Source of the DNA: Bacillota bacterium
Lineage (GTDB): Bacteria > Bacillota > Proteinivoracia > UBA4975 > VEMY01
Direction of reading: 5' to 3'
NCBI GenBank assembly: GCA_009711825.1
Contig: VEMY01000001.1
Span: 143,899-207,898 of the forward strand
DNA: 64,000 bases
The translations under genes were made by a program, and so were the position numbers. Below, one piece after another: positions 1-64,000 of the stretch (positions within the stretch are counted from its first letter, which is position 1; the number at the start of each line of letters is the position of its first letter). The notes below the pieces were generated by a model. That model had not been told where the DNA came from. It was given only the letters and a program-made list of their open reading frames with translations, and did not search any database.

Positions 1-961
1 TAAGTAATAAGTCTGCCCCGGCCAACAAGGCTTCCAGGGCTGCAGTCTCCACCGGAATATCCTGTAGAGCATGCATTTCTAAGTCATCGGTGATGATAAC
101 GCCTTCAAATCCCAGTTGTTCCCGCAAGATGCCTGTGAGTATCTCAGGACTGATAGTCGCTGGTTTGGCGCTGAGCTCTGGATAGACGACATGGGCAGTC
201 ATTATCATCTCCAGCCCTGCTTCCACAGCTGCGGCAAAGGGTTTTAGTTCACGATTCAGCAGTTTTTCCCGGGGGATGTCAACCCGGGGCAGGGTGTGGT
301 GGGAATCTGCCAGGGTATCACCGTGGCCGGGGAAATGTTTTCCTGCCGCAATCACATGTTCCGCATTCACCCCCCGGGCAAGCGGAATGCCGGCGGCAAT
401 CACCGTCTGGGCATCGTTGCCAAAAGCCCGACTGCCAATTACAGGGTTGTCAGGATTAGTGTTTATATCCAACACGGGGGCAAAATTAAGATTAAAGCCA
501 AGGGAAGCAAGTTCTTTGCCCATTGCCGCGCCCACAGCTTCAGCGAGCAGAGGGCGTTGTCCTATCTGCGCTGCCGCCGGCCAATTGGTCACAGGGGCCG
601 GCAGACGATTGACGCGCCCACCTTCGTGGTCGATGGCCAAGAACAGGGGCGCTGGCCCCTGGTTCGCGGCCTTGAGCGCGTTGAGCAGTTCATTGGTCTG
701 TGTCAATGACTGGATATTACTGGGCATGAGAATGAAGCCTGCTACTGGCACATCAAGCAGTAATGCTTTTGCTTCTGTCACATCGCTGCCGGGGAATCCG
801 CTGACCAGCAACTGCCCGAGAAGTTCAGTTTTTGTCATCTCCGCCATTAGACGCTCTACTGTGGCAGGCGCGGGTAAATCGCGCTCAGGCGCATTTGCCG
901 GTGTTTGCAGCAAAAGCAATGACAAAATTACTAGAGCTAAAGGTACTGCTAGCTTGCGCAT
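1..961 (-). CDS. nagZ: Glycoside hydrolase family 3 beta-N-acetylhexosaminidase (NagZ-like), 3' end cut by window edge
   Basis: Reading the minus strand from an ATG at 961 gives 320 residues before the window ends. Residues 1-24 form a signal peptide (MRKLAV start, long Leu-rich core, AxA-like end), so the enzyme is probably exported. The GH3 hallmarks are all visible: AIDHEGGRV near residue 110, KHFPGHGDT near residue 210 (the NagZ signature with the catalytic-loop His), and ITDDLEM near residue 295 with the nucleophile Asp. Known family members remove N-acetylglucosamine from muropeptides in wall recycling. The Shine-Dalgarno GGAGGTGAGAAGG lies just upstream of the ATG. The C-terminal part is outside the window. 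Family assignment is firm; NagZ rather than another GH3 hexosaminidase is inferred from the motifs. Confidence 0.93.
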   Translation of the reverse strand, partial: MRKLAVPLALVILSLLLLQTPANAPERDLPAPATVERLMAEMTKTELLGQLLVSGFPGSDVTEAKALLLDVPVAGFILMPSNIQSLTQTNELLNALKAANQGPAPLFLAIDHEGGRVNRLPAPVTNWPAAAQIGQRPLLAEAVGAAMGKELASLGFNLNFAPVLDINTNPDNPVIGSRAFGNDAQTVIAAGIPLARGVNAEHVIAAGKHFPGHGDTLADSHHTLPRVDIPREKLLNRELKPFAAAVEAGLEMIMTAHVVYPELSAKPATISPEILTGILREQLGFEGVIITDDLEMHALQDIPVETAALEALLAGADLLL

Positions 962-1027
962 CCTTCTCACCTCCGGTTATTATATCAAATAAAAAGTGGT
1001 TGGAGAAACCAGGAACAGGTGGTAATC

Positions 1028-1981
1028 ATGAAGAGCCAATGGTCTGACAAGGCTTATCACACATGGAATCACTGCTTGCGTGCCCGGTTTGGCGAAAAAG
1101 TGGCGAAGATTTCCCTGGACGCGGGGTTTTCCTGCCCCAACCGTGACTCCCGGGGCAGGGGTGGGTGTATTTACTGCAGTCCCCGGGGCAGCGGCGATTG
1201 CGCCGGTGCGCGGGAGCTGCCAATAGACCGTCAGTTTTCAACAATTGTGCAGCGTATGCAGCGCAAGTGGCCGGGGGTCCGGAAGTTCATCGCCTACTTT
1301 CAGGCCTATACAAACACCCATGCGGATCCGGAATATTTGGCCGCTTTGTATAAAACAGCGTTGGCCCAGCCCGGTGTGGTTGGATTGTCAATATCAACCC
1401 GACCCGATTGCCTGCCAACACCTGTTATGGATCTACTTGACGAATTGAACCGAAAAACCTGGCTCTGGGTGGAGCTTGGCCTGCAGACAATTCATGACCG
1501 TACATTACAATTAATCAGGCGTGGCCACGATTATGCCAGTTTTCTTCAGGCCGTAGATGCGCTTAGGGCGCGAAATATTCGCGTCTGTCCCCATATTATC
1601 CTCGGACTGCCTGGTGAAACCCGGGCAATGATGCGGGAAACTGCGAATGCCCTGGCGGCATTGCCAATCCAGGGATTGAAGCTGCATATGCTGCATGTTG
1701 TCAAGGATACAGAGCTGGCGCATATGTGGTCCCGGGGTGAAATTTGCCTTTTGGACAGGGGGCAATATGTGGAAACCGTGGTGGATGTTTTGGAGCGAAT
1801 GCCACCAGATGTAGTTGTGCAGCGGTTGACTGGTGACGCTCCCCGGGAGATTTTACTCGCCCCGCCCTGGATTTGTCGCAAGTGGGAAGTGCTTCAGGCA
1901 ATAGACCGTGAGTTTTCCCGGCGACAGACTTGGCAGGGACGGTTATGGCAAAGTCAGCAGGGGGGAGGCAGCGCAGAATGA
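1028..1981 (+). CDS. TIGR01212 family radical SAM protein (YhcC-like)
   Basis: 317 residues starting at the ATG at 1028, which has AGGTGG 7 bases upstream; an in-frame GTG at 1019 is possible but less well placed. The [4Fe-4S] cysteine cluster near residue 35 reads CPNRDSRGRGGCIYC, the long-spaced CX9CXXC variant typical of this family (E. coli YhcC, B. subtilis YtqA). Further family features are the YFQAYTNT, STRPDC and ELGLQT segments. The biochemical role of the family is not settled to my knowledge; it is a SAM-cleaving iron-sulfur enzyme. The stop codon overlaps the next start (ATGA), so it is co-translated with an uncharacterised protein. Confidence 0.93.
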   Translation: MKSQWSDKAYHTWNHCLRARFGEKVAKISLDAGFSCPNRDSRGRGGCIYCSPRGSGDCAGARELPIDRQFSTIVQRMQRKWPGVRKFIAYFQAYTNTHADPEYLAALYKTALAQPGVVGLSISTRPDCLPTPVMDLLDELNRKTWLWVELGLQTIHDRTLQLIRRGHDYASFLQAVDALRARNIRVCPHIILGLPGETRAMMRETANALAALPIQGLKLHMLHVVKDTELAHMWSRGEICLLDRGQYVETVVDVLERMPPDVVVQRLTGDAPREILLAPPWICRKWEVLQAIDREFSRRQTWQGRLWQSQQGGGSAE

Positions 1982-2988
1982 AAGCACGTGAATTTATTTG
2001 TAAGCATAAGCTGGGAGGGATTCTGGCCTGCTTGCACCGGAAACCGCTTACGGAATGGCAGCTGCGTTCAAAATTGCCCGACCGAGCGCTTTTGGGTGAG
2101 TTAGTTGAGCAGGATTTGATTCGCCGGGATGGCAAGGTATATCGGTTGAATCTGGTGCTTCTTGATGCTTCAGACCGTCGCTTGGCGCGCGGTGTTGCGG
2201 CTACTTTCGCCCGCGATTTGGCAGAATCCTTTGCCGCTCAGCGACCCGATGTCTATTCAGTGCTTGCCCGCTACCCAAATCCGTCTGTGCAAACAGACGT
2301 ACTGGCGGGTGCAGCTGTAGGCTGCTTTTTTCTAATCGAAAATTCTCCCCGTTACTTGACGGAGTCCGGGTATACATGTGAGTCGCTGGTCTCACCGTTC
2401 AAGCCTCCGAAGCTAATTACTTTGCCCCTTGACAATAGTCTGTTTTGCGGGTTTGGCCCTGAGGCTGCCCAATCCTTGCCTGGTTTACTGCGCAAGGGCG
2501 TTCAGGGGCCCATAGCATATCAGGTTGCCGTCAATAGGCGCTTGCGGGCGCTGGCAGCTGATTGCGCAGCGATACTGGCGAAGGTATCTGAGGGTGAGAC
2601 CAGCCTCCGCCAGGTTAAGCAGCAATTCCCAGGAAGCGATGATCTGATTGCGTTGTTGGTGGCCCTGGGTTGCCTGGACTGGGAGGGGGACAAGCTTATG
2701 TTTCTCTTGCCCTGGTGGAAACCTGAGCACGGGGAATTGCTCCGAAGTTTGGAGGCGTTTCTGCTGCCGGTGTTGCTATCCTGGCACAGGCTCAATTATC
2801 CGGTGTTGAAAACCAGTTTGGAGGCGTTGGGGGCAATACAGAACGGACTTGATTTTCCTCGGGTTTACAGTTTAATTTGGCCATGTATTGTTAACGATGT
2901 CATCAATTACTTATATACAGTTAATTTTCTTGCCGGTAACACTACAGCTTTTACCGGTTTAGTACGTGCTCAAGAAGACGCCAAATAG
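1978..2988 (+). CDS. Uncharacterised protein, 336 aa, winged-helix-like segments
   Basis: Starts at the ATG at 1978, which overlaps the upstream TGA by 4 bases and has GGGGGAGG about 10 bases before it. I do not recognise the family. Residues 15-55 (LHRKPLTEWQL, LVEQDLIRRDGKVYRL) look like a winged-helix module: a helix-turn-helix followed by a short hairpin. A second similar stretch occurs near residues 210-250 (SLRQVKQQFPG, ALGCLDWEGDKLMFL). There is no signal peptide or clear membrane segment. Tight coupling to the radical SAM gene suggests a shared task. The 3' end runs against a decayed oxidoreductase gene on the other strand, overlapping it by about 19 bases. Confidence 0.8.
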   Translation: MKAREFICKHKLGGILACLHRKPLTEWQLRSKLPDRALLGELVEQDLIRRDGKVYRLNLVLLDASDRRLARGVAATFARDLAESFAAQRPDVYSVLARYPNPSVQTDVLAGAAVGCFFLIENSPRYLTESGYTCESLVSPFKPPKLITLPLDNSLFCGFGPEAAQSLPGLLRKGVQGPIAYQVAVNRRLRALAADCAAILAKVSEGETSLRQVKQQFPGSDDLIALLVALGCLDWEGDKLMFLLPWWKPEHGELLRSLEAFLLPVLLSWHRLNYPVLKTSLEALGAIQNGLDFPRVYSLIWPCIVNDVINYLYTVNFLAGNTTAFTGLVRAQEDAK

Positions 2989-4192
2989 CGACCGCAGCTT
3001 TTTGAGCCAGGTCGCACGTATGTGGAGAAAAGCTGCTTTAACAATTGACAGAGACGCATAACTGTATCCTTGCCACTGATTAATGCTGCCTGGACACCGC
3101 TTGGGGGCTGCAGCCATTGGCCACTGAAAAAGAGATTCCTTAAACCCCTGACCCGCCCGGAATGGAACATTACTTTTCCTGCTGCGGTGGGCAAGAACGG
3201 CAGGTAGGCACCGCGAAAAGCATTGGATGTTAGTTGATAGGTCTTGGGGGTGCGTACATCAAACACTTCAGCTTGCCCGCCATATCAGGAAAACGCTACT
3301 CAATTGCCTCGCGCACCTGTTTTCCAATCCGGTCGACTTCCTGTTGGTACGCCTGCCTTTCTGTATACAACTCATTCCAGGCGTCGAATTCGCCATGAAA
3401 CTGGTGTATATCGCAGGTTATTACAGAGTGGCCCGGGGGCGCGAATGAAGGGTCATAACTATAATGTGTTATTGTCAGCCGGTCGATTAGCCGGCTGTTG
3501 ATTCTAAAGGAGTTTACCGGAAAGTTTAGAGTTTGCGGGACGTCAGTCAGCGAATCTTCCAATCTCATACCAACGTAAATACTTGAGGCCAAGGGGTAAG
3601 CTTGCGGGTTATCGAAGCGCTTCTTAAAGGCTCTGTCCAGGTGCTTGCCTTTGAGCAAAGATATATAGAAATGATGAGCGTCACAGGCCGCAATGAAGTA
3701 ATCGGCGCTAAAAACTTTATGGTTACGGCAGATTAGGGAGTGGACGCGGCTGCCGCTAATTTCAAAATCAATCACTTCGTTTGACGGCGAAATGGTGCCT
3801 CCCAGGGATTGATATTTTTTGCCATTCGCAGACTCAGGGCTTTAGAGCCCTGATAGGGGATGTCAGCATTTCCTTTTGTAAATTCGGCCAAAGGATATAG
3901 GGCCGAGACGGCGTTATAACCCAGGGGCACAAAAGTGCGCAAGGTGGTAGAGTTTTATCCCCTCCAGCGCGCCAACGATTTTCCATAGCCTGTTAAGCCA
4001 TGTCCCCTCCTTGGTCCCGATTAGCCAATGGATGCTCCCATCAATAATATAGCCGTCACAATCCCAGCCAGTACAGTTGCCGCCTGGGGTCGGTTGTTTT
4101 TCTAGCACAATGCTCTCAAACCCATTTAATTGTGCAAATATCCCGGCACTAAGGCCGGCAACGTCACCGCCGATGATTATCAGTCGTTTCAT
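2970..4192 (-). pseudogene. Decayed NAD(P)/FAD-dependent oxidoreductase (phytoene-desaturase-like, COG1233 type)
   Basis: Pieces of one FAD enzyme lie in order on the minus strand. 4192-3914 holds the N-terminal Rossmann fold (MKRLIIIGGDVAGLSAG, then LEKQPTPGGNCTGW). About 3880-3790 has the YQGSKALSLRMAK segment in another frame. 3775-3296 continues with LGGTIS and ADYFIAACDAHHFYISLL. 3266-2970 carries the C-terminal TPKTYQ and FFSGQWLQPPSGVQAAL motifs. Between them are at least two frame changes, an in-frame TAG after REAIE, and an internal deletion of roughly 100 or more codons compared with the usual ~500 residues. Too many lesions exist for simple sequencing error, so I call it a true pseudogene. 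Relatives oxidise carotenoid-like or other lipid substrates. Confidence 0.85.
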
Positions 4193-4299
4193 GGTCCCTC
4201 CTTAGCCGCGTCATTCATTCTGTTTTTATACCCCTGCATGTCGAAATTTATGCGGAGCTGGAGTCTCGCCCGGCGATAACCTTCATGACTTTGAGAGTT

Positions 4300-4327
4300 T
4301 TGTCACCCCTGGTTTCCATGGTATAAT
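4300..4327 (+). promoter_or_regulatory. Putative sigma-A promoter for the HD-domain operon
   Basis: TTGTCA at 4300-4305 and TATAAT at 4322-4327 are separated by 16 bases. The start codon of the HD protein follows 27 bases later. Consensus-based call only. Confidence 0.55.
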
Positions 4328-4354
4328 TCATGTATTGATAGACGGGGGTGGGGG

Positions 4355-4861
4355 ATGCTTACATACCGAGTTCGACAATTTATCGCTGCAGTAACTGCTC
4401 GGGTCAGCCCCGAGGAACGGGCCTGGGTGGAGCAGGAACTAGCAAGCCTGCAAGATTTGTTTTTCGGCATGTCTGTAGTTGACCAGCGCCATTGTCTCGA
4501 TGTGGCCCGGGAAGCTCTCCGCCGGGCCGGCGAGAAGACAAACAAAAAACTGCTTACCCAGGCGGCCCTGCTCCATGATTGCGGTAAGCAGGCAGGGGAG
4601 CTTCGGCTCTGGGACCGGGTAGCGATTGTCTTGGGCAAGAAGATCTTCGGCCGACGCACCCAGCGTTGGGCAAGCAAAGGCAGGGGTCTCTACCACGCCT
4701 TCTACATACACTATGAGCATCCGGAGATAGGCGCAGAACTGGTGCGCATGCATGGGAGCGGCGAAACTCTTTGCGCCCTAATAGCCGGGCACCACAAAGC
4801 GCCATCCTCTGGCGATGCGCCGGAAGCAAAGCTGCTCTATTTTGCCGATCAGCAGCATTAG
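4355..4861 (+). CDS. HD-domain protein (putative phosphohydrolase)
   Basis: 168 residues from the ATG at 4355, preceded by a G-rich site (GGGGGTGGGGG). The HD signature is ALLHDCGK near residue 70, with a later His at IHYEHPEIG (near 127) and IAGHHK (near 148), which fit the metal-binding pattern of small HD phosphohydrolases. The substrate is unknown. It is followed directly by the methyltransferase gene, whose Shine-Dalgarno begins at the HD stop codon, so the two are translated from one message. Confidence 0.88.
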   Translation: MLTYRVRQFIAAVTARVSPEERAWVEQELASLQDLFFGMSVVDQRHCLDVAREALRRAGEKTNKKLLTQAALLHDCGKQAGELRLWDRVAIVLGKKIFGRRTQRWASKGRGLYHAFYIHYEHPEIGAELVRMHGSGETLCALIAGHHKAPSSGDAPEAKLLYFADQQH

Positions 4862-4871
4862 GAGGGGGAAA

Positions 4872-5687
4872 ATGCCTGAAGCAGAGTTTTTCGGCGCCAT
4901 TGCCGACTTGGTGCAATGGGGCCGTGTGGTTGTCGGGCACGATTATCATGGCCGGCAGGCAGAAAGTTACGATTTAACTCAGGCCTGGACAGGAGATCTC
5001 GACTACTACCGGCAATGGGCTGAGCGTCAGGGCGGACCGGTGCTGGAGTTGGCTTGCGGCACGGGCAGAATATCCCTGCCCCTTGCCAGGGACGGGGTTA
5101 GCGTAGTCGGTCTTGATCGTTCGCTTGACATGTTAGGTGTCTTTAAAGAAAAATTGGCCCGGGAGCCCGAGCCAGTACAGTCACGAGTGGAATTAATCCA
5201 TGGCGACATGACGGATTTCTCCCTGGGAAGGAAGTTCCCTTTGATCATAGTCCCGCTTTATTCATTCACCCATTTGACCGAGAGCAGGGCACGAGAAAAT
5301 TTTTTTGCCCGTGCCTGGAGGCATTTGCAGCCTGGGGGCGTCTTGGTTATGGAGTTGCCCGTCTGGGTTGAAGGCGAAGAGTGGACCGGGAATCACCCGC
5401 GCTTTAGCTATCATCGCCGCCAGGGGCTCAATCAGTTGGTCAGTTTTTATCAGACCAGGCCGCTGGCGCCCGGGCTTGTCAATCTCAATTTCTTGACCAT
5501 ACACTTGGAGGCAGAGGGCCGCGCCCGGGTGGAAGCAGTGGCCTGTAATGAGTACCGTGCCAGCCGGGCAGATTTGGCGGCCCTGACTGCTACTGCCGGC
5601 TTTAAACAGATGGATTTATATCGTAATTACCGGCATAGTCCGCTGCGCGCCAAAGATCACGCAGCTGTGCTGGTGGCTCGTAAATGA
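4872..5687 (+). CDS. Class I SAM-dependent methyltransferase
   Basis: 271 residues. I chose the ATG at 4872 because TAGGAGGGGG sits 4-10 bases before it. Motif I is clear: VLELACGTGRISLPLA near residue 58, followed by the acidic VVGLDRS motif II and the HGDMTDFSLG region, all typical of small-molecule methyltransferases. The substrate cannot be read from sequence. It sits in a run of five same-strand genes ending with nucleoside hydrolase, but its connection with that pathway is not evident. Confidence 0.88.
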   Translation: MPEAEFFGAIADLVQWGRVVVGHDYHGRQAESYDLTQAWTGDLDYYRQWAERQGGPVLELACGTGRISLPLARDGVSVVGLDRSLDMLGVFKEKLAREPEPVQSRVELIHGDMTDFSLGRKFPLIIVPLYSFTHLTESRARENFFARAWRHLQPGGVLVMELPVWVEGEEWTGNHPRFSYHRRQGLNQLVSFYQTRPLAPGLVNLNFLTIHLEAEGRARVEAVACNEYRASRADLAALTATAGFKQMDLYRNYRHSPLRAKDHAAVLVARK

Positions 5688-5703
5688 CAAGGAGGTTTTT
5701 ACT

Positions 5704-6648
5704 GTGGAGGTTTTATTTAATACCAAAATTAGTGATGAACATCTGGAGCGGGTGCGTGCCGGCTTTCCCGATTTAACGGTGCATCGCGCAGAATCGATTG
5801 ATGAGGCGGAGGCGCTGATTGCCAATTGCGAAGTGCTTGTCACCTGGTGGAGCAATTTCGTCCCCGACTTGCTGCAAGCTCCTAAGCTTAAATGGGTGCA
5901 TTCTTTGGCAGCAGGTGTCGACGGTTTCTTTTTGCCCCCAATAAAAAGTGGCGAGGTTTTGCTCACTAATTCCAGTGGAATCCATGGTCTGCCAATGGCC
6001 GAGCATGTGATGGCAATCATGCTGGCCTTTAGTCGCGGAATTTTCCGCTATGCCAGACAGCAAAAAGAACGGCGCTGGGAGCGTTTGCGTTTGTCTGAGT
6101 TAAACGGTAAGACCCTAGGCGTTATCGGCATGGGCAGCATCGGCCAGGAAATCGCCCAGCATGGCGCCGCATTTGGTATGCGGGTTTTGGGTGTCAAGCG
6201 CAACCCCGGCCAACAATATCCGGGTGTGGACCGTATGGTCAGCATGGAGGGCCTGGATATGGTGCTCAAGGAGAGCGATTACGTGGTTCTCTCAGTACCC
6301 CTGACACCGGAAACGGATAAGATGATTGGTCGGCGGGAATTAGAGCTGATGAAACCGGACAGCATCCTGATAAATGTTGCCCGCGGTGAGGTTATTGACG
6401 AAGCGGCGCTAATTGAAGCTCTCCGGGAAAACATTATCGGCGGTGCTGGCCTGGATGTTTTTGAGACTGAACCATTGCCTGAAAGCTCGCCGCTCTGGGA
6501 GTTGGAAAACTGCCTTATCACCCCCCATTGTGCAGCCCTTTCCCCCCAATATATGGCCCGGGCTGTGGACTTGTTTTGCCGCAATCTGGAGGCCTATCGC
6601 AACGGCCAACCGATGCCCAATCTGGTGGACCCCGTACGCGGCTATTAG
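5704..6648 (+). CDS. D-isomer-specific 2-hydroxyacid dehydrogenase
   Basis: 314 residues from a GTG at 5704; AAGGAGG lies 8 bases upstream and no ATG competes. It has the two-domain architecture of the D-2-hydroxyacid dehydrogenase family. The NAD-binding motif GMGSIGQEIA is near residue 140. The catalytic residues are in place: Arg in NVARGEVIDE (near 226), Glu in DVFETEPLP (near 255) and His in ITPHCAA (near 275). Family members reduce 2-keto acids or oxidise D-2-hydroxy acids with NAD(H). Exact substrate unknown. The ribokinase gene starts 8 bases downstream. Confidence 0.92.
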   Translation: MEVLFNTKISDEHLERVRAGFPDLTVHRAESIDEAEALIANCEVLVTWWSNFVPDLLQAPKLKWVHSLAAGVDGFFLPPIKSGEVLLTNSSGIHGLPMAEHVMAIMLAFSRGIFRYARQQKERRWERLRLSELNGKTLGVIGMGSIGQEIAQHGAAFGMRVLGVKRNPGQQYPGVDRMVSMEGLDMVLKESDYVVLSVPLTPETDKMIGRRELELMKPDSILINVARGEVIDEAALIEALRENIIGGAGLDVFETEPLPESSPLWELENCLITPHCAALSPQYMARAVDLFCRNLEAYRNGQPMPNLVDPVRGY

Positions 6649-6656
6649 GAGGCGGC

Positions 6657-7574
6657 ATGAAACCGATAGTTGTACTGGGCAGCATTAATCAGGACCTGGT
6701 GTTTACACTCCCCCGTTTGCCCCGCCCGGGCGAAACTATTACCGCCGCCGATTTTCAGTTGTTTCCCGGGGGTAAGGGCGCTAACCAGGCGGTAGCTGCA
6801 GCCCGTTTGGGGGGGGATGTCTCCATGGTCGGCTGTGTGGGCGAGGACGTCTTTGGCAGGCAGCTGGTAGCGGGCCTGAAGGCGGAAGGGGTGGACTGTA
6901 CTTATCTGCAAGTGGTCAGCGAGCCAACAGGGTGTGCGGGAATAGGCGTATTGCCCGATGGCGAAAACTCGATTGCGATCTATGGCGGGGCCAATGCCAA
7001 AGTTGTGCCGGAACGCCTGGCGCAGACCGTACCCATTCTGGAATCAGCAGGGGTGCTGATGCTGCAATTGGAGATTCCGCTGGATACCGTGGAGTGGGCG
7101 GCGCAAATAGCCGCTTCTGCCGGTGTTCCGATAATACTGGACCCTGCCCCGGCCCAGCCGTTGTCTCCTGGTGTTTTGTCATTGATAGATGTACTGACTC
7201 CAAATGCGGCAGAGGCCACGGATTTAACCGGCATCGATGTTCATTGCTGGAAAACCGCGGCCCGGGCCGCCACCAACTTGCGGGAGCAGGGGGCAAAGAA
7301 TGTCCTGGTGACAATGGGCAAGTTTGGCGCTTATTTTAGCGGCCCTGACGGCGAAGTGCGGATAAACACGCCAGCTGTAGAAGCAGTCGATACCACAGCT
7401 GCTGGTGATGCTTTCGTTGGCGCATTGGCAATGGGCCTGGTTTACGGGTTGCCGGTGGACCAGGCCGCGGATATCGCGGCTGCCGCTGGCGCTCTGGCTG
7501 TAACCAAACACGGTGCACGCCCCTCGTTGCCTACGATTTCTGCTTTGCGTAAAGTGGTGAATACCCCATGGTAA
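6657..7574 (+). CDS. rbsK: Ribokinase (PfkB family)
   Basis: 305 residues. The start is the ATG at 6657, preceded by AGGAGGCGGC; a longer reading frame upstream has no ribosome site. It carries both PfkB signatures: PGGKGANQAVAAARLGG near residue 38 and DTTAAGDAFVGAL near residue 245, where the Asp is the catalytic base and GAGD-type loop binds phosphate. The N-terminal VLGSINQD is typical of ribokinase. It phosphorylates ribose to ribose 5-phosphate. Its 3' end overlaps the nucleoside hydrolase start by 7 bases, giving a two-step ribonucleoside salvage unit: hydrolase releases ribose and base, kinase traps ribose. Confidence 0.93.
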   Translation: MKPIVVLGSINQDLVFTLPRLPRPGETITAADFQLFPGGKGANQAVAAARLGGDVSMVGCVGEDVFGRQLVAGLKAEGVDCTYLQVVSEPTGCAGIGVLPDGENSIAIYGGANAKVVPERLAQTVPILESAGVLMLQLEIPLDTVEWAAQIAASAGVPIILDPAPAQPLSPGVLSLIDVLTPNAAEATDLTGIDVHCWKTAARAATNLREQGAKNVLVTMGKFGAYFSGPDGEVRINTPAVEAVDTTAAGDAFVGALAMGLVYGLPVDQAADIAAAAGALAVTKHGARPSLPTISALRKVVNTPW

Positions 7575-8482
7575 CTAAATTGATTCTCGATATGGATCCC
7601 GGCATTGATGACGCTATCGCTCTGATCTTGGCCGGGCTGGCTCCGGAGGCTGAGGTCGTCGCTGTGAACACTGTCGCCGGCAATCTAGAGGTGGGTGCTG
7701 CCACCGCCAATGCCTGCGGCCTCTTGGAGGTCTTGGGCGCGTCGGCCTCCGTCCGACAGGGAGCGGCGGCGCCTCTGTTTGGGCTGCCACAACCGGCGAC
7801 CGATATTCATGGTGTCGGCGGCCTGGGCAACTGGCAGGTGCCGGACGCCCCCCACCGGCTGGCCCGGGAGCATGCCGTGGAATATACAGCTGCGGCGTTA
7901 AGCGAGGCCGCCGGCGAAATAACCCTGGTCGCCACCGGCCCGTTGACCAATGTGGCTTTATTGGTTGATCGTTACCCAAGGGAGGCTGCGTTACTCCGGC
8001 GTATCGTAATAATGGGCGGCGCCCTGGCGGTGCCGGGCAATGTGACACCGGTGGCGGAATTTAATATACACGCGGACCCGGAAGCGGCACAGATTGTCTT
8101 CGACAGCGGTCTGCCGCTGACCCTGGTCGGGCTGGATGTCACACATCAGGTGCAGGTATATCCCCGTGATTTGCCAAGTATTCGCGCCACCGGTAACCAG
8201 GGGATTGGAATTGCTGCAATGCTGGAACATTATTTTCACTGGGCAGGACCGGACAAAGGGTGCCCGTTGCATGATCCGCTGGCGGTAATGGCGGCGCTCT
8301 ATCCTGACTGGTTTGGAAAGCAGAAACTGCCGGTGCGTGTTGAAGATAGCGGCGGCTGCCGCGGGCAGACAGTGGCAGATTTTAATCGCCGGACAGGGCA
8401 AAGGGCCAATATCCACGCGGCCTTGTCGGTCAATGTCGACGAATGTTTAAACTGGTTCTATCGGACTCTGTCCCGTCAATAA
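7568..8482 (+). CDS. Inosine/uridine-preferring nucleoside hydrolase
   Basis: 304 residues from the ATG at 7568. The N-terminal DMDPGIDDAIAL motif (calcium-binding DxDxxxDD) defines the family. NTVAGN, a conserved TGPLTN segment near residue 120 and the later HDPLAVMAALYP with the catalytic-site Asp confirm it. The enzyme hydrolyses the N-glycosidic bond of ribonucleosides. Overlap with ribokinase and a terminator right after the stop show it is the last gene of the transcript. Confidence 0.93.
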   Translation: MVTKLILDMDPGIDDAIALILAGLAPEAEVVAVNTVAGNLEVGAATANACGLLEVLGASASVRQGAAAPLFGLPQPATDIHGVGGLGNWQVPDAPHRLAREHAVEYTAAALSEAAGEITLVATGPLTNVALLVDRYPREAALLRRIVIMGGALAVPGNVTPVAEFNIHADPEAAQIVFDSGLPLTLVGLDVTHQVQVYPRDLPSIRATGNQGIGIAAMLEHYFHWAGPDKGCPLHDPLAVMAALYPDWFGKQKLPVRVEDSGGCRGQTVADFNRRTGQRANIHAALSVNVDECLNWFYRTLSRQ

Positions 8483-8483
8483 C

Positions 8484-8507
8484 AAAACCGCCCTTGGGCG
8501 GTTTTTT
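8484..8507 (+). terminator. Rho-independent terminator after nucleoside hydrolase
   Basis: ACCGCCC / GGGCGGT stem with a TT loop and a run of six T. It begins just after the hydrolase stop and its T tract touches the stop codon of the DUF2164 gene coming from the other side. Confidence 0.85.
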
Positions 8508-8740
8508 CATTTATGGATTTCCAAAACATGCATGTCCTCTATCTTCTCTGTCAGCCACTGCATTGCATCGGCAATGCCACGATTATAATAGCTGGGGCCA
8601 AGTTCCGCGGTAATAAAATCCAGAAGCAGCATCGCCTGAAGGTCGCCTATTTCCTCTTCCCGCTCATTTGCAAAATATAATTTGAGTCTGTCTATTAAAA
8701 GTTCCTTTTCTTCCCGGGTGAGTTTGGGACGATTCGTCAT
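8507..8740 (-). CDS. DUF2164 family protein
   Basis: 77 residues from the ATG at 8740 (MTNRPKLTREEKE); GAGGAG lies 8 bases upstream. The sequence matches the small DUF2164 family in length and in the conserved core: LKLYFANEREEEIGDLQA, LLLDFITAELGP and YYNRGIADA. The family is cytoplasmic, alpha-helical and of unknown function. It is transcribed alone, divergently from the lipoprotein gene. Confidence 0.85.
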   Translation of the reverse strand: MTNRPKLTREEKELLIDRLKLYFANEREEEIGDLQAMLLLDFITAELGPSYYNRGIADAMQWLTEKIEDMHVLEIHK

Positions 8741-8866
8741 GTAGCTCACTCCTCGGTATGTTATGTGCTTGTACAAGTGTATCATATTATGAAGCAATTA
8801 ATGGCCCAATCGTTCTTAAACAGTTTCCGGCGAATAAAATTAGTACAAGTCAGAGGGGGTGTCGCA

Positions 8867-10069
8867 GTGAAAAGATTTCTGGCTTTACTTCTATTGACCG
8901 CCCTTACGGGTTGCGCTCAATCAGCGACCGGTTGGACTACCTATGGAGGGGACAGCACCCGCGCCTTGGTTGCGGATGAACGCGGACCCCGCCGGGAACG
9001 GTTATTATGGGTTGCTAATCTAGCGGCCACCGATCCCGGCAGCCCGGTTGTCGACCAGGAAGGCAATGTATATGTGCCCCACAGCGGTGGCAGTTTGACC
9101 CGAATAGACAGGGACGGCACGGTACAGTGGCGCTATGACAGCTGGGTCAGTCAAGATGGAGCTCGTCCCCCGCTGGCAGGCATCGGGTCGGAAGGAGAGG
9201 TCTTGATAAGCACACTACATCACGAACAAAGTTTTCGCCTGAACAAGCAGGGTGATTTGCTTGATGTGGAACCATGGCTGCCCTGGCCGGCTGCCAACAA
9301 CCCTGCGATTATCGGCAACGGTTATACCGTGGTTTGCAATCAGTATGTGGCCGGGGCCGATAGTGTTGGCTTGCGAATCTACGGTTTGGCGCCGGAGGGC
9401 GAGCCCTTATGGTCTTTAAAGTTCGAAGATGAGGACGCGGTGTGGTCCGGCAGTATTCCAGTTTTGCAGCCCGATGGCACGGCCTATGTGTTTGTAGAGA
9501 CTACCGGTCCCGGCAATAACCGCCTGCTTGCAATCGCTCCCGATGGCGCCATTGCCTGGGAATCGGAGTTTGTTTCCGAGGAGACCCGGGCGGTGGGGTT
9601 GGCAATTGCGGCCGCCGAGGATGGCACTGTTTATTTTGGCAGCGACCGTGTGGAAGATATCAATCGCCTGTATAGCCCGGGCTGGCTCTATGCAGTAGAC
9701 AAAGACGGGAATTTGCGCTGGCGAGTGGATGCGGGGCAACGGGTGGTGCAGATTATGGCGGCGCCGGACTATGTGGTCGCTAATGTGCTGCGAACCCGGT
9801 TGCTGGCCCTGAACGCTGACGGCAATACCCGATGGGAGTTTGAGTTTGAAGGCTGGGAGAGCAATTGCCTAATGGACAGTCGCGGCACAATCTATCTTGC
9901 CGGGGTTAAAGACGGCAGGGTTTGGCTGCGTGCCGTTAGCAACCGTGGTCGTCTGCTCTGGGATTTCGACAGTGGCCAGGCAGCGGGTGCGGTATCTTTT
10001 CTTGCGCTGGACCAAGGGCGACTGTATCTGGCTACAGATACCGGGATGTTGCTTGCCTTTGGGGATTAA
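8867..10069 (+). CDS. Lipoprotein with PQQ-type beta-propeller repeats
   Basis: 400 residues from a GTG at 8867 with AGAGGGGGTG upstream. The N-terminus (MKRFLALLLLTALTGC) is a lipoprotein signal peptide with lipobox LTGC, so the mature protein is anchored outside the membrane. The rest is made of repeated blades with DxDGxxxW elements (RIDRDGTVQWRY, AVDKDGNLRWRV, ALNADGNTRWEFEF, AIAPDGAIAWES), the signature of PQQ-like or outer-membrane BamB-like propellers. No catalytic role can be read. It is monocistronic. Confidence 0.85.
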   Translation: MKRFLALLLLTALTGCAQSATGWTTYGGDSTRALVADERGPRRERLLWVANLAATDPGSPVVDQEGNVYVPHSGGSLTRIDRDGTVQWRYDSWVSQDGARPPLAGIGSEGEVLISTLHHEQSFRLNKQGDLLDVEPWLPWPAANNPAIIGNGYTVVCNQYVAGADSVGLRIYGLAPEGEPLWSLKFEDEDAVWSGSIPVLQPDGTAYVFVETTGPGNNRLLAIAPDGAIAWESEFVSEETRAVGLAIAAAEDGTVYFGSDRVEDINRLYSPGWLYAVDKDGNLRWRVDAGQRVVQIMAAPDYVVANVLRTRLLALNADGNTRWEFEFEGWESNCLMDSRGTIYLAGVKDGRVWLRAVSNRGRLLWDFDSGQAAGAVSFLALDQGRLYLATDTGMLLAFGD

Positions 10070-10182
10070 AGTTTACATGCTAAAAGTAGCAACAGACCAG
10101 ATAAGTATGATGTGAATCACAGACTTTTTCCAACCGCTGGTGTAGAATTGAGAACAGATATCATACAAGCGGAGGGATAGAG

Positions 10183-10377
10183 ATGGCAAAAGTAGTACGC
10201 AAAATTGTGCAAATCGATGAAGAAAAATGTGATGGTTGCGGCATTTGCGTTCCCGGGTGTCACGAAGGCGCCATTCAGATTATTAACGGCAAGGCCAAGC
10301 TGGTCAGTGATAATCTGTGTGACGGATTGGGCGATTGTTTGCAGGAGTGCCCTCTGGGTGCAATAACAATCATCTAA
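10183..10377 (+). CDS. 2[4Fe-4S] ferredoxin-domain protein, apparently cut short by an in-frame TAA
   Basis: 64 residues from the ATG at 10183 with GGAGGG upstream. Two cysteine clusters are visible: CDGCGICVPGC near residues 15-25 and CDGLGDCLQEC near residues 46-56. The second cluster has spacing that differs from the canonical CXXCXXC. The same frame continues past the TAA (10375-10377) as READDFDEAAV and on to 10917. In relatives I remember, the ferredoxin part and the following region form a single protein of about 240-270 residues, with Glu where the TAA is. GAA to TAA is one substitution. Either the gene is truncated or this is a sequencing error. Confidence 0.75.
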   Translation: MAKVVRKIVQIDEEKCDGCGICVPGCHEGAIQIINGKAKLVSDNLCDGLGDCLQECPLGAITII

Positions 10378-10407
10378 CGGGAGGCCGATGATTTTGATGA
10401 AGCGGCC

Positions 10408-10917
10408 GTGGCCATGCGTTTGCAGGAATTAGGCCGGGCCGAAGCCCCTCAGCAGCCAGCAGCTTTCCAGGGCTGTCCGGGAAGCAGGGTGGTCTCTAGA
10501 GAAATACCAAAAGCCCGGACAGGTGATAGTGCTGGCCCGCAGGAGTCGGAGTTAGCCCAATGGCCGGTGCAATTGCACCTTGTGCCCGTGAACGCGCCAT
10601 ACTTTAAAGGGGCTGATCTCTTGGTCTGCGCCGATTGTGTGCCCCTGGCCTATGCAGACTTCCACCGGAAGCTGTTGCGCGGACATGCTGTGGCAATTGC
10701 CTGTCCCAAATTGGACGAAACCAGCAATTATGCGCGCAAGTTGGCGGAAATCATTGCTGCCAACGATATTGAATCGATAACTGTCGCCCATATGGAGGTG
10801 CCCTGTTGTTCAGGTTTGGTCTATCTCGTCAAGCAGGCGCTGGAACTTTGCGGACGTGACGTTGAGATAAAAGACATCACTGTCAGCATTGATGGCACGG
10901 CGACTACAACTCTGTAA
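10408..10917 (+). CDS. C-terminal part of the split ferredoxin-domain protein
   Basis: In the same frame as the ferredoxin segment, 169 residues if started at the GTG at 10408, with no good Shine-Dalgarno of its own. It contains FQGCPGSRV near the start, a run LLVCADCVPLAYADFH, HAVAIACPKLDE and VPCCSGLVYLVKQALE, that is several Cys residues suited to iron-sulfur or metal binding. I read it as the second half of one iron-sulfur protein interrupted by the TAA at 10375. On its own it may not be translated. Confidence 0.6.
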   Translation: MAMRLQELGRAEAPQQPAAFQGCPGSRVVSREIPKARTGDSAGPQESELAQWPVQLHLVPVNAPYFKGADLLVCADCVPLAYADFHRKLLRGHAVAIACPKLDETSNYARKLAEIIAANDIESITVAHMEVPCCSGLVYLVKQALELCGRDVEIKDITVSIDGTATTTL

Positions 10918-10918
10918 T

Positions 10919-10951
10919 GTAAAGCCCCTGGCTCGTGTCGGGGCTTTAATA
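10919..10951. terminator. Bidirectional terminator between the iron-sulfur gene and DUF421 genes
   Basis: AAAGCCCC / GGGGCTTT inverted repeat with a nine-base loop, flanked by A and T tracts. It separates two convergent transcripts. Confidence 0.7.
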
Positions 10952-11656
10952 ATATATGCTCTCGCCAGTCGATACCTGCCTTTTCGCAGTTGTGTAGAGT
11001 GTGCCGTCAGATTCCAGCGCCGCAAGATAGACGTCTTCAATCTTTCCATGGCCCTGTTTCTGTAGTAGACTGTTCAACCAGCGCTCACTGCGTCCAATTT
11101 GCTCCAGGGCGCCTGGCACCCTCTCTCCATCGACGATCAGTAATGTTGGTAGTCCTTTAGCTGGCACCTTAAGTCCCATGTCCCTGGCGCTGGGCGGTGT
11201 TGCTTCTGTTTTTTTTAGTACACTTAGCTGTCCGCTGGGTTCAACAATGGCGTATTGAATTTCCGAGAGCTGAAAAATGTCCTTCTGTCTTAACATGCTA
11301 AGTAGGTCATTGACCGTGTAACGGATCCGGGCGATATTGTGCATCAGGAATGTGCCGTTGGCTACTACAACGGTAGGGGTGAGGGTGCTCCAGTCCCGAA
11401 CGATAGGTAGCTTAACCTTCAACCAGGTAAAGCTTATTTGAAATAGTGCAATGGCTATCACTGCTGCAAATGTCGGTCCATGCCGAATTGACGGATCAGC
11501 AATATCTGCGCCAACGACTGAGCCAATCGTTATTGCAACCAGGAAGTCAAAAATCGGTAACTCGCCGATACTGCGTTTACCCATCAATACTGTCATCAGA
11601 TACATAGCCGGAAACAGTGTAAAAATCCTGAATAGAACTATCAAGTAATCGTTCAT
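10946..11656 (-). CDS. DUF421 domain membrane protein (YetF-like), copy 2
   Basis: 236 residues. Three hydrophobic segments span about residues 5-25, 30-55 and 58-80, including the conserved MYLMTVLMGKRSIGELPIFDF and VAITIGSVVGADIAD. The cytoplasmic C-terminal half has the family pattern NGTFLMHNIARIRYTVNDLLSMLRQK and VEPSGQLSVLKK. B. subtilis YetF, YrbG and relatives share this layout; their function is not established. It lies 12 bases after a paralogue of exactly the same length, indicating a tandem duplication. Confidence 0.9.
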   Translation of the reverse strand: MNDYLIVLFRIFTLFPAMYLMTVLMGKRSIGELPIFDFLVAITIGSVVGADIADPSIRHGPTFAAVIAIALFQISFTWLKVKLPIVRDWSTLTPTVVVANGTFLMHNIARIRYTVNDLLSMLRQKDIFQLSEIQYAIVEPSGQLSVLKKTEATPPSARDMGLKVPAKGLPTLLIVDGERVPGALEQIGRSERWLNSLLQKQGHGKIEDVYLAALESDGTLYTTAKRQVSTGESIYY

Positions 11657-11668
11657 TGCGACCTCCGT

Positions 11669-12379
11669 TTAATAATGCAAGCTGCGTCCAGGATGATTAG
11701 AGCGCTTGGGTGACATGTACACACTCCCGTCACCTTCCAGCTGGGCTATATACACGTCCTCCATGGATGGGAGTCCCGATTTACGGATCTGGGTTTCCAG
11801 CCATTTTCGATCCCTGGGGCCATGTTTAAAGATGTTTGGCACCGGCCGACCATCGGCCACCAGCAACCAGGGCAGGCCGGTGTTGGAAACTTTCAGTCCC
11901 ATAGCCGCCGGTGTGAGGGGACTGGATTCTGCCTTTTTCAGTACACTTATATTTCCGTCTGGCTCAATAATCGCATACTCCAGCTCAGAAAGATTGAACA
12001 CCCCCTGTTTACGTAGCAAAGGCAGGATGTCATTAACTGAATAGCGGATTTTAGCCAGGTTATGGGTTAAAAACCGTCCGTTTTCAAAAATGACAGTTGG
12101 CGTAATATTCGCCCACTGTCGCACGCGCCGAGAGCGGATCTTCAGCCAGGTAAAGCCAAACTGAATCAAGGCAATCGCGACTATTGTCGCCAACGTTGGG
12201 CCGTGGGGCACTGCCGGGTCGGCAAGATCAGCGCCGGCAATCGAGCCGATTGTAATGACGATGATGAAGTCTAATACCGGCAGCTGTCCCATGTTTCGTT
12301 TTCCCATTAGCACCGTTACTACATACAGGAGTGGCCAGGTGATAAATACCCGGCCGATGATTACCAGGTATTCGTTCAT
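11669..12379 (-). CDS. DUF421 domain membrane protein (YetF-like), copy 1
   Basis: 236 residues, the upstream member of the pair. It has the same arrangement: three N-terminal membrane segments (VTVLMGKRNMGQLPVLDF, ITIGSIAGADLAD) followed by a soluble part (NGRFLTHNLAKIRYSVNDILPLLRKQ, EPDGNISVLKKAESSP). Both copies end in a short polar tail with a final aromatic residue pair (SLHY here, SIYY in the other). The ribosome site GGAGGT precedes the start. Clear duplicates that have since diverged along their length. Confidence 0.9.
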   Translation of the reverse strand: MNEYLVIIGRVFITWPLLYVVTVLMGKRNMGQLPVLDFIIVITIGSIAGADLADPAVPHGPTLATIVAIALIQFGFTWLKIRSRRVRQWANITPTVIFENGRFLTHNLAKIRYSVNDILPLLRKQGVFNLSELEYAIIEPDGNISVLKKAESSPLTPAAMGLKVSNTGLPWLLVADGRPVPNIFKHGPRDRKWLETQIRKSGLPSMEDVYIAQLEGDGSVYMSPKRSNHPGRSLHY

Positions 12380-12426
12380 TTAATACCTCCATTGTTGCGC
12401 CTTAAATGTTAGTCTAACCAGCTGGA

Positions 12427-12450
12427 ATAAAAAAAAGCCCGCACGGGCTA
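12427..12450 (-). terminator. Terminator of the Eis-like acetyltransferase gene
   Basis: On the minus strand TAGCCCGTGCGGGCT followed by eight T, starting at the stop codon of the acetyltransferase. Confidence 0.8.
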
Positions 12451-13596
12451 AAATCGTTCGCCAAAGAAGGGAGTATGCAGCGGAAACAGAGTATTGATCA
12501 ACATGTGTTGGGCATGCATGGTAATCTTTTTGCCTGCATTCAGAGTCTGGGGTCCAGTATAACCTGTTACCAATTGGGTCAGTTGTTCAATTCCGAGCTC
12601 CAGGTCCGGGCGCCCGCCGTTTCGTGAGACAGCGCAGCTTCCTTCAGTGAAACTGAGGGTAAACATACCATTATTCCAGGGGGCGTGTCGGTCGGCAACT
12701 TGCAGGCAAATTCGCCCCGAAACAATTGGCCAGTCCAGGGCAGCAAGTAAGCGTTCAACATCGACAATCCGCGCCATAATCAAGGGCTTGAGTCGGAAAT
12801 CCTGGTATTGGTCCCCAAGCAAAATTGGTAGTGGATGATTGCTGGGCAGTTGCCGAAATGCGACTTTCTCCGCCTGGGCATCATGATTGGCCAGGAGGCG
12901 AAACATCCCCCACATTGCGTTGGCACTCGCCCAAAATATATCGTGGACGACCAGTTTTTCTTTGTCTTGAGAGCATGTGAAGTAGCCCGTTATCCCGTTA
13001 TTTTCACGCCAACACCAGGTGACAGCTTTTTTGCCCCAGGGCTTAAGGGCAATCCTCAGCCACTTCGCTGTTCGCAGGCAGTGCAGCTGGTACTCTTCGG
13101 CCATTTTTGTATGGACTGCTTCCAGGGCGCCGTGGTCCCCGTCAAACAGTTCTCCCTGACCGCAGTCCGGCTCAGGCAGGGTCGCTAACTCACTGGTTTT
13201 GACCTCGGCGGACAGGGCTGTGGTGGCTAGTTCCCAGCCAAATCGTCGATAAAACTGCCAATTAAAGGGCCAGAGAGCGGATAAGAAAAGCTTGCGCTCC
13301 CGCATTTCCCGAAGTATTTCCGTCAGTAGCCAGGAGACATTGCCCTGGCGGCGGTGCTGGGGCCAGGTGGCAACACTGCCAATCCCTCCCAGGTTTATGG
13401 TCGCTCCTTTGAGTCGAACGGGGAGCGGGTAGAGACCAGCACCTGCCACCAGCTGCCCGTGAACCTCGACGCCGCGCCAGAGGGCAAATGGCTGTTCAGG
13501 ATCCTTGGGCACCTGTGGTTCTAGGGAAAAAGCATAGCCCGACATTATTTGGAAGGACTCATTTTCGGCGTCAGGTATCTGTATGTACTTGCGCAT
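12448..13596 (-). CDS. GNAT family N-acetyltransferase, Eis-like with sterol-carrier-type C-terminus
   Basis: 382 residues from the ATG at 13596 (MRKYIQIPD), which has GGGGTG 5-10 bases upstream; a longer frame from 13611 lacks a site. The N-terminal GNAT domain contains IGSVATWPQHRRQGNVSWLL near residue 80, the acetyl-CoA loop. LSALWPFNWQFYRRFGWELA near residue 115 is typical of the Eis group. The last ~100 residues (LQVADRHAPWNNGMFTLSF, LELGIEQLTQLVTGY) resemble the SCP2-like domain of those proteins. Eis enzymes acetylate amines including aminoglycosides; the natural substrate here is unknown. Confidence 0.87.
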   Translation of the reverse strand: MRKYIQIPDAENESFQIMSGYAFSLEPQVPKDPEQPFALWRGVEVHGQLVAGAGLYPLPVRLKGATINLGGIGSVATWPQHRRQGNVSWLLTEILREMRERKLFLSALWPFNWQFYRRFGWELATTALSAEVKTSELATLPEPDCGQGELFDGDHGALEAVHTKMAEEYQLHCLRTAKWLRIALKPWGKKAVTWCWRENNGITGYFTCSQDKEKLVVHDIFWASANAMWGMFRLLANHDAQAEKVAFRQLPSNHPLPILLGDQYQDFRLKPLIMARIVDVERLLAALDWPIVSGRICLQVADRHAPWNNGMFTLSFTEGSCAVSRNGGRPDLELGIEQLTQLVTGYTGPQTLNAGKKITMHAQHMLINTLFPLHTPFFGERF

Positions 13597-13717
13597 TAGT
13601 TCACCCCACAATGGTTTATCAGTTTATTGTAGCATATTTTAGGCTTAAGACGGAATATTGGCACGGAGATGGTCGATTTGAATAAAACCCCTGAAGGGCT
13701 AATTCAGCCAAAGGGGG

Positions 13718-13746
13718 AAAAAAAGGCAGCCTGCGTGGCTGCCTTT
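13718..13746 (-). terminator. Terminator of the ddh1-dapF-nhaC operon
   Basis: On the minus strand AAAGGCAGCC ACGCA GGCTGCCTTT followed by T residues, a strong 10-bp stem, about 14 bases after the nhaC stop. Confidence 0.85.
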
Positions 13747-13759
13747 AGTGATAAGAGTC

Positions 13760-15313
13760 TTATTTGGCAATGGGCTGGTCTTTGATGTCCACCGCCACTG
13801 TTCTACTAAGCAAGTAGAGTGCCACCAGCATGAATCCGAAGCCGCCTACCAATGAAATCAGCAGAGAGTTGGTGAGGCCAATTAGGATGAAGGCGGCCAC
13901 ACCAGATATGCCAGCTGTTAACGCATAGGGCAGCTGGGTATTGACATGGTCAATGTGATCACAGGATGTGCCGGTGGAGGAAAGAACAGTTGTGTCTGAG
14001 ATTGGTGAACAGTGATCACCGAGGATGCCGCCACTGAGCACTGCAGCAATCGTGGCGTAGAGATTAATATCCATACTCAGGGCAACCGGGATCGCAATTG
14101 GCATCAGAATTGCAAAGGTACCGTAGGATGTTCCGGTTGTAAAAGCGATTACGCCGCCCAAAAGGAAGATTACAGCGGGGATGAAGGCCGCGGCCAGGTT
14201 CTGTTCCGCGAAACCGACCACAAAGGTGTCTGTTCCCACCGCCTGGGCACCGGTGCCGATGCCCCAGGCCAGAACCAGGATGATATAGGCGCTCATCATG
14301 CCTTTAATGCCGCCAACGTAATAGTCAACACCTTCGCCGAAAGTGAATATTTTCTGGCCAACGCCCATTAACAGGGCTACAAATCCGGCTGCGACAGCGG
14401 CGATCAGAATTGAGAGTGCGCCGCTGGACTCGCCGATTGCCTCAACAAATCCTACATCTCCGCCATAGCCACCGGTCCAGAGGAACAGCGGGATGATCAT
14501 GCCGATTAGCACAATCAGCGGGACAATTAAATTCATCATCCGTGGCTTGGTGCCTTCCAGAGGCTGGACATCGGTAATTTCCTTAGAAACAGGGGGATTG
14601 GCGCCATCGGCCATGACTTTACCGGTTTTACGGGCACGATTTTCGGCTTTCGCCATCGGGCCAAATTCCCATTTTGTGAAGATAAGAATAAACACCAAAG
14701 ACAGAGCAAGCAGGGAATAGAAGTTGTAGGGGATGGTTCTGATATAGGTCAGGTACGGCGCGTCAGCCATACCGGCCTTGTCAAATTCGCTGCCAATGAG
14801 GCCCATGACATATACAACCCAGGTGGACACAGGAACCAGGAGACAGATGGGCGCGGCGGTAGAGTCGACGATGTATGCCAGCTTCTCCCGCGACACCTTA
14901 AGTTTGTCGGTGATTGGCCGCATCACGCTGCCAACAGTAAGGGCGTTAAAATAGTCCTCGAAGAAGATGACCAGACCAAAGCAGGCTGTTGCCAACTGGC
15001 CGCCCCGGGCGGTTTTTACCTTTTTGGAAATAGCGTCAGCTATCGCAAAGGCGCCGCCGGTCTTTTGCAGCATGGCAATCAGGCCGCCAAAGGCTGCGCC
15101 GTAAAGGATAACGGTAGCATTCCAGGATGAACCAAGATTTGGGATAATCATGTCCCGGAACATTGCGAAAAAGCCCAGGAACGGATTCCAGCCGTTGACC
15201 ATCGTCGCTGCCAACCATATCCCCAAAAATAGGGCCGGGATTACGCGCTTAGTGCGCATGGCAAGCAAAATTGCAACCAAGGGTGGTAGTAAGGACAAAA
15301 TGCCAAATTCCAT
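13760..15313 (-). CDS. nhaC: NhaC-family Na+/H+ antiporter-like membrane transporter
   Basis: 517 residues with about 11-12 hydrophobic segments across the whole length and GAGG upstream of the start. The family pattern is visible: ALFLGIWLAATMVNGWNP near residue 30, GLVIFFEDYFNALTVGSVMRPITD near residue 112, and GGILGDHCSPISDTTVLSSTGTSCDHIDHV near residue 430, the ion-transport family signature. Annotated relatives exchange Na+ for H+, and some move organic anions or amino acids. It is the last gene of a sigma-54-type operon with DAP enzymes, so transport of DAP, lysine or a related amino acid is a reasonable alternative to pure Na+/H+ exchange. That part is inference. Confidence 0.88.
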   Translation of the reverse strand: MEFGILSLLPPLVAILLAMRTKRVIPALFLGIWLAATMVNGWNPFLGFFAMFRDMIIPNLGSSWNATVILYGAAFGGLIAMLQKTGGAFAIADAISKKVKTARGGQLATACFGLVIFFEDYFNALTVGSVMRPITDKLKVSREKLAYIVDSTAAPICLLVPVSTWVVYVMGLIGSEFDKAGMADAPYLTYIRTIPYNFYSLLALSLVFILIFTKWEFGPMAKAENRARKTGKVMADGANPPVSKEITDVQPLEGTKPRMMNLIVPLIVLIGMIIPLFLWTGGYGGDVGFVEAIGESSGALSILIAAVAAGFVALLMGVGQKIFTFGEGVDYYVGGIKGMMSAYIILVLAWGIGTGAQAVGTDTFVVGFAEQNLAAAFIPAVIFLLGGVIAFTTGTSYGTFAILMPIAIPVALSMDINLYATIAAVLSGGILGDHCSPISDTTVLSSTGTSCDHIDHVNTQLPYALTAGISGVAAFILIGLTNSLLISLVGGFGFMLVALYLLSRTVAVDIKDQPIAK

Positions 15314-15331
15314 ATTATATAACTCCTCTCA

Positions 15332-16150
15332 TTAGTAGTTGCAGGCGCCGGGGAATATCTCTCCGCAGGCAACCAACAATGCTTGACCTTGTAACCAGAC
15401 TTCGTCAAACCGATTTTCAGCTAGCGTGAATTCTACCAGTAACTCACCTCCCAACATATTTACCTTGATCGGACTAGAAAATTGATGGGTAATTGCAGTG
15501 GTCAGTGCAGAGGCCGTGGCGCCGGTGCCGCAAGCCAGGGTTTCAGCTTCCACTCCCCGTTCATAAGTGCGCACCCAGATCTGGTCTTGTTCCAGGAAAA
15601 CGAAATTAACATTAGTGCCGCTCTCAAAATAGTTTAGCCGGCGGATCTTTTTCCCCAGGGTGTGCACTTGATTCCGGGGCCAATCAAGGCATTCCTGGTT
15701 GTAGACAATTGCATGGGGCACGCCAACCACCAGGGTGTGCATTTCCGGAAGCTCCGGGTCAGGCCGGATTGCAACGTGCGGAAAATCTATGGGCGGCATC
15801 TTGACGCGGACGGTATTGCAGTCAAGAACATTTGCCTGATATAAGCCGGCGCTAGTTTCAACCATCATTTCCCGGGGGCAGATTTTTAGATGTGTTGTCA
15901 GGGCTGCAAAGCAGCGGAGCCCATTGCCGCACATTTCACCATTGCTGCCGTCGGAATTGAAGTAGTCCATCCGTGCGTCAGCTTCTGTTGAACTTTCAAT
16001 AAACAGCATGCCGTCGGCTCCCAGCGATTTCCCGCGTTGACAAAGGGTTGCCGCCAGGCGTTCTTTATCTTGCTTTGAAAATTTGTCCGCGCGGTTGTCA
16101 ATGGCAATAAAGTCATTACCGCATCCGCTCAGTTTGTAAAATTTCAGCAT
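15332..16150 (-). CDS. dapF: Diaminopimelate epimerase
   Basis: 272 residues, the usual length. Both catalytic cysteines are present in their motifs: NGEMCGNGLRCFA (first Cys near residue 76) and ETLACGTGATASA (second near residue 220). The FYKLSGCGNDFI start and FESGTNVNFV segment also match. It interconverts LL- and meso-diaminopimelate without a cofactor. The start overlaps the 3' end of ddh1 by 7 bases and nhaC begins 18 bases after its stop. In this operon it would supply the meso isomer that DAP dehydrogenase acts on. Confidence 0.96.
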   Translation of the reverse strand: MLKFYKLSGCGNDFIAIDNRADKFSKQDKERLAATLCQRGKSLGADGMLFIESSTEADARMDYFNSDGSNGEMCGNGLRCFAALTTHLKICPREMMVETSAGLYQANVLDCNTVRVKMPPIDFPHVAIRPDPELPEMHTLVVGVPHAIVYNQECLDWPRNQVHTLGKKIRRLNYFESGTNVNFVFLEQDQIWVRTYERGVEAETLACGTGATASALTTAITHQFSSPIKVNMLGGELLVEFTLAENRFDEVWLQGQALLVACGEIFPGACNY

Positions 16151-17046
16151 AATTCCTTAATCACCTGTTTCCGTTCCCCCGGCAAAAAGTCCAATAATGG
16201 CAGATCTAACATTACATATGCGCCTGGTTGCTGCCGCAGAGCGCCCCGCAGCCCGGCGACCATCACCTGGGCAGTGACAGCTGGGTTGGTAATCCGGCAG
16301 CTATAGTCCAGGCATTGATTGTGCACGCCGCTGGCTACGCCGTGGCGCTGCATATGCACGCCGTGCCCCATGTCCAGCAGGTCGGAAACCCGTTCCACCT
16401 GACTGACGGTGGTCTTATCGTTGATGAAATACGGGTCGGTGCAGATTCTGTCTTTAACGGCTTTAAAATCTGCGCCGGTTTCAAGTTCCACATAGACATG
16501 GCGGTCGTGGATCCCCAGTCCTTTAGGAATTGTCATGGATAAAGCATCTCGGACGCCGTTTATTGCCTTGGCCGCCACGGTGTGCCCCATGCTCATGCCG
16601 GGACCGAAGTTGGTATGTGTGATGCCCTGGGGCGCGATAATCTCAAAGATTGCGCGAATCACTGAATCTGTGCCAGGATCCCAACCTGCTGCACTCACTG
16701 AGGCTGCTCCCCCCTCTTTGGCGCTGGCTTCCAAGGTATCCAGCATATCCAGTAAAGGCTGGCCGTGGATATCAAAACTGTCCGCTGTAGCTATACCCTG
16801 GCGCAGAAGCATCGGCGCTACCTGCGGGATCAAAATACTTGGCAGGCATAGCAGAACCCCATCCGGATTGGCCAGTTCGCCAAGATTGTCCACAACAGGA
16901 CAGGTGAATTCTGTCGCGATTTTTTCACAGAGCTCAGGCTGCTCAACAATACCGGTAAGTTCCATATCCGGGGCCGCTAGAACTGCGTTGGCGGCGTTTT
17001 TGCCCACGTTTCCACACCCGACTACAGCGACTTTGTAATTAGACAC
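16144..17046 (-). CDS. ddh: meso-Diaminopimelate D-dehydrogenase, sigma-54-linked copy
   Basis: 300 residues. The nucleotide-binding fold starts with VAVVGCGNVGKNAANAV; the substrate domain has SAAGWDPGTDSVIRAIF near residue 120 and FGPGMSMGHTVAAKAI near residue 150, the pattern of DAP dehydrogenases (compare GWDPG and GPGLSQGH in the Corynebacterium enzyme). It reversibly links meso-DAP with L-2-amino-6-oxopimelate (tetrahydrodipicolinate), ammonia and NADPH. This copy is first in the operon ddh1-dapF-nhaC behind a consensus sigma-54 promoter. A paralogue about 3 kb away is under a lysine riboswitch. I infer that this copy is the inducible, possibly catabolic one. Confidence 0.92.
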   Translation of the reverse strand: MSNYKVAVVGCGNVGKNAANAVLAAPDMELTGIVEQPELCEKIATEFTCPVVDNLGELANPDGVLLCLPSILIPQVAPMLLRQGIATADSFDIHGQPLLDMLDTLEASAKEGGAASVSAAGWDPGTDSVIRAIFEIIAPQGITHTNFGPGMSMGHTVAAKAINGVRDALSMTIPKGLGIHDRHVYVELETGADFKAVKDRICTDPYFINDKTTVSQVERVSDLLDMGHGVHMQRHGVASGVHNQCLDYSCRITNPAVTAQVMVAGLRGALRQQPGAYVMLDLPLLDFLPGERKQVIKELC

Positions 17047-17082
17047 CAGTCATTCCTCCTTGTTGCTGCTGACAATTATTAA

Positions 17083-17098
17083 AGCAAAAGCCGTGCCA
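17083..17098 (-). promoter_or_regulatory. Sigma-54 promoter for ddh1-dapF-nhaC
   Basis: Minus-strand sequence TGGCAC-GGCTT-TTGCT, an exact match to the -24/-12 consensus (TGGCAC, five-base spacer, TTGCW). The GC of the -12 element is at 17084-17085 and the ddh1 start codon at 17046, leaving a leader of about 25-30 bases. A sigma-54 activator gene lies immediately upstream. Confidence 0.85.
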
Positions 17099-17129
17099 TC
17101 CTTGTTCCGGGATTACACGGCTCCGGAGT

Positions 17130-17145
17130 GTTCGCTTTTGTGAAT
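17130..17145. promoter_or_regulatory. Activator-type palindrome, site 1
   Basis: GTTCGC-TTTT-GTGAAT, an imperfect member of the palindrome GTTCGC-TTTT-GCGAAC, 32 bases upstream of the sigma-54 -24 element. Confidence 0.65.
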
Positions 17146-17196
17146 GGAATGTCTTTGTCTGGGGCGTTGGGTATGGGTTTGTATGGGCTGCGGTGT

Positions 17197-17212
17197 GTGC
17201 GCTTTTGCGAAC
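17197..17212. promoter_or_regulatory. Activator-type palindrome, site 2
   Basis: GTGCGC-TTTT-GCGAAC, matching the palindrome with one mismatch, about 100 bases upstream of the sigma-54 promoter, a normal enhancer distance. Confidence 0.7.
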
Positions 17213-17217
17213 GTGAT

Positions 17218-17233
17218 GTTTGGTTTTGCAAAC
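17218..17233. promoter_or_regulatory. Activator-type palindrome, site 3
   Basis: GTTTGG-TTTT-GCAAAC, starting 21 bases (two helical turns) from site 2 and adjacent to the stop codon of the activator gene. Confidence 0.6.
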
Positions 17234-17235
17234 AG

Positions 17236-19068
17236 TCAGCGGAGGAGGTTGTATTTCTTTAACTTATGGTAGAAGTTTGTTCTGCCCATTTGCAACATAG
17301 ACATTGCCCGGGTACGATTGTTTTCAGTATGCTTGAGGGCAAGTGCCAGCAGTGATTGCTCTGTTAGTTCAATTGCCTGTTGATGGGGGATAACCTGGTT
17401 GACGCTTACGGCAGCTTTGGTTTGCGGTTGATGCAGGTCCGGGGGCAAGTGTTCCGGCAGCAACACTTTGCCTTCCGCAAAGTTAACACAGCGTTCAAGG
17501 ACATTTTCCAGCTCCCGGATGTTGCCCGGCCAATGATAATTGGTTAGCGTACGGATTAATTGGGGGTGGGGCATCAGCAGTGATTTCCCTGCCCGCTGAC
17601 AGATTCGGGGCAGCAACACATTGACTAGGTCAGGTATATCGCCGGGGCGTTGCCGGAGCGGCGGGAGCTCTAAACTGATTACATTTAGCCGGTAGAAAAG
17701 GTCTTCCCGGAATTTTCCCTCAGCTACCGCCTTTTCCAAGTTCCTGTTGGTTGCGGCAATAATGCGAACATCTAAGTCGATGGGGTGGTTTTCTCCCAGA
17801 CGTTGAATGCGGCGATTTTGGAGAGCATGGAGAATTTTTGCCTGTAGTGTTACGTCCAGCTCGCCAATTTCATCCAAGAATAGCGTGCCAGACTGGGCCT
17901 GTTCAAAGCTGCCGGCTTTGCCTTGGAGGCTGGCGCCGGTGAACGCTCCCGGGGCGTAACCGAAAAGTTCACTTTCCAGAAGAGTGCCTGGGATTGCCGC
18001 ACAGTTTACATAAACAAAGGGGCCTTCTGCCCGGGGACCGGTCTGGTGGATGACCTCTGCAAGTAATCCTTTGCCTGTGCCGCTTTCGCCTAATAAGAGG
18101 ACGGTTGAGTTGGAAGTGCTTGCCCGGGAAGCCAGCTCGCGAATGCGGTTAATCTCCGTGCTGCTGCCTGTGATGCGGGCGAACGCAGGGTGGGCTTGAT
18201 TTTCCTTCAGACGGCGTAGACTGGCTACGGCCTGATCCCGTTCTTCTTCCGCAATCCGCATCTCGCTGATATCTGTTACTTGCAGCATTGCTCCCTGGCG
18301 GATACCGTTGGTGTCAATCGGGTGGATAGAGCATCGGGTGGGGATGCCGTTTATTTCGTAATCTTGTTTTACAAAACCATTTTCTTGGCCGCCGGCAACT
18401 GTCAGCAGACGCTCAATTCCTAGATTCCGCGGGTGGATATCTGATATATGGCGGCCGATTACCTGGGGCAGATCCTGATTGCCTTTGGCCGTCCAGGGAG
18501 CGCCGTTAAGGATATCGCCGATGGCCTCGCCCCGAGCTGTGTAACCGGGGGCCTGGTAAAATTTAACCTGCAGGTCTGAAGAGAGGATGACCATGTGGCC
18601 AACAGCAATATGGTAATTGTATGGGAACCTTTGACCCTCCACATCAATCCAAAGCAGTCGCTGATTGCGGTCGTAGCCGGCAGATATTTTGCAATTGCCG
18701 CGAAGTGGAAAATCCATTATCACCGGTTCTGATTCATTGGTGAAGGTGCGAACCGCGGTACGTGCTTTGCCTGTTTTGACCTGGCCGACAGCCAGTATGC
18801 CCATATCCTTCTTAAGTTTAACCTGGCCTAGACCCAGTTGCTGTAAATGCTGTTTATCCATGTTCCCGTCATCTCTGCCAACGCGGTTGTTGGCGATTAT
18901 GACAATATCATCTTGTTCCAGGCGTCCAGATGGATGCCCGGGTCCAGGTGAGGGGAGCAGGCCGAAAAAATCCTTGGCCGTGTGATTATAAACCTTAATG
19001 ATACCATCCCGGTCGATAACGATTAGGCCTTGTTCCAAGAAATCACAGATATGCTGCAACCTTTCCAT
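17236..19068 (-). CDS. PAS-containing sigma-54-dependent transcriptional activator
   Basis: 610 residues from the ATG at 19068, with GGAGG 8 bases upstream. Residues 1-40 look like a PAS domain (ICDFLEQGLIVIDRDGIIKVYN). A second PAS-like sensor covers about 165-275 and ends at VTDISEMRIAEEE. The AAA+ domain has Walker A GESGTGKG near 332, the GAFTGA loop that contacts sigma-54 (ELFGYAPGAFTGA), Walker B LFLDEIGEL and the arginine-finger region FREDLFYRLNVI. The C-terminus is a Fis-type helix-turn-helix (TRAMSMLQMGRTNFYHKLKKY). It sits between two DAP dehydrogenase genes and beside a sigma-54 promoter, so DAP or a related amino acid is the likely signal, by inference. Confidence 0.94.
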   Translation of the reverse strand: MERLQHICDFLEQGLIVIDRDGIIKVYNHTAKDFFGLLPSPGPGHPSGRLEQDDIVIIANNRVGRDDGNMDKQHLQQLGLGQVKLKKDMGILAVGQVKTGKARTAVRTFTNESEPVIMDFPLRGNCKISAGYDRNQRLLWIDVEGQRFPYNYHIAVGHMVILSSDLQVKFYQAPGYTARGEAIGDILNGAPWTAKGNQDLPQVIGRHISDIHPRNLGIERLLTVAGGQENGFVKQDYEINGIPTRCSIHPIDTNGIRQGAMLQVTDISEMRIAEEERDQAVASLRRLKENQAHPAFARITGSSTEINRIRELASRASTSNSTVLLLGESGTGKGLLAEVIHQTGPRAEGPFVYVNCAAIPGTLLESELFGYAPGAFTGASLQGKAGSFEQAQSGTLFLDEIGELDVTLQAKILHALQNRRIQRLGENHPIDLDVRIIAATNRNLEKAVAEGKFREDLFYRLNVISLELPPLRQRPGDIPDLVNVLLPRICQRAGKSLLMPHPQLIRTLTNYHWPGNIRELENVLERCVNFAEGKVLLPEHLPPDLHQPQTKAAVSVNQVIPHQQAIELTEQSLLALALKHTENNRTRAMSMLQMGRTNFYHKLKKYNLLR

Positions 19069-19099
19069 ACGCACACCTCCATCGCCGTTTGGTACTTAT

Positions 19100-19115
19100 G
19101 TTCGCTTTTTAGAAC
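19100..19115. promoter_or_regulatory. Activator-type palindrome, site 4, upstream of the activator gene
   Basis: GTTCGC-TTTT-TAGAAC, 32 bases upstream of the activator start codon, in the gap between it and ddh2. It has the same half-site and spacer as sites 1-3, which suggests autoregulation. Confidence 0.65.
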
Positions 19116-19159
19116 TACATTCCTCCCCTCGGAAAAAATTACCGTTTGGTAGATTTTGC

Positions 19160-20062
19160 TTAGCAGAGGTCCTCAATCAACTGTCTGCGTTCTCCTGGCA
19201 GGAAATGCAGCAGTGGCAAATCTAGCATTACATAAGCGCCGGGCCGCTGCCGCAGGGCCCCCCGCAGCCCGGCGACCATCACCTGGGCAGTCACCGCCGG
19301 GTTGGTAATTCGGCAGCTATAGTCCAGGCATTGATTGTGCACGCCGCTGGCTACGCCGTGGCGCTGCATATGCACGCCGTGCCCCATGTCCAGCAGATCA
19401 GACACCCGTTCCACCTGAAAAACAGTTGTCTGGTCATTGCGAAAATAAGGATCGGCGCAAATCTGCTCCCGGACAGTTTCCAAATTTGCCCCAGGTTCAA
19501 GTTCGACGTAAACATGTCGATCGTGAAGACCGCGTCCCTTGGGAATGGTCATCGAGAGAGCGTCCTTAACCCCATCAATTGCTTTGGCAACAACTGTGTG
19601 CCCCATACTCATCCCAGGGCCGAAATTAGTGTGGGTGATGCCTTGGGGAGCGATAATCTGGAATATCGACCGCACCAATGAGTCGGTGCCCGGGTCCCAA
19701 CCGGCCGCGCTTACCGAGGCAGTGTTGCCTTCGACGGCAGCTGTTTCCAGCGTGTCCAGGGTGTCAAGTAACGGCTGACCATGGATGTCGTAACTGTCGG
19801 TAGTGGCGATACCTTTGCGAAGATACTCTGGCGCAACCTGGGGGATGGTTGTGCTGGGAATGCAGAGGAGAGCGCCGTCAACCTTGCCCAGTCGAGCAAT
19901 GTCTTCGGTCACCGGAAAGTCATACATTTTTTTTACCCGGTTATTGGAGCGGTGTCTGACAACAATACCTGCTAATTCCATATCCGGCGAAGTAAGTACA
20001 GCGTTTACGGCGTTCTGACCGACATTTCCACAACCGACAACGGCAATCCTAGTTTTTGGCAT
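19160..20062 (-). CDS. ddh: meso-Diaminopimelate D-dehydrogenase, riboswitch-controlled copy
   Basis: 300 residues, same length as the other copy. It begins TRIAVVGCGNVGQNAVNAV and has SAAGWDPGTDSLVRSIF and FGPGMSMGHTVVAKAI. The last third is almost identical to ddh1 (VERVSDLLDMGHGVHMQRHG onwards), while the first 100 residues differ much more. GGAGG precedes the start. A lysine riboswitch with its own terminator lies directly upstream, so expression should fall when lysine is abundant, as expected of a one-step route from tetrahydrodipicolinate to meso-DAP in lysine and peptidoglycan synthesis. Confidence 0.93.
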   Translation of the reverse strand: MPKTRIAVVGCGNVGQNAVNAVLTSPDMELAGIVVRHRSNNRVKKMYDFPVTEDIARLGKVDGALLCIPSTTIPQVAPEYLRKGIATTDSYDIHGQPLLDTLDTLETAAVEGNTASVSAAGWDPGTDSLVRSIFQIIAPQGITHTNFGPGMSMGHTVVAKAIDGVKDALSMTIPKGRGLHDRHVYVELEPGANLETVREQICADPYFRNDQTTVFQVERVSDLLDMGHGVHMQRHGVASGVHNQCLDYSCRITNPAVTAQVMVAGLRGALRQRPGAYVMLDLPLLHFLPGERRQLIEDLC

Positions 20063-20112
20063 CAGTGGAACCTCCTAGTTTTATATAGCTATTTGCCTTA
20101 ATCACTTGGAAA

Positions 20113-20366
20113 ACAAAAAAAACGGCGGACCAATGCCTGCCGTTTTTGGCGATAATTGGCCTCATTCCCCGGGTGAAGTAGCTCACTGCTGCCGTCCAGG
20201 GGCGGACGACAACAGCAGTCCGGCAATTATTAATTGCCGGCCCAGCTGTCGGAACGGACGAACTCCGACGCTTCGGCGGCGGTTCCTTTCCTGTGCTTCA
20301 CTGCCCCGTCCGGGCTCCCCACAGTACTGATAACCAGCCGCTCCTCTACCTCACCTGCTGGTGAGG
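20113..20366 (-). promoter_or_regulatory. Lysine riboswitch (L box) with terminator, upstream of ddh2
   Basis: Reading the minus strand, P1 is formed by GGTGAGGTAG (20355-20346) and CTACTTCACC (20181-20172), which pair over all ten positions. Inside are the L-box landmarks: AGGAGC after P1, GGAAAGGAACCGCC, GCCGAAGC, the CTGGGCCGGCA region and GTGAGCTAC closing the core. About 25 bases after P1 a terminator follows: ACGGCAGGC and GCCGT arms with eight T (20146-20114). The layout is that of a transcription-attenuating OFF switch for DAP/lysine synthesis. Confidence 0.9.
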
Positions 20367-20557
20367 CAACTCTAAACTAAAAATTTTTATTTAGCTGTGA
20401 TTTTACGGCATTGGGGAATAATAGTCAACAACAAATTGCAAAAAACGAGTATTTTATTATCACTTTCCATTAGTAAAGCTGTGGCATGGTCTGGTTGAGA
20501 AAATATTGGCACTGTGGCATAATTAGTTGGAACTTACCAAAGGGAGGGTGCGCAATC

Positions 20558-21934
20558 GTGACTGAAAAGAAACTGGCGCCGCCATGGCGGATTAAGATGG
20601 TGGAGCCAATCACCCGGATTAGCCGTGAGGAACGGGAAAAGCTGCTGGAGCAGGCTGGTTATAATGTGTTTGCCTTGCCAAGTGACGCTGTCTACATAGA
20701 TTTGCTTACCGACAGCGGGACTTCTGCGATGAGTGACAAACAGTGGGGCGGACTACTCCAGGGCGATGAATCCTACGCCGGCAGTCGCAATTTCTATCAC
20801 CTGCGGGACACTGTCAAGGAGTTGATGGGTCTAGATTATGTTGTTCCCACCCATCAGGGGCGAGGCGCTGAAAATATTCTTTTCCAACATTTGATTAAGC
20901 CCGGTCAGTACATCCCTGGCAACATGCATTTTGACACCACCAAGGCCCACATCGAGATCAAACAGGGTCGGGCAGTGAACTTTGTCGCCGACATCACTCA
21001 TGACAGTCAGACATATCACCCGTTTAAGGGAAATTTTGACCTGGAGGCCCTGGAGAGGTTTGTCGCCGAGAAGGGTAAAGAAAATATTGCTTTTATCCTG
21101 GTGACTGCAACCTGCAATAGCGCCGGTGGTCAACCGATTTCCATGGAAAACATTCGTGGTGTTCGCAAAATTGCCGACAAATATGATTTGCGGGTGTTCA
21201 TTGATGCCGCCCGGTTTGCGGAAAACGCCTGGTTTATCCAGCAGCGGGAAAAAGGCTACCGTCAAAAATCAATTCCCCAAATCGTCCGCGAGATGTTTGA
21301 CTATGCCGACGGCTGTACAATGAGCGCTAAGAAGGATGCCTTGGTAAACATTGGTGGGTTTGTTGCGCTTAGGGATGAAGCCCTTTATCAAGAAGTTTCC
21401 CGGCTGGCGGTTGTGTTTGAAGGGTTCCCCACTTATGGAGGTCTGGCAGGCCGGGATATGGAAGCCATGGCCATTGGCTTGAAGGAAATCGTCGATCCCG
21501 GTTACCTGGAATACAGAATTTATCAGGTGGAGTATCTCGGCAACAGGCTGCGAGAGGCCGGTATACCAATTGTCTGGCCGGTGGGTGGTCACGCCGTCTT
21601 TGTAGACGGTCAGAAATTCCTGCCCCATATTCCCAAAGAACAATACCCGGCCCAGGCCCTCTGTATTGAGCTTTATAAAGAGGCAGGTGTGCGCGGTGTC
21701 GAGGTTGGTGGAGTTTTGGCTGGCCGCGATCCCGAGACTGGCGAAAACTTGTTCCCGCAATTGGACTTGTTGCGGCTGACAATCCCGCGACGGGTCTACA
21801 CCAATGAACATATGGATGTGGTTGCCGACGCTCTGATTGCAATAAAGGAACGGGCAGAAACTGTCCGGGGCGTTGCCTTTGTTGACGAACCGCCAATTCT
21901 GCGCCACTTTACAGCAACTTTTAAACTTGTTTAA
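20558..21934 (+). CDS. tnaA: Tryptophanase (tryptophan indole-lyase)
   Basis: 458 residues from the GTG at 20558, with AGGGAGG upstream. It belongs to the beta-eliminating PLP lyases: YIDLLTDSGTSAMSD, THQGRGAEN, SAGGQPISM and the PLP lysine in GCTMSAKKDALVN. To separate tryptophanase from tyrosine phenol-lyase I looked at two diagnostic places. VEVGG carries Val where phenol-lyase has its substrate-binding Arg, and LRHFTA carries His where phenol-lyase has Phe. Both favour tryptophanase. It converts L-tryptophan to indole, pyruvate and ammonia. A RidA gene follows, fitting disposal of the 2-aminoacrylate released by such lyases. Confidence 0.87.
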   Translation: MTEKKLAPPWRIKMVEPITRISREEREKLLEQAGYNVFALPSDAVYIDLLTDSGTSAMSDKQWGGLLQGDESYAGSRNFYHLRDTVKELMGLDYVVPTHQGRGAENILFQHLIKPGQYIPGNMHFDTTKAHIEIKQGRAVNFVADITHDSQTYHPFKGNFDLEALERFVAEKGKENIAFILVTATCNSAGGQPISMENIRGVRKIADKYDLRVFIDAARFAENAWFIQQREKGYRQKSIPQIVREMFDYADGCTMSAKKDALVNIGGFVALRDEALYQEVSRLAVVFEGFPTYGGLAGRDMEAMAIGLKEIVDPGYLEYRIYQVEYLGNRLREAGIPIVWPVGGHAVFVDGQKFLPHIPKEQYPAQALCIELYKEAGVRGVEVGGVLAGRDPETGENLFPQLDLLRLTIPRRVYTNEHMDVVADALIAIKERAETVRGVAFVDEPPILRHFTATFKLV

Positions 21935-22032
21935 CAAGTCTGCTTATGATTCATACTATAAGCGATGCTTGTTTGGCTTTTACTCTACTGAGTTAAAAGA
22001 CTGATTGATACCCAAATCAAGGAGGAAAAAAA

Positions 22033-22416
22033 ATGAACAGAACCATCATCAACACCGACAAAGCTCCCGCCGCCATTGGCCCCTATTCCCAAGCGGTACG
22101 GGTAGGCGACCTGCTCTTTACCTCGGGGCAAATCCCCCTTGTCCCTGGTAGTATGGAACTGGTAACCGGCGATATTCAGGCCCAGACCAAGCAATGCATG
22201 GAAAATGTCAAAGCAATCCTCGAGCAAGCAGGTACCAATATGGACAACTGCATCAAGCTGACAATCTTTATCAAGGACATGAATCAGTTTGGCGCCATCA
22301 ATGAAGTCTACGGCACATACTTTGGCGATAATCCTCCCGCCCGGGCCTGCGTAGAAGTAGCGCGGCTGCCCAAGGACGTGGACATCGAAATCGAGGCAAT
22401 TGCCCTGGTGAAATAA
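22033..22416 (+). CDS. ridA: RidA family enamine/imine deaminase
   Basis: 127 residues with AAGGAGG before the ATG. The family motifs are present: APAAIGPYSQAV at the N-terminus, LFTSGQIP, and PPARACVEVARLPKDVDIEIEAIA with the catalytic Arg in the ARAC segment. RidA hydrolyses reactive 2-aminoacrylate and other imines made by PLP enzymes. It lies about 100 bases after tryptophanase, a PLP beta-eliminating enzyme that produces this intermediate, so co-expression makes sense. A terminator follows. Confidence 0.95.
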   Translation: MNRTIINTDKAPAAIGPYSQAVRVGDLLFTSGQIPLVPGSMELVTGDIQAQTKQCMENVKAILEQAGTNMDNCIKLTIFIKDMNQFGAINEVYGTYFGDNPPARACVEVARLPKDVDIEIEAIALVK

Positions 22417-22424
22417 CATTTGTT

Positions 22425-22457
22425 AACCAAAAACCGGCTTTCAGCCGGTTTTTGGTT
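22425..22457 (+). terminator. Terminator after tnaA-ridA
   Basis: AACCAAAAACCGGC TTTCA GCCGGTTTTTGGTT, a perfect 14-bp inverted repeat. Confidence 0.85.
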
Positions 22458-22583
22458 ATTTCCCCGGTAGAAATTGGACAAACTACAAACGCTCTGCTGA
22501 GAAGGCAGGCCGTTTTCTCAGGTGAAGTATGGGTGCAAAATATGTGACGAGGTTTAGGTGTTACAACACGAGGGGATGAGTTC

Positions 22584-23702
22584 ATGCCGAAAGTGGTTCT
22601 TTCCCACAAACAATTTGTCTTCATGCTCTATGTTTATCTGATTGGCGCCTCCATGCTGTTTGTGCCAGAGGCGATTTTTGCTGGCAAGGATGCCTGGATT
22701 TCAGTGCTAATCGCACCGTTAATCAGCATGCTTTTGCTGGCAATCTGGTTGCACCTGCAAAGAAAACACCCGGGAATGAGTTTAATTCAGTATGGGATTA
22801 AGATTCTTGGGCCCTGGATCGGTTATCCGATTGGCTTGTATCTTGTGTATGTAATGTTCTTGATTAATCTACTAATTATCGAAGACTTGGTAATAGTTAC
22901 ATCGATAGTGATTCTTCCCCAAACACCTTCTGATGTAATCCGGCTTACGTTTGTGTTCGTGGCAATATATGGATGCTACAAAGGAGTGGAGTCCATCGCT
23001 CGCATGTGTGAGCTGGCCTTCATTCCGTTGACGCTCCTGGTGGTGGCGCTACCAATCCTGGAATACCAAGAGCTGGGCCTTGCCGCCTTACAGCCCTTCT
23101 CAATAATCAACTGGCATGGCGTTGTAGTCGGCACAATAAATTCCCTGGTGTTTCCCTTTGCGGAGGTGTTTATACCCGCAATGCTGCTGCCGTTTGTGTC
23201 TATAGACACTAGGTCAGAACGCTATTATTTCTTTGCTATTGGCGGCGCAGGCATTGCCTTGCTGCTTCGCACGCTCGTGGCTTTGATGGTGCTGGGGCCT
23301 GAATTGCTGAGTATGTTCACCTTGCCGATAATGACTGTATTTCGCGTCGTAGACCTCGGAGATTTTTTCAACCGGGTGGAGGGATTGTTTCTCGGAATCT
23401 GGTATGTTGGACTGCTGCTGAAATTTGTGATAACACTATATGCCATGACCTTGGGGTTGGCCCAACTGACGGGAGTGAAGCGCCTGGAAAATTTATGGCT
23501 GTCGGTGGGGGCCCTAGTGTTGATTGTTTCAGCGCTGCGTTTCCCCAATGAACAGGAATTTGGATTTATGTCATTCTTTATTCTGCCTTTTATCGCTGTG
23601 CCGGTAGAAATAATCTATCCTCTAGCCCTATTGCTGGTAGACTGGTTGCAGGAGCGCTTAAAGCCAGTCTCCGTAGACCACCTCAATCAGCGGCATGATT
23701 AG
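22584..23702 (+). CDS. GerAB-type spore germination permease
   Basis: 372 residues, about ten hydrophobic segments, member of the GerAB/spore germination permease family: SHKQFVFMLYVYLIGASMLFVPE at the N-terminus, a CELAFIPLTLLVVALP segment near residue 145, and FILPFIAVPVEIIYPL near the C-terminus. Such proteins are the B subunit of nutrient germinant receptors in the spore inner membrane and bind or pass the germinant. Unusually, it is on the opposite strand from the A, C and small subunits and converges on them, overlapping the small gene by 45 bases. It therefore needs its own promoter. Confidence 0.9.
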   Translation: MPKVVLSHKQFVFMLYVYLIGASMLFVPEAIFAGKDAWISVLIAPLISMLLLAIWLHLQRKHPGMSLIQYGIKILGPWIGYPIGLYLVYVMFLINLLIIEDLVIVTSIVILPQTPSDVIRLTFVFVAIYGCYKGVESIARMCELAFIPLTLLVVALPILEYQELGLAALQPFSIINWHGVVVGTINSLVFPFAEVFIPAMLLPFVSIDTRSERYYFFAIGGAGIALLLRTLVALMVLGPELLSMFTLPIMTVFRVVDLGDFFNRVEGLFLGIWYVGLLLKFVITLYAMTLGLAQLTGVKRLENLWLSVGALVLIVSALRFPNEQEFGFMSFFILPFIAVPVEIIYPLALLLVDWLQERLKPVSVDHLNQRHD

Positions 23703-23897
23703 ATCGCCAATCACCTGGGATGGGAAGATTGGTTCTAGGTTCCAGATATAAACCAGGGCGTAGGCCAGGCTGATTGAGGCCAAAATTATCGTAACAACTA
23801 GGTCCGGCCATTCCCGGGCCCGGGCCATGGCGCCACCGAAAACCCAGATAAAACCGACTGCCAGCAACAGCACAAAAATCGCAAAAGCATTTTGCAT
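23658..23897 (-). CDS. Small two-helix membrane protein, putative germinant receptor D subunit
   Basis: 79 residues from the ATG at 23897, with GGGAGG upstream. Two hydrophobic segments span residues 3-24 and 32-52. Small proteins of this size and topology accompany several GerA-type receptors in Bacillus and are called D subunits; they modulate receptor output. The position, 20 bases after gerAC in the same direction, supports the same role. No sequence motif defines the family strongly, so the call rests on size, topology and context. Its 3' end overlaps the convergent gerAB. Confidence 0.7.
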   Translation of the reverse strand: MQNAFAIFVLLLAVGFIWVFGGAMARAREWPDLVVTIILASISLAYALVYIWNLEPIFPSQVIGDLIMPLIEVVYGDWL

Positions 23898-23917
23898 TGT
23901 CTGTTCCTCCCTTTAGC

Positions 23918-25105
23918 TCAGCGGGGCAACGGGGTTGTGATGATGCCCAAGTTGTCGATTTGCATACGGACATCAAAAATTGTCTCGATGGTGGGGAAAA
24001 TTTCCCGCCAGTTTTTATTTAACTCTGCCCAGAGACGGGGGTTACGACGACTGGCAATACCGCCGTAGTCCATGATGTCTACACCCAACGCTTTCGCCTT
24101 TTCGTCTGTGGAATACAGTATCCCGGCCAACTGATCGGCAGCCAGCTTTTCCAGTTCTTGAACCCGTTCTTTGTTCGCCAGATCGATATAGCCTGTATAT
24201 TCAACTAGGTTGGCATTGGTCATGATCTTCGCCTGGAGTACTGGTGTATCGCCACGCATATAAAACAGCTTGGAGCAAGATTCAAAGTTAACCTCCAGGG
24301 CCGCCAAGCCGCCGTGCCAGGGAACCACCAAGATCGATTCCCCGCCCAGTCCGACCATGTAACGATAGCCAGTGGTCTCAGTTCCGGTAAGCCAGCCCGC
24401 CAGCTGATCGTCGTTAAAAACCGCCAATCCCTGGGCTACAATCGCTTCGGGGATTTCTTTAGCTTCAGTGTCCTCCGTTACCGGGTCAGACACTTCCGGT
24501 TCAATTGTAAACAGCCGGCTGGCTACCGCGTGCCTGCCCGGGTCAATCATGTGTTGAAAAAAGCGAGATAACTCGATTGATGCCGTTTTTGACCACTCGA
24601 CTTCGTTTCGCAGGATTCCCTCCAGCTCCAAGTGCAAACTCTCCGCTACCTCAGGTTTGGTCTGCAGAAGCTCCTTTGCGGGCCCCTCGCTGACCAGTAA
24701 CAGGGAGTTTATCCGAATCTCCTGGGTGCGAATCATAAAATCCATCGCCGGCTTTATCCCCTTGCGGGCCAGGTCCTCGCCAATAACCAGCAGCCGGACA
24801 TGATGAAAGGAAAGTCGAAAGGCCACCCGTCCCCGCAAGTTGCGGAAGCAATCCATGATGGTCTGTCCCCGGGCGCTGAGCACGGTGATGTTTTCGATAC
24901 CCGCCTCTCCGGTGCTGCCCTCACCCCCGGGGTCGGCCAGGGGAGTATGAACGTGGACTGTGACCTCAAATCCATCACCCTTGGGGTCGGTATCGATGCC
25001 TAGCATCAGAACCAGGCCGATATCGTTTAGTTCCCGCATATCCCAACAACCGGAGGTTGCTATAAGCAGCAAAAGTATCAACAGGGTCGCAATTGCTCTT
25101 GTCAT
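23918..25105 (-). CDS. Ger(x)C family spore germination lipoprotein
   Basis: 395 residues from the ATG at 25105, which overlaps the gerAA stop (ATGA) and has GGAGG 10 bases upstream. The N-terminus is a lipoprotein signal peptide ending in ATSGC, followed at once by the diagnostic WDMRELNDIGLVLMLGID. The C-terminal domain has VEYTGYIDLANKERVQELEKLA and ALGVDIMDYGG, as in GerAC proteins. It is the C subunit of the germinant receptor, anchored on the outer face of the spore inner membrane. Confidence 0.93.
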   Translation of the reverse strand: MTRAIATLLILLLLIATSGCWDMRELNDIGLVLMLGIDTDPKGDGFEVTVHVHTPLADPGGEGSTGEAGIENITVLSARGQTIMDCFRNLRGRVAFRLSFHHVRLLVIGEDLARKGIKPAMDFMIRTQEIRINSLLLVSEGPAKELLQTKPEVAESLHLELEGILRNEVEWSKTASIELSRFFQHMIDPGRHAVASRLFTIEPEVSDPVTEDTEAKEIPEAIVAQGLAVFNDDQLAGWLTGTETTGYRYMVGLGGESILVVPWHGGLAALEVNFESCSKLFYMRGDTPVLQAKIMTNANLVEYTGYIDLANKERVQELEKLAADQLAGILYSTDEKAKALGVDIMDYGGIASRRNPRLWAELNKNWREIFPTIETIFDVRMQIDNLGIITTPLPR

Positions 25106-26670
25106 TCGTCTTTTTCCTCCACCGGGGGCTGAACGGAGCGGGCCCCCTTTTTTTGGCGATGGATATTCTCTTTGGCGACAAAGGTGGGACGGGCCTGCAG
25201 CCACCAGGTGGGGGCCCGGATAATCATATCCTTCCAATCGCCGATGGTGATGGGCGCCAACGGGGCCAGGTAGGGGACGCCAAAGGATCGCAGGCTCACC
25301 AGGTGGAAAAGTAAAATGCTTAAGCCCAGATTAATGCCGTACAGGCCCATTCCGGCTGCCAAGAGCATAAACACAAAGCGCAGCAGGCGAACCGAAATCG
25401 CCAGATTGAATCCGGGAACCGTAAATGAGGCGATGCCGGTGCCAGCAACGACGATGACCATGATTGGCGACACCAAGCCGGCCTGCACCGCCGCCTGGCC
25501 GATGACCAGGGCGCCGACAATGCTTACCGCCTGGCCCACCGGCTTGGGCAGGCGCACCCCCGCTTCCCGTAGCGCCTCAAAGGCCAGTTCCATCATCAGC
25601 GCCTCGACAATTGCCGGGAAGGGGATGCCCGCCCGGGTGCCAATCAGACGGATTAAGAGCAGGGTTGGGATCAGCTCATGATGGAATGTAGTTATTGCGA
25701 TGTAGAGGGCCGGACCCAAAAGGGCAAGGGCGAATAACACATAGCGCATTGCGCGAATCGCCGTGGCGAAGTGAAAACGTTCATAATAGTCCTCGCTGGA
25801 CTGGAGCATGTCGGTGAGGACTGTGGGCACAATCAGGACAAATGGGGTATTGTCGGTCATAATCGCCACCCGCCCGTCAAGCAGAGCAGCGGCAGCGCCG
25901 TCGGGGCGTTCGGTGTTGGCAATCTGGGGAAAGGGGGTGATCGCGTTATCCTCAATTAATTGCTCCAACTGTCCCGAGTCGACGATGCCGTCGATATCGA
26001 TTTTGTCCAGGCGGGCATGGACCTCGTCCAGCACCTTGGGGTTAGCGACGCTGTCTATATGGAGGACGGCAATCTGGGTTTGGCTCATAGTCCCGATACT
26101 GATAATTGTACTTTTGAGCAGTGGTGTTTTCAGACGCTTGCGCACCAAAGCGATATTTGTCTCCAAATCCTCGATAAACCCGTCCCGGGGACCACGGACC
26201 ACCGATTGGGTCTCCGGTTCATCGACACCACGGGTTTGAGCTGCCCTGGTGTTTATTGCCCAGGCGGTGGCGCTGCCGTGAACTAAAAGCAAAGCTTCTC
26301 CATTCAAAATTGATTTAGTGGCCTGCTCAAAATCCTCTACCGGCGTTAACTTGTGAGCGCTTATTAAATCGGTTATTTCACTTTCAGGTCTTATCCTTTG
26401 TGGGTCGGTTAGCGGGTCAATGACACTTTCGTTAATCATGTCCTTGTCCATCATGCCCTTAAGCAGGTAGAGACGGGCCGGGCGGGGGGCGCTGAGCGGT
26501 ATCAGGAAATCCCGGTTGCCCACATCGGCGCAATCCCGAAAAATATCATCCAAGATAGCGCTACTAGTATGTAAATCATCAGAAATCGCTTGCGGTTCGG
26601 GCGAATTTTCCTGCTCCAGTTCCCGGGCTTTTTTTTCCCATAGTTTTAGAGGTTTGCGGGGTTTAACCAT
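25102..26670 (-). CDS. GerA family spore germination protein (A subunit)
   Basis: 522 residues from the ATG at 26670; GGAGGAG lies 10 bases upstream, and an earlier ATG at 26685 is itself part of that site. The N-terminal soluble half has DVGNRDFLIP, the middle RGPRDGFIEDLETNIALVRKR is the family hallmark, and the C-terminal half has about five membrane segments (PALYIAITTFHHELIPTLLL, FPAIVEALMMELAFEALREAG). It is the A subunit of a nutrient germinant receptor. It is the first gene of the gerAA-gerAC-small gene operon. Confidence 0.94.
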   Translation of the reverse strand: MVKPRKPLKLWEKKARELEQENSPEPQAISDDLHTSSAILDDIFRDCADVGNRDFLIPLSAPRPARLYLLKGMMDKDMINESVIDPLTDPQRIRPESEITDLISAHKLTPVEDFEQATKSILNGEALLLVHGSATAWAINTRAAQTRGVDEPETQSVVRGPRDGFIEDLETNIALVRKRLKTPLLKSTIISIGTMSQTQIAVLHIDSVANPKVLDEVHARLDKIDIDGIVDSGQLEQLIEDNAITPFPQIANTERPDGAAAALLDGRVAIMTDNTPFVLIVPTVLTDMLQSSEDYYERFHFATAIRAMRYVLFALALLGPALYIAITTFHHELIPTLLLIRLIGTRAGIPFPAIVEALMMELAFEALREAGVRLPKPVGQAVSIVGALVIGQAAVQAGLVSPIMVIVVAGTGIASFTVPGFNLAISVRLLRFVFMLLAAGMGLYGINLGLSILLFHLVSLRSFGVPYLAPLAPITIGDWKDMIIRAPTWWLQARPTFVAKENIHRQKKGARSVQPPVEEKDE

Positions 26671-26739
26671 TTTGCACTCCTCCATTCTGCACGTTAAATG
26701 TACTTTTCCGCCCGCAGCAGGAGATTATTCCTGCAGAGA

Positions 26740-26768
26740 TTGTTTGCATAGGCGAAATAATATACAAT
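26740..26768 (+). promoter_or_regulatory. Putative sigma-A promoter for the MATE gene
   Basis: TTGTTT at 26740 and TACAAT at 26763, 17-base spacing, 25 bases before the start codon. Confidence 0.5.
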
Positions 26769-26792
26769 AGAAGTAACTGGGGGGAGAGACAT

Positions 26793-28175
26793 ATGTCCAA
26801 ACAAGCTGCATATGCAAGTGATTTGCGCAGTAGCCCGGTTCTCACAGCTGTGTTAACCCTGGCACTGCCTGTTGTCGCGCAATCATTATTGCAAGTGCTG
26901 ATTGGTACCGTAGATCTAAAAATGGTCGGTGTGCTGGGGGCAGACGCAATTGCCGCGGTGGGCATGGGCCGACAGGTAATTATGATAATAATGATTTTGG
27001 TGCTGGCGATATCCACCGGCGCTGTCGCCCTGGTGGCCCGTGCTGTCGGGAGCGACGACCAACACGGGACTTCCCGGGCAATCGGCAATGCCTTCACATT
27101 GGTGATTTTGTTCGCCGCGGTGATGTCGCCAATCGGGCTGGCAACGGCAGGAATCACCCTTGACCTCCTGGGCGCCACTGACCTAGTCAAGGAATTAGGC
27201 CTTGATTATATGCGTATTTTTTATATCAGTGTGGTATTTTTTCTGGGGCATTTTATGGCCAAGGCAGTCTTTCAGGGTGGCGGTGACACCAGGACTCCTT
27301 TGTTAATCGACATAATTATGAACATCGCCAATGTACTTTTTAACTGGTTGTTCATTTACGGAGTATGGATATTTCCCGAAATGGGTGTGGCTGGAGCCGC
27401 AATGGGGACGGCTATCTCTAGGTTTATCGGCGCCTCTTTGGGCTGGGGCGCCTTGCTCAGCGGGCGTTTTGCAATCAAGGTCAGTCTCCCGCATCTACTC
27501 AGTTTTGACACAAAGGGGATGGGCGAGATCCTGCGAATCGGCATCCCCTCGGCGTTTCAGGGCGCTGCCCGGAATATCAGCAATGTTCTGCTGGTTGCAA
27601 TTCTGGCCCGCACCGCGGTAGATATGGCCGCAGTTTCGGCGTTCACTGTCGGCATGAACCTAAACCAATATGCCCTGATGCCCGGCCTGGCAGTTGGTAC
27701 TGCCGCCGCAGCCCTGTCAGGTATAAATCTTGGCGCCAATGACCCGAAGCGGGCTGAAGCCAGTGGCTGGAGCGCCGCCGGGGTAGGTGCCGGGATTATG
27801 AGTTTTTTTGGTCTCATCATCTTTATTTTCGCGCCCTGGTTGTTGGCGTTCTTCAACGATGACCCGGATATGATTCGGGTTGGTGTGGTATTTGTGCGGA
27901 TAATCGCCTTGTCGGAGCCTTTTCATGCCCTGGGAATTGTGCTTTCCCGGACTATGCAGGGCGCCGGCTATACGTACCGTCCGTTTCAGGTTACAGTTTT
28001 TAGTTGGCTGTTTGTGCGGACGCCGCTGGCCTGGCTGCTGGCAACTCAAACAGGACTGGAAGCTACCGGAGTTTGGATAGCGATTTCTGTAACCACCGTG
28101 CTTTTTGGCCTGCTGACGCTCGTTGTTTTCCGCCGGGGCGCCTGGAAGACAGCCCGGGTATCCCAGGCGGCTTAA
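26793..28175 (+). CDS. MATE family efflux transporter
   Basis: 460 residues with twelve hydrophobic segments and GGGGGGAG upstream. The MATE pattern is visible in both halves: LALPVVAQSLLQVLIGTVDLKMVG near residue 20, AVFQGGGDTRTPLLIDI near residue 155, GIPSAFQGAARNISNVLL near residue 245 and RTMQGAGYTYRPFQ near residue 385. These pumps expel drugs or metabolites using Na+ or H+ gradients. No neighbouring regulator indicates a substrate. Confidence 0.93.
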   Translation: MSKQAAYASDLRSSPVLTAVLTLALPVVAQSLLQVLIGTVDLKMVGVLGADAIAAVGMGRQVIMIIMILVLAISTGAVALVARAVGSDDQHGTSRAIGNAFTLVILFAAVMSPIGLATAGITLDLLGATDLVKELGLDYMRIFYISVVFFLGHFMAKAVFQGGGDTRTPLLIDIIMNIANVLFNWLFIYGVWIFPEMGVAGAAMGTAISRFIGASLGWGALLSGRFAIKVSLPHLLSFDTKGMGEILRIGIPSAFQGAARNISNVLLVAILARTAVDMAAVSAFTVGMNLNQYALMPGLAVGTAAAALSGINLGANDPKRAEASGWSAAGVGAGIMSFFGLIIFIFAPWLLAFFNDDPDMIRVGVVFVRIIALSEPFHALGIVLSRTMQGAGYTYRPFQVTVFSWLFVRTPLAWLLATQTGLEATGVWIAISVTTVLFGLLTLVVFRRGAWKTARVSQAA

Positions 28176-28272
28176 AGCTTCTGCTGGTTGCGTTTTGCTA
28201 GTAACTTTGACCTTTGCACAGAGTGTCGCTGCTGGTGTAAGATGAGTATTAATAACGCCAGGAGGTGCAATT

Positions 28273-28911
28273 GTGGAGCAGGAGTTTGTCGCCGCTGCTC
28301 GTTTTGTCAAGGAATACCTTGAGAAAACAGAGCGCCCGGAGATGGGCAAGCGCAGCACCGCCGGTTTTCGCTGGCGGCATATGTTGCGGGTGTTAAACAA
28401 TGCCCGGATAATCGGCAAAGCCGAAGGGGCCGATATGGACGTATTAGAAATGGCAGTGTTGTTGCATGATGTAGCTAAACTGGACCCGCGCTCGGAAACA
28501 ACGCATCATGCAGTGTTGGGGAGTGAGGTTGCAGAAAGATACCTGCGTCAGGCAGGCCTGCCCTCTGATTACAGTCATAAAGTAGTGGAAGCTGTACGTT
28601 ATCATGCATATGATACTTATAAAGATGACCTGAGTTTGGAGACTTTGGTCTTGAAGGATTCAGACCGGTTGGACGAAGTGGGCGCCCTGGGGGTAATCTG
28701 GGTAGGAATCCACGCCGGACGGATTGGCATGGATTATCGGGGCTGCTTTGGCCGCGCCGCCAGGGATCTTCATAGCTTGCAGGAACTGCACCTGTATACC
28801 GAAACGGGTCGGGAAATGTTCACCAAACGCTTAAAGATAATGAACGAGTTCTGGTTACAGGTCGAGGAAGAGCTGACAGGAGAAAGCTTGGAACCCTACT
28901 CAGATTTTTAA
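28273..28911 (+). CDS. HD-domain protein (putative phosphohydrolase)
   Basis: 212 residues from a GTG at 28273 with AGGAGGTG upstream. Metal-binding His/Asp residues: WRHMLRVLNNARIIG near residue 35 (first His), the HD pair in VLLHDVAKLD near residue 65, HHAVLGSEVA near 80 and RYHAYDTYKDD near 113, then DSDRLDEVGALG near 133. This order matches YedJ-like HD hydrolases that act on nucleotides or phosphate esters. The substrate is not known. Confidence 0.88.
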   Translation: MEQEFVAAARFVKEYLEKTERPEMGKRSTAGFRWRHMLRVLNNARIIGKAEGADMDVLEMAVLLHDVAKLDPRSETTHHAVLGSEVAERYLRQAGLPSDYSHKVVEAVRYHAYDTYKDDLSLETLVLKDSDRLDEVGALGVIWVGIHAGRIGMDYRGCFGRAARDLHSLQELHLYTETGREMFTKRLKIMNEFWLQVEEELTGESLEPYSDF

Positions 28912-28956
28912 GCATTTTTTGCATGGTTCAATGCAATTGTGTGCAAACTGTACATG

Positions 28957-29040
28957 CGGCAAGCAGAAGCCAATTATTTGGCAGGCTGAACAATTGGGCC
29001 TGAGACATGGCTCCAGCTGGGAGGAAAGCTCTGTTTGCCG
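28957..29040 (+). repeat. Direct repeat, upstream copy
   Basis: About 84 bases that resemble 29096-29177, with shared blocks AGAAGCCA, GGCAGGCTGAA, GGGCCTG and a near-exact CATGGCTCCAGCTGGGAGG stretch. This copy is not in an open frame. Confidence 0.8.
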
Positions 29041-29060
29041 CCACAGTTTTAAAAAGGTGA

Positions 29061-29243
29061 ATGAAATCAAATATTTACGGTTATCCTAAATATGACGGCA
29101 AACAGAAGCCAGTAAAACGGCAGGCTGAAAAGGGCCTGGAAGCATGGCTCCAGCTGGGAGGAAAGTTCTGTTTGTCGTCTTTGCTGTTGTCGGGTATAGC
29201 CGTTTCTGTTATAGTGGTGTATACACTGTTACAGAAATGGTGA
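29061..29243 (+). CDS. Small membrane protein, 60 aa, unknown
   Basis: Starts at the ATG at 29061 with AAAAGGTG just before it. Residues 1-35 are polar and basic, then one hydrophobic segment (FCLSSLLLSGIAVSVIVVYTLL) ends the protein. I know no family. Its middle (residues 12-38) is encoded by the downstream copy of a direct repeat whose upstream copy lies before the gene. It ends 7 bases before the DUF2062 gene and is probably co-transcribed with it. Confidence 0.6.
   Translation: MKSNIYGYPKYDGKQKPVKRQAEKGLEAWLQLGGKFCLSSLLLSGIAVSVIVVYTLLQKW
29096..29177 (+). repeat. Direct repeat, downstream copy (inside the 60-aa gene)
   Basis: Partner of 28957-29040. The offset between the copies is about 138 bases, so it records a local segmental duplication. 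Confidence 0.8.
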
Positions 29244-29250
29244 TAGCTTG

Positions 29251-29751
29251 ATGGGAAAAATCCGTGAAGGCATAGTCAAGGCCTGGAGAAAACTTAATAA
29301 TTTGAGGGAGACGCCTCATGCCATAGCTTTAGGGGCAGGTATTGGCCTTGCCTGGAATTTTATTCCTTCCCTCGGAGTGGGACCGATTCTTTCAATTGTC
29401 AGCGCCAAAGCCTTAAGAGCCAGCGGGATTGCCGCGGTTACCGTCAACCTCGCTACCGGCTTTTTTATTCCGCTTTTATACAGTCTTAACTTTATTGTTG
29501 GCAGGACCCTCATTGGTCAGAGTTCACCGGAAGTGGGCCGACAGCTGCAAGATTCATTGCATGAATCTCTGGGTACAATCGAGCAGGTTGTGGAGGCGCC
29601 AACACGCTTTTTTAGCCTCAGCCGGATTACCGATGCGGGGCTGGATTTTATTTTTGGTTCGATTGTCAATGCTGCAATGGCAGTTTGCGGTGTTTATGCA
29701 ATGCTTTGGTTCGTTATGTTTGTAAAGTCAAAAATGGTTTGGTCACAGTGA
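29251..29751 (+). CDS. DUF2062 domain membrane protein
   Basis: 166 residues from the ATG at 29251 (a TTG directly before it is an alternative). The DUF2062 pattern is clear: SPHAIALGAGIGL-like ETPHAIALGAGIGLAWNFIP near residue 22, GVGPILSIVSAKALRAS, then NLATGFFIPLLYSLNFIVGRTLIG. Three to four hydrophobic segments. The family occurs widely in bacterial membranes with no established biochemical role. A strong terminator follows. Confidence 0.88.
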   Translation: MGKIREGIVKAWRKLNNLRETPHAIALGAGIGLAWNFIPSLGVGPILSIVSAKALRASGIAAVTVNLATGFFIPLLYSLNFIVGRTLIGQSSPEVGRQLQDSLHESLGTIEQVVEAPTRFFSLSRITDAGLDFIFGSIVNAAMAVCGVYAMLWFVMFVKSKMVWSQ

Positions 29752-29767
29752 CCGGACCATTTTTTTA
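29731..29767 (+). terminator. Terminator after DUF2062 gene
   Basis: AAAATGGT..GGTCAC / GTGACC..ACCATTTT inverted repeat ending in seven T; it overlaps the last codons of the gene. Confidence 0.85.
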
Positions 29768-29839
29768 TTTCTTTTCTGTTACATACAGACTTTTTTTGTT
29801 CTTGTCCGTCTAAATAGTGGGTGAGGCAAGAAAGGGGGG

Positions 29840-30415
29840 ATGTCGGTGGACGCAGATTTGGTAACTCGAGCCCTCTCGGGAGAAAAAGCAGCTTTTGCTG
29901 AAATAGTAGGGCAATATCAGAATAAAGTTTTTAGCGTTGCCAAAGGGGTTCTCGGGTCCCGGGAAGATGCACTGGATGTGGCTCAGGAAACATTTTTGCG
30001 GGCATATCGCAAATTGCCGACCTTGCGGGGAGAAAATCTCTCAGCCTGGTTGTGCAGGATTGCCACCAACATTGCCCTGGATTTGCTGCGAAAACAAAAG
30101 AATCAGGTTCTTTGGGAAGAGTTTGATTTTCAGCCGGCGCCGGCCACCGAGAATCCAGATGCGGTCTTGTTAGCTTCAGAACAGAGTACAGCTCTTTCCC
30201 GTGCGGTGGAAAGTTTGCCCCCCGCTTACCGCAGTATGATAGTGCTTCGGCATGTAGCAGAGTTGTCATACCAGGAGATTGCCGACCAACTGGAGTTGCC
30301 GCTGTCGCAAGTGAAAAACAGGTTGTTACGGGCAAGACGTAGTTGCGGGAACAATTGGCCGAAAACTACCGGGAGGTGTAGCAATGGAATGCAGGGATTA
30401 TCAAGTTCTGATTGA
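29840..30415 (+). CDS. ECF-type RNA polymerase sigma factor, C-terminus altered by a frameshift
   Basis: 191 residues as read. Region 2 is FAEIVGQYQNKVFSVAKGVLGSREDALDVAQETFLRAYRKL; region 4 is LPPAYRSMIVLRHVAELSYQEIADQLELPLSQVKNRLLRARR, as in SigW-like factors. The ATG at 29840 abuts its G-rich site, so the GTG at 29846 may be the true start. After RARR the frame reads on 32 bases into the anti-sigma gene. In the +1 frame from 30343 the sequence reads LREQLAENYREV and stops at TAG 30379-30381, three bases before the anti-sigma ATG. That is the normal ending for this family, so one base is probably missing at about 30342. Confidence 0.88.
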   Translation: MSVDADLVTRALSGEKAAFAEIVGQYQNKVFSVAKGVLGSREDALDVAQETFLRAYRKLPTLRGENLSAWLCRIATNIALDLLRKQKNQVLWEEFDFQPAPATENPDAVLLASEQSTALSRAVESLPPAYRSMIVLRHVAELSYQEIADQLELPLSQVKNRLLRARRSCGNNWPKTTGRCSNGMQGLSSSD

Positions 30416-30920
30416 GTTAGAACTGGATCAGGAGTTAACTGCAGCGGAAGCAGGGAAGCTGGCTGCCCATTTGGAGACATGCGCCGATTGCCGCGCCTTT
30501 AGCAAGCAACAGCGGTTGTTGTTTAGCCAACTGGATGTCGCGCTTATCTCCACATCTGGCCCCGATTTAGTCAGGGCAGTGATGAGTGGAGTCGAACAAC
30601 GAAATCGCCGCTTGGCTGCTTTTTGGGGAACCGCCTCGGTCGCTGCGGCATTTGTGGCTGGAATCCTGGGAGGACTTGCGCTGGTCTGGTTTGGCCGCTG
30701 GTTGTTGGAATTTGACTTCAGCCTTGGCGGTGATGGCTGGCTGCAGAGCCTGCTTTATACAACCACTAGTGTCATGGGAAGCCTGCTGCGAACTATTGTT
30801 GCACTTACACGGGCCGCTCCTCCGGCTTTATGGTGGACGGCCGCGGCAATGCTGTTATTCTGTCAAATTATCTTAGTATATATTTTCAGAATGCCCCAGA
30901 TGAAAGTGAGGAAATCTTGA
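30384..30920 (+). CDS. Anti-sigma factor with zinc-finger (zf-HC2) domain
   Basis: 178 residues. The N-terminal zinc-binding motif is HLETCADC near residue 30 (HX3CX2C). The cytoplasmic part is followed by three hydrophobic segments (about 70-95, 125-140 and 150-172), so the protein is a membrane-anchored anti-sigma factor. It should bind the adjacent ECF sigma factor and release it on an envelope signal. GGGAGGTG precedes the start, and its stop overlaps the next ATG (ATGA). Confidence 0.88.
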   Translation: MECRDYQVLIELELDQELTAAEAGKLAAHLETCADCRAFSKQQRLLFSQLDVALISTSGPDLVRAVMSGVEQRNRRLAAFWGTASVAAAFVAGILGGLALVWFGRWLLEFDFSLGGDGWLQSLLYTTTSVMGSLLRTIVALTRAAPPALWWTAAAMLLFCQIILVYIFRMPQMKVRKS

Positions 30921-31734
30921 TGAAAAAAATATTGCTGCTCTGTTTGCTGAGCTTAGTGCTCTTGGCCCAGGTGGCTTTGCTTCGGGAGATATTGTCCGCA
31001 CTTCCGGTGATATAACAATCGCGGAAGATGAACGGGTGATGGGCAACGTCGTCACCGTTAACGGTGATATCCACGTGTACGGAGAAGTTAACGGCGATGT
31101 GGTTTCAGTCCTCGGCAGAGTAACCGTGTATGAGACCGGCTCGGTTCTTGGGAATGCCGTAGCTGTTGCCGGCGGTCTCGATGTGCAACCCGGCGGCCAG
31201 GTCGTTGGCGACCAGGTTTCGGTCGCCGCCGGTGGATTTAGTCTTTCCTGGAATATTTTCGAGCGTATATTCCAGCCCAGGTTTAATCTCGGTTGGCAGG
31301 TATTCTTGCTGGTTGTCAATCTTACCTTTGCAATACTTGCCTATGCAATTGTGCCCCAGCGCGTGCAAAAGGTGAAAGTGCATCTACAGCAGCGACCGGC
31401 GGCTAATGCCCTCTGGGGCTTGCTTATTATCCCGGTAGCAATGGTGCTGTCTCTGCTGTTGCTGATTACAATTATTGGCGGACCGGCGATTGTGCTCATG
31501 ACCTGGTTTGCCTGGTTGCTGGGATACACTGCTCTCGCCCTTTTAATTGGTGAGGCAATCCTTGCCCGCAGGGAAATTGAACCCTTTGCCGTTGTTACTC
31601 TGGGTGTCCTGGTTTTAAGAGGCATCACTGCCCTGCCGGTTATCGGCTGGCTGGCGTACATCGGGATTGCCTTGGTAACGGTTGGTGCGGGTGTGACGAG
31701 TAAATTTGGCGCCAATGGAGGTGTAGCAGAATGA
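30920..31734 (+). pseudogene. Polymer-forming (bactofilin-like) membrane protein, interrupted by a 1-base frameshift
   Basis: The ATG at 30920 overlaps the anti-sigma stop and begins a signal peptide (MKKILLLCLLSLVLLAQVA) that meets TAA at 31013. Removing the shift at the T run 30976-30978 (one T short) joins it to the open frame carrying SGDIVRTSGDITIAEDE and then MGNVVTVNGDIHVYGEVNGDVVSVLG, a run of beta-helix turns like bactofilin or polymer-forming cytoskeletal proteins. Three to four membrane segments follow (FLLVVNLTFAILAYAIV, LLIIPVAMVLSLLLLITII). An internal ATG at 31054 would give an uncleaved fragment. The intact protein would be an exported beta-helix plus membrane domain tied to the sigma/anti-sigma pair. 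Confidence 0.75.
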
Positions 31735-32519
31735 ATTTTCTCCGTGGATGGGGAGGCGTAGTTATAATCACCTTAATGGTGACGGCTTTATTGGCCGGTT
31801 GTGTAAGCGCGGTTTTCTTTGGTGTAACTTCATTTTTCCAGAGATTTGAGTTTAACATCGATAATGCCCAGCGCCAGGGAACGTGGGAGCAGACGTTTGC
31901 TGTTGTTCCCGAGGTGGCCGTTGAAACAGCCAATGGCGGAATATCCGTGCAGACCTGGGAGCTGGAGCAGGTCGAGGTAGTTGCCACTTATCGCTACAAA
32001 GATGAGGAATTTAAGTTTGAACCGATTATCGAAGAAACGGAGGCCGGTTTGCGACTCTCCTATACCCGGAACGGCGATCCCAGGGCAGTGAGTTTTGCGC
32101 TCAAGGTGCCTGAGGACACTCGTCTGGACCTCTCCAGCGGCAATGGTTCCATTGATATTTCCGGACCGGGGAGTGCCCCGCTTGATCTCTATACTGGTAA
32201 TGGCAGCATCCAGCTGGCTGATTGGGAGGGGGATGTTGTGGAAAGGACTGGCAACGGCAGCATCGAGCTCAACCTGGACTTGCTGAGCGTCGGTGACTAT
32301 GACTTGAACAGCGGCAACGGCAAAATTGTGCTCTCGGTGCACCCCGACTCCCAGCTTACTGTTGAGGCCAGTACAGGTAATGGCCGCTTTGACCAGCAAT
32401 TGCCTGGTCTCTGGGAGATTCGCGCCCAGGGCAAGCGCTTCGAGGGGACTTATAACGGCGGCGGGGCGCAATTGAAACTGCAAAGTGGCAATGGCAACAT
32501 TATTATCCAGGAACGTTAA
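31731..32519 (+). CDS. DUF4097-type beta-strand-repeat lipoprotein
   Basis: 262 residues; the start overlaps the previous stop (ATGA). N-terminal membrane or lipoprotein signal with TALLAGC. The body is a regular repeat with SGNGSI, TGNGSI, TGNGSIEL, SGNGKI, TGNGRF and SGNGNI every ~20 residues, the mark of DUF4097 adhesin-like beta-solenoids. These proteins often accompany ECF sigma/anti-sigma operons and probably act at the cell envelope. Last gene of the operon, followed by a terminator. Confidence 0.88.
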   Translation: MNFLRGWGGVVIITLMVTALLAGCVSAVFFGVTSFFQRFEFNIDNAQRQGTWEQTFAVVPEVAVETANGGISVQTWELEQVEVVATYRYKDEEFKFEPIIEETEAGLRLSYTRNGDPRAVSFALKVPEDTRLDLSSGNGSIDISGPGSAPLDLYTGNGSIQLADWEGDVVERTGNGSIELNLDLLSVGDYDLNSGNGKIVLSVHPDSQLTVEASTGNGRFDQQLPGLWEIRAQGKRFEGTYNGGGAQLKLQSGNGNIIIQER

Positions 32520-32543
32520 AACCCGGCTGCGGCCGGGTTTTTT
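32518..32543 (+). terminator. Terminator of the ECF sigma operon
   Basis: AAAACCCGGC TGCG GCCGGGTTTTTT, eight-plus bp stem with T tract. Confidence 0.85.
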
Positions 32544-32592
32544 CCATGGCGGTGGATATGATAAAATAAAGAAAAATTGAGGGAGGCAGATT

Positions 32593-33798
32593 ATGACAGT
32601 AACTAAGCTGGCCCCAGGAATCTGGTCTGTTGGCGTTGTTGATTGGGATATTCGCTATTTTCACGGCCCCACCTATTCTACCCATCGGGGGACCTCCTAT
32701 AATGCCTTTCTGATTGTTGATGAGAAGGTGGCCTTAATCGATACTGTTTATGGGCCGTTTCGCGCCGAGTTGTTGGACAATATCCAGGAGATTATTGACC
32801 CGGCAAAAATTGACGTGCTGGTGGTAAACCACTTAGAGCCAGACCACACCGGCGCGGTGCCGACGGTCATGGAGAAGTGTCCCAATGCCAAGGTGATATG
32901 TAGCGGTAAGGGTAAGGAGGGCTTAATCGCCCATTACAAAGAAGATTGGGATTATCAGGTGGTTAAGACCGGTGATACAATTGGTCTCGGTAAGTACACG
33001 TTACAATTTGTGGAAGCGCCGATGCTGCATTGGCCCGACAGCATGTTTACATACATTCCCGAGCTGGCGCTGTTAATGCCCAACGATGCCTTCGGACAGC
33101 ATTTTGCTTCCAACAAGCTCTTTGATGATGAAAACGATATTGAACTGGTGATGGCGGAAGCCGCCAAATATTACGCTAACATTCTCAGCCCGTTTAGTAG
33201 GCTGGTCGTTAAGAAACTAGAAGAGCTACAAAAGTTGGGCCTGGAAATCAAGATGATTGCGCCGAGCCACGGCATCATTTGGCGCAGCGAACCGGAGCGG
33301 ATTGTAGAGGCGTATCGGCGCTGGGCTTCAGGTGAGACCGAGGAGCGGGTAGTTGTCGCTTACGATACCATGTGGGGCAGCACCGAGAAGCTGGCCCGGG
33401 CAATAGTTGAAGGACTGACCGCCGAAGGGGTAGCCACACGGATGTTTAAGATCTCCGTCAGCGATCGCAATGATATCATGGCAGAACTCCTCAACGCCAG
33501 GGGAGTAATAATCGGCTCGTCCACCATCAACAATGATTTGATACCGGTGGTCGCTCCAGTTTTAGAGGAGATTCGCGGCTTGAAGCCGATTAATAAGCTT
33601 GGGGCCGCCTTTGGCGCCTATGGTTGGCGCGGCGGTGCCGTAAAGTCAATCGAGAAATTTCTCTCCGAGGGCGGGGTTAAGCTGGCCAGTGATGCGTTCA
33701 CTATTCAATGGGTGCCGGAGGATGAGGAGCTGGAGGCCTGTCGCACCTGGGCGGCAGATTTTGCCCGGAAAATAAAGGAACAGCCAATCGATAGCTAA
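32593..33798 (+). CDS. A-type flavoprotein / flavodiiron protein
   Basis: 401 residues with GGGAGG upstream. The N-terminal beta-lactamase-like domain holds the diiron ligands: HLEPDHTG near residue 82, LHWPDS near 148, PNDAFGQH near 165 and PSHGIIWR near 227. The C-terminal flavodoxin domain starts VVAYDTMWGSTEKLARAI near residue 253, the FMN phosphate loop. Enzymes of this family reduce O2 to water or NO to N2O and protect anaerobes from oxygen. It is transcribed alone. Confidence 0.95.
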   Translation: MTVTKLAPGIWSVGVVDWDIRYFHGPTYSTHRGTSYNAFLIVDEKVALIDTVYGPFRAELLDNIQEIIDPAKIDVLVVNHLEPDHTGAVPTVMEKCPNAKVICSGKGKEGLIAHYKEDWDYQVVKTGDTIGLGKYTLQFVEAPMLHWPDSMFTYIPELALLMPNDAFGQHFASNKLFDDENDIELVMAEAAKYYANILSPFSRLVVKKLEELQKLGLEIKMIAPSHGIIWRSEPERIVEAYRRWASGETEERVVVAYDTMWGSTEKLARAIVEGLTAEGVATRMFKISVSDRNDIMAELLNARGVIIGSSTINNDLIPVVAPVLEEIRGLKPINKLGAAFGAYGWRGGAVKSIEKFLSEGGVKLASDAFTIQWVPEDEELEACRTWAADFARKIKEQPIDS

Positions 33799-33810
33799 AT
33801 TATAAAAGCT

Positions 33811-33840
33811 TAGGCTCCCAACTGGGAGCCTAAATTTTTT
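33811..33840. terminator. Terminator between flavodiiron gene and arginine deiminase gene
   Basis: TAGGCTCCCA AC TGGGAGCCTA with a T run on the plus strand; it overlaps the last codons of arcA on the minus strand and may serve both directions. Confidence 0.8.
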
Positions 33841-35032
33841 CCCGTTCCAGGGGCAGACTCATGCAGCGGGGGCCGCCTCGGCCCCGCACCAGTTCCGAGC
33901 CCTCCACTTCGATGGTCTCGATACCGGCTGTGCGTAGGGTTTTATTGGTCAGCTTGTTCCGGTTATAGACCACCACTTTGCCCGGCGCGACCGCCACGGT
34001 GTTTGTGGAATCGTTCCACTGCTCCCGTGAGGCCTGATGCAGGCTGGGTCCGCCGGACATAATAATGTGCACCGGCCGTTTGAGCGCATCCGAGAGGCCA
34101 TCGGTAAGGTGGCCCAACTGCTCGGCGTGGACCCGGCCGCCCCGGCCCCTGGACAGGCGGTAAAGGTAGACCGAATCCTGAATTCCTGGATAGAGCAGGA
34201 ATTTATCATGGTCAACCATGGTGAAAACTGTATCCAGGTGCATGTAGGCACGTTTGATCGGGATTTGCATCACCAAGATTTGCTCGACTGTTTCCAGGTC
34301 GATAAGCAGGCGCTGGGCCAGGGTTTCAATTGCCTGTTCAGTAGTACGTTCACTAAGGCCGACCAAAAGGGTTTGCTCGTTGAGGACCAGCACATCGCCG
34401 CCTTCCAGCCCCTTGGGCATTGGTTCGGTATCTAAAATCTCAACATCGGCAAAGAGCGGGTGGTGATGAATTGCCGCCTGCAAAAACAGAGGCTCCCGCA
34501 TACGTGCTTCACTGAACATCGAACTCATCAGCATATTGCCGCCCACCATAACTCCGTGGTCACGCATAAAATACATGCTGGGCAGAGGTGGTAGGTAGAA
34601 GGGGAAGCCCACCGGGGTGAGATCGCTGAGAGTCAGATGATCTTTCAAATCCCGGACCAATTTTTTGTGCAGTCCTGCGGTCAGCAGCTCAGTAGTTTCC
34701 TTGTCGGGCAGATCCAGCATATATTCCAATACCGCCCGGTTGCTATCCGGATCGGCGATATTGCTCAGCTCCAGATGCTCATTGATCAGGTTTTTCTTAA
34801 CGGACTTGTCGGCCATTATGTCCGTCACAAGATCTTGGATGTAATAAACTTCTGCTCCTGCCTGGCGCAGCGCTTCCGCAAATTCGTCATGTTCTACCCG
34901 GGCACGTTCCAGCCAGGGAATTTCATCAAACAGCATATCTTGCATGTAAGCAGGCAACAAGTGTTCCAGTTCAAATCCGGGCCGGTAGACCAGAACTTTT
35001 TTCAGCTTGCCTATTTCCGAAGTTACGTGCAC
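33830..35032 (-). CDS. arcA: Arginine deiminase
   Basis: 400 residues from the GTG at 35032; GGGAGG lies 8 bases upstream and the protein then starts HVTSEIGKLKKVLVYRPG, as in known ArcA. A longer frame to 35362 is spurious. Catalytic features: EGGDVLVL near residue 222, the His region AYMHLDTVFTMVDHDKF near 275, and the C-terminal GRGGPRCMSLPL with the nucleophilic Cys. It converts arginine to citrulline and ammonia. arcB and arcC are not nearby, so the rest of the pathway must be encoded elsewhere. Confidence 0.95.
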   Translation of the reverse strand: MHVTSEIGKLKKVLVYRPGFELEHLLPAYMQDMLFDEIPWLERARVEHDEFAEALRQAGAEVYYIQDLVTDIMADKSVKKNLINEHLELSNIADPDSNRAVLEYMLDLPDKETTELLTAGLHKKLVRDLKDHLTLSDLTPVGFPFYLPPLPSMYFMRDHGVMVGGNMLMSSMFSEARMREPLFLQAAIHHHPLFADVEILDTEPMPKGLEGGDVLVLNEQTLLVGLSERTTEQAIETLAQRLLIDLETVEQILVMQIPIKRAYMHLDTVFTMVDHDKFLLYPGIQDSVYLYRLSRGRGGRVHAEQLGHLTDGLSDALKRPVHIIMSGGPSLHQASREQWNDSTNTVAVAPGKVVVYNRNKLTNKTLRTAGIETIEVEGSELVRGRGGPRCMSLPLEREKI

Positions 35033-35107
35033 GAAGAAATCCTCCCTCTTTAGGTTAATCCTAGTATACCCAAACGGGACCCTTTCGTTGCTTATATACG
35101 TTAAGCC

Positions 35108-35136
35108 ACAAAAACCCGGCCTGAGACTAGGCCGGG
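35108..35136 (-). terminator. Terminator of the two-component operon
   Basis: Minus strand ACCCGGCCTAGTCTCAGGCCGGGT-type stem (CCCGGCCT/AGGCCGGG) followed by five T; overlaps the kinase stop codon. Confidence 0.8.
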
Positions 35137-36512
35137 TGATTAGTACTTGCCGCTGGCAGGGTAATGTGGAATAAAGCTCCGCCCTCCTCAGATTCTTTAG
35201 CTTGGATGCTGCCACCATGGGCGGTGATGAGGGCGCGGGCAATGGCCAGCCCCAAGCCGCTTCCTTGGTTATCGCGTCGGAAAAAGGGCTTAAATATATG
35301 CTCCCAATCTTCCGGGGCAATTCCAGGACCATTGTCGGCAATATCCAGAAAATGCGCTCCACCTTTAGATGTTAAAGTGACAGAAAGTTTGCTGCCGTGG
35401 TCTGTGTGACGTATACAATTGTCTATTAAATTTATCAGGACCTGTTGTAAACGTTCCCTTTCACCTTGAATCAATATCGGCTTATCAGGTAAATCCATAA
35501 CTACCTGGGTCTCATGCGCAGTTAGCTGGGGCTCCATGGCCGCCAGGCTGAGATTTACCACTTCTCTGAGGTCAATTTCTTGCATTTCCAGCGGTGTTTC
35601 TCTGCCTTCCAGCGCCGAGAGATCCAGCAAGTCGGTTACCAGTGCGCTGAGACGGCGGATCTCGGCGAGGGTGAGTTCCAGATAACTTCGCTGCTTTGCC
35701 GGGGGAATTTTGCCATCCAATACACCCTGGACAAACCCACGAATGGAGGTCATAGGCGTTCGTAATTCGTGGGACACTGAGGCAATAAAATCACGGCGCA
35801 TGGTTTCCAATTGCTTCAATTGGGCCGCCATCTGGTTGAAGCTTGCGGCCACAGCCCGTATCTCTGCGGCGCCTCTGATCGGGACGGTTTGGGTAAAGTC
35901 GCCTTCTGCCATGGCAACCGAGGCCTTGCTCAATTTGGAGAGCGGACGGCTGATACTTCTGCTGACAAAGAGGGCAATTAACGCAGCAATCAATAGGGAA
36001 AGCGCCGCTGCTGGCCAGAATAAGCGGTATATCGAGCCAAGTGTGGCCTGGACATTGGAAACGGGAGTGAGCAATAACACTGCGCCGCTTAGTTGTTGAT
36101 TAGAATAAAATGGTACTCCCACCAGCAGCATGGTCGAGTCCAAATCGGCGACATCAATTATTTCACTTACTTCCTGGCCGTCGTAAAGTTGCTCTGGGAG
36201 GTTAAATTGCAGCCTCCGGTGGTTCATCAGGCCCCTGCTGTCCATTATTACCTGGCCGGAGATGTTGACAATCCAGATGCGTGCGCCCACAGCCTGATCT
36301 ACTGTCTGCAGTGATCCGCGCAATTGCATTCGGGCGCCGGCATCGGGAACGGCTTCAGCAATCGAACGGCCGATTTCCGTCAGGCGCTGCTCTTGTTCGT
36401 CGTAAACAAAGGTAGCAAGTAGCCAGGACAGGGAGAGCCCTAGGACCAGTAATACTGCAAAGACAACAGCCAAGTAGGATAAGAGCAGGTGCTGAAACAG
36501 TCGCAATTTCAT
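35127..36512 (-). CDS. Sensor histidine kinase (HAMP, HisKA, HATPase)
   Basis: 461 residues from the ATG at 36512, which overlaps the response regulator stop by 4 bases. Domains in order: membrane segment 8-32, extracellular sensor to about 160, second membrane segment about 165-187, HAMP linker ([19 protein letters not shown]), HisKA with the phospho-accepting His in [13 protein letters not shown] near 250, then ATPase boxes [18 protein letters not shown] and [11 protein letters not shown]. It phosphorylates the adjacent OmpR-type regulator. The signal is unknown; a small secreted protein gene next door may be part of the same stress response. Confidence 0.94.
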
Positions 36513-37195
36513 GTTGAGCTTCTTTCCCGGGTCACAAACTTGTAGCCGACACTCCAAACAGTTTGTAAATCCCAGTGCTTCCGGGGGCAGTTCAGCTTGC
36601 TGCGCAACCGCTTGATGTGAACGTCAACTGTGCGGGTATCACCGGCGTAATCATAACCCCAGATCTGGTCCAGCAGTTGTTGTCTGGTAAAAACCCGATT
36701 GGGCGTTGCAGCCAGGACATGCAGTAATTCCAGTTCCTTGGGGGTAAGGTTCACTTCTTCTCCTGCCAGGCTTACTTGATAGCGTTCGAGATCAATTCTA
36801 AGATCTTCCAGCTCAATTTGCAAAGCAGGCTGCACTCTGCGTAGAATTGCCCGCACCCTGGCCAGTAACTCCTGAGGATCAAAGGGCTTAACAATATAAT
36901 CATCCGCCCCGAGATTTAAACCATGTACTTTGTCGTAGGTTTCTCCCCGGGCAGTGAGCATAATTACCGGGAGTTTAGACTGCGACCGAATCTCTCCGAG
37001 GATTTGCCAGCCGCTTTGCCCGGGCAGGGCCACATCTAAAAGTACCAAAGAAGGGTTGAGCTTGCGAATCGCCTTTAAAGCCGAATTGCCGTCGTGGATT
37101 GTCGCAATATCCCATCCTTCGGGCTCCAGGTAGATACGAAGGGCTTCGCAGATATTAGGGTCATCATCGACGATTAGGATCAGGCTTTTCGCCAT
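36509..37195 (-). CDS. OmpR/PhoB-family response regulator
   Basis: 228 residues. The receiver domain has acidic DDD near residue 10, the phospho-accepting Asp in [10 protein letters not shown] near 54, TA in MLTARGE and Lys in [11 protein letters not shown] near 104. The C-terminal winged helix ends with [33 protein letters not shown] precedes the start. It pairs with the histidine kinase that follows in a 4-base overlap. Confidence 0.95.
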
Positions 37196-37282
37196 ATTCG
37201 CCCTCCTTTACAAATTAGCAATCTTTGTTAGTATAATATCAGATAATCAGTTCAACAAAAAGTTGCTTGAGCGCTGGGCAGT

Positions 37283-37311
37283 GAAAAACCCTGCGCGCCT
37301 GCGCAGGGTTT
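37283..37311 (-). terminator. Terminator of the secreted-protein gene
   Basis: Minus strand AAACCCTGCGC AGGC GCGCAGGGTTTTT, an 11-bp stem with T tract, 15 bases after the stop. Confidence 0.85.
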
Positions 37312-37324
37312 GAGCATGGGATTA

Positions 37325-37741
37325 TCACTCGTCTGAATTAAAGGGACACTCATCGCAGCCGTCCTGAAGACGCAAACGCATATGTTGGCCCCGGTTTTCC
37401 CGGCGCTGCTGCATCAGCTGTTCCCGTGCCTCTTCTCCCAGGAAGCAGTCGCCCTCTTCCCGGAATTTTCGCATTTCCTCTTTCCGGGTTTCCCAGCGTT
37501 CCTCCATTTGCTCCTGCATCTCTTCATAGGTAATGTCTTGGCCATTTGCCCGGATGCGTACTTGTAATTCCCTGGCTTGCTCCATAATCTCCAGAGCTTG
37601 CTCCGCATCCAGCCCCATATCCCGCGCAGCCTGAGTAATCAGTTCCTGTCGCTCCGACTGTTCGGTCTCGCCAGCCAGTGCAAAACCAACGGGGATAGCC
37701 AGCAGGGCAACTAGTATTAAGGGTAACACCAGCCTTTTCAT
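37325..37741 (-). CDS. Secreted Glu/Arg/Met-rich small protein
   Basis: 138 residues from the ATG at 37741, with GAGGAGGTG upstream. Residues 1-23 are a signal peptide (LVLPLILVALLAIPVGFALAG). The mature part is almost entirely helical and charged (EEMQEQMEERWETRKEEMRKF), and the C-terminus has two Cys in GCDECPF. There is one more Cys in GDCFLGEEA. I do not recognise a family; the helical, Met- and Glu-rich nature recalls periplasmic stress chaperones of the Spy/CpxP type, but without their LTxxQ motif. It lies upstream of a two-component system in the same direction, but has its own terminator. Confidence 0.75.
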   Translation of the reverse strand: MKRLVLPLILVALLAIPVGFALAGETEQSERQELITQAARDMGLDAEQALEIMEQARELQVRIRANGQDITYEEMQEQMEERWETRKEEMRKFREEGDCFLGEEAREQLMQQRRENRGQHMRLRLQDGCDECPFNSDE

Positions 37742-38147
37742 TGTTTCACCTCCTCGTATAATATGTTTAGAAAGCATATTTCTCTAAATTCCCAGTAATT
37801 TTCTTCCACTTTCCCCCTTGCTTTCCGAGGGGGAAATCTTATTAAGGGGTTGGATTTTTCGGGATGTTCCCAGACAATAGACTTAGGAATATTTGGGTTA
37901 CTGCTGACGCCTCCTGTAGCAAGACTACTCTCCTTAGTCTGCAGCCCCAGTCCTCGTTTGAACTTCTAACCCGTAGGCTAATTTAAGTATAGTCAGGGTC
38001 TTCGGCCGTTTTATGTCGAACTTGTGAACAAACTGTTAACAACCAACACGGTCTGCTATAATTGCTTTAAAAGAGTTTTAAAATAAGTAGTCTTCAAGAG
38101 TTATTTCGCTTATAATATGGTTAGACTGGAAGCTGGAGGAATTAATT
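37742..38147. other. 405-base intergenic region with possible structured RNA
   Basis: No open frame with a ribosome site was found. 37797-37845 contains a CCCCCTT / GAGGGGG inverted repeat. 37866-38000 contains nested complementary pairs: GGGTTA (37887 region) with TAACCC (37967 region), and AGACTA with TAGTCT around 37920-37942. This region could be a structured RNA or simply relics. The gmk promoter lies at its downstream end. Confidence 0.4.
38054..38062 (+). promoter_or_regulatory. Extended -10 promoter for gmk-like gene
   Basis: TGCTATAAT, a perfect extended -10 element, about 85 bases before the start codon. The -35 region is weak (TTAACA at a 15-base spacing), as is common for extended -10 promoters. 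Confidence 0.55.
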
Positions 38148-38765
38148 GTGAGCAAACTCTTATTTATAATCTCCGGTCCCTCGGGGGCAGGCAAGAATAC
38201 TGTCATGACCTATATCCGCAAGGAATTTCCACAGATTTCCAAGGCGGTTACATACACAACCCGGGCCCCGCGCCCCCATGAACGGGATGGCGTTGATTAT
38301 CGATTTGTTTCCGAAGCAGACTTTTTCCAGAAAGTCCGCGAGGGAAAAATTCTCGAATATGAACAAGTCTACAATGATTACTATTATGGTTCTCCAGCAG
38401 ACATTTTCGATTATGCCGACAATATTATCATGGAGATGGACTGGAAGGGGCATCGCACATATCGGGCTCAATATACTGACGTGGCTATCGTGTCAATATT
38501 TTTGGTTCCTCCTTCTTTGAGTGAGATCAAAAATCGCATCCTTAAACGTTCTCGGGTTGAAAACTTGAACTCCCGGCTGGCAAATGCTTTAGAACAACTC
38601 AGTCATGCTGATGAGTATTCGTATATTGTTATTAATGAACATAAAAGGGCAATGCTCACAACTATAGAGGCGATTGTTCGCACCGAATTGCTGCGGAGCG
38701 GGCGTGAGCGCAACCTGGAATTTATTCGTTCAGTTATTCAACAAGGTAAAGATGCAAACAGTTAA
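38148..38765 (+). CDS. gmk: Guanylate kinase family protein
   Basis: 205 residues from a GTG at 38148 with GGAGGAATTAATT before it. The P-loop is GPSGAGKNT near residue 10, and the GMP-binding segment TYTTRAPRPHERDGVDYRFVSEADF near 36-60 is well conserved. The usual DxxGA(L/I) motif is replaced by EMDWKGHRTYR, and the lid region (LKRSRVENLNSRLANA) is close to normal. It probably phosphorylates GMP to GDP, but the divergence leaves open a relative with another nucleotide preference. It stands alone, without rpoZ or remA neighbours. Confidence 0.85.
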   Translation: MSKLLFIISGPSGAGKNTVMTYIRKEFPQISKAVTYTTRAPRPHERDGVDYRFVSEADFFQKVREGKILEYEQVYNDYYYGSPADIFDYADNIIMEMDWKGHRTYRAQYTDVAIVSIFLVPPSLSEIKNRILKRSRVENLNSRLANALEQLSHADEYSYIVINEHKRAMLTTIEAIVRTELLRSGRERNLEFIRSVIQQGKDANS

Positions 38766-38790
38766 AGCTCCGGTGTGCCGGAGTTTTTCC
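38764..38790 (+). terminator. Terminator after the gmk-like gene
   Basis: AAGCTCCGG TGTG CCGGAGTTTTT; starts at the stop codon. Confidence 0.8.
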
Positions 38791-38869
38791 CGTTAATCGT
38801 TCGGAAAGTAAAGTCCGGACAAGGAGATTACACTTTGATGGCGAAAGAGTAAATATGGAGGTGCGAATT

Positions 38870-39289
38870 TTGGCCAAAAAAACTAAATCGCGCAAGAACT
38901 CCAAAGGTAACATGGAAAATTCTACAGTGGCAGCTAAAGCTCAACTTAAGCGACGGATTTGGGTGCTTGCCACGTTCACGTTTTTACCTGTAGTCTTGGT
39001 CTATGGGATAGGATTTCTCTGGTTGGTGGGTTATGATCTCCGCTTGCTTTGGTATGCCATATGCCTGGCCTTAGTGATGAATGGTTTGATCGGTGAGAAA
39101 AAACTTCGGGTTAGTTGGGGTGAACTAATCCACGCTTACTTGAATTATCTTGTGCTGCTGGTAATCGGTGTGCTTGTTGCTCTAGGCACCTTCAATTGGT
39201 GGTTGCTCGCGCAACTTGTGCTCATTTTTACAGTATTGTTCCTGGTACTTGTTGCTGGCATTTGGTTGCGCAAGTGGTTATTTAAATAA
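38870..39289 (+). CDS. Small membrane protein, 139 aa, unknown
   Basis: I place the start at the TTG at 38870 because GGAGGTG lies 7-9 bases upstream; an in-frame ATG at 38855 has no site. The first 30 residues are strongly basic (AKKTKSRKNSKG), followed by four hydrophobic segments (about 32-53, 57-75, 85-107 and 110-133). I do not recognise a family. A possible micro-frame (ATG GCG AAA GAG TAA at 38837) with its own AAGGAG ends just before it. Confidence 0.7.
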   Translation: MAKKTKSRKNSKGNMENSTVAAKAQLKRRIWVLATFTFLPVVLVYGIGFLWLVGYDLRLLWYAICLALVMNGLIGEKKLRVSWGELIHAYLNYLVLLVIGVLVALGTFNWWLLAQLVLIFTVLFLVLVAGIWLRKWLFK

Positions 39290-39376
39290 TCGAATCAGGG
39301 AGGGATTAATGAACAACCCGGGAGTTTAGCTGCTGTGAACTAACTGGAACATAAAACAAAACAAGGAGCTGACCAA

Positions 39377-40567
39377 GTGTTGAAAACCAGTGAACTGTTG
39401 GCATTAAGCGATCAGTACAGCGCACCCAACTACCTGCCCCTGCCGATAGTAATCGCCAAGGCAGAGGGGGTTTGGGTGGAAGACCCCGAAGGCAACCGTT
39501 ACATGGATATGCTGAGTTCGTATTCCGCTCTTAACCAGGGCCACCGTCACCCCAAAATTATTAACGCCGTAAAAGATCAATTGGACAAAGTAACTCTTAC
39601 CTCCAGGGCTTTTCACAATGATAAACTGGGTCCTTTCTGTAAACGGGTTTCTGAACTGACAGGAATGGAAAAGGTGCTGGTCATGAATACCGGCGCGGAA
39701 GCAGTGGAAACTGCAATTAAAGGCGCTCGCCGCTGGGCGTACCAAGTGAAAAATGTGCCGGAAAACCAGGCTGAAATTATTGTCTGTGAGGGTAACTTCC
39801 ATGGCCGCACTACTACTGTTATATCCTTCTCATCCACACCCTCTTATTCTGAAGGCTTTGGTCCCCTGACCCCCGGCTTTAAAATAATCCCCTATGGTGA
39901 TATTGATGCCTTGAAGGCCGCAATCACTCCTAACACCGCTGCTCTGCTGATTGAGCCCATTCAGGGCGAGGCAGGCGTAGTAGTGCCGCCGGAAGGCTAC
40001 CTCCGTCAGGCGGCCGATGTCTGTAAAGAAAATAATGTCTTGTTCATGGCCGACGAAATTCAGACCGGCTTTGGGCGCACAGGCAAAACTTTCGCCTGTG
40101 AGTGGGAAAACGTCCAGCCCGATATGTACATCATGGGCAAGGCAATGGGTGGTGGCGTGATTCCTGTATCCGCCGTTGCTGGCAACAGCGAGATAATGGA
40201 TCTCTTTAACCCGGGCTCCCATGGCTCCACCTTTGGCGGTAACCCTCTGGGCTGCGCCTGCGCCATGGCTGCCATCGATGTAATAAAAGAAGAAAAGCTT
40301 GTCGAGCGTTCCCAGGAGCTTGGCCAGTATCTGCAGCAGGAACTGGCCAAAATCGACAATCCTAAGATTGTCGAAATCCGTGGCAAGGGTCTGTTTATCG
40401 GGGTAGAGTTGAACACCAGCGCACGCCCTTACTGCGAGCAGTTAAAAGATGAGGGTGTACTGTGCAAGGAGACCCACGATAATGTTATCCGCTTTGCACC
40501 GCCGCTGGTTATCTCTAAGGAGGAACTGGACTGGGCACTCGAGCGGGTGCGCAAAGTATTAAGCTAA
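39377..40567 (+). CDS. rocD: Ornithine--oxo-acid aminotransferase
   Basis: 396 residues from a GTG at 39377 with AAGGAG upstream. It is a class III PLP aminotransferase: [20 protein letters not shown] near residue 95, [15 protein letters not shown] near 225 with the PLP Asp, and the Schiff-base lysine in [16 protein letters not shown] near 255. The N-terminal [23 protein letters not shown] is characteristic of ornithine aminotransferase. It moves the delta-amino group of ornithine to 2-oxoglutarate, giving glutamate semialdehyde, a route from arginine/ornithine to glutamate or proline. It is monocistronic. Confidence 0.94.
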
Positions 40568-40569
40568 TC

Positions 40570-40596
40570 TACAGGGCCCTTTCGGGCCCTGTTTTT
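40570..40596 (+). terminator. Terminator after rocD
   Basis: ACAGGGCCC TTTC GGGCCCTGT followed by TTTT. Confidence 0.85.
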
Positions 40597-40638
40597 ATAG
40601 CACAGATTCAGTGTATACTATATCTGGGAGTGATTATA

Positions 40639-41586
40639 ATGAAAGTTTACGTAACGAGAAAACTTGCGGGCGGGCTTACAGAATTAAGCAAGCGCTATCA
40701 AGTTGATGTCAATCCCCATGACCGTCCCTGCACCAGGGACGAATTATTAGCGGTGGTCAAAGAGTATGATGCCGTAATCTGTCTGCTGAATGATCGCATC
40801 GACCGCGAACTCTTAGAAGTTGCCCGCGGGGTAAAGATATTTGCCAATTATGCAGTTGGCTATGATAATATTGATGTGCAGGCTGCCCGTGAATTTGGTA
40901 TTGCGGTAAGTAATACACCGGGAGTGTTGACCGAAGCTACTGCTGATTTGGCCTGGGCGCTCCTTCTAGCTGCTGCGCGGCATGTAGTTCCCGCCCACAG
41001 TTTCACATCCAAAGGCAAGTTTACCGGATGGCATCCCACAATGTATATGGGACGGGATTTTTCCGGCGCCACTTTGGGGATTGTCGGCGCCGGCCGTATC
41101 GGCCAGGCCACGGCCAGGCGGGGTGTCGGATTTGGTATGAATGTTGTCTACTACAATCGTTCGCCCAAGCCGGACTTTGAGAAGCAAACCAGTGCCCGGC
41201 GACTCGACTTGGAACAGTTGCTCAAGGAGAGCGATTTTGTTTCTCTGCATCTGCCCCTGACCAGTGACACCAGGCATTTGCTGGACGAGCGGCGATTGGG
41301 ACTCTTAAAGCCAACAGCTATACTGGTAAACACTGCCCGGGGTCCGGTTGTGGATGAAGCGGCGCTAGCGAAAATTCTTAAAAACAAGGAAATTTTTGCA
41401 GCGGGACTGGATGTATTCGAACGGGAGCCGGAAATCCATCCTGATTTGATTGGTTTGGAAAATGTAGTTATGCTCCCGCATCTTGGAAGCGCCTCGTGGA
41501 ATACCAGAATTAAGATGGCAGAAATGGCTGCCGCCAATGTCCAGTCGGTTCTTTCTGGAAAGCCGCCTGTCAATCCGGTAGAATAG
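40639..41586 (+). CDS. D-2-hydroxyacid dehydrogenase, glycerate dehydrogenase-like
   Basis: 315 residues from the ATG at 40639 with GGGAG 8 bases upstream; a GTG at 40630 is less likely. NAD-binding GIVGAGRIGQATARRG near residue 145; catalytic Arg in VNTARGPVVDEAAL near 230, Glu in DVFEREPEIHPDL near 260 and His in LPHLGSAS near 280. The pattern FANYAVGYDNIDV and NTPGVLTEATADLAWALLLA is typical of glyoxylate/hydroxypyruvate reductases (GyaR). It may therefore reduce hydroxypyruvate or glyoxylate, although the substrate is inferred. Confidence 0.92.
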   Translation: MKVYVTRKLAGGLTELSKRYQVDVNPHDRPCTRDELLAVVKEYDAVICLLNDRIDRELLEVARGVKIFANYAVGYDNIDVQAAREFGIAVSNTPGVLTEATADLAWALLLAAARHVVPAHSFTSKGKFTGWHPTMYMGRDFSGATLGIVGAGRIGQATARRGVGFGMNVVYYNRSPKPDFEKQTSARRLDLEQLLKESDFVSLHLPLTSDTRHLLDERRLGLLKPTAILVNTARGPVVDEAALAKILKNKEIFAAGLDVFEREPEIHPDLIGLENVVMLPHLGSASWNTRIKMAEMAAANVQSVLSGKPPVNPVE

Positions 41587-41685
41587 GACAAATGTGCAGC
41601 TGCCCGCGGCCATTTTCGGTGACAGGACTCCGGTGTTGATGCATATCCTGAAGTGCACGCATCATTAACCGGGGGGGATTGCTCT

Positions 41686-41769
41686 GTGAAAAGAAATGTT
41701 GTCAGAACAAAGCCTGTCAAAGCGTCTCGGGCCATGGCCAAGGCACGGCAAGCCAAGAAACGCAAGTAA
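41686..41769 (+). CDS. Tiny basic protein, 27 aa
   Basis: GTG at 41686 preceded by GGGGGGG at a 9-base distance; the frame reads KRNVVRTKPVKASRAMAKARQ and ends with AKKRK. It has 12 Lys/Arg in 27 residues. A terminator begins 10 bases after the stop, which supports a real transcript end here. It may be a nucleic-acid-binding or ribosome-associated microprotein; no family can be claimed. Confidence 0.45.
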   Translation: MKRNVVRTKPVKASRAMAKARQAKKRK

Positions 41770-41778
41770 AGTATTTTA

Positions 41779-41804
41779 TTGAAAGCCCGTGGGGGCTTTC
41801 AATT
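41779..41804. terminator. Bidirectional terminator
   Basis: TTGAAAGCCC GTGG GGGCTTTCAA, perfect stem between the tiny gene and splB, which converge. Confidence 0.8.
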
Positions 41805-41814
41805 CATTTATAAG

Positions 41815-42828
41815 CTAAACCAGGTATTCTAACTTTGCCTCCGGCAGCAAACGGGCCACTTCTGTGGCAAAAAAATCCCGGGCAACGCTGTATACATCTT
41901 TAGGGTAAACATACTTTCCGTAACCAAACTGACCGTATTTAAACGTACGGTCCTCTTTTTCCATCGGCAAGGTGGAGTCGGGGAAAATGTCCATGATGTT
42001 GTTTTTTGCCCGTTGGGTAAACCGATGTAGTATGATCTCTATGGTCAAATCGTGTTGGTCCCTGAGGCGCATGGCCAGCTCTTGGAGCAATTGCAGATAC
42101 TCGCCCTGCCAGCCCGGGGTCAGCACCACCGGTGCGATGATGACGCCCAGGGGGTAGCCGGCTTCAGCAACCTGGGCTAGGGCATTTAGTCTGCTGCCGA
42201 GATCAGGTGTGCCGTGTTCCCAGGCCTGAATAACCTTGTGGCTGTTAAGACTGAACCGGAATCTGGTGCGGTTGTTATGTTTAAGGCTGAGCAGGCTTTC
42301 CACCTGAGTAAATTTAGTCACAAACCGGAAGCGGGCGTCTGTTCGGTCGGCAAAGAACTGGATTGCCCTGGCCAGTAAGCCAGTGAAGGGTTCCAGAGGA
42401 ATTGGGTCGGAAGTAGCGGCGCCTTCAAACACAGTTACTTCCGGCTGACGCTCAACTATGTACTGTTCCGCCCGGGACAGTATTTCGTCGATATTTGCAT
42501 AGGCCCGCAAATACGGCTTTTTCCCCAGGCTGGTGTGCAGATAACAGTATTCACACTTCCCCGGGCAACTGCTGACCAGGGGCAATTGGTAATGGGCCGA
42601 GGGCTTACAGGTCTCAAAGGTTTTAGTGTTGCGCATCCGAACGGCCAGGACATTTTTCGCTTCCGACCAGGCCTTAGCTGCAGGGCTGTCGGGAATGCCG
42701 CTAATTCGATTGCCCTTGCCCATGATTTCCACCGGGATTTTTAAGGCGGTAAACTTGTCATACATCCGACGCCCGTACTCATAATCCAATGCTTTTTCTT
42801 CAAACAATACCCGTTTTGGCTGCCACAC
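41815..42828 (-). CDS. splB: Spore photoproduct lyase
   Basis: 337 residues from a GTG at 42828 with GAGGTGAT upstream. The radical SAM cluster is CPGKCEYCYL (Cys 88, 92, 95). Nearby LGKKPYLRAYANIDEIL and FVTKFTQVESLL match the family. It repairs the UV-induced spore photoproduct in DNA of germinating spores, using SAM and a [4Fe-4S] cluster. At the place of the Bacillus hydrogen-donor Cys141 this protein has Ala138 (EGAATSD), but it has Cys74 in TFETCKPSAHY. I recall that the Clostridium acetobutylicum enzyme also uses a different Cys, and Cys74 would fit that; I cannot verify it here. Confidence 0.93.
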   Translation of the reverse strand: MWQPKRVLFEEKALDYEYGRRMYDKFTALKIPVEIMGKGNRISGIPDSPAAKAWSEAKNVLAVRMRNTKTFETCKPSAHYQLPLVSSCPGKCEYCYLHTSLGKKPYLRAYANIDEILSRAEQYIVERQPEVTVFEGAATSDPIPLEPFTGLLARAIQFFADRTDARFRFVTKFTQVESLLSLKHNNRTRFRFSLNSHKVIQAWEHGTPDLGSRLNALAQVAEAGYPLGVIIAPVVLTPGWQGEYLQLLQELAMRLRDQHDLTIEIILHRFTQRAKNNIMDIFPDSTLPMEKEDRTFKYGQFGYGKYVYPKDVYSVARDFFATEVARLLPEAKLEYLV

Positions 42829-42883
42829 TTATATCACCTCAATTATAACGCTAGACATAGTTTATCCTGCCTGCAGGAATCTA

Positions 42884-42941
42884 TTGACAAAAGGACTATG
42901 TGTTGATAACATATAGTATAGATATCTGTAAATAACAGATA
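42884..42941 (+). promoter_or_regulatory. Promoter with two palindromic operators for the Cys-rich protein gene
   Basis: TTGACA (42884-42889) and TAACAT (42907-42912) with a 17-base spacer. Palindrome 1, ACTATGTGTT-GAT-AACATATAGT (42895-42917), covers the spacer and -10. Palindrome 2, TATCTGT-AAATA-ACAGATA (42923-42941), covers the transcription start region. Both positions are suited to a repressor, for example a metal sensor. Confidence 0.7.
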
Positions 42942-42956
42942 GTGGGGGGTGGAGAT

Positions 42957-43064
42957 ATGTGTGGTTCCAAAAAAGGTTGTTGCCAAGATAATTCCGAGAA
43001 AAAGACTGTGTGCCAATGTGGGGGCTCTTGCCAAGAAGAAAAGCCCGGCACTGACAAAGAATAA
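42957..43064 (+). CDS. Small cysteine-rich protein, 35 aa (metallothionein-like)
   Basis: The ATG at 42957 has GGGTGGAG just upstream. The frame has six Cys in 35 residues, in the order MCGSKKGCCQ, then VCQCGGSCQEEK, giving CC, CXC and CX3C patterns able to bind soft metals. The tail is acidic and polar. A consensus promoter with two palindromes lies upstream and a terminator directly after, so it is a complete single-gene unit. No named family is recognised; a metal- or redox-buffering role is inferred. Confidence 0.65.
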   Translation: MCGSKKGCCQDNSEKKTVCQCGGSCQEEKPGTDKE

Positions 43065-43069
43065 ATTTG

Positions 43070-43093
43070 CTCCCGTATTGCGGGAGTTTTTTG
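43070..43093 (+). terminator. Terminator of the Cys-rich gene
   Basis: CTCCCG TATTG CGGGAG followed by six T. Confidence 0.85.
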
Positions 43094-43184
43094 TTGCACA
43101 AATTTTTTAGCAAAAATAAAGGAATAAGCCTGTACAGTGGCAAATACATAAAAGTGGAACCCGTAAAGAGAGGGAGTGGGAAAA

Positions 43185-43730
43185 ATGCGGGACGGTAAGA
43201 CTGTATGGCTGATTGATGCCGCGTACCTGTTCAATGCCCAGGAATCTGTCAGTCCCGATTATAATTTTGATTACCGGAAGCTGCGCGATAGATTGGAGCA
43301 GGACGGTTCTATTGATCGTGCCTATTACCTGAATAGCACTCCCAACCCGCCAACCGATGCCCAGAGCAGTTTTCATTCCTGGCTGCAAACTTCTCGCCCC
43401 GACGGCCCTCAGTTCCGGGTTCACCTTTATCAGCTAAAGGGCAGGGATTATGACTGTCCCCACTGTCACCGTAAGTTCAGCCTTCAGGTGCAAAAGGGTG
43501 TGGATGTGGGGCTGGCAACACTGATTGTGCGGTTGGCAAAGTATAATTATGATAACCTCATCCTCTCTTCGGGAGACGGTGACCTGAAGGATGCCATCGT
43601 CCATGCCAAGGAGCATTGCAACAAACGGTTTGAACTCTGCGTGTTTCGCTGGGGAGTGTCCCCCGAGCTGCAGTCCTATGCTGACAAAGTTCACTGGATT
43701 GATGATTTTGCCACAGAAGTGAAAAAATAA
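43185..43730 (+). CDS. NYN-domain protein (LabA/DUF88-like putative ribonuclease)
   Basis: 181 residues from the ATG at 43185, with GAGGGAGTGGG upstream. The PIN-like NYN fold is suggested by the conserved acidic residues: VWLIDAAYLFNA at the N-terminus, KGVDVGLATLIVRLA near residue 105, and LILSSGDGDLKDAI near residue 130. CPHCH near residue 90 is an added potential metal site. NYN proteins are thought to be metal-dependent RNases. The adjacent gene is a methyltransferase on the same strand. Confidence 0.82.
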   Translation: MRDGKTVWLIDAAYLFNAQESVSPDYNFDYRKLRDRLEQDGSIDRAYYLNSTPNPPTDAQSSFHSWLQTSRPDGPQFRVHLYQLKGRDYDCPHCHRKFSLQVQKGVDVGLATLIVRLAKYNYDNLILSSGDGDLKDAIVHAKEHCNKRFELCVFRWGVSPELQSYADKVHWIDDFATEVKK

Positions 43731-43771
43731 ACAATAATCTCCCCTTACAACCTGAAGCGGGGGTGCTTTGA

Positions 43772-44545
43772 ATGGCCTTAAATTGGATGAAAGTGGATAA
43801 AGTTTCTTTTAACAGTCTCCTGTTGCTTGAGCGTGTGCAGCTCACCTGGTTGCCTGGTTGGGTGGACGAAGAAAATCTTGCCACTGCCTTGCGCGCCAAC
43901 CCAGCGGTGGAATGGTTTATGCGGCATAAGTGCCCTGAAATTTCGAGTTGGCTGGATAAAGTGCTTTCCCTGCCAACGGAGGCCCCAGTTCGGGAGGCTG
44001 AGTTGGCAGTGCTCAGCCAGCTGGAAGATTTGTTGGTTTACGCGCTGGATCCGGATATCTACGACGCCCAGCCATTCCTGAATTGGGACAACCGAGAGTT
44101 GACCGAGCTAGTTGATTTCGCTGGCAAGACCGTTATCGATGTTGGCGCCGGCACCGGACGCCTCACTTTGGTTGCCTTGGAGCATGGCGCTACTGTATAT
44201 GCCGTGGAGCCAGTGGCCAATCTACGCGCGTTTTTGTTGCAAAAGACTAGGCGCCAGACCTTGGACAAACGGTTATTCGTTGTTGATGGTCTGATTACGC
44301 GGATCCCCTTCGCAGATAAGTTTGCGGACGTTGTTATGGGTGGGCATGTGTTTGGCGATGCCCCTGATGAGGAGTACGCTGAGTTGCTGCGGGTTGTACG
44401 TCCAGGCGGCATGATTGTGCTTTGTCCCGGAAATAACGACAAAGACAACGCTGCCCATAAGTTTCTGGTGGAGACTGGGTTTCAGTGGTCCCGGTTTGAG
44501 CAGCCCAGGGACGGAATAAAGCGCAAATACTGGAAAATTGTATAA
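43772..44545 (+). CDS. Class I SAM-dependent methyltransferase with N-terminal extension
   Basis: 257 residues from the ATG at 43772. The first 110 residues are an extension of unknown nature (WLPGWVDEENLATALRANPAVEWF). The methyltransferase domain has motif I VIDVGAGTGRLTL near residue 125 and YAVEPVANLRAFL for the acidic motif II. HVFGDAPDEEYAELLRVVRPGGMIVL completes the core. The substrate is unknown. It lies 41 bases after the NYN gene and is probably co-transcribed. Confidence 0.85.
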   Translation: MALNWMKVDKVSFNSLLLLERVQLTWLPGWVDEENLATALRANPAVEWFMRHKCPEISSWLDKVLSLPTEAPVREAELAVLSQLEDLLVYALDPDIYDAQPFLNWDNRELTELVDFAGKTVIDVGAGTGRLTLVALEHGATVYAVEPVANLRAFLLQKTRRQTLDKRLFVVDGLITRIPFADKFADVVMGGHVFGDAPDEEYAELLRVVRPGGMIVLCPGNNDKDNAAHKFLVETGFQWSRFEQPRDGIKRKYWKIV

Positions 44546-44548
44546 AGA

Positions 44549-44575
44549 AAAGAGTCAGCTTCGGCTGACTCTTTA
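44549..44575. terminator. Bidirectional terminator
   Basis: AAGAGTCAGC TTCG GCTGACTCTT with a UUCG tetraloop, between convergent genes. Confidence 0.85.
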
Positions 44576-45382
44576 TTCATCTGTTGCTGCTGTCCAGTTT
44601 TCAAACCGGATTAATGCAGCTTCGACAGCTGTGCTATTGACAGCGAACCTCTCGGCCACTTCATCACTTATGGAAGCGGTATTTGTCTGATTGCCCATGG
44701 TCGCTGTATACTCCTGATGCAAATCATGCCATGTTTTTACAATTGCAGCCTCAGTTTGCGAAAGTTGTTGCGCCCAATCGATATTGCCAGAGTTCCAGCT
44801 AAATTCACCGGGTTCGGTTTCCCAGTGAGCGGCCCGGTTCCAGTAGCCGCTAGGACCATATTCTGCAAAACCGAACGGCGCCTCCAGTTCGTAAAACTCA
44901 GGGTAATCGTAGAAATAAAATCGCGCTGCATGTTGCGCTGCTTCAGCCTGTTGGGTGAGCCCTGACGCCACTGCCAGTAATCGGTCCTGATCAGCGGGCT
45001 CATTGACGACTATGTGATAGGTGAACAATCTAAGTTCGCCGGTTGAGTGGTCGTCTATTTGAATAACATGATGGTCAATGGCCTGGCCTGTCTGGTTGCG
45101 CCAATTGATGATTCCAGTTGTGAAGGCGATCAATGACATTGACAATAACATCACCGTCAGCAGGCGGGCGCTTGTGCGTCGGGTAAAAATCAAAACGAGA
45201 ATGCTGCCAACAAAACCGGCAGCTCCCAACCAGTTGGCTGTCCGGGCTGCGGTCAGACTGGTATCAAAACCAATAAGCAGCAGGGCGAAGCAGATAGCGA
45301 TAATATAGAGTTTAAGACGTGATATGCGCATGGTTTTCCTCATCACTCCCCCCAGGAAAGCCAGCCCCAGCAAAGTAATCAT
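44573..45382 (-). CDS. Uncharacterised membrane-anchored protein, 269 aa
   Basis: Start taken at the ATG at 45382 with GGAGGTG 8 bases upstream. Four hydrophobic segments occupy residues 1-100 (LYIIAICFALLLIGFD, WLGAAGFVGSILVLIF, LLTVMLLSMSLIAFTTGII). The remaining 170 residues are soluble, acidic and rich in aromatic residues (ARFYFYDYPEFYELEAPFGFAEYGPSGYWNRAAHW). I do not recognise a family. It is transcribed alone. Confidence 0.75.
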   Translation of the reverse strand: MITLLGLAFLGGVMRKTMRISRLKLYIIAICFALLLIGFDTSLTAARTANWLGAAGFVGSILVLIFTRRTSARLLTVMLLSMSLIAFTTGIINWRNQTGQAIDHHVIQIDDHSTGELRLFTYHIVVNEPADQDRLLAVASGLTQQAEAAQHAARFYFYDYPEFYELEAPFGFAEYGPSGYWNRAAHWETEPGEFSWNSGNIDWAQQLSQTEAAIVKTWHDLHQEYTATMGNQTNTASISDEVAERFAVNSTAVEAALIRFENWTAATDE

Positions 45383-45466
45383 CGGCGGCACCTCCTGCAT
45401 TTGCCGTTATTATGCACAGGAGTTTGCCAAATATTAAACCGCCAGGCAAGCCTGGCGGCAAAAGTA

Positions 45467-46291
45467 TTATTCTAGCGATTTGGTACCGGGGCGCCAGTTC
45501 CGTGCCCGGGTATAATAGAGTGTCATAGCTAAAGCTACAAGGAGCAGACCCACCGCAGCCCAGACCAGCAAGTGATACAGGGTCAGCTGGTCAGGGGAAA
45601 TGAAGCTGAGCACTACGCTGGTGCTGTTCCAGAATAAATGCACGAGGATAGGCGCCCAGAGCGAACGAAACTGGAGGTAAATCACGCCCAGGTATATACC
45701 CAGAGGAAAGGCATAAATGAATTGGAACCAGTTTAGATGAATTGCGCCGAAAACCAGACCCTGAAGAATGAGGGCGGGCCACAGGGGTATAGCCCACTTT
45801 AATGCCTTAAAGATCAGGCCCCGGAAAAGCAATTCCTCAAATATCGGCACCACAATGCCCACAGTCAGTAATGTCAATATAAAACTGTCACTGGTAAGCA
45901 GCGCGTCCAAATCAGTCAGGTCAGTGGGCAGGATTTGTTCAATTTCCACCAGTGGTAAAATTCCGTTGAGCAAAAGGGCAATCCCCGCTCCCATTAATGC
46001 GGAAACGGCAACCCTGATTGCGGGCATTTTCTTCAGGCGGGTATATTTGTTGAGATTGACCCCCCTGATAATGAAAATTAGGTAATAGAGTATAATCGCT
46101 AAGACACTGGCAGCCAGCATCATTGGCATGAAGTTCTCGAAGAGGAACTCCATGGGGTGCATGGTTGTGCGTTCTCCGAACAACGAAAACATGTAAACCA
46201 AGATTAACCCGAGCCCGACGATTATGTTTGCCATCAGATAAATAAACAAATACATTGCAATCCAGCCAGCAGCAATAAAGATTTTTTTCAT
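45467..46291 (-). CDS. CPBP family intramembrane metalloprotease
   Basis: 274 residues with about seven membrane segments and AGAGAGGT upstream. The Abi/CPBP motifs are all visible: EELLFRG near residue 162, FGAIHLNW near 198 and VHLFWNST near 230, giving the Glu-Glu, His and His-Asn residues of the active site. Members act on CAAX-like proteins, in bacteriocin immunity or in signalling; the role here is not known. Confidence 0.9.
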   Translation of the reverse strand: MKKIFIAAGWIAMYLFIYLMANIIVGLGLILVYMFSLFGERTTMHPMEFLFENFMPMMLAASVLAIILYYLIFIIRGVNLNKYTRLKKMPAIRVAVSALMGAGIALLLNGILPLVEIEQILPTDLTDLDALLTSDSFILTLLTVGIVVPIFEELLFRGLIFKALKWAIPLWPALILQGLVFGAIHLNWFQFIYAFPLGIYLGVIYLQFRSLWAPILVHLFWNSTSVVLSFISPDQLTLYHLLVWAAVGLLLVALAMTLYYTRARNWRPGTKSLE

Positions 46292-46431
46292 AACAGACCT
46301 CTCTTTGAAGTTCTGTTTATATTATAGGGGAAGTTCATTGATTTTAGAAGAGCGGGCGGCTGGTTAGCGCCAAGCACAGGTAGCAGGAATTTCCTCCGTA
46401 ATGGAGAAAATTGTATATTGAGGTGATATAT

Positions 46432-46869
46432 ATGAAGAAAGAGTTAACTCCAGAGCAAGTCGAGCTTCTTACCAGTTGCTCTGTCAATGCGGTGTTGGCC
46501 ACCGCTGATCGGGCTGGCAATCCCAATACAGCTCCGGTGCACCTTATGTGGGCGAAGGACATCAACACCATAATAGTGGCGCTGGCGACCAGGCATCAGA
46601 GCTCTGACAATCTCAAAACCCAAGGACGTTTTTCCCTTTCAGTTATGGAGGCTGATGATCAGGCATTTTCTGTTCAGGGTTACGGAAAACTGGTGCGCCA
46701 GCCCATGGATGCCAATCCCCACATGTCGATGTTTGAGTTGACAGTCCAGGTAGTAAAGCCAGATACCACCCCTACTGTCGCTGTGGTTAGCGGAGTGAGA
46801 ACAAAAAAGCGCAGCGAAAAGACAGATACATTTTTCACCGCCTGTTTTCAGGAACTGAAAGCTTTTTAG
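46432..46869 (+). CDS. Pyridoxamine 5'-phosphate oxidase-like flavin-binding protein
   Basis: 145 residues from the ATG at 46432, with GAGGTGAT upstream. The split-barrel FMN-binding pattern is visible: VNAVLATADRAGNPNTAPVHLMWAKD near residue 18, and RHQSSDNLKTQGRFSLSVME near 55. Members bind FMN or F420 and act as small reductases or oxidases. No neighbour indicates the substrate. Confidence 0.85.
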   Translation: MKKELTPEQVELLTSCSVNAVLATADRAGNPNTAPVHLMWAKDINTIIVALATRHQSSDNLKTQGRFSLSVMEADDQAFSVQGYGKLVRQPMDANPHMSMFELTVQVVKPDTTPTVAVVSGVRTKKRSEKTDTFFTACFQELKAF

Positions 46870-46923
46870 TAAGTGCCTGAAACCCCTAACTGTTTACTCG
46901 GAATGGCAAAGGAGTTGAGTGCA

Positions 46924-48237
46924 GTGAGAACAGGTAAACTGCTGCTGGTGGTGTTGATAAGCGCAATGATTTTAGCCTTTGGATGCAATAATACCCACGA
47001 GCAAGGAAATGGCACCCCAGATAATGACGATGGCGACGATGACACAGATTTGCCATCCAAAGAACCCCCCGGGGATTTACCTTCAGTTGAGACTGGGGCT
47101 GTTGAACTGGCTTTTCTGCGCAATTATGATATCTGGCTGCTTGCCGACAACCGGGAGCAACAGCTGACAGACGAAGGGGACATATCGTTTATGCAATGGT
47201 CGCCCGACGGGCAGAAAATCCTATATTTCCGCGGCCATGGCACAACCGGCGATTTATGGGTAATGGACGCTGACGGCTCGAACCAGCAGCAGTTGGCCCA
47301 GGGCGTGTTTATGCAGTATCAGGTGACGCTTGCTCCGGGGTTGTGCTGGCATCCCTCGGGCGAGCGTGTCGCATTTTTGCAAGGTGATAGCCTTGTGATA
47401 CAGGACTTAAACGGAGACCAAAAGACCCAGGTCGCTCTTAATTATGATTATTATGGCGGCCCTTGGTGGCATCCGGGCGGTGAAACGCTAATCGTATGGG
47501 GCGCCAACAGCGATTATACCGCCAATGCTTATTTCTATGGAGCTGATGGCACCCCCGGGGCTGTCCGGGAGCTGGTCTCAAGCCCCTTTTGGTCTGACGA
47601 CGGATTATTCTTCGTTCAAGAGGTATTGGACCCGGTCTCCGGTTACCTGCAGGCACAGGGAGTGTACTCTGTCGATCCGCGGGGCGAAAATCAGCGGGCC
47701 GTATATGAGGGTAACCTCGCTTGGTCACCGCTTGTGGCTGTAGACCCCACGGGTCGGCGTCTGGCTGTTTCCGATGCAAGAAATGTTCATGTGCTGACGA
47801 CCGACGGATTTACTGTCGAATTTAGTGTCGAGTCGGAAATTGTCAATACCCGCTCGGAATTTGCTCACCCTTTTTGGTTTGCCTTCGCTCCCCATGGGGA
47901 TCGGCTGGCGGTGATGAATTATTATCTTGAAGTCGAGGGTGAACAGGGTGACGATGGCTACTGGCTGCTCCGGGTCTATGACATTGCTGACAACTATCGC
48001 GGCCTCGATGTTTGGCCCCGGGTTTATGAACTATATGGCGGTGCCGATCAACAACCGCCTGTGCCAATGCAGGGAATTCAGCCGTTTTTTTGGAGCGGCT
48101 GTGGTGAAAACTTATTGGTGCTTAGAAATGGTGAAAGCGAGTACGATTTATGGCTTGTAACAGACGTATTGACAGCTGCAGATTACGGGGAAGGTCCAGT
48201 GCTTGCTAATATTTCACAGTTCTTTATTCGGCCTTAG
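46924..48237 (+). CDS. Lipoprotein with TolB/WD40-like propeller repeats
   Basis: 437 residues from a GTG at 46924 with AAAGGAG upstream. Lipoprotein signal peptide ending in LAFGC, then an acidic low-complexity linker (NDDGDDDTDLPSKEPP). The remainder has TolB-like blades: FMQWSPDGQKILYF, LWVMDADGSNQQQL, LCWHPSGERVAFL, PWWHPGGETLIVW and FAPHGDRLAVM. It is an exposed surface protein of unknown role, the second propeller lipoprotein in this window. Confidence 0.85.
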   Translation: MRTGKLLLVVLISAMILAFGCNNTHEQGNGTPDNDDGDDDTDLPSKEPPGDLPSVETGAVELAFLRNYDIWLLADNREQQLTDEGDISFMQWSPDGQKILYFRGHGTTGDLWVMDADGSNQQQLAQGVFMQYQVTLAPGLCWHPSGERVAFLQGDSLVIQDLNGDQKTQVALNYDYYGGPWWHPGGETLIVWGANSDYTANAYFYGADGTPGAVRELVSSPFWSDDGLFFVQEVLDPVSGYLQAQGVYSVDPRGENQRAVYEGNLAWSPLVAVDPTGRRLAVSDARNVHVLTTDGFTVEFSVESEIVNTRSEFAHPFWFAFAPHGDRLAVMNYYLEVEGEQGDDGYWLLRVYDIADNYRGLDVWPRVYELYGGADQQPPVPMQGIQPFFWSGCGENLLVLRNGESEYDLWLVTDVLTAADYGEGPVLANISQFFIRP

Positions 48238-48288
48238 CTGATTTATCCAGCATTGGGTGGTTATACTAGCCCCGAAAGGGGTGACGGG

Positions 48289-48507
48289 GTGGAAGTACAT
48301 TCAGAACTGGTTAACCTTGGCCCACAAGCAGTTAATGATTACGATTTATATGTAATTGCGGAGCTCAAGCTAAGATACGGCCGGAACAGCGGCAATATTA
48401 CTATTTTGCCTCGGGCGCTGCTGGTCTGTGCTGGAGCTGATGTATTAGTGTTTGTTATAGATTCCATAACAAACCGTCAAACACAGGAAGGGGAAAAGGC
48501 TGTATAA
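48289..48507 (+). CDS. Possible small protein, 72 aa
   Basis: GTG at 48289 with AAAGGGG 8-14 bases before it. The frame has one hydrophobic stretch (ALLVCAGADVLVFVI) and an otherwise mixed composition. It ends in the -10-like TATAAT before the glycine riboswitch. No family recognised; it could be chance. Confidence 0.35.
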   Translation: MEVHSELVNLGPQAVNDYDLYVIAELKLRYGRNSGNITILPRALLVCAGADVLVFVIDSITNRQTQEGEKAV

Positions 48508-48544
48508 TAGCAGTGGGAAGTAAAAAAAATCACATACTATCGGA

Positions 48545-48752
48545 TGACGAATACGGGAGAGACCCTCTGGGCGCCGAAGGAGCAAACCGGCAGCTGCCCG
48601 GCTGTCGGCACTAACTCTCAGGCAAAAGGACCGTATTCCGACGAAACTCTGGAAAGTCCCAACGGGACACCGACGGAGCAAATCCCTATGTTTAGGGGTT
48701 AATCTCTCAGGTCCATAGACAGAGGCAGCGGCAATTATGTCGCTGTTTTTTA
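48545..48752 (+). promoter_or_regulatory. Tandem glycine riboswitch with terminator, upstream of the grd operon
   Basis: Aptamer 1 (about 48550-48640): CGGGAGAGACC, GCGCCGAAGGAGCAA, AACTCTCAGGCAAAAGGACCG. Aptamer 2 (about 48640-48725): GAAACTCTGGAAAGTCC, CACCGACGGAGCAAAT, AATCTCTCAGGTCC, AGACAGAGG. A stem CAGCGGCA / TGTCGCTG with six T at 48726-48752 forms the terminator. In relatives such tandem switches turn genes on when glycine is present, which fits induction of glycine reductase. Confidence 0.95.
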
Positions 48753-48767
48753 TATTGGGGGGGTAGT

Positions 48768-49151
48768 ATGTTTATTGTTATAACAAATAATCCCTTGGTC
48801 GCCCAATGGTATAAAGATAGTGAAAGTGATAACTTTAGCATCCAATGGCAGCGTGACAGTTTGCTGTCGGTTTTGACTACAGCCAGAGATTTGATTCATC
48901 AAGGCTGGAAGCTGGTGAATCACCCGCTTGCTTCCAGTATTAAGCCCAATCAAACCCCGTTCAAAACGTTGCTTTTGGGTAAAACTAAACATACGCTTGA
49001 TTATCAATCATTGCAGGCAATCGAAGACGCTTTTGGAGCTGTTGCCAAATCAGGGCCCTTTCCCGGGGCTAATGAAGATGTTTTGGCTGATCTACAGCTG
49101 CTAGATTTAGAGATATGCAAGAGTATTGAATTACCAAGCTGGGAGGAGTGA
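48768..49151 (+). CDS. grdX: GrdX family protein
   Basis: 127 residues with GGGGGGG before the ATG. The sequence holds the typical GrdX features: FIVITNNPLVAQWY at the N-terminus and the NHPLASSIKPNQTPFKTLLL segment near residue 55. GrdX genes are found at the head of glycine or betaine reductase operons; the exact function is unknown. It lies directly behind the glycine riboswitch. Confidence 0.9.
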   Translation: MFIVITNNPLVAQWYKDSESDNFSIQWQRDSLLSVLTTARDLIHQGWKLVNHPLASSIKPNQTPFKTLLLGKTKHTLDYQSLQAIEDAFGAVAKSGPFPGANEDVLADLQLLDLEICKSIELPSWEE

Positions 49152-49157
49152 AGCATT

Positions 49158-50363
49158 ATGGCCAATTACGATTTGATTATTATTGGTGGTGGTCCCGGAG
49201 GTTTGGCTGCCGGCATTTATGCCTCCAGGTCAAAGCTGAACACGCTAGTTATTGAAAAGGGAACACCAGGCGGGCAGGCAGCAACCACAGAAGAGATGGA
49301 GAACTATCCAGGGTTTTTTGATGGCACTTCCGGGCCCCAACTCACAGAAAAGATGCACCAGCATGCTAGCCACTTTGGTTGCCAGTTTGTCAAAGATGAA
49401 GTTACTGCGGTGGATTTTAGCGGTTATGAAAAGGTTATTACAACCAAAAAGGGGAGCTACACCGCCAAAGCAGTTATTCTTGCAACCGGCGCCGTGCCCC
49501 GGGAGCTGGGCCTTCCCGGCGAGCGCGAACTCCGTGGCAAAGGAGTCTCCTACTGTGCAACCTGCGACGCTGATTTTTATGAAGATCTTGACGTTGTTGT
49601 CGTCGGCAATGGTGACGCCGCGATTGAGGAGGCGATTTACCTCACCAAATTCGCCGAGAAGGTAAGCATAATTGTCGTTCATGATGAAGGTGTGCTGGAC
49701 GCCACCAAGGTAATCCAGGAGCGGGCATTCAAGAATCCAAAAATTCACTTTGTCTGGAATTCGGTGCTGGAATCAATCAACGGAGACGGTATTGTCGAGT
49801 CTGTCAAGGTGAAGAATCTAAAAAATGGCGAGACATGGGACCTTGAAACAAACGGTGTGTTTATCTTCGTTGGCACTGTGCCAAAGACCGAGTTCTTGCA
49901 AGGCGTTGTTGACTTGGATGAGCGCGGGTATATCCCCGCCAATGAGCAGATGGAAACTTCCGTGGATGGAATTTATGCAGTCGGCGATGTGCGTCAGAAA
50001 TATTTGCGTCAGGTCGTTACTGCAGCCGCCGACGGGGCTATTGCCGCTGTCGCTGCCGAAAAATATCTCCATGAGGAAGAGAATTTCCGCTCTGAAGTGC
50101 TGGAGCAGTCACGGCCAGTGGCGGTTATGTTCTGGAGTCCCTTCCATCAAGAGAGCATGGAGTTGGTGCCCAAGGTTGAGGCCGCGGTTACCCAAGCAGG
50201 AAACATTGGCCTTGTAAAGATAGATACTTATCGCAATCAACGGATTGCCCGTCGTTACGGGATAGAAGAAATACCGACGGTGGTTCTGTTTAAAGCCGGC
50301 GAACCGGCAGGCCGAGTCAACGGCGCCGACCTCACGGAACTGGCTGCATTGTTAACCCAATAG
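49158..50363 (+). CDS. trxB: Thioredoxin reductase with C-terminal thioredoxin-like domain
   Basis: 401 residues, about 90 longer than ordinary TrxB. FAD fold GGGPGGLAAGIYASR near residue 10, redox pair SYCATCDADF near 135, NADPH site VVGNGDAAIEEA near 155, and the C-terminal FAD motif YAVGDVRQKYLRQV near 275. From about residue 310 a thioredoxin-like fold follows (PVAVMFWSPFHQESMELVPKVEAA, IPTVVLFKAGEP), with SPFH where CXXC would be, so it is redox-inactive. It supplies electrons to thioredoxin and then to glycine reductase. Confidence 0.94.
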   Translation: MANYDLIIIGGGPGGLAAGIYASRSKLNTLVIEKGTPGGQAATTEEMENYPGFFDGTSGPQLTEKMHQHASHFGCQFVKDEVTAVDFSGYEKVITTKKGSYTAKAVILATGAVPRELGLPGERELRGKGVSYCATCDADFYEDLDVVVVGNGDAAIEEAIYLTKFAEKVSIIVVHDEGVLDATKVIQERAFKNPKIHFVWNSVLESINGDGIVESVKVKNLKNGETWDLETNGVFIFVGTVPKTEFLQGVVDLDERGYIPANEQMETSVDGIYAVGDVRQKYLRQVVTAAADGAIAAVAAEKYLHEEENFRSEVLEQSRPVAVMFWSPFHQESMELVPKVEAAVTQAGNIGLVKIDTYRNQRIARRYGIEEIPTVVLFKAGEPAGRVNGADLTELAALLTQ

Positions 50364-50378
50364 ATTGGAGGTGAAAAA

Positions 50379-50693
50379 ATGCTGGAGCTAAATAAAGAGA
50401 ACTTTGAACAGGAAGTCTTGCAGGCCCAGGGTTTGGTGTTGGTGGACTTCTGGAGCCCCAAATGCGAACCGTGTATGGAACTGATGCCAGCCATAACAGA
50501 ACTCTCGGAGCAATACAGCGCTGTTAAGTTTGGCAAAGTGAATATCATGGAGAATCGTCGTTTGGCAATTGGTCAGAAAGTGTTGGGCTTGCCCACCATC
50601 CTCATTTATAAAGACGGAGAAAAAGCGGCAGAGCTGAGCAAAGACTTTTCCGTCGAGGATGTGGAAGCAGAGTTAAAACGCTTACTGGGATAG
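50379..50693 (+). CDS. trxA: Thioredoxin of the glycine reductase system
   Basis: 104 residues with GGAGGTG before the ATG. Thioredoxin fold with VLVDFWSPKCEPCMELMP near residue 20: the active site is CEPC instead of CGPC. cis-Pro in LPTILIYKDGE near residue 70. Thioredoxins of glycine reductase operons commonly have non-standard active sites. It re-reduces the GrdA selenide-sulfide after each turnover. Confidence 0.93.
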   Translation: MLELNKENFEQEVLQAQGLVLVDFWSPKCEPCMELMPAITELSEQYSAVKFGKVNIMENRRLAIGQKVLGLPTILIYKDGEKAAELSKDFSVEDVEAELKRLLG

Positions 50694-50712
50694 AGACTGG
50701 GAGGTGAAAGTA

Positions 50713-51996
50713 ATGAAACTGAAATTAGGGCGAATTAAGATCCGGGACATTCAGTTTGGGGCAAAATCCGGTATTGATGCAGGTGTGCTTACGATTAATC
50801 AGGAGGAAATGATTGGTCAGCTGGCTGATGAACGTTTGGAAAACATTCAGATTGAACTGGCTCACCCCGGTGAATCGATTCGGATTATGCCGGTCAAAGA
50901 TGTTATTGAGCCGCGCCTGAAGGTTGAGGGAAGCGGTGGCGTTTTCCCCGGCTTTATGCACAAAGTGGATATGGTTGGCCAAGGCACAACAGTGGTCCTA
51001 GATGGCGCTGCTGTGGTTACCACCGGCAAGATTGTCGGTTTTCAGGAAGGGATAATCGATATGACCGGCCCCGGCGCCGCATATACGCCATTTTCAAAAA
51101 CACATAACGTGGTAGTCAAGGCCGATGCGGTAGCTAACCTCAGCCAACACGAACATGAGGCAGCTATGCGCGCTTTGGGGCTGAAGGCCGCTACTTATCT
51201 GGCAGAGCTGGCCTGGGATATTGAGCCCGATAGCACTGAAGAATACGAGCATCTGAACTTCCGGGATAATCTGGAGAAGTTCAAGGGTTTGCCCCGGGTA
51301 GCGTATGTATATATGCTGCAAACCCAGGGTCTGCTCCACGACACTTATGTCTATGGCGTCGATGCCAAGCGGATTCTGCCAACCCTGATGTCTCCCACTG
51401 AAATAATGGATGGGGCAATTGTCAGCGGTAACTGCGTCAGCGCCTGTGACAAAAACACCACGTACCATCATCTCAACAACCCGGTGGTTCATGACTTGTT
51501 GGAACGCCATGGCAAGGACATAAATTTTGTCGGCATCATCATTACCAATGAAAACGTAACTTTGGCCGATAAAGAACGTTCCTCTAACTTCACCGCCAAG
51601 TTGGCGAGTATGTTGGGACTTGACGGCGCAATTATTTCTGAGGAAGGGTTCGGCAATCCCGATACAGATTTGATTATGAACTGCACCAAGCTGGAAAAGC
51701 AGGGGATTAAGACTGTCCTCATTACCGATGAGTATGCCGGTCGGGATGGAGCATCCCAATCCCTCGCCGATGCCGACCCGCTTGCCAATGCCGTTGTTAC
51801 CGGCGGCAACGCCAATATGGTGGTAACACTGCCGAAGCTGGATAAGGTTATCGGCGACGACAGTCCGGCCGATGTCATCGCTGGCGGCTTTGACGGCAGT
51901 CTGGCGGATGACGGCACAATAACCGTGGAAATCCAGGCAATTATTGGCGCAACCAGCGAACTGGGCTTCAATAAATTATCGGCCCGCGAAATCTAG
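50713..51996 (+). CDS. grdE: Glycine reductase component B, alpha/beta subunit proprotein
   Basis: 427 residues from the ATG at 50713, with GGGAGGTG upstream. The processing site [10 protein letters not shown] near residue 242 is visible: cleavage before the first Cys gives the pyruvoyl group that binds glycine as a Schiff base. The N-terminal KIRDIQFG and [25 protein letters not shown] match GrdE. Together with GrdB it forms the substrate-specific protein B. Glycine rather than sarcosine or betaine specificity is inferred from the riboswitch. Confidence 0.95.
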
Positions 51997-52024
51997 CGCA
52001 GAAATAAAACAAGGAGGTAAGGAC

Positions 52025-52477
52025 ATGAAGGATAAAAAATTTGTTATCCTCGGCGACCGTGACGGCATTCCCGGCCCGGCCATCGAGGAATGCATCAAGT
52101 CCTTCGGCGGTGAAGTAGTTTTCTCCACCACCGAGTGCTTTGTCTGAACTGCTGCAGGAGCAATGGACCTGGAGAACCAGGGTCGCATCAAAGAACTGGC
52201 GGAAAAATACGGTGCCGAAAACCTAGTTGTAATACTGGGTGGCGCGGAAGCTGAAGCTTCCGGTATGGCAGCCGAAACCGTTACCAGTGGCGACCCAACC
52301 TTCGCCGGTCCGTTGGCTGGAGTCCAGTTGGGACTCCCTGTTTATCATATTTTCGAGGAAGCTGTAAAAAGCCTGGTTGCTGAAGAAGTTTATGAAGATC
52401 AAATCAGCATGATGGAAATGGTGTTGGAAGTAGATGAGATTATCAAGGAAGTAGAGACATATCGCAACCAAAAATAG
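52025..52477 (+). CDS. grdA: Glycine reductase selenoprotein A (in-frame TGA = selenocysteine)
   Basis: 150 residues from the ATG at 52025 with AGGAGGT upstream. Codon 41 is TGA (52145-52147), and the reading frame continues without a break to a TAA/TAG stop at 52477. The context [16 protein letters not shown] is the known GrdA active site (CXXU). GrdA carries the carboxymethyl group from protein B to protein C as a selenoether. A selenocysteine insertion hairpin should lie immediately 3' of the TGA. Ordinary gene finders will split this gene. Confidence 0.97.
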
Positions 52478-52492
52478 CCAGGGGGGAAGAAA

Positions 52493-53791
52493 ATGAGCAA
52501 ATTGCGTATCGTCCATTACCTCAACCAGTTCTTTGGTCAGGTTGGGGGCGAGGACAAAGCCGACACTCCTCCTTTTGTCAAGGAAGGGCCGGTCGGCCCC
52601 GGCACTGCCCTGCAGGCCGCCCTGGCCGATCAGGCAGAAATAGTAGCCACGGTGATTTGTGGCGACAGTTGGTTTAATGAGAATATTGAGGATGCCCAAA
52701 AGCAAGTCCTGTCAATGATTTGCGAGCAGAAGCCAGATCTGGTAATTGCCGGCCCCGCGTTTAACGCCGGGCGCTATGGTGTCGCTTGCGGCGCGGTCGC
52801 CCAGGTGGTTAATCAGGAGTTGGGAATTCCGGTGGTCTCAGGCATGTATCCCGAGAACCCGGGCGTGGAGATGTACCGTAAGTACGCCTGGATTGTTGAG
52901 ACCGGTGACTCGGCTGCGGCCATGCGGAAGGCAGTTCCAGCAATTATCAATCTGGTTGGAAAGTTGATTGCCGGGGAGCAGCCCGAGAGCGGTTATATCA
53001 AGCGGGGTATCCGCCAGAACTACTTTGCCCAGGAGCGGGGTTCGAGGCGGGCAGTGGATATGCTGGTTGCAAAACTGAAGGGTGAGGGCTTTGAAACCGA
53101 ATACCCAATGCCCAGTTTTGACCGGGTGGAACCCCAGCCCGCATTAAAAGACCTGGCTAAAGCCAAGATTGCGCTTGTAACTTCTGGTGGCATTGTTCCC
53201 AAGGGCAATCCGGATCACATTGAATCTTCCAGTGCTTCAAAATACGGCAAGTATGATATCGACGGCGTCAACGATTTGACCGCAGAAACATTTGCCACTG
53301 CCCACGGCGGCTATGACCCCGTATATGCAAACCAGGACGCTGATCGGGTCCTGCCGGTGGACGTCTTGCGGGAACTAGAAGCAGAAGGCAGAATTGGTTC
53401 TTTGCATCGGTACTTCTACTCCACCGTTGGCAACGGAACTGCAGTGGCCAGCGCCAAGAAGTTTGCGATTGAAATTGCAGCCGATCTGAAGCAGGATGGT
53501 GTTGATGCCGTGATACTAACCTCCACCTGAGGCACCTGTACTCGTTGCGGTGCAACGATGGTGAAGGAAATTGAACGCGCCGGCCTGCCGGTGGTGCATA
53601 TGTGTACGGTTGTTCCGATTTCAATGACTGTGGGCGCCAACCGAATCCTGCCAACAGTGGCGATTCCCCATCCCCTAGGCGACCCGAATATGCCTGCCAC
53701 CGACGAAAAGGATCTGCGTCGCAAGCTTGTCGAAAAGGCGCTTGCGGCTCTGACAACTGAAGTAGAAGGTCAAACGATATTTGAAGACTAA
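52493..53791 (+). CDS. grdB: Glycine reductase component B gamma subunit, selenoprotein (in-frame TGA)
   Basis: 432 residues from the ATG at 52493 with GGGGGG upstream. Codon 346 is TGA (53528-53530), read as selenocysteine: LTST-U-GTCTRCGATM, the UXXCXXC site of GrdB/F/H. After it the frame continues HMCTVVPISMTVGANRI and IPHPLGDP to the stop at 53789. Together with GrdE it binds glycine and transfers the carboxymethyl group to GrdA. Without Sec decoding the gene would appear as two frames. Confidence 0.96.
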
Positions 53792-53841
53792 TCCAGCTGC
53801 GGGGCGGCTCGGCCGCCCCCGGCATCCCGGGAGGTTTTGAA

Positions 53842-55374
53842 ATGAATTATCCGGTTATTAAAGGCGCCAGTTATGCTCTTATCCATGCCGTTAATCTCTT
53901 AATCAACCAAGGCACAACCCAGACCCTGGAACGGGAAAAGGATCCCGACTCCGAATATCTAAAAAACCTGCCCCGGCATTTGCGCAGTTTTGAGCAAGTG
54001 GTGAACTATGCGCCAAGCCAGGCCTACATCGGCAACATGCGCCCGGACAATTTGCGAGATGTCGCCAAGCCCTGGTATGAGCATCCCGTCAATGGCAGCG
54101 CCCAGGGTCGGTACGGCGAGATAATGGCAGAAGATATTTTTTACGGCCTGCTCAAGTTGGCTGATGCTTTTGACCTGGTGATGCTGGAAACCGGCTTTAC
54201 CGCCCGGGTCAAGAAGCAGATTGCGGCCCATCCTCTTTTTGGCGAGGATTCCCTGGCCGCCCTTAAGGAAGGCGAAAATGCCGACGATATCCGCAAACGG
54301 GTTGAGGAATATGGCGCTGAGGGGCTTTATTACGACGGTGAGCTGGTGGGTTGTGTAAAGCGTGCCCACGACCGGGACCCCAATCTCAATGCCCATATCA
54401 TGTTGGAAAATCTGGTGGTTAAGGCATCGGGTATTCTTGCACTCAAGCATTTGCTGGATAAGACCGGTGTCGCTGCCAATGAGATTGATTATATCATTGA
54501 AGCCTCAGAGGAAGCATGCGGTGATATGAACCAGCGGGGCGGCGGGAACTTTGCCAAGGCCATCGGTGAAATTGCCGGTTGTTCCAATGCCACCGGCTGC
54601 GATGTCCGCGGTTTTTGCGCCGCGCCGGCTCATGCCCTGTTGACCGCTGCCGCACTGGTTCAGGCTGGAGTTTTTAAAAATGTGGCCGTGGTTGCCGGTG
54701 GCGCTACCGCTAAGCTGGGGATGAATGGAAAAGACCATGTGGCCAAAGACATGCCGGTGTTGGAGGATGTGTTGGGCGCCTTTGGCGTCCTGATCAGCGC
54801 CAATGACGGCGAGAGTCCGGTGTTCCGCACCGATGTTGTCGGCCGTCATAATATCGGCCGCGGTTCTTCGCCCCAGGCAGTAATTCAGGCCATAGTAACA
54901 GATCCATTGGACAAAGTGGATTTACGGATAACCGATGTTGACAAATATTCGGTGGAGATGCAAAACCCGGAAGTTACCGTTCCTGCCGGCGCCGGCGATG
55001 TGCCTGCCGCCAACTACAAAATGATTGGCGCCCTTGGCGTCAAGCGCGGGGATTTAGAGCGCAGCGCCCTGCCCGCCTTTGTTGAGCAGCACGGTATGCC
55101 CGGATTTGCCCCTACCCAGGGCCACATTCCCTCAGGGGTTCCCTTCGTTGGCCACGCCCGGGATATGATCCTGGCTGGCGACATACAGCGGGCGATGATT
55201 GTCGGCAAAGGCAGTCTGTTTTTGGCCCGGATGACCAATCAGTTTGACGGTGTGTCCTTTGTAATGGAAGCCAATTCCGGCAAATCCGCTGAGACCACCG
55301 ACATTGGCGCCGTCAAGCAGGTAGTGGCCCAGGCCATGCGGGATGTTGCTGAACGACTGATTAACCCAAACTGA
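53842..55374 (+). CDS. grdC: Glycine reductase component C, beta subunit
   Basis: 510 residues with GGGAGG upstream. The sequence matches GrdC along its length: MNYPVIKGASYALIHAVNLL at the N-terminus, DYIIEASEEACGDMNQRGGGNFAK near 215-240, GCDVRGFCAAPAHALLTAAA near 255 and PTQGHIPSGVPFVGHARD near 430. The fold is thiolase/FabH-like. Protein C releases acetyl phosphate from the carboxymethyl-selenoether on GrdA. The next gene, grdD, starts 17 bases after its stop. Confidence 0.95.
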   Translation: MNYPVIKGASYALIHAVNLLINQGTTQTLEREKDPDSEYLKNLPRHLRSFEQVVNYAPSQAYIGNMRPDNLRDVAKPWYEHPVNGSAQGRYGEIMAEDIFYGLLKLADAFDLVMLETGFTARVKKQIAAHPLFGEDSLAALKEGENADDIRKRVEEYGAEGLYYDGELVGCVKRAHDRDPNLNAHIMLENLVVKASGILALKHLLDKTGVAANEIDYIIEASEEACGDMNQRGGGNFAKAIGEIAGCSNATGCDVRGFCAAPAHALLTAAALVQAGVFKNVAVVAGGATAKLGMNGKDHVAKDMPVLEDVLGAFGVLISANDGESPVFRTDVVGRHNIGRGSSPQAVIQAIVTDPLDKVDLRITDVDKYSVEMQNPEVTVPAGAGDVPAANYKMIGALGVKRGDLERSALPAFVEQHGMPGFAPTQGHIPSGVPFVGHARDMILAGDIQRAMIVGKGSLFLARMTNQFDGVSFVMEANSGKSAETTDIGAVKQVVAQAMRDVAERLINPN

Positions 55375-55390
55375 ACCGGAGGTGATTGCC

Positions 55391-56536
55391 ATGACTAACG
55401 AGACCCGGATGGAAGCCGGTAAGCTTTTCAATCAACTGGCCGACGCATTGGAGACGGGTAAATTTGGCGGCAGCGCCCGGGTAGTGCTGACCACAGTGGG
55501 CAGCGAATTGGGACCGGAGGAGTTGGTCCGGGGTGCCGAGCTGGCCGCTCAGCAATCCGACCTTCAGGTTGTATTGGTGGGACCCAAAGTTGATACCGAA
55601 CTGGAACTGATCGAAACCGAGTGTGAGGCCGAGGCCCACAAGATAATGGAGTCGCTTTTGGCCAGCGGTGAAGCCCAGGCCGCTGTCACTTTGCATTATA
55701 ATTTCCCCCTGGGCGTGGCCACTGTTGGCCGGGTATTGACCCCTGCCCGGGGCAAGTCGATGCTTCTTGCCACCACCACCGGCACCGCCGCTGCCGACCG
55801 GGTTCAGGCCATGGTTCTGAATGCCATTGGCGGCATTGCCGTGGCCAAATCCCTGGGCATTGCACGGCCCACCTTAGGGATTCTCAATGTGGACGGCGCT
55901 CGGCAGGTTGAGCGAACTCTTCGCAGCTTGCAAGAGGCGGGCTATGAGTTTAACTTCAGCGAGTCGGTGCGCAGCGATGGCGGCGCGGTGCTCCGGGGCA
56001 ACGACCTCCTTACCGCCAGCGCCGATGTGGTTGTCTGCGATACCCTCACCGGCAACTTGCTGATGAAGATGTTCTCTGCCTTTACCAGCGGCGGCGCCTA
56101 CGAAACCCAGGGCTGGGGTTATGGTCCCGGGGTCGGCAAGGGCTTTGGCAAGGTGATTAACATCATCTCCCGGGCCTCGGGCGCACCGGTTGTGGCCGGC
56201 GCCATTGCCTACGCAGCCCAATGCGCCCAGGGCAAGCTGGCGGAGCGGACGGCCGCCGAGTTCGACGCTGCCGGCAAAGCCGGCCTGGAGCAGCTATTGG
56301 CGGCATCGGCAAAGCCTGCAGCTGCGACAGAAGAGGTTACGCCTCCGGCGAAAAAGCCGGTAACAGCTGATATTACCGGTATCGATATCTTAGAGCTGGA
56401 GGATGCCGTTAAGGCCCTCTGGCGGGATAAAATCTATGCCGAGACCGGCATGGGCTGCGCCGGCCCGGTAATCATGATTGCCCCCGAAGATGACTCCCAG
56501 GCAAGAGCAATCCTGCAAAACCAGGGCTATCTGTAA
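55391..56536 (+). CDS. grdD: Glycine reductase component C, alpha subunit
   Basis: 381 residues from the ATG at 55391, with GGAGGTG upstream. The N-terminal region has VVLTTVGSELGPEELVRGAELA, the middle NAIGGIAVAKSLGIARPTLGILNVDGARQVER, and the C-terminus TGMGCAGPVIMIAPED with the Cys thought to carry the acetyl thioester. The fold resembles PlsX. It is the last gene of the operon. A Pro/Ala/Lys-rich linker (KPAAATEEVTPPAKKPV) separates the last domain. Confidence 0.95.
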   Translation: MTNETRMEAGKLFNQLADALETGKFGGSARVVLTTVGSELGPEELVRGAELAAQQSDLQVVLVGPKVDTELELIETECEAEAHKIMESLLASGEAQAAVTLHYNFPLGVATVGRVLTPARGKSMLLATTTGTAAADRVQAMVLNAIGGIAVAKSLGIARPTLGILNVDGARQVERTLRSLQEAGYEFNFSESVRSDGGAVLRGNDLLTASADVVVCDTLTGNLLMKMFSAFTSGGAYETQGWGYGPGVGKGFGKVINIISRASGAPVVAGAIAYAAQCAQGKLAERTAAEFDAAGKAGLEQLLAASAKPAAATEEVTPPAKKPVTADITGIDILELEDAVKALWRDKIYAETGMGCAGPVIMIAPEDDSQARAILQNQGYL

Positions 56537-56546
56537 GTTAATCAAT

Positions 56547-56582
56547 AAGTCCGGTCCCCGTTTGGACGGTGGCCGGACTTTC
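56547..56582 (+). terminator. Terminator of the grd operon
   Basis: AAGTCCGG ... CCGGACTT arms with an internal GTCC/GGAC stem; short T run. Confidence 0.75.
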
Positions 56583-56739
56583 TAGTCCCTCCCTCTTTTT
56601 TTGCGTAAAACCTGTCGTTTTTTGGTGGTCAGTGATTTCGACATAATTTCCCGGGAAATGACATCCCGACAACCAGTCGCGAATAATGTTGATAAACAGA
56701 CCGAGCGCAGAAATCAAGTGTCGAATTTTGTAGTCTGGC

Positions 56740-57453
56740 CTAGCGATATTCCAGCCAGTGGATATTCCCCTTACTTACGAATCCTAGTTTGAGGGCCAGG
56801 GCAAGGGATTTTTTGTTCTCCGATTCGATATGAACAAAGGATGGAATTCCCTGACGTCTTTGCCTGGCAATTAGGTCTAGGGTAATTGCCAGCGCATATC
56901 CTCGGTTGCGGTACTCAGGCAGGACTGTCATGAAGCCCAGAGTGCCATCATCATGGGTCGCTGCCCAAGCAACCAGTTTATTTCTGTCAAAAACCCCACC
57001 TGAGATGCCTTTTTCCAGACGTTCCCTGGTGTATTCGGGAGTGGAGACATCTGCGTAGGGCCAGTGGGCAAAGATATATTCGGCGTGCTCGGGCCCCAAT
57101 GTTTGAACATGGTGCTCTGGAGCAGGAAGCGGAACATTAAGAGGCATGACTAGCTTCTGTGAACTCATTTTCCACTTGATTGTTTTGTTTTTCCCTAGAA
57201 TTGGCAGCATCCAGTCCTCAACCATGGCGAAATGTTTATCCCCCGAGTTTAGGTGTTTACATAGCTCCGGAAAATCAGCACGGTCTGGGCAATAGAAACA
57301 CACCCATTTGCGATCGCTTTCGCCCCTGACTAGCAATGCGGTGCCTGCTTCCGCCACGGAGTGGACGGGATGGTCGCTGACGAAGTTGATTAGAGCACAA
57401 TTAGCTTCGGAATCGGATTTGAGTTTTGTTAACAATGCCTCGATATCAGTCAT
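56740..57453 (-). CDS. GNAT family N-acetyltransferase
   Basis: 237 residues from the ATG at 57453 with GAGGTGAC upstream. The acetyl-CoA-binding core is in the last 80 residues: LGFMTVLPEYRNRGYALAITLDLIARQ near residue 178 and ENKKSLALALKLGFVSKG near 215. The first 150 residues form a long N-terminal part like that of the FR47/glycine N-acyltransferase-like group. Substrate unknown. Its nearness to glycine reductase may be coincidence. Confidence 0.87.
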   Translation of the reverse strand: MTDIEALLTKLKSDSEANCALINFVSDHPVHSVAEAGTALLVRGESDRKWVCFYCPDRADFPELCKHLNSGDKHFAMVEDWMLPILGKNKTIKWKMSSQKLVMPLNVPLPAPEHHVQTLGPEHAEYIFAHWPYADVSTPEYTRERLEKGISGGVFDRNKLVAWAATHDDGTLGFMTVLPEYRNRGYALAITLDLIARQRRQGIPSFVHIESENKKSLALALKLGFVSKGNIHWLEYR

Positions 57454-57527
57454 ATTTGTCACCTCGCAAAAATACTCTTTACCAGCTAAGCATAATCTGT
57501 TATTATCTAATTGACAATATTATATCG

Positions 57528-57688
57528 GTCATGGGGAGCCCCTGCCAGGGGCTGAGAAAGGGCTTATAGTACCTGACCCACAACCTGATCAGGGTAATGC
57601 CTGCGTAGGGAGAATTCACAAGCAAAACGCATCTCCCGGTGCGTTTTATGTTTTTGAAGCTGCAGGCACGCCTTAGGCGTGCTTTTTG
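57528..57688 (+). promoter_or_regulatory. TPP riboswitch (THI element) with expression platform, upstream of thiT
   Basis: The aptamer at 57528-57613 has GGGGAGCCC, GGCTGAGAAAGGGC, TACCTGACCC, ACCTGATCAGGGTAATGC and GCGTAGGGA, nearly perfect consensus. A hairpin AAAACGCA / TGCGTTTT follows at 57622-57648, then a terminator GGCACGCC TTA GGCGTGC TTTTT at 57664-57688. Expected behaviour: thiamine pyrophosphate terminates transcription of the thiamine transporter. Confidence 0.95.
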
Positions 57689-57722
57689 GTTCCCGGGCCG
57701 ATGAAAAAGGGAGGCAGTTTTG

Positions 57723-58283
57723 ATGAACAGAGATACTCGATTTACAATCCGCATTATTGTTGAAGCGGGAATGATGTTGGCTTTGACAGTGTTATTGGGT
57801 CAGATTAAACTTTGGACTGCAGCGTACGGCGGTTCTGTCACAGCCGGCAGCATGATACCTTTGCTACTTCTGGCCATGCTCCGCGGCCCGAAGGTTGGCA
57901 TAATTGTCGGCGCCGTCTATGGCGTGTTGAACTATTTGCTGGGCGGCTGGTTCGTTCATCCCATGCAGTGGTTGTTGGATTATCCGCTCGCCTTTGCCGG
58001 GCTTGGGGTGGCGGGTTTCTTTTGGTTACCGGCATTACGCAAACGCGGTCCCCGTTTTGTTTTGCCGGTGCTGGCGGCAGTCGTGGGGATTGGTTTACGT
58101 CTCTTGAGTCATTTCTTGGCCGGGATTTGGTTCTGGGGACATTTAGCCCCAGAAGGGATGCCAGTTTGGGTCTACTCACTAGTATATAATGCTCAATATC
58201 TTGTTCCGGAAGTTATCGTCAGCGCGGTGCTAATAATTTATCTGGCGCCAACGTTGACAAAGTTTTTGGAGACCCGTGTCTAG
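57723..58283 (+). CDS. thiT: Energy-coupled thiamine transporter substrate-binding component
   Basis: 186 residues from the ATG at 57723 with GGGAGGC upstream. Six hydrophobic segments; family features VEAGMMLALTVLLGQIKLW at the N-terminus, GGSVTAGSMIPLLLLAMLRGPKVGIIVG, and GGWFVHPMQWLLDYPLAFAGLGV, which contains the thiamine-binding Trp/Tyr/Asp residues. It is the S component of an ECF transporter; EcfA/EcfT must be encoded elsewhere. The TPP riboswitch upstream supports the substrate. Confidence 0.95.
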   Translation: MNRDTRFTIRIIVEAGMMLALTVLLGQIKLWTAAYGGSVTAGSMIPLLLLAMLRGPKVGIIVGAVYGVLNYLLGGWFVHPMQWLLDYPLAFAGLGVAGFFWLPALRKRGPRFVLPVLAAVVGIGLRLLSHFLAGIWFWGHLAPEGMPVWVYSLVYNAQYLVPEVIVSAVLIIYLAPTLTKFLETRV

Positions 58284-58286
58284 GAC

Positions 58287-58313
58287 AAAAAGCCTGCTCT
58301 GCAGGCTTTTTTT
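58287..58313 (+). terminator. Terminator after thiT
   Basis: AAAAAGCCTGC TCT GCAGGCTTTTTTT. Confidence 0.85.
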
Positions 58314-58475
58314 GTGACATTAATCTGACAATAGCAATTGTGGGCAAGGACACTGTCGAAGAATGTCGAAACAGGAAGGTAAAGAATTAATCTCCACGAA
58401 AGGATATAGCGGTTCCGTGCAGAAGTAAATTAGTAGTAAATTGGAAAATATCTAATCGGGGGGGGATTGGGTGAA

Positions 58476-59216
58476 ATGCGCTTAAAGTTATGTTTTAATT
58501 GTGAAACGGGTGTAACACTGCCGTTTAATTACAACGACGCATTGGTCGCTGCAGTGAATTCCGCTTTGCAAAAGTCAGGGCTGTCCCGTGCTCGAAATCA
58601 GAGTCAACATATGTATACTTTTTCGCAATTATATTTTTCTGCTTATAATATCTGCGAGAGCGGGATTACCAACAGCGGTGATTGTGTCGAGTGGTTTCTG
58701 TCTTCTCCCCGGATATATTTTCTTGAGCATTTGCTAAAGGGGTTTCAGCAGTTGGGAGCGGTATCGGTAGGCCCGGTAGACCTGTATCTGCATGATGTCG
58801 AGGTCTTGGCAGATCCGGAATTTACTGAGCAGATGGAGTTTTCCTGCATGTCGCCGATTACGGTGGTAACCCGCCCCGGCTTACAGCAAGTTAAAGCCCG
58901 TTACGGCAGGATTAATGATACGGGATTCACAGATGCGCTGCGCCGGGATTTGGTCCAGAAGTATTATCTGATCTACGACTCTCTGCCCACAGGCGATGAT
59001 TTGCGCATAACTTTCAACAAACGATACATCGCTAACAAAAAGCGGGTCAGCCGGCTAATCGATTTCCAGGGACAGAGAATTTTTGGGTATATGGTGCCGT
59101 TTGTAGTTGAAGGTAACCCTGAATTAATCAAGGTGGGATACCAGGTAGGTTTTGGCAGCAATAACCATTATGGTTTTGGCATGGTCAAAGTCTGGCATCG
59201 GATTAATGGACAATAA
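58476..59216 (+). CDS. cas6: CRISPR-associated Cas6-type endoribonuclease, without nearby cas genes
   Basis: 246 residues from the ATG at 58476; GGGGGGGG lies further upstream and a TTG at 58467 is an alternative. The C-terminal glycine-rich loop VGYQVGFGSNNHYGFGMVKV is the Cas6 signature. The N-terminus MRLKLCFNCETGVTLPFNYNDALVAAVNSAL is also typical of the RAMP fold, with a His at residue 43 as a candidate catalytic residue. Cas6 cleaves CRISPR precursor RNA in the repeat. No other cas gene or repeat array is in the window, so it acts in trans on an array elsewhere or is a relic. Confidence 0.85.
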   Translation: MRLKLCFNCETGVTLPFNYNDALVAAVNSALQKSGLSRARNQSQHMYTFSQLYFSAYNICESGITNSGDCVEWFLSSPRIYFLEHLLKGFQQLGAVSVGPVDLYLHDVEVLADPEFTEQMEFSCMSPITVVTRPGLQQVKARYGRINDTGFTDALRRDLVQKYYLIYDSLPTGDDLRITFNKRYIANKKRVSRLIDFQGQRIFGYMVPFVVEGNPELIKVGYQVGFGSNNHYGFGMVKVWHRINGQ

Positions 59217-59218
59217 AT

Positions 59219-59249
59219 TAAGGGGCAGCATTAACGCCGCCCCTTTTAA
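59219..59249 (+). terminator. Terminator after cas6
   Basis: AAGGGGC and GCCCCTT arms with a loop of about 15 bases, followed by TT; lies just after the stop. Confidence 0.65.
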
Positions 59250-59251
59250 AT

Positions 59252-59599
59252 GTGCGACGGGCATTTGCGCCGCTGTAGACACACTACAGCAAGCTGGTTA
59301 TGAACGACTCGGTCAAGGCATATGTAACAACTGGTCGGGAGTCGGAAAAATCATTAGAATCTCGAAGGTGCAACTCCTTCCCCGGGAGCGCTGGCGTAAC
59401 CTGGGAAGCCCAGTCTAGGGCAGTCTAAAGCGACCAGAGCGAAAGTGCTTTGGTCGCTTAAATAATACTCGATTATTTAATTGCCAGCTTGCAACTACTA
59501 AGTTCAAGCCGAAACACATTGGTAAGCCATATGCCTTATACTAGCGCGCCGCGGTGGTTTGATGAGGGGATAGCCGTGAGAATTGTTACCCTACTCTAT
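59252..59599 (+). mobile_element. Possible degenerate, ORF-less group II intron remnant
   Basis: The region between cas6 and DUF4438 has no gene. It begins GTGCGAC, the 5' end consensus of bacterial group II introns, and ends CTACTCTAT, a common 3' end after a domain VI-like hairpin (AGGGGATAG ... TTACCCT near 59563-59593). Strong stems lie inside: CTGTAG / CTACAG (59274-59290) and GCGACCAGAGC / GCTTTGGTCGC (59428-59459). A convincing domain V was not found, and no reverse transcriptase remains. Treat as a hypothesis. Confidence 0.4.
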
Positions 59600-60459
59600 T
59601 AGAAAATACCAAGCCATTTGCCAATATTGGCTTCGCTGGAAGTAACCCCCCGTAACAGAGGCTTGTTGCATGTAAACAGGGTTGTAACGCCGGGGCCGTG
59701 ACCTGTAAGTACGCAGTCTGAATGAGTAACAACGCCAATTGAGACGGCGCCCTTCAAATAACCGCGGCCAAATCTGTTATCACAGTCCTGGAGTTCAACC
59801 AAATCACCCAGACGCAGATGTTCTAGGTTGTAGCGGGCAAAGGCCTCAGGGTCAGCGGTCATTATGTCGTAGTCGCCCCGGTGGGTGGTCAGGTCGCCAA
59901 TCCCGGAACCCATCAGATGCGCGGGCACCGATGTAGTAACAGGCACCTCCAAAACCCCGTCAACTATCCGCAGCTCCATTCTTTCCAAGAGCTCCGGGTC
60001 AAGGTTATGAACAGCCACCTGGGGGGCGTCGACAATTTTCAGGCCTGTGCCCCAACTTCTGACGGAAATTCGATCGCCAATAGCTAACTTGAGCAAGGTC
60101 TCTTTGTCAAACCAGGCAAGTACATGCTCAATACCCCCATGCTTGCCGGTAACCCAACCAGTGGCACCCTTGGCTTCGCCACTTACCACCTGTGCAAGAT
60201 TGCCAATACAGGCCAGGGTGTTGAAGGCGCTGTTTTCCGGCTCTTCTTTAATCCGCAGGCTGACTCCCGGCTCAACATGATCGGCCACCCAGCCGCAGGC
60301 GGGGTCGCCGACTGCAACGTTCAATGTGATGCCGCCTGTGCCGGGCAACGTAATTACTGTGCCATCAGTTTTGATCTTATAGGGCGATTTACTGATGGGA
60401 TGGGCAATTGGCCCTTCCAGGCCTATTTGTACCAGTCTGTCTTTGTTGGTTTTCAACAT
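59599..60459 (-). CDS. DUF4438 domain protein
   Basis: 286 residues with GGAGGAGTGAGG before the ATG. The sequence fits the DUF4438 family in length and pattern: GPIAHPISKSPYKIKTDGTVITLPGTGGITLNVAVGDPA is the conserved N-terminal part, KGATGWVTGKHGGIEHVL the middle, and AVSIGVVTHSDCVLTGHGPGV the C-terminal part. Function unknown to me. It is divergent from the WYL regulator, which may control it. Confidence 0.85.
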   Translation of the reverse strand: MLKTNKDRLVQIGLEGPIAHPISKSPYKIKTDGTVITLPGTGGITLNVAVGDPACGWVADHVEPGVSLRIKEEPENSAFNTLACIGNLAQVVSGEAKGATGWVTGKHGGIEHVLAWFDKETLLKLAIGDRISVRSWGTGLKIVDAPQVAVHNLDPELLERMELRIVDGVLEVPVTTSVPAHLMGSGIGDLTTHRGDYDIMTADPEAFARYNLEHLRLGDLVELQDCDNRFGRGYLKGAVSIGVVTHSDCVLTGHGPGVTTLFTCNKPLLRGVTSSEANIGKWLGIF

Positions 60460-60617
60460 GCCTCACTCCTCCGTTTTCTGTTCTGGTCAATCATTTCGCC
60501 ATCGGGTAGTGGATACCTGCCAGGAGATTGGTCAGTTTTTTGCCAGGCCTTGTTGAATCTCTAAACAGGAAAATATATTTGCGTGTTGAATAAGAATAGC
60601 AGGAGGTGCCTGTAAGG

Positions 60618-61601
60618 ATGGTAGATAAATTTAACCGGCAGATGTACCTGCTATTCACTTTAGCTGAGCTGCGCCGGGGGCGGACGGCCGAAGATTTACA
60701 ACAGGATTTAGAGACCGTTCTGGGTGTTTCGGTTAGTGTGCGCACAATATATCGGGATATTAATGAGCTATCACTTACTTTTCCCATTACCGAAGAGGTC
60801 AGGAACGGAAAAGCATACTATTTCATGCTGGATAGATTCCGTTTAGATGATGTCCAGTTTACCTTTAAAGAACTGATTGCGCTGATGCTTTTACAAAGCA
60901 TGCTGGATAATCTGGGCAGCGATCCAGTAATTGAAGCCGGCAAACAGCTTACTGAGCGCTTTATTGCCAAACTCACTCCATCCCAACAGCAATTCTTAAA
61001 AGGGTTGTATGATTATTTCCGGGTAGAGATGCCTGGCAATTGGGGCAATAAATCCGATTTGCTTCAACTGTTTTTTGAAGCAGCATTTGGCCAGCAAGAG
61101 GTGGAGATTGAGTACTATTCATTTCACAGCGACGAGGTAATGACGAGGATAATCCATCCATATACAATATATTATCGTCAACAGTACTATATCGTCGCGT
61201 GGTGCACAGAACGCAAGGAAATCAGAGAGTTTCGTCTTGACCGGGTCCAAGCCGCTAGAGTGCTGGATAGCGGCTTTACTCCTGACCCCGGGTTTGATTA
61301 TGAGTCTTATAGTAAGAACTGCTGGGAAGCGCTTAAAGGTAAGGCAAGCTATGACGTTGTCTTGCGTTTTTCGCCGGAGTACAGTCGCTTTATTCGCGAA
61401 TACCATGGTCTGCGGGCCGATAGTCTCTGTGATCTTCCCGATGGACGCTTGGAATTCCGTAAAGCGGTGAGCATGCTGGATGAGATTCTCCCATGGGTCA
61501 TCAGTCACGGTCCTGAGGTAGAGGTGGTAGCTCCCCCTGAGTTGCGGGAGCAGGTCGTGGATACCGTTACACGACATGCCCGCCAGCTCGGCTTGCTTTA
61601 A
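60618..61601 (+). CDS. HTH-11/WYL-domain transcriptional regulator
   Basis: 327 residues from the ATG at 60618; AGGAGG lies 11 bases upstream, and the GTG at 60606 overlaps that site. The N-terminal winged helix is MYLLFTLAELRRGRTAEDLQQDLETVLGVSVSVRTIYRDINELS, with the DeoR-like RTIYRDI helix. The WYL domain covers about 145-215 (EIEYYSFHSDEVMTRIIHPYTIYYRQQYYIVAWCTERKEIREFRLDRV), and a WCX-like domain ends the protein. It probably senses a nucleic-acid-type or other ligand and regulates the divergent DUF4438 gene. Confidence 0.92.
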   Translation: MVDKFNRQMYLLFTLAELRRGRTAEDLQQDLETVLGVSVSVRTIYRDINELSLTFPITEEVRNGKAYYFMLDRFRLDDVQFTFKELIALMLLQSMLDNLGSDPVIEAGKQLTERFIAKLTPSQQQFLKGLYDYFRVEMPGNWGNKSDLLQLFFEAAFGQQEVEIEYYSFHSDEVMTRIIHPYTIYYRQQYYIVAWCTERKEIREFRLDRVQAARVLDSGFTPDPGFDYESYSKNCWEALKGKASYDVVLRFSPEYSRFIREYHGLRADSLCDLPDGRLEFRKAVSMLDEILPWVISHGPEVEVVAPPELREQVVDTVTRHARQLGLL

Positions 61602-61665
61602 CAACCAGTACAAATGCCCCTTTGTCTGCGTATACTGATACATCAGGCAAAGGAGCTGATTAGCT

Positions 61666-62001
61666 GTGAAGGTAAAATGCCCAATTGTCCTTAGCACCAT
61701 TAACCTCCTCAGGTTAATCAAGGGGATAATGGCAAAAATAGCATTTGGGATTTGTTCGTTAATGGTTGAATTGCCTGTGTGGAAGCGCCGGTCTGTCCGG
61801 CAGCCAAGTTGGACGCCGTGCCCCTTGGTTTTCAATGAGCAGTCCCATTTTCCACGGATAATAGATGGCGCTTTGCTGGTGGAGCAACCTTGTGGGGAGT
61901 CAAATAAAAAAACCGGGCCTAACATACTAAATCGTTTGCCCAATCGCAGAGTATTGCGCATGTACCACGAGCCCAAGCGGGCAGGCAGAAATAATTCATA
62001 G
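61666..62001 (+). CDS. Doubtful open frame, 111 aa, in an unexplained 416-base gap
   Basis: GTG at 61666 with AAAGGAG 9 bases upstream, so translation is possible. The protein is unlike any family I know; it has a short hydrophobic stretch (IMAKIAFGICSLMVELPVW) and a basic C-terminus. A long frame also exists on the other strand over the same DNA (down to 61119), but that one overlaps the WYL gene deeply. The gap may instead hold a remnant of a repeat or mobile sequence. Confidence 0.25.
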   Translation: MKVKCPIVLSTINLLRLIKGIMAKIAFGICSLMVELPVWKRRSVRQPSWTPCPLVFNEQSHFPRIIDGALLVEQPCGESNKKTGPNILNRLPNRRVLRMYHEPKRAGRNNS

Positions 62002-62017
62002 CAAGGGGGGCCAAGAA

Positions 62018-62701
62018 GTGCCTAAGTTGACCTACCTGGGGCATTCCTGCTTTATGCTTACCCATGAACGGGAAAGTCTGATTTTTGATCCTTACATCAA
62101 TGGTAATCCCGGGGCCGGTGATCTTGACCCGGAATCAATAGTGGTTGATTATGTTTTGGTCAGCCATGGCCATGCTGATCATTTGGGAGACGCTGTCGAT
62201 ATTTGCGTACGGAATAATGCAATTTTGATCTCCACCTTTGAAATCGGGAATTTGTGCCGCGGCCAGGGCGTATCCCGGTTCCATACCGGACATATTGGGG
62301 GGCGGGCCAATTTCCCCTTTGGATACCTGCGGTTTACGCCTGCGCTTCACGGCGCCGGTGTTGCCGGCGGGGCTGCATGCGGCTTCTACCTTAACTTTCA
62401 TCAGGTTGGGATTTATTTTGCTGGCGATACAGGCTTGTTTAGCGATATGCGGTTGTTGGGCGACCTGGAGCAAATTGACTATGCCCTCCTGCCAATCGGC
62501 GATAATTACACCATGGGACCGTCAGACGCTGCCTTGGCGGTAGAAATGCTGCGTCCCAAGGTGGTTGTGCCTATGCACTACAATACTTTTGAGCAAATTC
62601 GTCAGGATCCGTTCCTATTCAAAAACAATGTGGAAGCCAAGAACCTGGCACAGGTAGAAGTGATGGATTCGGGGCAGGAGTTGGAATTGTCGACTCCTTA
62701 A
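62018..62701 (+). CDS. UPF0173-type metal-dependent hydrolase (metallo-beta-lactamase fold)
   Basis: 227 residues from a GTG at 62018 with AAGGGGGG upstream. Metal-binding residues: LGHSCFML near residue 8, VSHGHADHLGDAV near residue 48 (HXHXDH), AGDTGLFSDM near 135 and PMHYNTFEQI near 187. This order is diagnostic for the UPF0173 / YtkL group. Activity unknown. It is transcribed alone. Confidence 0.93.
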   Translation: MPKLTYLGHSCFMLTHERESLIFDPYINGNPGAGDLDPESIVVDYVLVSHGHADHLGDAVDICVRNNAILISTFEIGNLCRGQGVSRFHTGHIGGRANFPFGYLRFTPALHGAGVAGGAACGFYLNFHQVGIYFAGDTGLFSDMRLLGDLEQIDYALLPIGDNYTMGPSDAALAVEMLRPKVVVPMHYNTFEQIRQDPFLFKNNVEAKNLAQVEVMDSGQELELSTP

Positions 62702-62703
62702 GC

Positions 62704-62733
62704 AAAAAACCCCGTCAAGGGGTTTTTGATTTT
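62704..62733. terminator. Bidirectional terminator
   Basis: AAAAAACCCC GTCAA GGGGTTTTTG, between the hydrolase gene and the convergent membrane protein gene. Confidence 0.85.
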
Positions 62734-63053
62734 AACCTTTTCAGTACACCGAACGCCGGTTCAACTAACTCGCCCAGGGTCGGCATCGGTCTTGTTTCGC
62801 ATCGGGCGGCAGATATTATGGCCCAAATTAATAAATATGCGCAAAATGACCAGAGCACTATACCCAGCGCCGGTCCAAAAACAGGCAGCAGGGCAAGAGG
62901 CGCGGTACAAACAACGATTGCCCAAAGCAGAAAAGCTTGTTTCGCATGGAACTTTACCAGGGAGCCTTTGTTTTTTTGTAACAGGGTCAGAACAAACATA
63001 GGCGGGATATAGCTAAGCAAGGCCCAAATTTTCGACTTCAGGTTAGTATCCAT
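62715..63053 (-). CDS. Small DUF4870-like membrane protein
   Basis: 112 residues from the ATG at 63053 (MDTNLKSKIWALLSYI), preceded by GGGGTGAT. Hydrophobic segments cover about residues 8-22, 35-55 and 60-82. KIWALLSYIPPMFVLTLLQ and LVKFHAKQAFLLWAI match the DUF4870/YtxH-neighbour type, where the membrane protein begins with a short SYI-P and FHAxQ(A/G) motif. Function unknown. It is divergent from murB. Confidence 0.8.
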   Translation of the reverse strand: MDTNLKSKIWALLSYIPPMFVLTLLQKNKGSLVKFHAKQAFLLWAIVVCTAPLALLPVFGPALGIVLWSFCAYLLIWAIISAARCETRPMPTLGELVEPAFGVLKRLKSKTP

Positions 63054-63179
63054 AAAATCACCCCGGGAATTTTCTTCTATCATAAAGGCAACTTTTGGTT
63101 TCGTCAATTCTCTGGTGAATTTTCCTGTTATTCCGGGGTCATCATATACTGTTAGAAAGGATTGAAGGGGATACCCGCT

Positions 63180-64000
63180 ATGAGTATAAAACAAGATCTC
63201 GAATCCATAACCGACGCCAATTCCGTATACACCGATTTTCCGATGGAGCAGGCCACGTCATTTAAGGTCGGCGGACCGGCCGATTACTACGTATTGCCCC
63301 GGGATTACAGTCAGGTCAGCCAGGTAATAACTTATTGCAATGAACATAATTTAGATCTGTATGTGATTGGCAAGGGTACCAACTTATTGATCAGTGATCG
63401 TGGCCTCAGGGGAGTGGTCATGCGGCTTGACGAAAATATGTCCGAAATCAGGGTGGCAGATACTACGATAATTGCCCAGGCCGGCGCTTCTCTGCCCCGG
63501 GTAAGTAAAATTGCCCAGGCAAACGGCTTAAGCGGGCTGGAATTTGCTGCCGGCATTCCCGGCACTGTTGGTGGGGCTGTTGTAATGAATGCCGGCGCTT
63601 ACGGCAACGAGATGAAGGATGTGCTCACCCGAGTGTTGGCGGTTACACCGCAAGGACAACTTGTTCAGTATCAGGCGTCTGAGCTGGAATTAGATTACCG
63701 GTCCAGTATTTTCCAGAGCAACGGCAATGTGGTCTTGGAAGCGGAGATAGAGCTAACTGAAAAAGACCGGGAGGATATCCGGGAATATATGAACGAGCTC
63801 ACCCGCCGTCGCCGGGAAAAACAACCGTTGGATAAGGCCAGCGCTGGCAGTACTTTTAAACGCCCCCCCCGACATTATGCCGGAAAATTAATTGAAGAAT
63901 GCAACCTACGCGGTGTGCGCCAGGGAGGGGCGATGGTTTCGGAAAAACATTGCGGCTTTGTGGTCAATGATAACAAGGCCACCGCCCAGGAAATTTACAA
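63180..64000 (+). CDS. murB: UDP-N-acetylmuramate dehydrogenase, 3' end cut by window edge
   Basis: The ATG at 63180 has GAAGGGG 9 bases upstream, and the frame stays open to the end of the window (about 273 residues). The FAD-binding motifs are YVIGKGTNLLISD near residue 62 and GIPGTVGGAVVMNAGAYG near 125; SAGSTFKRPPRHYAGKLIEE near 222 carries the catalytic Ser, and CGFVVNDNKATA follows. It reduces the enolpyruvyl group of UDP-GlcNAc-enolpyruvate to form UDP-MurNAc for peptidoglycan. The length fits the ~300-residue type II enzymes of Firmicutes. Confidence 0.95.
   Translation, partial: MSIKQDLESITDANSVYTDFPMEQATSFKVGGPADYYVLPRDYSQVSQVITYCNEHNLDLYVIGKGTNLLISDRGLRGVVMRLDENMSEIRVADTTIIAQAGASLPRVSKIAQANGLSGLEFAAGIPGTVGGAVVMNAGAYGNEMKDVLTRVLAVTPQGQLVQYQASELELDYRSSIFQSNGNVVLEAEIELTEKDREDIREYMNELTRRRREKQPLDKASAGSTFKRPPRHYAGKLIEECNLRGVRQGGAMVSEKHCGFVVNDNKATAQEIY

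Follow-up and report, generated by a model that had tools for sequence, protein, structure and literature searches.

In the genome of a spore-forming Bacillota bacterium, the genes ddh1, dapF and nhaC, encoding a meso-diaminopimelate (DAP) dehydrogenase, a DAP epimerase and an NhaC-family transporter, probably belong to a sigma-54 regulon that has its own activator and serves the uptake and use of DAP. Sigma-54 control of the three genes is strongly supported by the arrangement of activator gene, predicted activator sites and promoter, and the same switch occurs in scattered distant relatives of the host. DAP is characteristic of bacterial cell walls and plentiful in dead biomass, and Ddh is known mostly as a biosynthetic enzyme. 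The conserved combination of activator, site and operon makes a DAP-uptake route testable and provides a sequence handle for cell-wall feeders.

Gene organization of the locus

The locus lies within the window, i.e. the whole stretch of 64,000 nt that was analysed, and is read from the minus strand in the order lysine riboswitch, hairpin, ddh2, activator gene, palindromes and box, ddh1, dapF, nhaC and terminator (Table 1). An earlier note on this DNA had described the three operon genes as tightly packed and closed by a strong terminator, and both observations hold: ddh1 runs 7 bases into dapF, 18 bases separate dapF from nhaC, and a stable hairpin with a T run follows. The consensus scan did not list this terminator among its matches.

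Table 1. Features of the ddh1-dapF-nhaC locus, with positions counted from the first letter of the window
Feature	Position	Strand	Evidence
Intrinsic terminator	13722..13746	minus	10-pair hairpin + T run, -17.3 kcal/mol, z -5.5
nhaC-family transporter, predicted DAP importer	13760..15313	minus	PF03553
dapF, DAP epimerase	15332..16150	minus	TIGR00652, 223 bits, over cut-off
ddh1, meso-DAP dehydrogenase (type II, Symbiobacterium-like)	16144..17046	minus	TIGR01921, 257 bits, cut-off 180.6
Sigma-54 -24/-12 promoter TGGCAC-GGCTT-TTGCT (TGGCACGGCTTTTGCT)	17083..17098	minus	Exact match; box similarly placed in 9/9 orthologous loci
Predicted activator site (UAS) ATTCACAAAAGCGAAC	17130..17145	minus	Palindrome
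Predicted activator site (UAS) GTTCGCAAAAGCGCAC	17197..17212	minus	Palindrome
Predicted activator site (UAS) GTTTGCAAAACCAAAC	17218..17233	minus	One of three exact genome matches
Sigma-54 activator (EBP): PAS-like N-terminus, AAA+ with GAFTGA, Fis-type HTH	17236..19074	minus	PF00158, PF25601, PF02954; GAFTGA
Fourth activator-type palindrome GTTCTAAAAAGCGAAC	19100..19115	minus	Exact match, one of three in the genome
ddh2, second DAP dehydrogenase	19160..20062	minus	75% identical to ddh1
Hairpin + T run 3' of riboswitch, probable expression platform (terminator)	20113..20150 (approximate)	minus	Fold of 20105-20175
Lysine riboswitch	20171..20356	minus	RF00168, 92.2 bits, threshold 30 bits, E 5e-23

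We assign Ddh1 to the meso-DAP dehydrogenase family, as it exceeds the family cut-off and keeps the columns, conserved in type II Ddh, that are invariant across 11 homologues. Its closest solved relative is the type II enzyme of Symbiobacterium thermophilum (3wb9, 3wbf), a single enzyme to which it aligns end to end. DapF holds both catalytic cysteines (in MCGNG and ACGTG) and is encoded by the only dapF copy in the genome, which also carries one lysA, two ddh and at least two NhaC-family genes. The predicted substrate of the operon NhaC is DAP. The protein is 41% identical to a LysW-like NhaC that stands under a lysine riboswitch elsewhere in the same genome, and 41-42% identical to the NhaC proteins of the activator-linked operons L186 and L188, and the bit scores of the latter two are higher.

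The activator gene, located directly upstream of the box and ddh1, encodes the domains Sigma54_activat, AAA_lid_14 and HTH_8. The best curated match of the protein is the model of PrdR, the proline reductase activator (NF041552), at 379.8 bits over residues 204-609. This score is far under the model cut-off of 795, and a PrdR-type proline regulator was therefore rejected; residues 1-203 are unmatched and the targets differ. Within the N-terminus, the AlphaFold model has a mean pLDDT of 51.5, and a sequence profile returned weak PAS-like matches alone from the PDB (E >= 0.08).

The ddh2 gene directly precedes the activator gene. We infer that the two are co-transcribed, because the 85 bases between them contain no convincing terminator (fold z -0.12). 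Lysine riboswitches in this genome precede lysA, nhaC2 and ddh2, and the riboswitch of ddh2 suggests a role of this copy in lysine supply.

Promoter and activator sites

The -24/-12 box before ddh1, with its GG and GC correctly spaced, was an exact match as the earlier note had reported; the distance from its -12 end to the GTG start of ddh1 (17046) is 36 bases, not the 25-30 given there. An exact box alone is weak evidence, because a second copy of the strict pattern lies inside the nhaC coding sequence (13809-13824). The promoter case rests instead on position, the adjoining activator gene, the activator sites and the conservation in relatives. Exact matches to TGGCACN5TTGCW number six in the 3.09-Mb genome versus one with the reversed-pattern control, and once up to two mismatches are allowed, boxes are no more frequent than by chance. 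Three of the six exact boxes lie within reading frames. The other three are intergenic, located at the ddh1 locus, before a tryptophanase-like gene (C36) and before ato-type genes (C40), and each follows directly on a sigma-54 activator gene. The genome contains rpoN (TIGR02395, 452 bits).

Between the activator gene and the box, three palindromes of the type GTTCGC-AAAA-GCGAAC occur within ~190 bases. A fourth, GTTCTAAAAAGCGAAC, lies just upstream of the activator gene and makes its autoregulation possible; no sigma-54-like site was detected near this palindrome at up to three mismatches. The sequence GTTYNNAAAANCRAAC has three exact matches in 3.09 Mb, two of them at the ddh1 locus; the third (C38), which seems to be coding, was disregarded. 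Allowing one mismatch, 22 genome matches were obtained, four of them at the ddh1 locus, compared with 32 background matches in the reversed control, so that the putative activator sites stand out by their clustering and not by their count.

Conservation of the regulatory arrangement

Searching the Ddh alignment against species genomes led to two Thermosediminibacterales MAGs (L084 and L086) in which an activator homologue, 43-44% identical over nearly its full length, is located directly before ddh, with box and palindromes between the two genes. A search for the activator N-terminus in 399 genomes of the phylum identified nine, the host included, with one orthologue each, and these orthologues mostly adjoin ddh and/or dapF-nhaC. 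The first 100 relatives by kinship contained no EBP-ddh-dapF-nhaC cluster; the association was seen only with the wider Ddh search and the activator N-terminus search.

In L186 the activator gene, three palindromes, the box and ddh-dapF-nhaC are ordered as in the window, an identical gene order that outside the host genome was found in this one lineage only. In L183 and L185 the activator gene is followed by palindrome, box and ddh-dapF and then by another palindrome and box before a Liv-type ABC transporter; in L184 it is followed by ddh and an Opp ABC transporter, and in L187 by ddh, a fused dapF-nhaC remnant and a DppA-like gene. L188 has the box and dapF-nhaC ahead of the activator gene, L189 the activator gene alone, and L190 is diverged and encodes another type of Ddh together with a Liv-type transporter. 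The dapF gene of L084 was not counted in the ddh operon because an opposite-strand GreA gene intervenes.

In all nine loci analysed (the window, L084, L086 and L183-L188), palindromes and then a -24/-12 box stand before the target genes, bearing out the promoter conservation for which the earlier note had proposed to look. The palindromes number 16, versus 0.19 expected. Their pattern was first derived from the window, L084 and L086; two of its positions were relaxed once L183-L185, which are one family and not independent, had been examined. Boxes were present in nine loci, whereas none of 300 shuffled sets had them in more than two. It is hence extremely unlikely that the match before ddh1 is accidental and the operon transcribed from an ordinary promoter. 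The copy in coding sequence and the chance frequency of relaxed boxes would suit such a reading, but conservation across loci led us to reject it; the activator genes adjoining every intergenic exact box also argue against it, as does the consensus scan, which gave no minus-strand sigma-70-like match in 17047-17235.

The first target gene is ddh in eight of the nine loci, and in L086 and L184 the operon has no clear members besides ddh and a transporter. The co-regulated transporter varies among four unrelated families (NhaC, Opp, Liv-type and DAACS), while ddh and/or dapF are constant. In the Ddh tree, the copies of L084, L086 and L183-L187 loosely join the two of the window, with support of at most 85 at the joining forks, and the L190 copy sits with the other Ddh type. 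The closest relative of the window ddh (66%), L071, has no activator; its neighbours are alanine racemase, M20, DppA-like and Opp genes. Genes for DppA-like D-aminopeptidase, amidohydrolase, M20 and alanine racemase occur near activator-linked loci or this nearest ddh relative, the first two of them often. Linkage to lysine-synthesis genes alone, which the earlier note had named as contrary evidence, was not seen among these loci; transporters and peptidases adjoin instead.

Lysine and DAP synthesis genes in the host genome

The assembly (3.09 Mb, 77 contigs, 99.8% complete) was searched for DapB, DapH and DapL with one family search each. No DapB over cut-off was found in the genome, whereas the same search was positive in 12 of 14 control genomes. 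The top match, which is below cut-off, is a protein of 349 residues that resembles 2,4-diaminopentanoate dehydrogenase and lies within an ornithine-degradation cluster. The DapB result could reflect an assembly gap. DapH and DapL were likewise not found over their cut-offs in the genome. DapA is present by its own model, inside an apparent spore dipicolinate operon that we take, from gene size and order and by comparison with B. subtilis, to be spoVFA-spoVFB-asd-dapG-dapA. Of the two enzymes upstream of Ddh in the dehydrogenase route of biosynthesis, DapA was found and DapB was not; among the routes that require DapF, those of DapL and DapH were covered, and both enzymes stayed below cut-off.

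With no DapB, DapH or DapL found, both lysine and cell wall synthesis are also likely to need imported DAP, and the reverse route to aspartate semialdehyde, which needs DapB, would be closed in this organism. DAP may have to be obtained externally, and more activator may form under lysine shortage.

Proposed function and alternative explanations

The constant ddh and/or dapF, the exchanged transporters and the peptidase neighbours point to DAP uptake and use; such a gene set is expected of a system that takes up and uses cell-wall peptides or DAP. The sequence supports an activator that acts via the palindromes on the ddh1-dapF-nhaC promoter. According to this proposal, the N-terminal half of the activator would sense DAP or a related signal. 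NhaC would import DAP freed from the walls of other cells, DapF would equilibrate LL- and meso-DAP, and Ddh1 would oxidatively deaminate meso-DAP to L-2-amino-6-oxopimelate, yielding ammonia and reduced cofactor. This deamination is reversible in the meso-DAP dehydrogenase family (PMC7424261). In the host, LysA and wall synthesis would draw on the imported DAP as well. Since the activator gene follows the riboswitch gene ddh2, lysine shortage would raise the activator level and, with it, DAP uptake.

How far the imported DAP is degraded is the point on which the closest alternative differs. The operon might serve salvage only, with DapF epimerising imported DAP for LysA and the wall, no degradation, and Ddh1 minor or working in reverse. 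The missing DapB, DapH and DapL, the position of the single dapF in the operon and the lysine riboswitches ahead of lysA, nhaC2 and ddh2-activator all fit, but salvage needs no Ddh, and yet ddh is nearly always the first target and twice the only clear enzyme gene beside a transporter; moreover, DapL is present in at least one activator-bearing genome. We regard salvage alone as unlikely. The leading position of ddh favours deamination as the core step, while for the host genome the riboswitch and the missing genes speak for salvage, and we think that salvage and catabolism operate together. The suggestion of the earlier note that the unit imports and degrades DAP rather than making it is half supported: import is well supported by context, whereas degradation is unproven and a need for lysine and wall synthesis is likely.

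It is improbable that the operon raises the synthesis of meso-DAP and lysine by means of a DapB that was missed or left unassembled and that would feed tetrahydrodipicolinate to Ddh. In favour of this reading, biosynthesis is the classical role of Ddh and DapF, the genome encodes DapA, a lysine riboswitch precedes ddh2 just as it precedes ddh in Tepidanaerobacter acetatoxydans (PMC5584792), and an assembly of 77 contigs may lack a gene. However, DapB stayed below cut-off in a nearly complete assembly, DapA belongs to the spore operon, DapF would be superfluous because Ddh yields meso-DAP directly, and at other loci the operon is found with importers and peptidases instead of lysine genes; by its neighbours and the missing genes, an ordinary lysine-synthesis operon was rejected as the main reading. 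Slightly more improbable still is a different substrate, such as another diamino acid or a D-amino acid (wall-peptide D-amino acids, lanthionine-like compounds), handled by Ddh and DapF of changed specificity. Amination of 2-keto acids is reported for the Symbiobacterium type II Ddh (PMC7084900), DppA-like and D-cysteine-desulfhydrase-family genes occur near some loci, and the DapF relatives in the PDB include an O-ureido-serine racemase. Nevertheless, Ddh1 and DapF exceed the curated cut-offs of DAP-specific models, the conserved type II columns are kept, and two DAP-specific enzymes together argue for DAP.

Beyond the DAP uptake and use that we favour, a two-tier cascade is a tentative possibility, in which the lysine riboswitch sets the activator level and the activator starts DAP scavenging when DAP is present, the host having lost vegetative DAP synthesis, kept DapA solely for spore dipicolinate and living on the wall DAP of others. 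If true, a riboswitch would feed into a sigma-54 switch, and a host without DAP synthesis would be a spore-former relying on others for an essential wall component.

Comparison with known systems

A dedicated sigma-54 and activator switch for DAP does not seem to have been described before. The earlier note knew of no sigma-54-controlled DAP operon, and we found none, nor a dedicated regulated DAP uptake route, in the open-access papers searched. Diaminopimelate is unmentioned in the clostridial reconstruction (PMC6615313) and in the 2025 cross-phylum one (PMC12316311). The 39 clostridial activator groups include none with ddh or dapF among its targets, and such dedicated clostridial activators are for the most part devoted to amino-acid use and fermentation (PMC6615313). 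One of these systems, the OrdR regulon of Clostridiales (ord-ortBA-oraSEF-orr-nhaC), likewise has a sigma-54 promoter and a dedicated adjoining activator with its own sites, and likewise combines an amino-acid dehydrogenase, a racemase and NhaC in one operon for the use of a diamino acid; it differs in using ornithine instead of DAP and in the enzymes themselves (PMC6615313).

In T. acetatoxydans a lysine riboswitch lies directly before ddh, as before ddh2, an arrangement restricted to this species within the set studied (PMC5584792); that report differs in naming neither an activator gene nor a sigma-54 operon, and the word "sigma" is absent from it. The NhaC-family lysine transporter LysW, under a lysine riboswitch (PMC5584792), belongs to the same superfamily as the operon NhaC, which in contrast stands under the predicted sigma-54 promoter and scores higher with the NhaC of other activator-linked operons. 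In B. thuringiensis, diaminopimelate decarboxylase lies behind a poor sigma-54-like site (TTGGAGATGTTGATGCG) for which the activator was unknown (PMC4428206); this case concerns a different gene and lysine synthesis.

Diaminopimelate and lysine genes in relatives and elsewhere in the genome

The window's ddh has its closest relative (66%) in G007, a genome from the same order as the window's organism; there, that relative is part of a run encoding alanine racemase, an M20 amidohydrolase, a DppA-like D-aminopeptidase, Ddh and an Opp transporter. The sigma-54 activator is absent from this run, which is likely a cell-wall-peptide operon. At the activator-bearing locus of G342 (L183), a gene of the D-cysteine desulfhydrase family and a DapL gene, the latter scoring over the cut-off, follow a Liv-type transporter; neither was found after this transporter in the congeneric locus L185. 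The single-contig genome G278 has one reading frame of 318 residues in place of dapF and nhaC, which joins the N-terminal two thirds of DapF to the final part of NhaC, as if by an internal deletion within the same operon.

In the organism's own genome, dapA lies inside spoVFA-spoVFB-asd-dapG-dapA, apparently a spore dipicolinate operon, and the search of the assembly for DapB gave no hit over the cut-off. A second NhaC-family transporter, LysW-like, is preceded by a lysine riboswitch (98 bits).

Other sigma-54 units and features of the window

Two more sigma-54 units of this genome each combine an exact -24/-12 box with an adjoining activator.

Locations of genes, operons and RNA elements
Feature	Location	Strand
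ddh run, G007	L071:4413-13146	
D-cysteine desulfhydrase family and DapL genes, G342	L183:14563-16829	
Fused dapF-nhaC frame, G278	L187:10729-11685	
spoVFA-spoVFB-asd-dapG-dapA, own contig C7	L209:4753-9292	
Second NhaC-family gene, own contig C19	L066:8405-9913	
Sigma-54 unit C36, ahead of tryptophanase/tyrosine phenol-lyase-like gene	L067:1130-4229	
Sigma-54 unit C40, ahead of thiolase, CoA-transferase and AtoE-like genes	L069:3803-9441	
Two similar-looking tandem membrane-protein genes, 236 residues each	window 10946-12379	-
Tryptophanase/tyrosine phenol-lyase family gene, then RidA-type deaminase gene	window 20486-22416	+
Tandem glycine riboswitch aptamers	window 48544-48724	+
SECIS_4 element	window 53531-53568	+
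TPP riboswitch	window 57522-57628	+

The window's own tryptophanase/tyrosine phenol-lyase family gene, for which the TnaA models remained below their equivalog cut-offs, forms with the RidA-type gene a pair divergent to the riboswitch-ddh2 unit. The gene carrying the SECIS_4 element is a probable selenoprotein gene, and the tandem membrane-protein genes are probably a duplicated pair.

Follow-up and report, generated by a model that had tools for sequence, protein, structure and literature searches.

A 35-residue cysteine-rich peptide gene in a Bacillota genome and its predicted control by a PhaQ-like PadR repressor

The peptide gene and its neighbourhood

The window analysed here is the whole 64-kb stretch (64,000 nucleotides) of a Bacillota genome. 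Between a divergent gene for spore photoproduct lyase and a gene for an NYN-domain protein, it holds a self-contained single-gene unit that encodes a 35-residue peptide, with the following features.

41815..42828, - strand: spore photoproduct lyase gene, divergent (PF20903, E 8.7e-112; TIGR04070, 475 bits, cut-off 400)
42884..42889, + strand: -35 hexamer TTGACA
42897..42915, no strand assigned: operator 1, TATGTGTTGATAACATATA, overlying the -10 hexamer
42907..42912, + strand: -10 hexamer TAACAT, preceded by TG, spacer 17
42923..42941, no strand assigned: operator 2, TATCTGTAAATAACAGATA, just 3' of the expected start site
42943..42952, + strand: ribosome-binding sequence TGGGGGGTGG, pairing with the 16S 3' end at -14.3 kcal/mol
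42957..43064, + strand: ORF of the 35-residue peptide MCGSKKGCCQDNSEKKTVCQCGGSCQEEKPGTDKE, stop codon included
43069..43092, + strand: intrinsic terminator, a stem of 8 pairs followed by T6
43176..43730, + strand: NYN-domain gene, flanking the peptide unit on the other side

The anatomy of the unit is well supported. An earlier note on this DNA had claimed a consensus promoter, two palindromes over the -10 region and the start site, a good ribosome site, six Cys residues in 35 and a terminator directly after the gene, and all of these were found. The promoter (TTGACA-17-TAACAT) agrees with the consensus at 10 of 12 positions, a match that is not rare by itself, as two promoter-like sites were observed in the 64-kb stretch against 1.3 expected in shuffles. 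Of all 1923 ATGs in the window, 0.36% (that at 42957 included) have upstream pairing as strong as this ribosome site, and the terminator stem begins 4 nt past the stop codon, at 43069. The Cys residues (positions 2, 8, 9, 19, 21 and 25) are arranged as MC, CC and CxCGGxC, and 12 of the 35 residues are K, E or D.

Of the seven other genomes in the order, six carry the NYN gene (70-72% identical), and an intact 2-hydroxyacid dehydrogenase gene (67-71% identical) lies directly before it in five of the six relative loci; in locus L011 of genome G004 (2245-2437), the dehydrogenase before the NYN gene consists of two short remnants. Because neither the lyase nor the peptide could be found in any of the six syntenic loci, the block formed by these two genes was either gained in this genome or lost in the relatives. 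Spore photoproduct lyase itself is widespread: 179 of 398 genomes of the phylum have a match at E 1e-30.

Encoded divergently from a radical SAM enzyme, the Cys-rich peptide could in principle be a ranthipeptide-type precursor that this neighbour modifies. Such a role is very improbable here, since the neighbour is a true spore photoproduct lyase according to its TIGR04070 score (475 bits versus a cut-off of 400), and the peptide has no NCBIfam match at E up to 1. Some ORF with at least 5 Cys occurs in the loci of 9 of the 29 closest fetched relatives of the lyase, and on reading none of these Cys-rich ORFs resembled the window peptide. The marks of a ranthipeptide/SCIFF-type system, a match to a precursor model and a dedicated maturase, are absent from the peptide locus.

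Several further elements were observed in the window. A tiny basic ORF, MKRNVVRTKPVKASRAMAKARQAKKRK (41686-41769, + strand; 27 residues from GTG), lies between the dehydrogenase and the lyase, with a G-run on its 5' side and, by eye, a terminator-like hairpin on its 3' side; a similar tiny basic ORF of 22 residues follows the dehydrogenase in the relative locus L012 (1307-1375). A lysine riboswitch (20171-20356), two glycine riboswitch aptamers in tandem (48544-48724) and a TPP riboswitch (57522-57628) were also located, as was a SECIS_4 element (53531-53568), which would be in keeping with a glycine reductase-type selenoprotein.

Relatives and coding capacity of the peptide

Searches with the peptide returned only itself from 398 genomes of the phylum (E 0.01) and from 13 genomes of the class (E 0.1). 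Among eight genomes of its own order, one weak match besides itself was obtained (E 0.536), which was rejected as a homologous gene because it overlaps a longer open frame and is not gene-like on its own. Plasmids yielded one match (E 8) inside a helicase, the PDB yielded two (best E 0.18), and no family model of Pfam, NCBIfam or PHROG was matched at E up to 1. A search of contigs with short stretches of the peptide gave 72 matching stretches in genome contigs and 18 in viral contigs, none of which was confirmed; a pattern of the Cys scaffold matched 39 viral and 19 genome contigs and on reading gave no plausible homologue, one of its matches leading to the thioredoxin tails considered below. 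A DNA pattern for CxCGGxC had no match elsewhere in this genome. The peptide is an orphan within the searched sets, as judged by homology searches that overlook remote homologues of a chain this short. With no relatives found, conservation lends no support to translation or to the Cys positions. The earlier note had proposed that hairpins kept in relatives together with a lost peptide would point to an RNA; this comparison does not apply, as neither the peptide nor the exact operator pattern was found in the 12 other genomes of the class, and the six syntenic loci likewise gave no peptide.

Translation of the 35-codon ORF is nevertheless likely, judging from its sequence setting and composition, and the unit appears quite unlikely to be a non-coding or regulatory RNA in which the ORF is accidental. 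For an RNA speak the missing homologues of the peptide, a transcript that folds slightly better than shuffles (z -1.72; 8 of 200 shuffles fold as well) and codon usage. Every one of 338 windows of 35 codons taken from real genes has a higher full codon score than the ORF. Among 440 spurious ORFs, 53% score at least as high, and within the stretch itself a shifted frame and an antisense frame each do better; when synonymous choice alone is considered, 10% of the gene windows score below the ORF. Codon usage therefore does not support coding and counts against that reading, although the Cys-rich make-up of the peptide depresses the score. Against an RNA stand the very strong ribosome site close 5' of the ATG, a stop codon only 4 nt from the terminator stem, and a composition unlike that of all 439 other ORFs in the window (30-45 codons, out of frame with the 41 listed genes): at least 6 Cys occur in 4 of them, at least 12 K, E or D residues in 35 in none, and the combination of Cys and charge likewise in none. 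Moreover, operator sites of the same kind recur 5' of genes elsewhere. Operator 1, which covers the -10 hexamer, would lie outside the transcript of this promoter, whereas operator 2 could also form a 5' hairpin in RNA. No Rfam family exceeded its gathering score at the unit, and a search for RNA families gave two chance-level matches only (E 0.31 and 0.41). A compact, regulated small-protein gene, as the earlier note had described it, was thus rated likelier than an RNA, with its palindromes recurring 5' of genes in the PadR modules described below.

Operators and the predicted class of repressor

The two operators are dyads with 19-bp cores (TGT/ACA with 5 nt between), lie 26 nt apart and are identical at 17 of 21 positions as direct repeats. 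When the intergenic stretch was subjected to 20,000 dinucleotide shuffles, 95 shuffles contained at least two such dyads and none contained a pair matching as well as the real one, which has 16 of 21 identities in the register of that test. In the 3.09-Mb assembly, the pattern TATNTGTN5ACANATA occurs only at these two operators; a longer pattern, searched with up to 3 mismatches, added no further place and hit one of the two operators on both strands. Operators of the ArsR, CopY/BlaI, Rex, GntR, LacI, NrdR and phage-repressor types were considered and set aside, as their half-sites are by eye unlike those of the window. According to PMC3506622, the sites of the PadR protein LmrR are ATGT/ACAT inverted repeats with a spacer of about 8-10 nt. 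The window operators do not have this canonical form, and ATGT/ACAT at the LmrR spacing arises only when A and T occupy the variable positions (as in L122 and L126); by sequence, they are a related, shorter-spaced form of such PadR sites.

The earlier note had suggested looking for the palindromes near metal-sensor genes. A scan of 398 genomes with TATNTGTWNATAACANATA, allowing no mismatch, found 11 places in 10 genomes, of which two are the window's own and nine are others; the same pattern read backwards, used as a control, gave 6 matches. Five of the nine appear chance-like by eye: L121, L124, L125 and L128 lie inside ORFs, and L129 falls in a hairpin resembling a terminator. The other four (L122, L123, L126 and L127, the last two from one genus, so that at most three cases are independent) lie 5' of genes in modules that combine a PadR gene with a permease split between two ORFs. 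In all four modules, the PadR exceeds the PF03551 cut-off, and the second half of the permease exceeds that of ArsP_1 (46-58 bits, cut-off 32.3), whereas the first half stays under it (19-26 bits). The site in L122 lies 30 nt 5' of a Cys/His-rich ORF of 70 residues, which is weakly similar to DUF5320 (E 9.3e-5, under cut-off), and a weaker site (10/12) precedes the PadR gene by 12 nt. Tandem sites 17 nt apart were found in the wider L126 locus (two, in L163) and the wider L127 locus (three, in L164). The second permease half of L123 shows a weak likeness to the SO_0444 Cu/Zn exporter (22 bits, far under the cut-off of 300). The PadRs of L126 and L127 are 26% and 25% identical to that of L122. 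The expectation of metal-sensor genes was thereby replaced by a more specific answer, namely PhaQ-like PadR regulators and split ArsP_1-type permeases. These modules share their operator with the window, and L122, like the window, has a small Cys-containing ORF behind it; in the window, however, the operators precede the peptide gene and the flanks are the lyase and NYN genes, compared with permease and PadR genes in the modules.

In all of the module PadRs, the recognition helix reads [ILV]YRxL[RK], whereas most other PadR matches that were read have YP, YT or YG at this position. A protein-led search identified PhaQ, encoded on a Priestia megaterium plasmid, with the helix VYRTLRQLE, and upstream of phaQ the sequence TAGGTGTAAATTACACATA (11/12) overlies the -10 of a TTGACA-17-TAAATT promoter, in the same layout as in the window. 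The operator consensus was derived from the window's own two sites (12/12 each); the phaQ site represents the independent case. A site of 11/12 was found in none of 36 loci with other PadRs (helix read in 35, L173 being the exception), and in 62 background loci only the window's own two operators reached this score. Two loci with YR-type PadRs, L166 (Chloroflexota) and L174 (Pseudonocardia), have no operator site; L166 (CP069395.1) is on a Chloroflexota plasmid, where the PadR gene stands amid NifB/NifX-like, two ATP-binding, DUF59 and DUF5320 genes, which may be another metal-cofactor-like context, though without the operator.

Taken on their sequence likeness, the window operators probably belong with the sites of YR-type (PhaQ-like) PadRs, and this assignment to an operator class is well supported. 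An unrelated regulator that binds them, with a coincidental association with PadR genes, seems unlikely. It would account for a scan that gave only modestly more non-own sites (9) than its backwards control gave hits (6), for the two YR-type loci without a site and for the absence of a site at the PadR gene of this genome; it fits poorly with the position of four of the nine non-own sites 5' of PadR-module genes, with a phaQ site reached independently by way of the protein, and with the absence of the site from all 36 loci of other PadRs.

A profile built from the four module PadRs has its best match in this genome at G000:C63:15338-15670 (E 7.8e-35); no other match in the 13 genomes of the class is better than E 1.9e-16. 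This protein, the C63 PadR, is identical to the PadR of L122 at 50 of 111 aligned residues and to that of L123 at 48 of 107, and it exceeds the PF03551 cut-off (61.6 bits, cut-off 27); as PhaQ (TIGR02719), it scores 71.8 bits, under the cut-off of 139.35. It is the only YR-type PadR among the 30 loci fetched by the profile search, with the helix read in 5 of the 12 PadR matches of this genome. Its N-terminus, MTSTKNCITCRCPRRVHRFIEPC, contains NCITCRC (a CxxCxC motif) followed by EPC. In the 12 other genomes of the class, no peptide, no exact operator and no PadR as close as this one was found. The C63 PadR is the likeliest repressor of the peptide gene that these comparisons suggest. Its gene is unlinked to the peptide gene, no operator-like site above 9/12 was found in its 3.3-kb locus, and it is convergent to genes for a methyltransferase and for an LDCC motif putative metal-binding protein (NF040898, 51.6 bits, cut-off 30). 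The latter is very small and contains Cys, as does the window peptide, but it has one CC pair, whereas the peptide has six Cys and does not match the NF040898 model. PhaQ (PF03551, TIGR02719) resembles the C63 PadR in its YR-type helix and lacks its CxxCxC motif.

Proposed circuit and possible roles of the peptide

The preferred reading of the locus, with a probability of roughly 0.55, is that the peptide resembles a metallothionein and that a PhaQ-like PadR represses its gene. In the proposed circuit, a single-gene transcript would encode a soluble, intracellular, Cys-rich mini-protein, and a dimeric PadR repressor with the YR helix would hold the gene off: bound to both operators, it would cover the -10 and the transcript start and exclude RNA polymerase. 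The inducer may be an ion of a soft metal or metalloid, or else a compound that reacts with thiols. Its action on the Cys-bearing N-terminus would make the repressor leave the operators so that the peptide is made, and the six Cys of the peptide (MC, CC and CxCGGxC) may bind the ion or buffer thiols in the manner of a metallothionein. Translation, the identity of the repressor, repression, the inducer and metal binding are all predicted steps of this scheme.

The peptide is a small, Cys-rich chain with clustered Cys, probably soluble from its composition, as expected of a metallothionein, and it matches no bacterial metallothionein family model (Pfam, NCBIfam and PHROG at E up to 1). A metal or thiol role, which the earlier note had proposed, is indicated only indirectly, by associated genes: the LDCC protein, the ArsP_1-type permeases and the Cys/His-rich ORF of L122. 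This reading is weakened because the PadRs of L126, L127 and L166 have no Cys-rich N-terminus and because PhaQ, the one named member of the class, has no N-terminal Cys and responds to a polymer, not to a metal: PMC4947961 cites Lee et al. 2004 with a title according to which PhaQ controls phaQ and phaP by interacting with polyhydroxybutyrate.

Alternatively, the peptide might be a free version of the CxCGGxC-like tails of small TM0996-type thioredoxins and serve in electron or persulfide transfer instead of metal storage. N-terminal tails of this kind (CCCGGDC in L069, CCCCGSC in L077 and CCCGDCC in L078) occur on thioredoxins from one clostridium and from relatives in the class, and part of an ArsP_1 permease near the L077 thioredoxin (100 bits, cut-off 32.3) implies that the gene neighbourhoods overlap. 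The resemblance is nevertheless one of motif, with no alignable homology; the one intact thioredoxin of this kind seen in this genome (L075) has no tail; and the operator scan led to PadR modules and to no thioredoxin gene. Such a transfer role is therefore held to be unlikely. In the same genome, TM0996-type thioredoxin matches at G000:C8:12375-12591 (L087 and L089) form two neighbouring pieces in separate frames, so that the gene looks broken; beside it lie a full-length gene for an ArsP_1 permease and an ORF resembling ArsR.

With respect to known systems, the predicted metallothionein-like circuit follows the same logic as SmtB/SmtA and similar pairs, in which the gene of a small Cys-rich protein has its promoter covered by a DNA-bound repressor. 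The repressors of such pairs belong to the ArsR or CsoR families and their proteins are longer, whereas the window combines a PadR-type operator with a 35-residue peptide that has no Pfam match. A small Cys-rich protein under a dedicated repressor is therefore a known kind of arrangement, and it is the predicted class of regulator that is unusual. The PadR family is known mainly for responses to drugs, phenolic acids and polymers. The abstract of PMC3506622 names detoxification, virulence and multidrug resistance. Literature searches on PadR with metals, ArsP, Cys-rich small proteins or PhaQ found no account of this circuit. A broader and more tentative proposal, which we regard as possible but doubtful, is that PhaQ-like PadRs with Cys-rich N-termini act as metal or thiol sensors in anaerobes, and that TATNTGT-N5-ACANATA controls ArsP_1-type split permeases, Cys/His-rich small proteins and the present peptide as a metal-homeostasis regulon; as part of the same joint reading, a PadR would take the place of ArsR, CsoR or MerR sensors.

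An orphan small-protein gene is now paired with a predicted class of repressor and a searchable operator, which makes its function directly testable, and the operator offers a handle for finding unannotated Cys-rich mini-proteins. Should the PadR prove to sense metals or thiols, its family would gain a metal branch.
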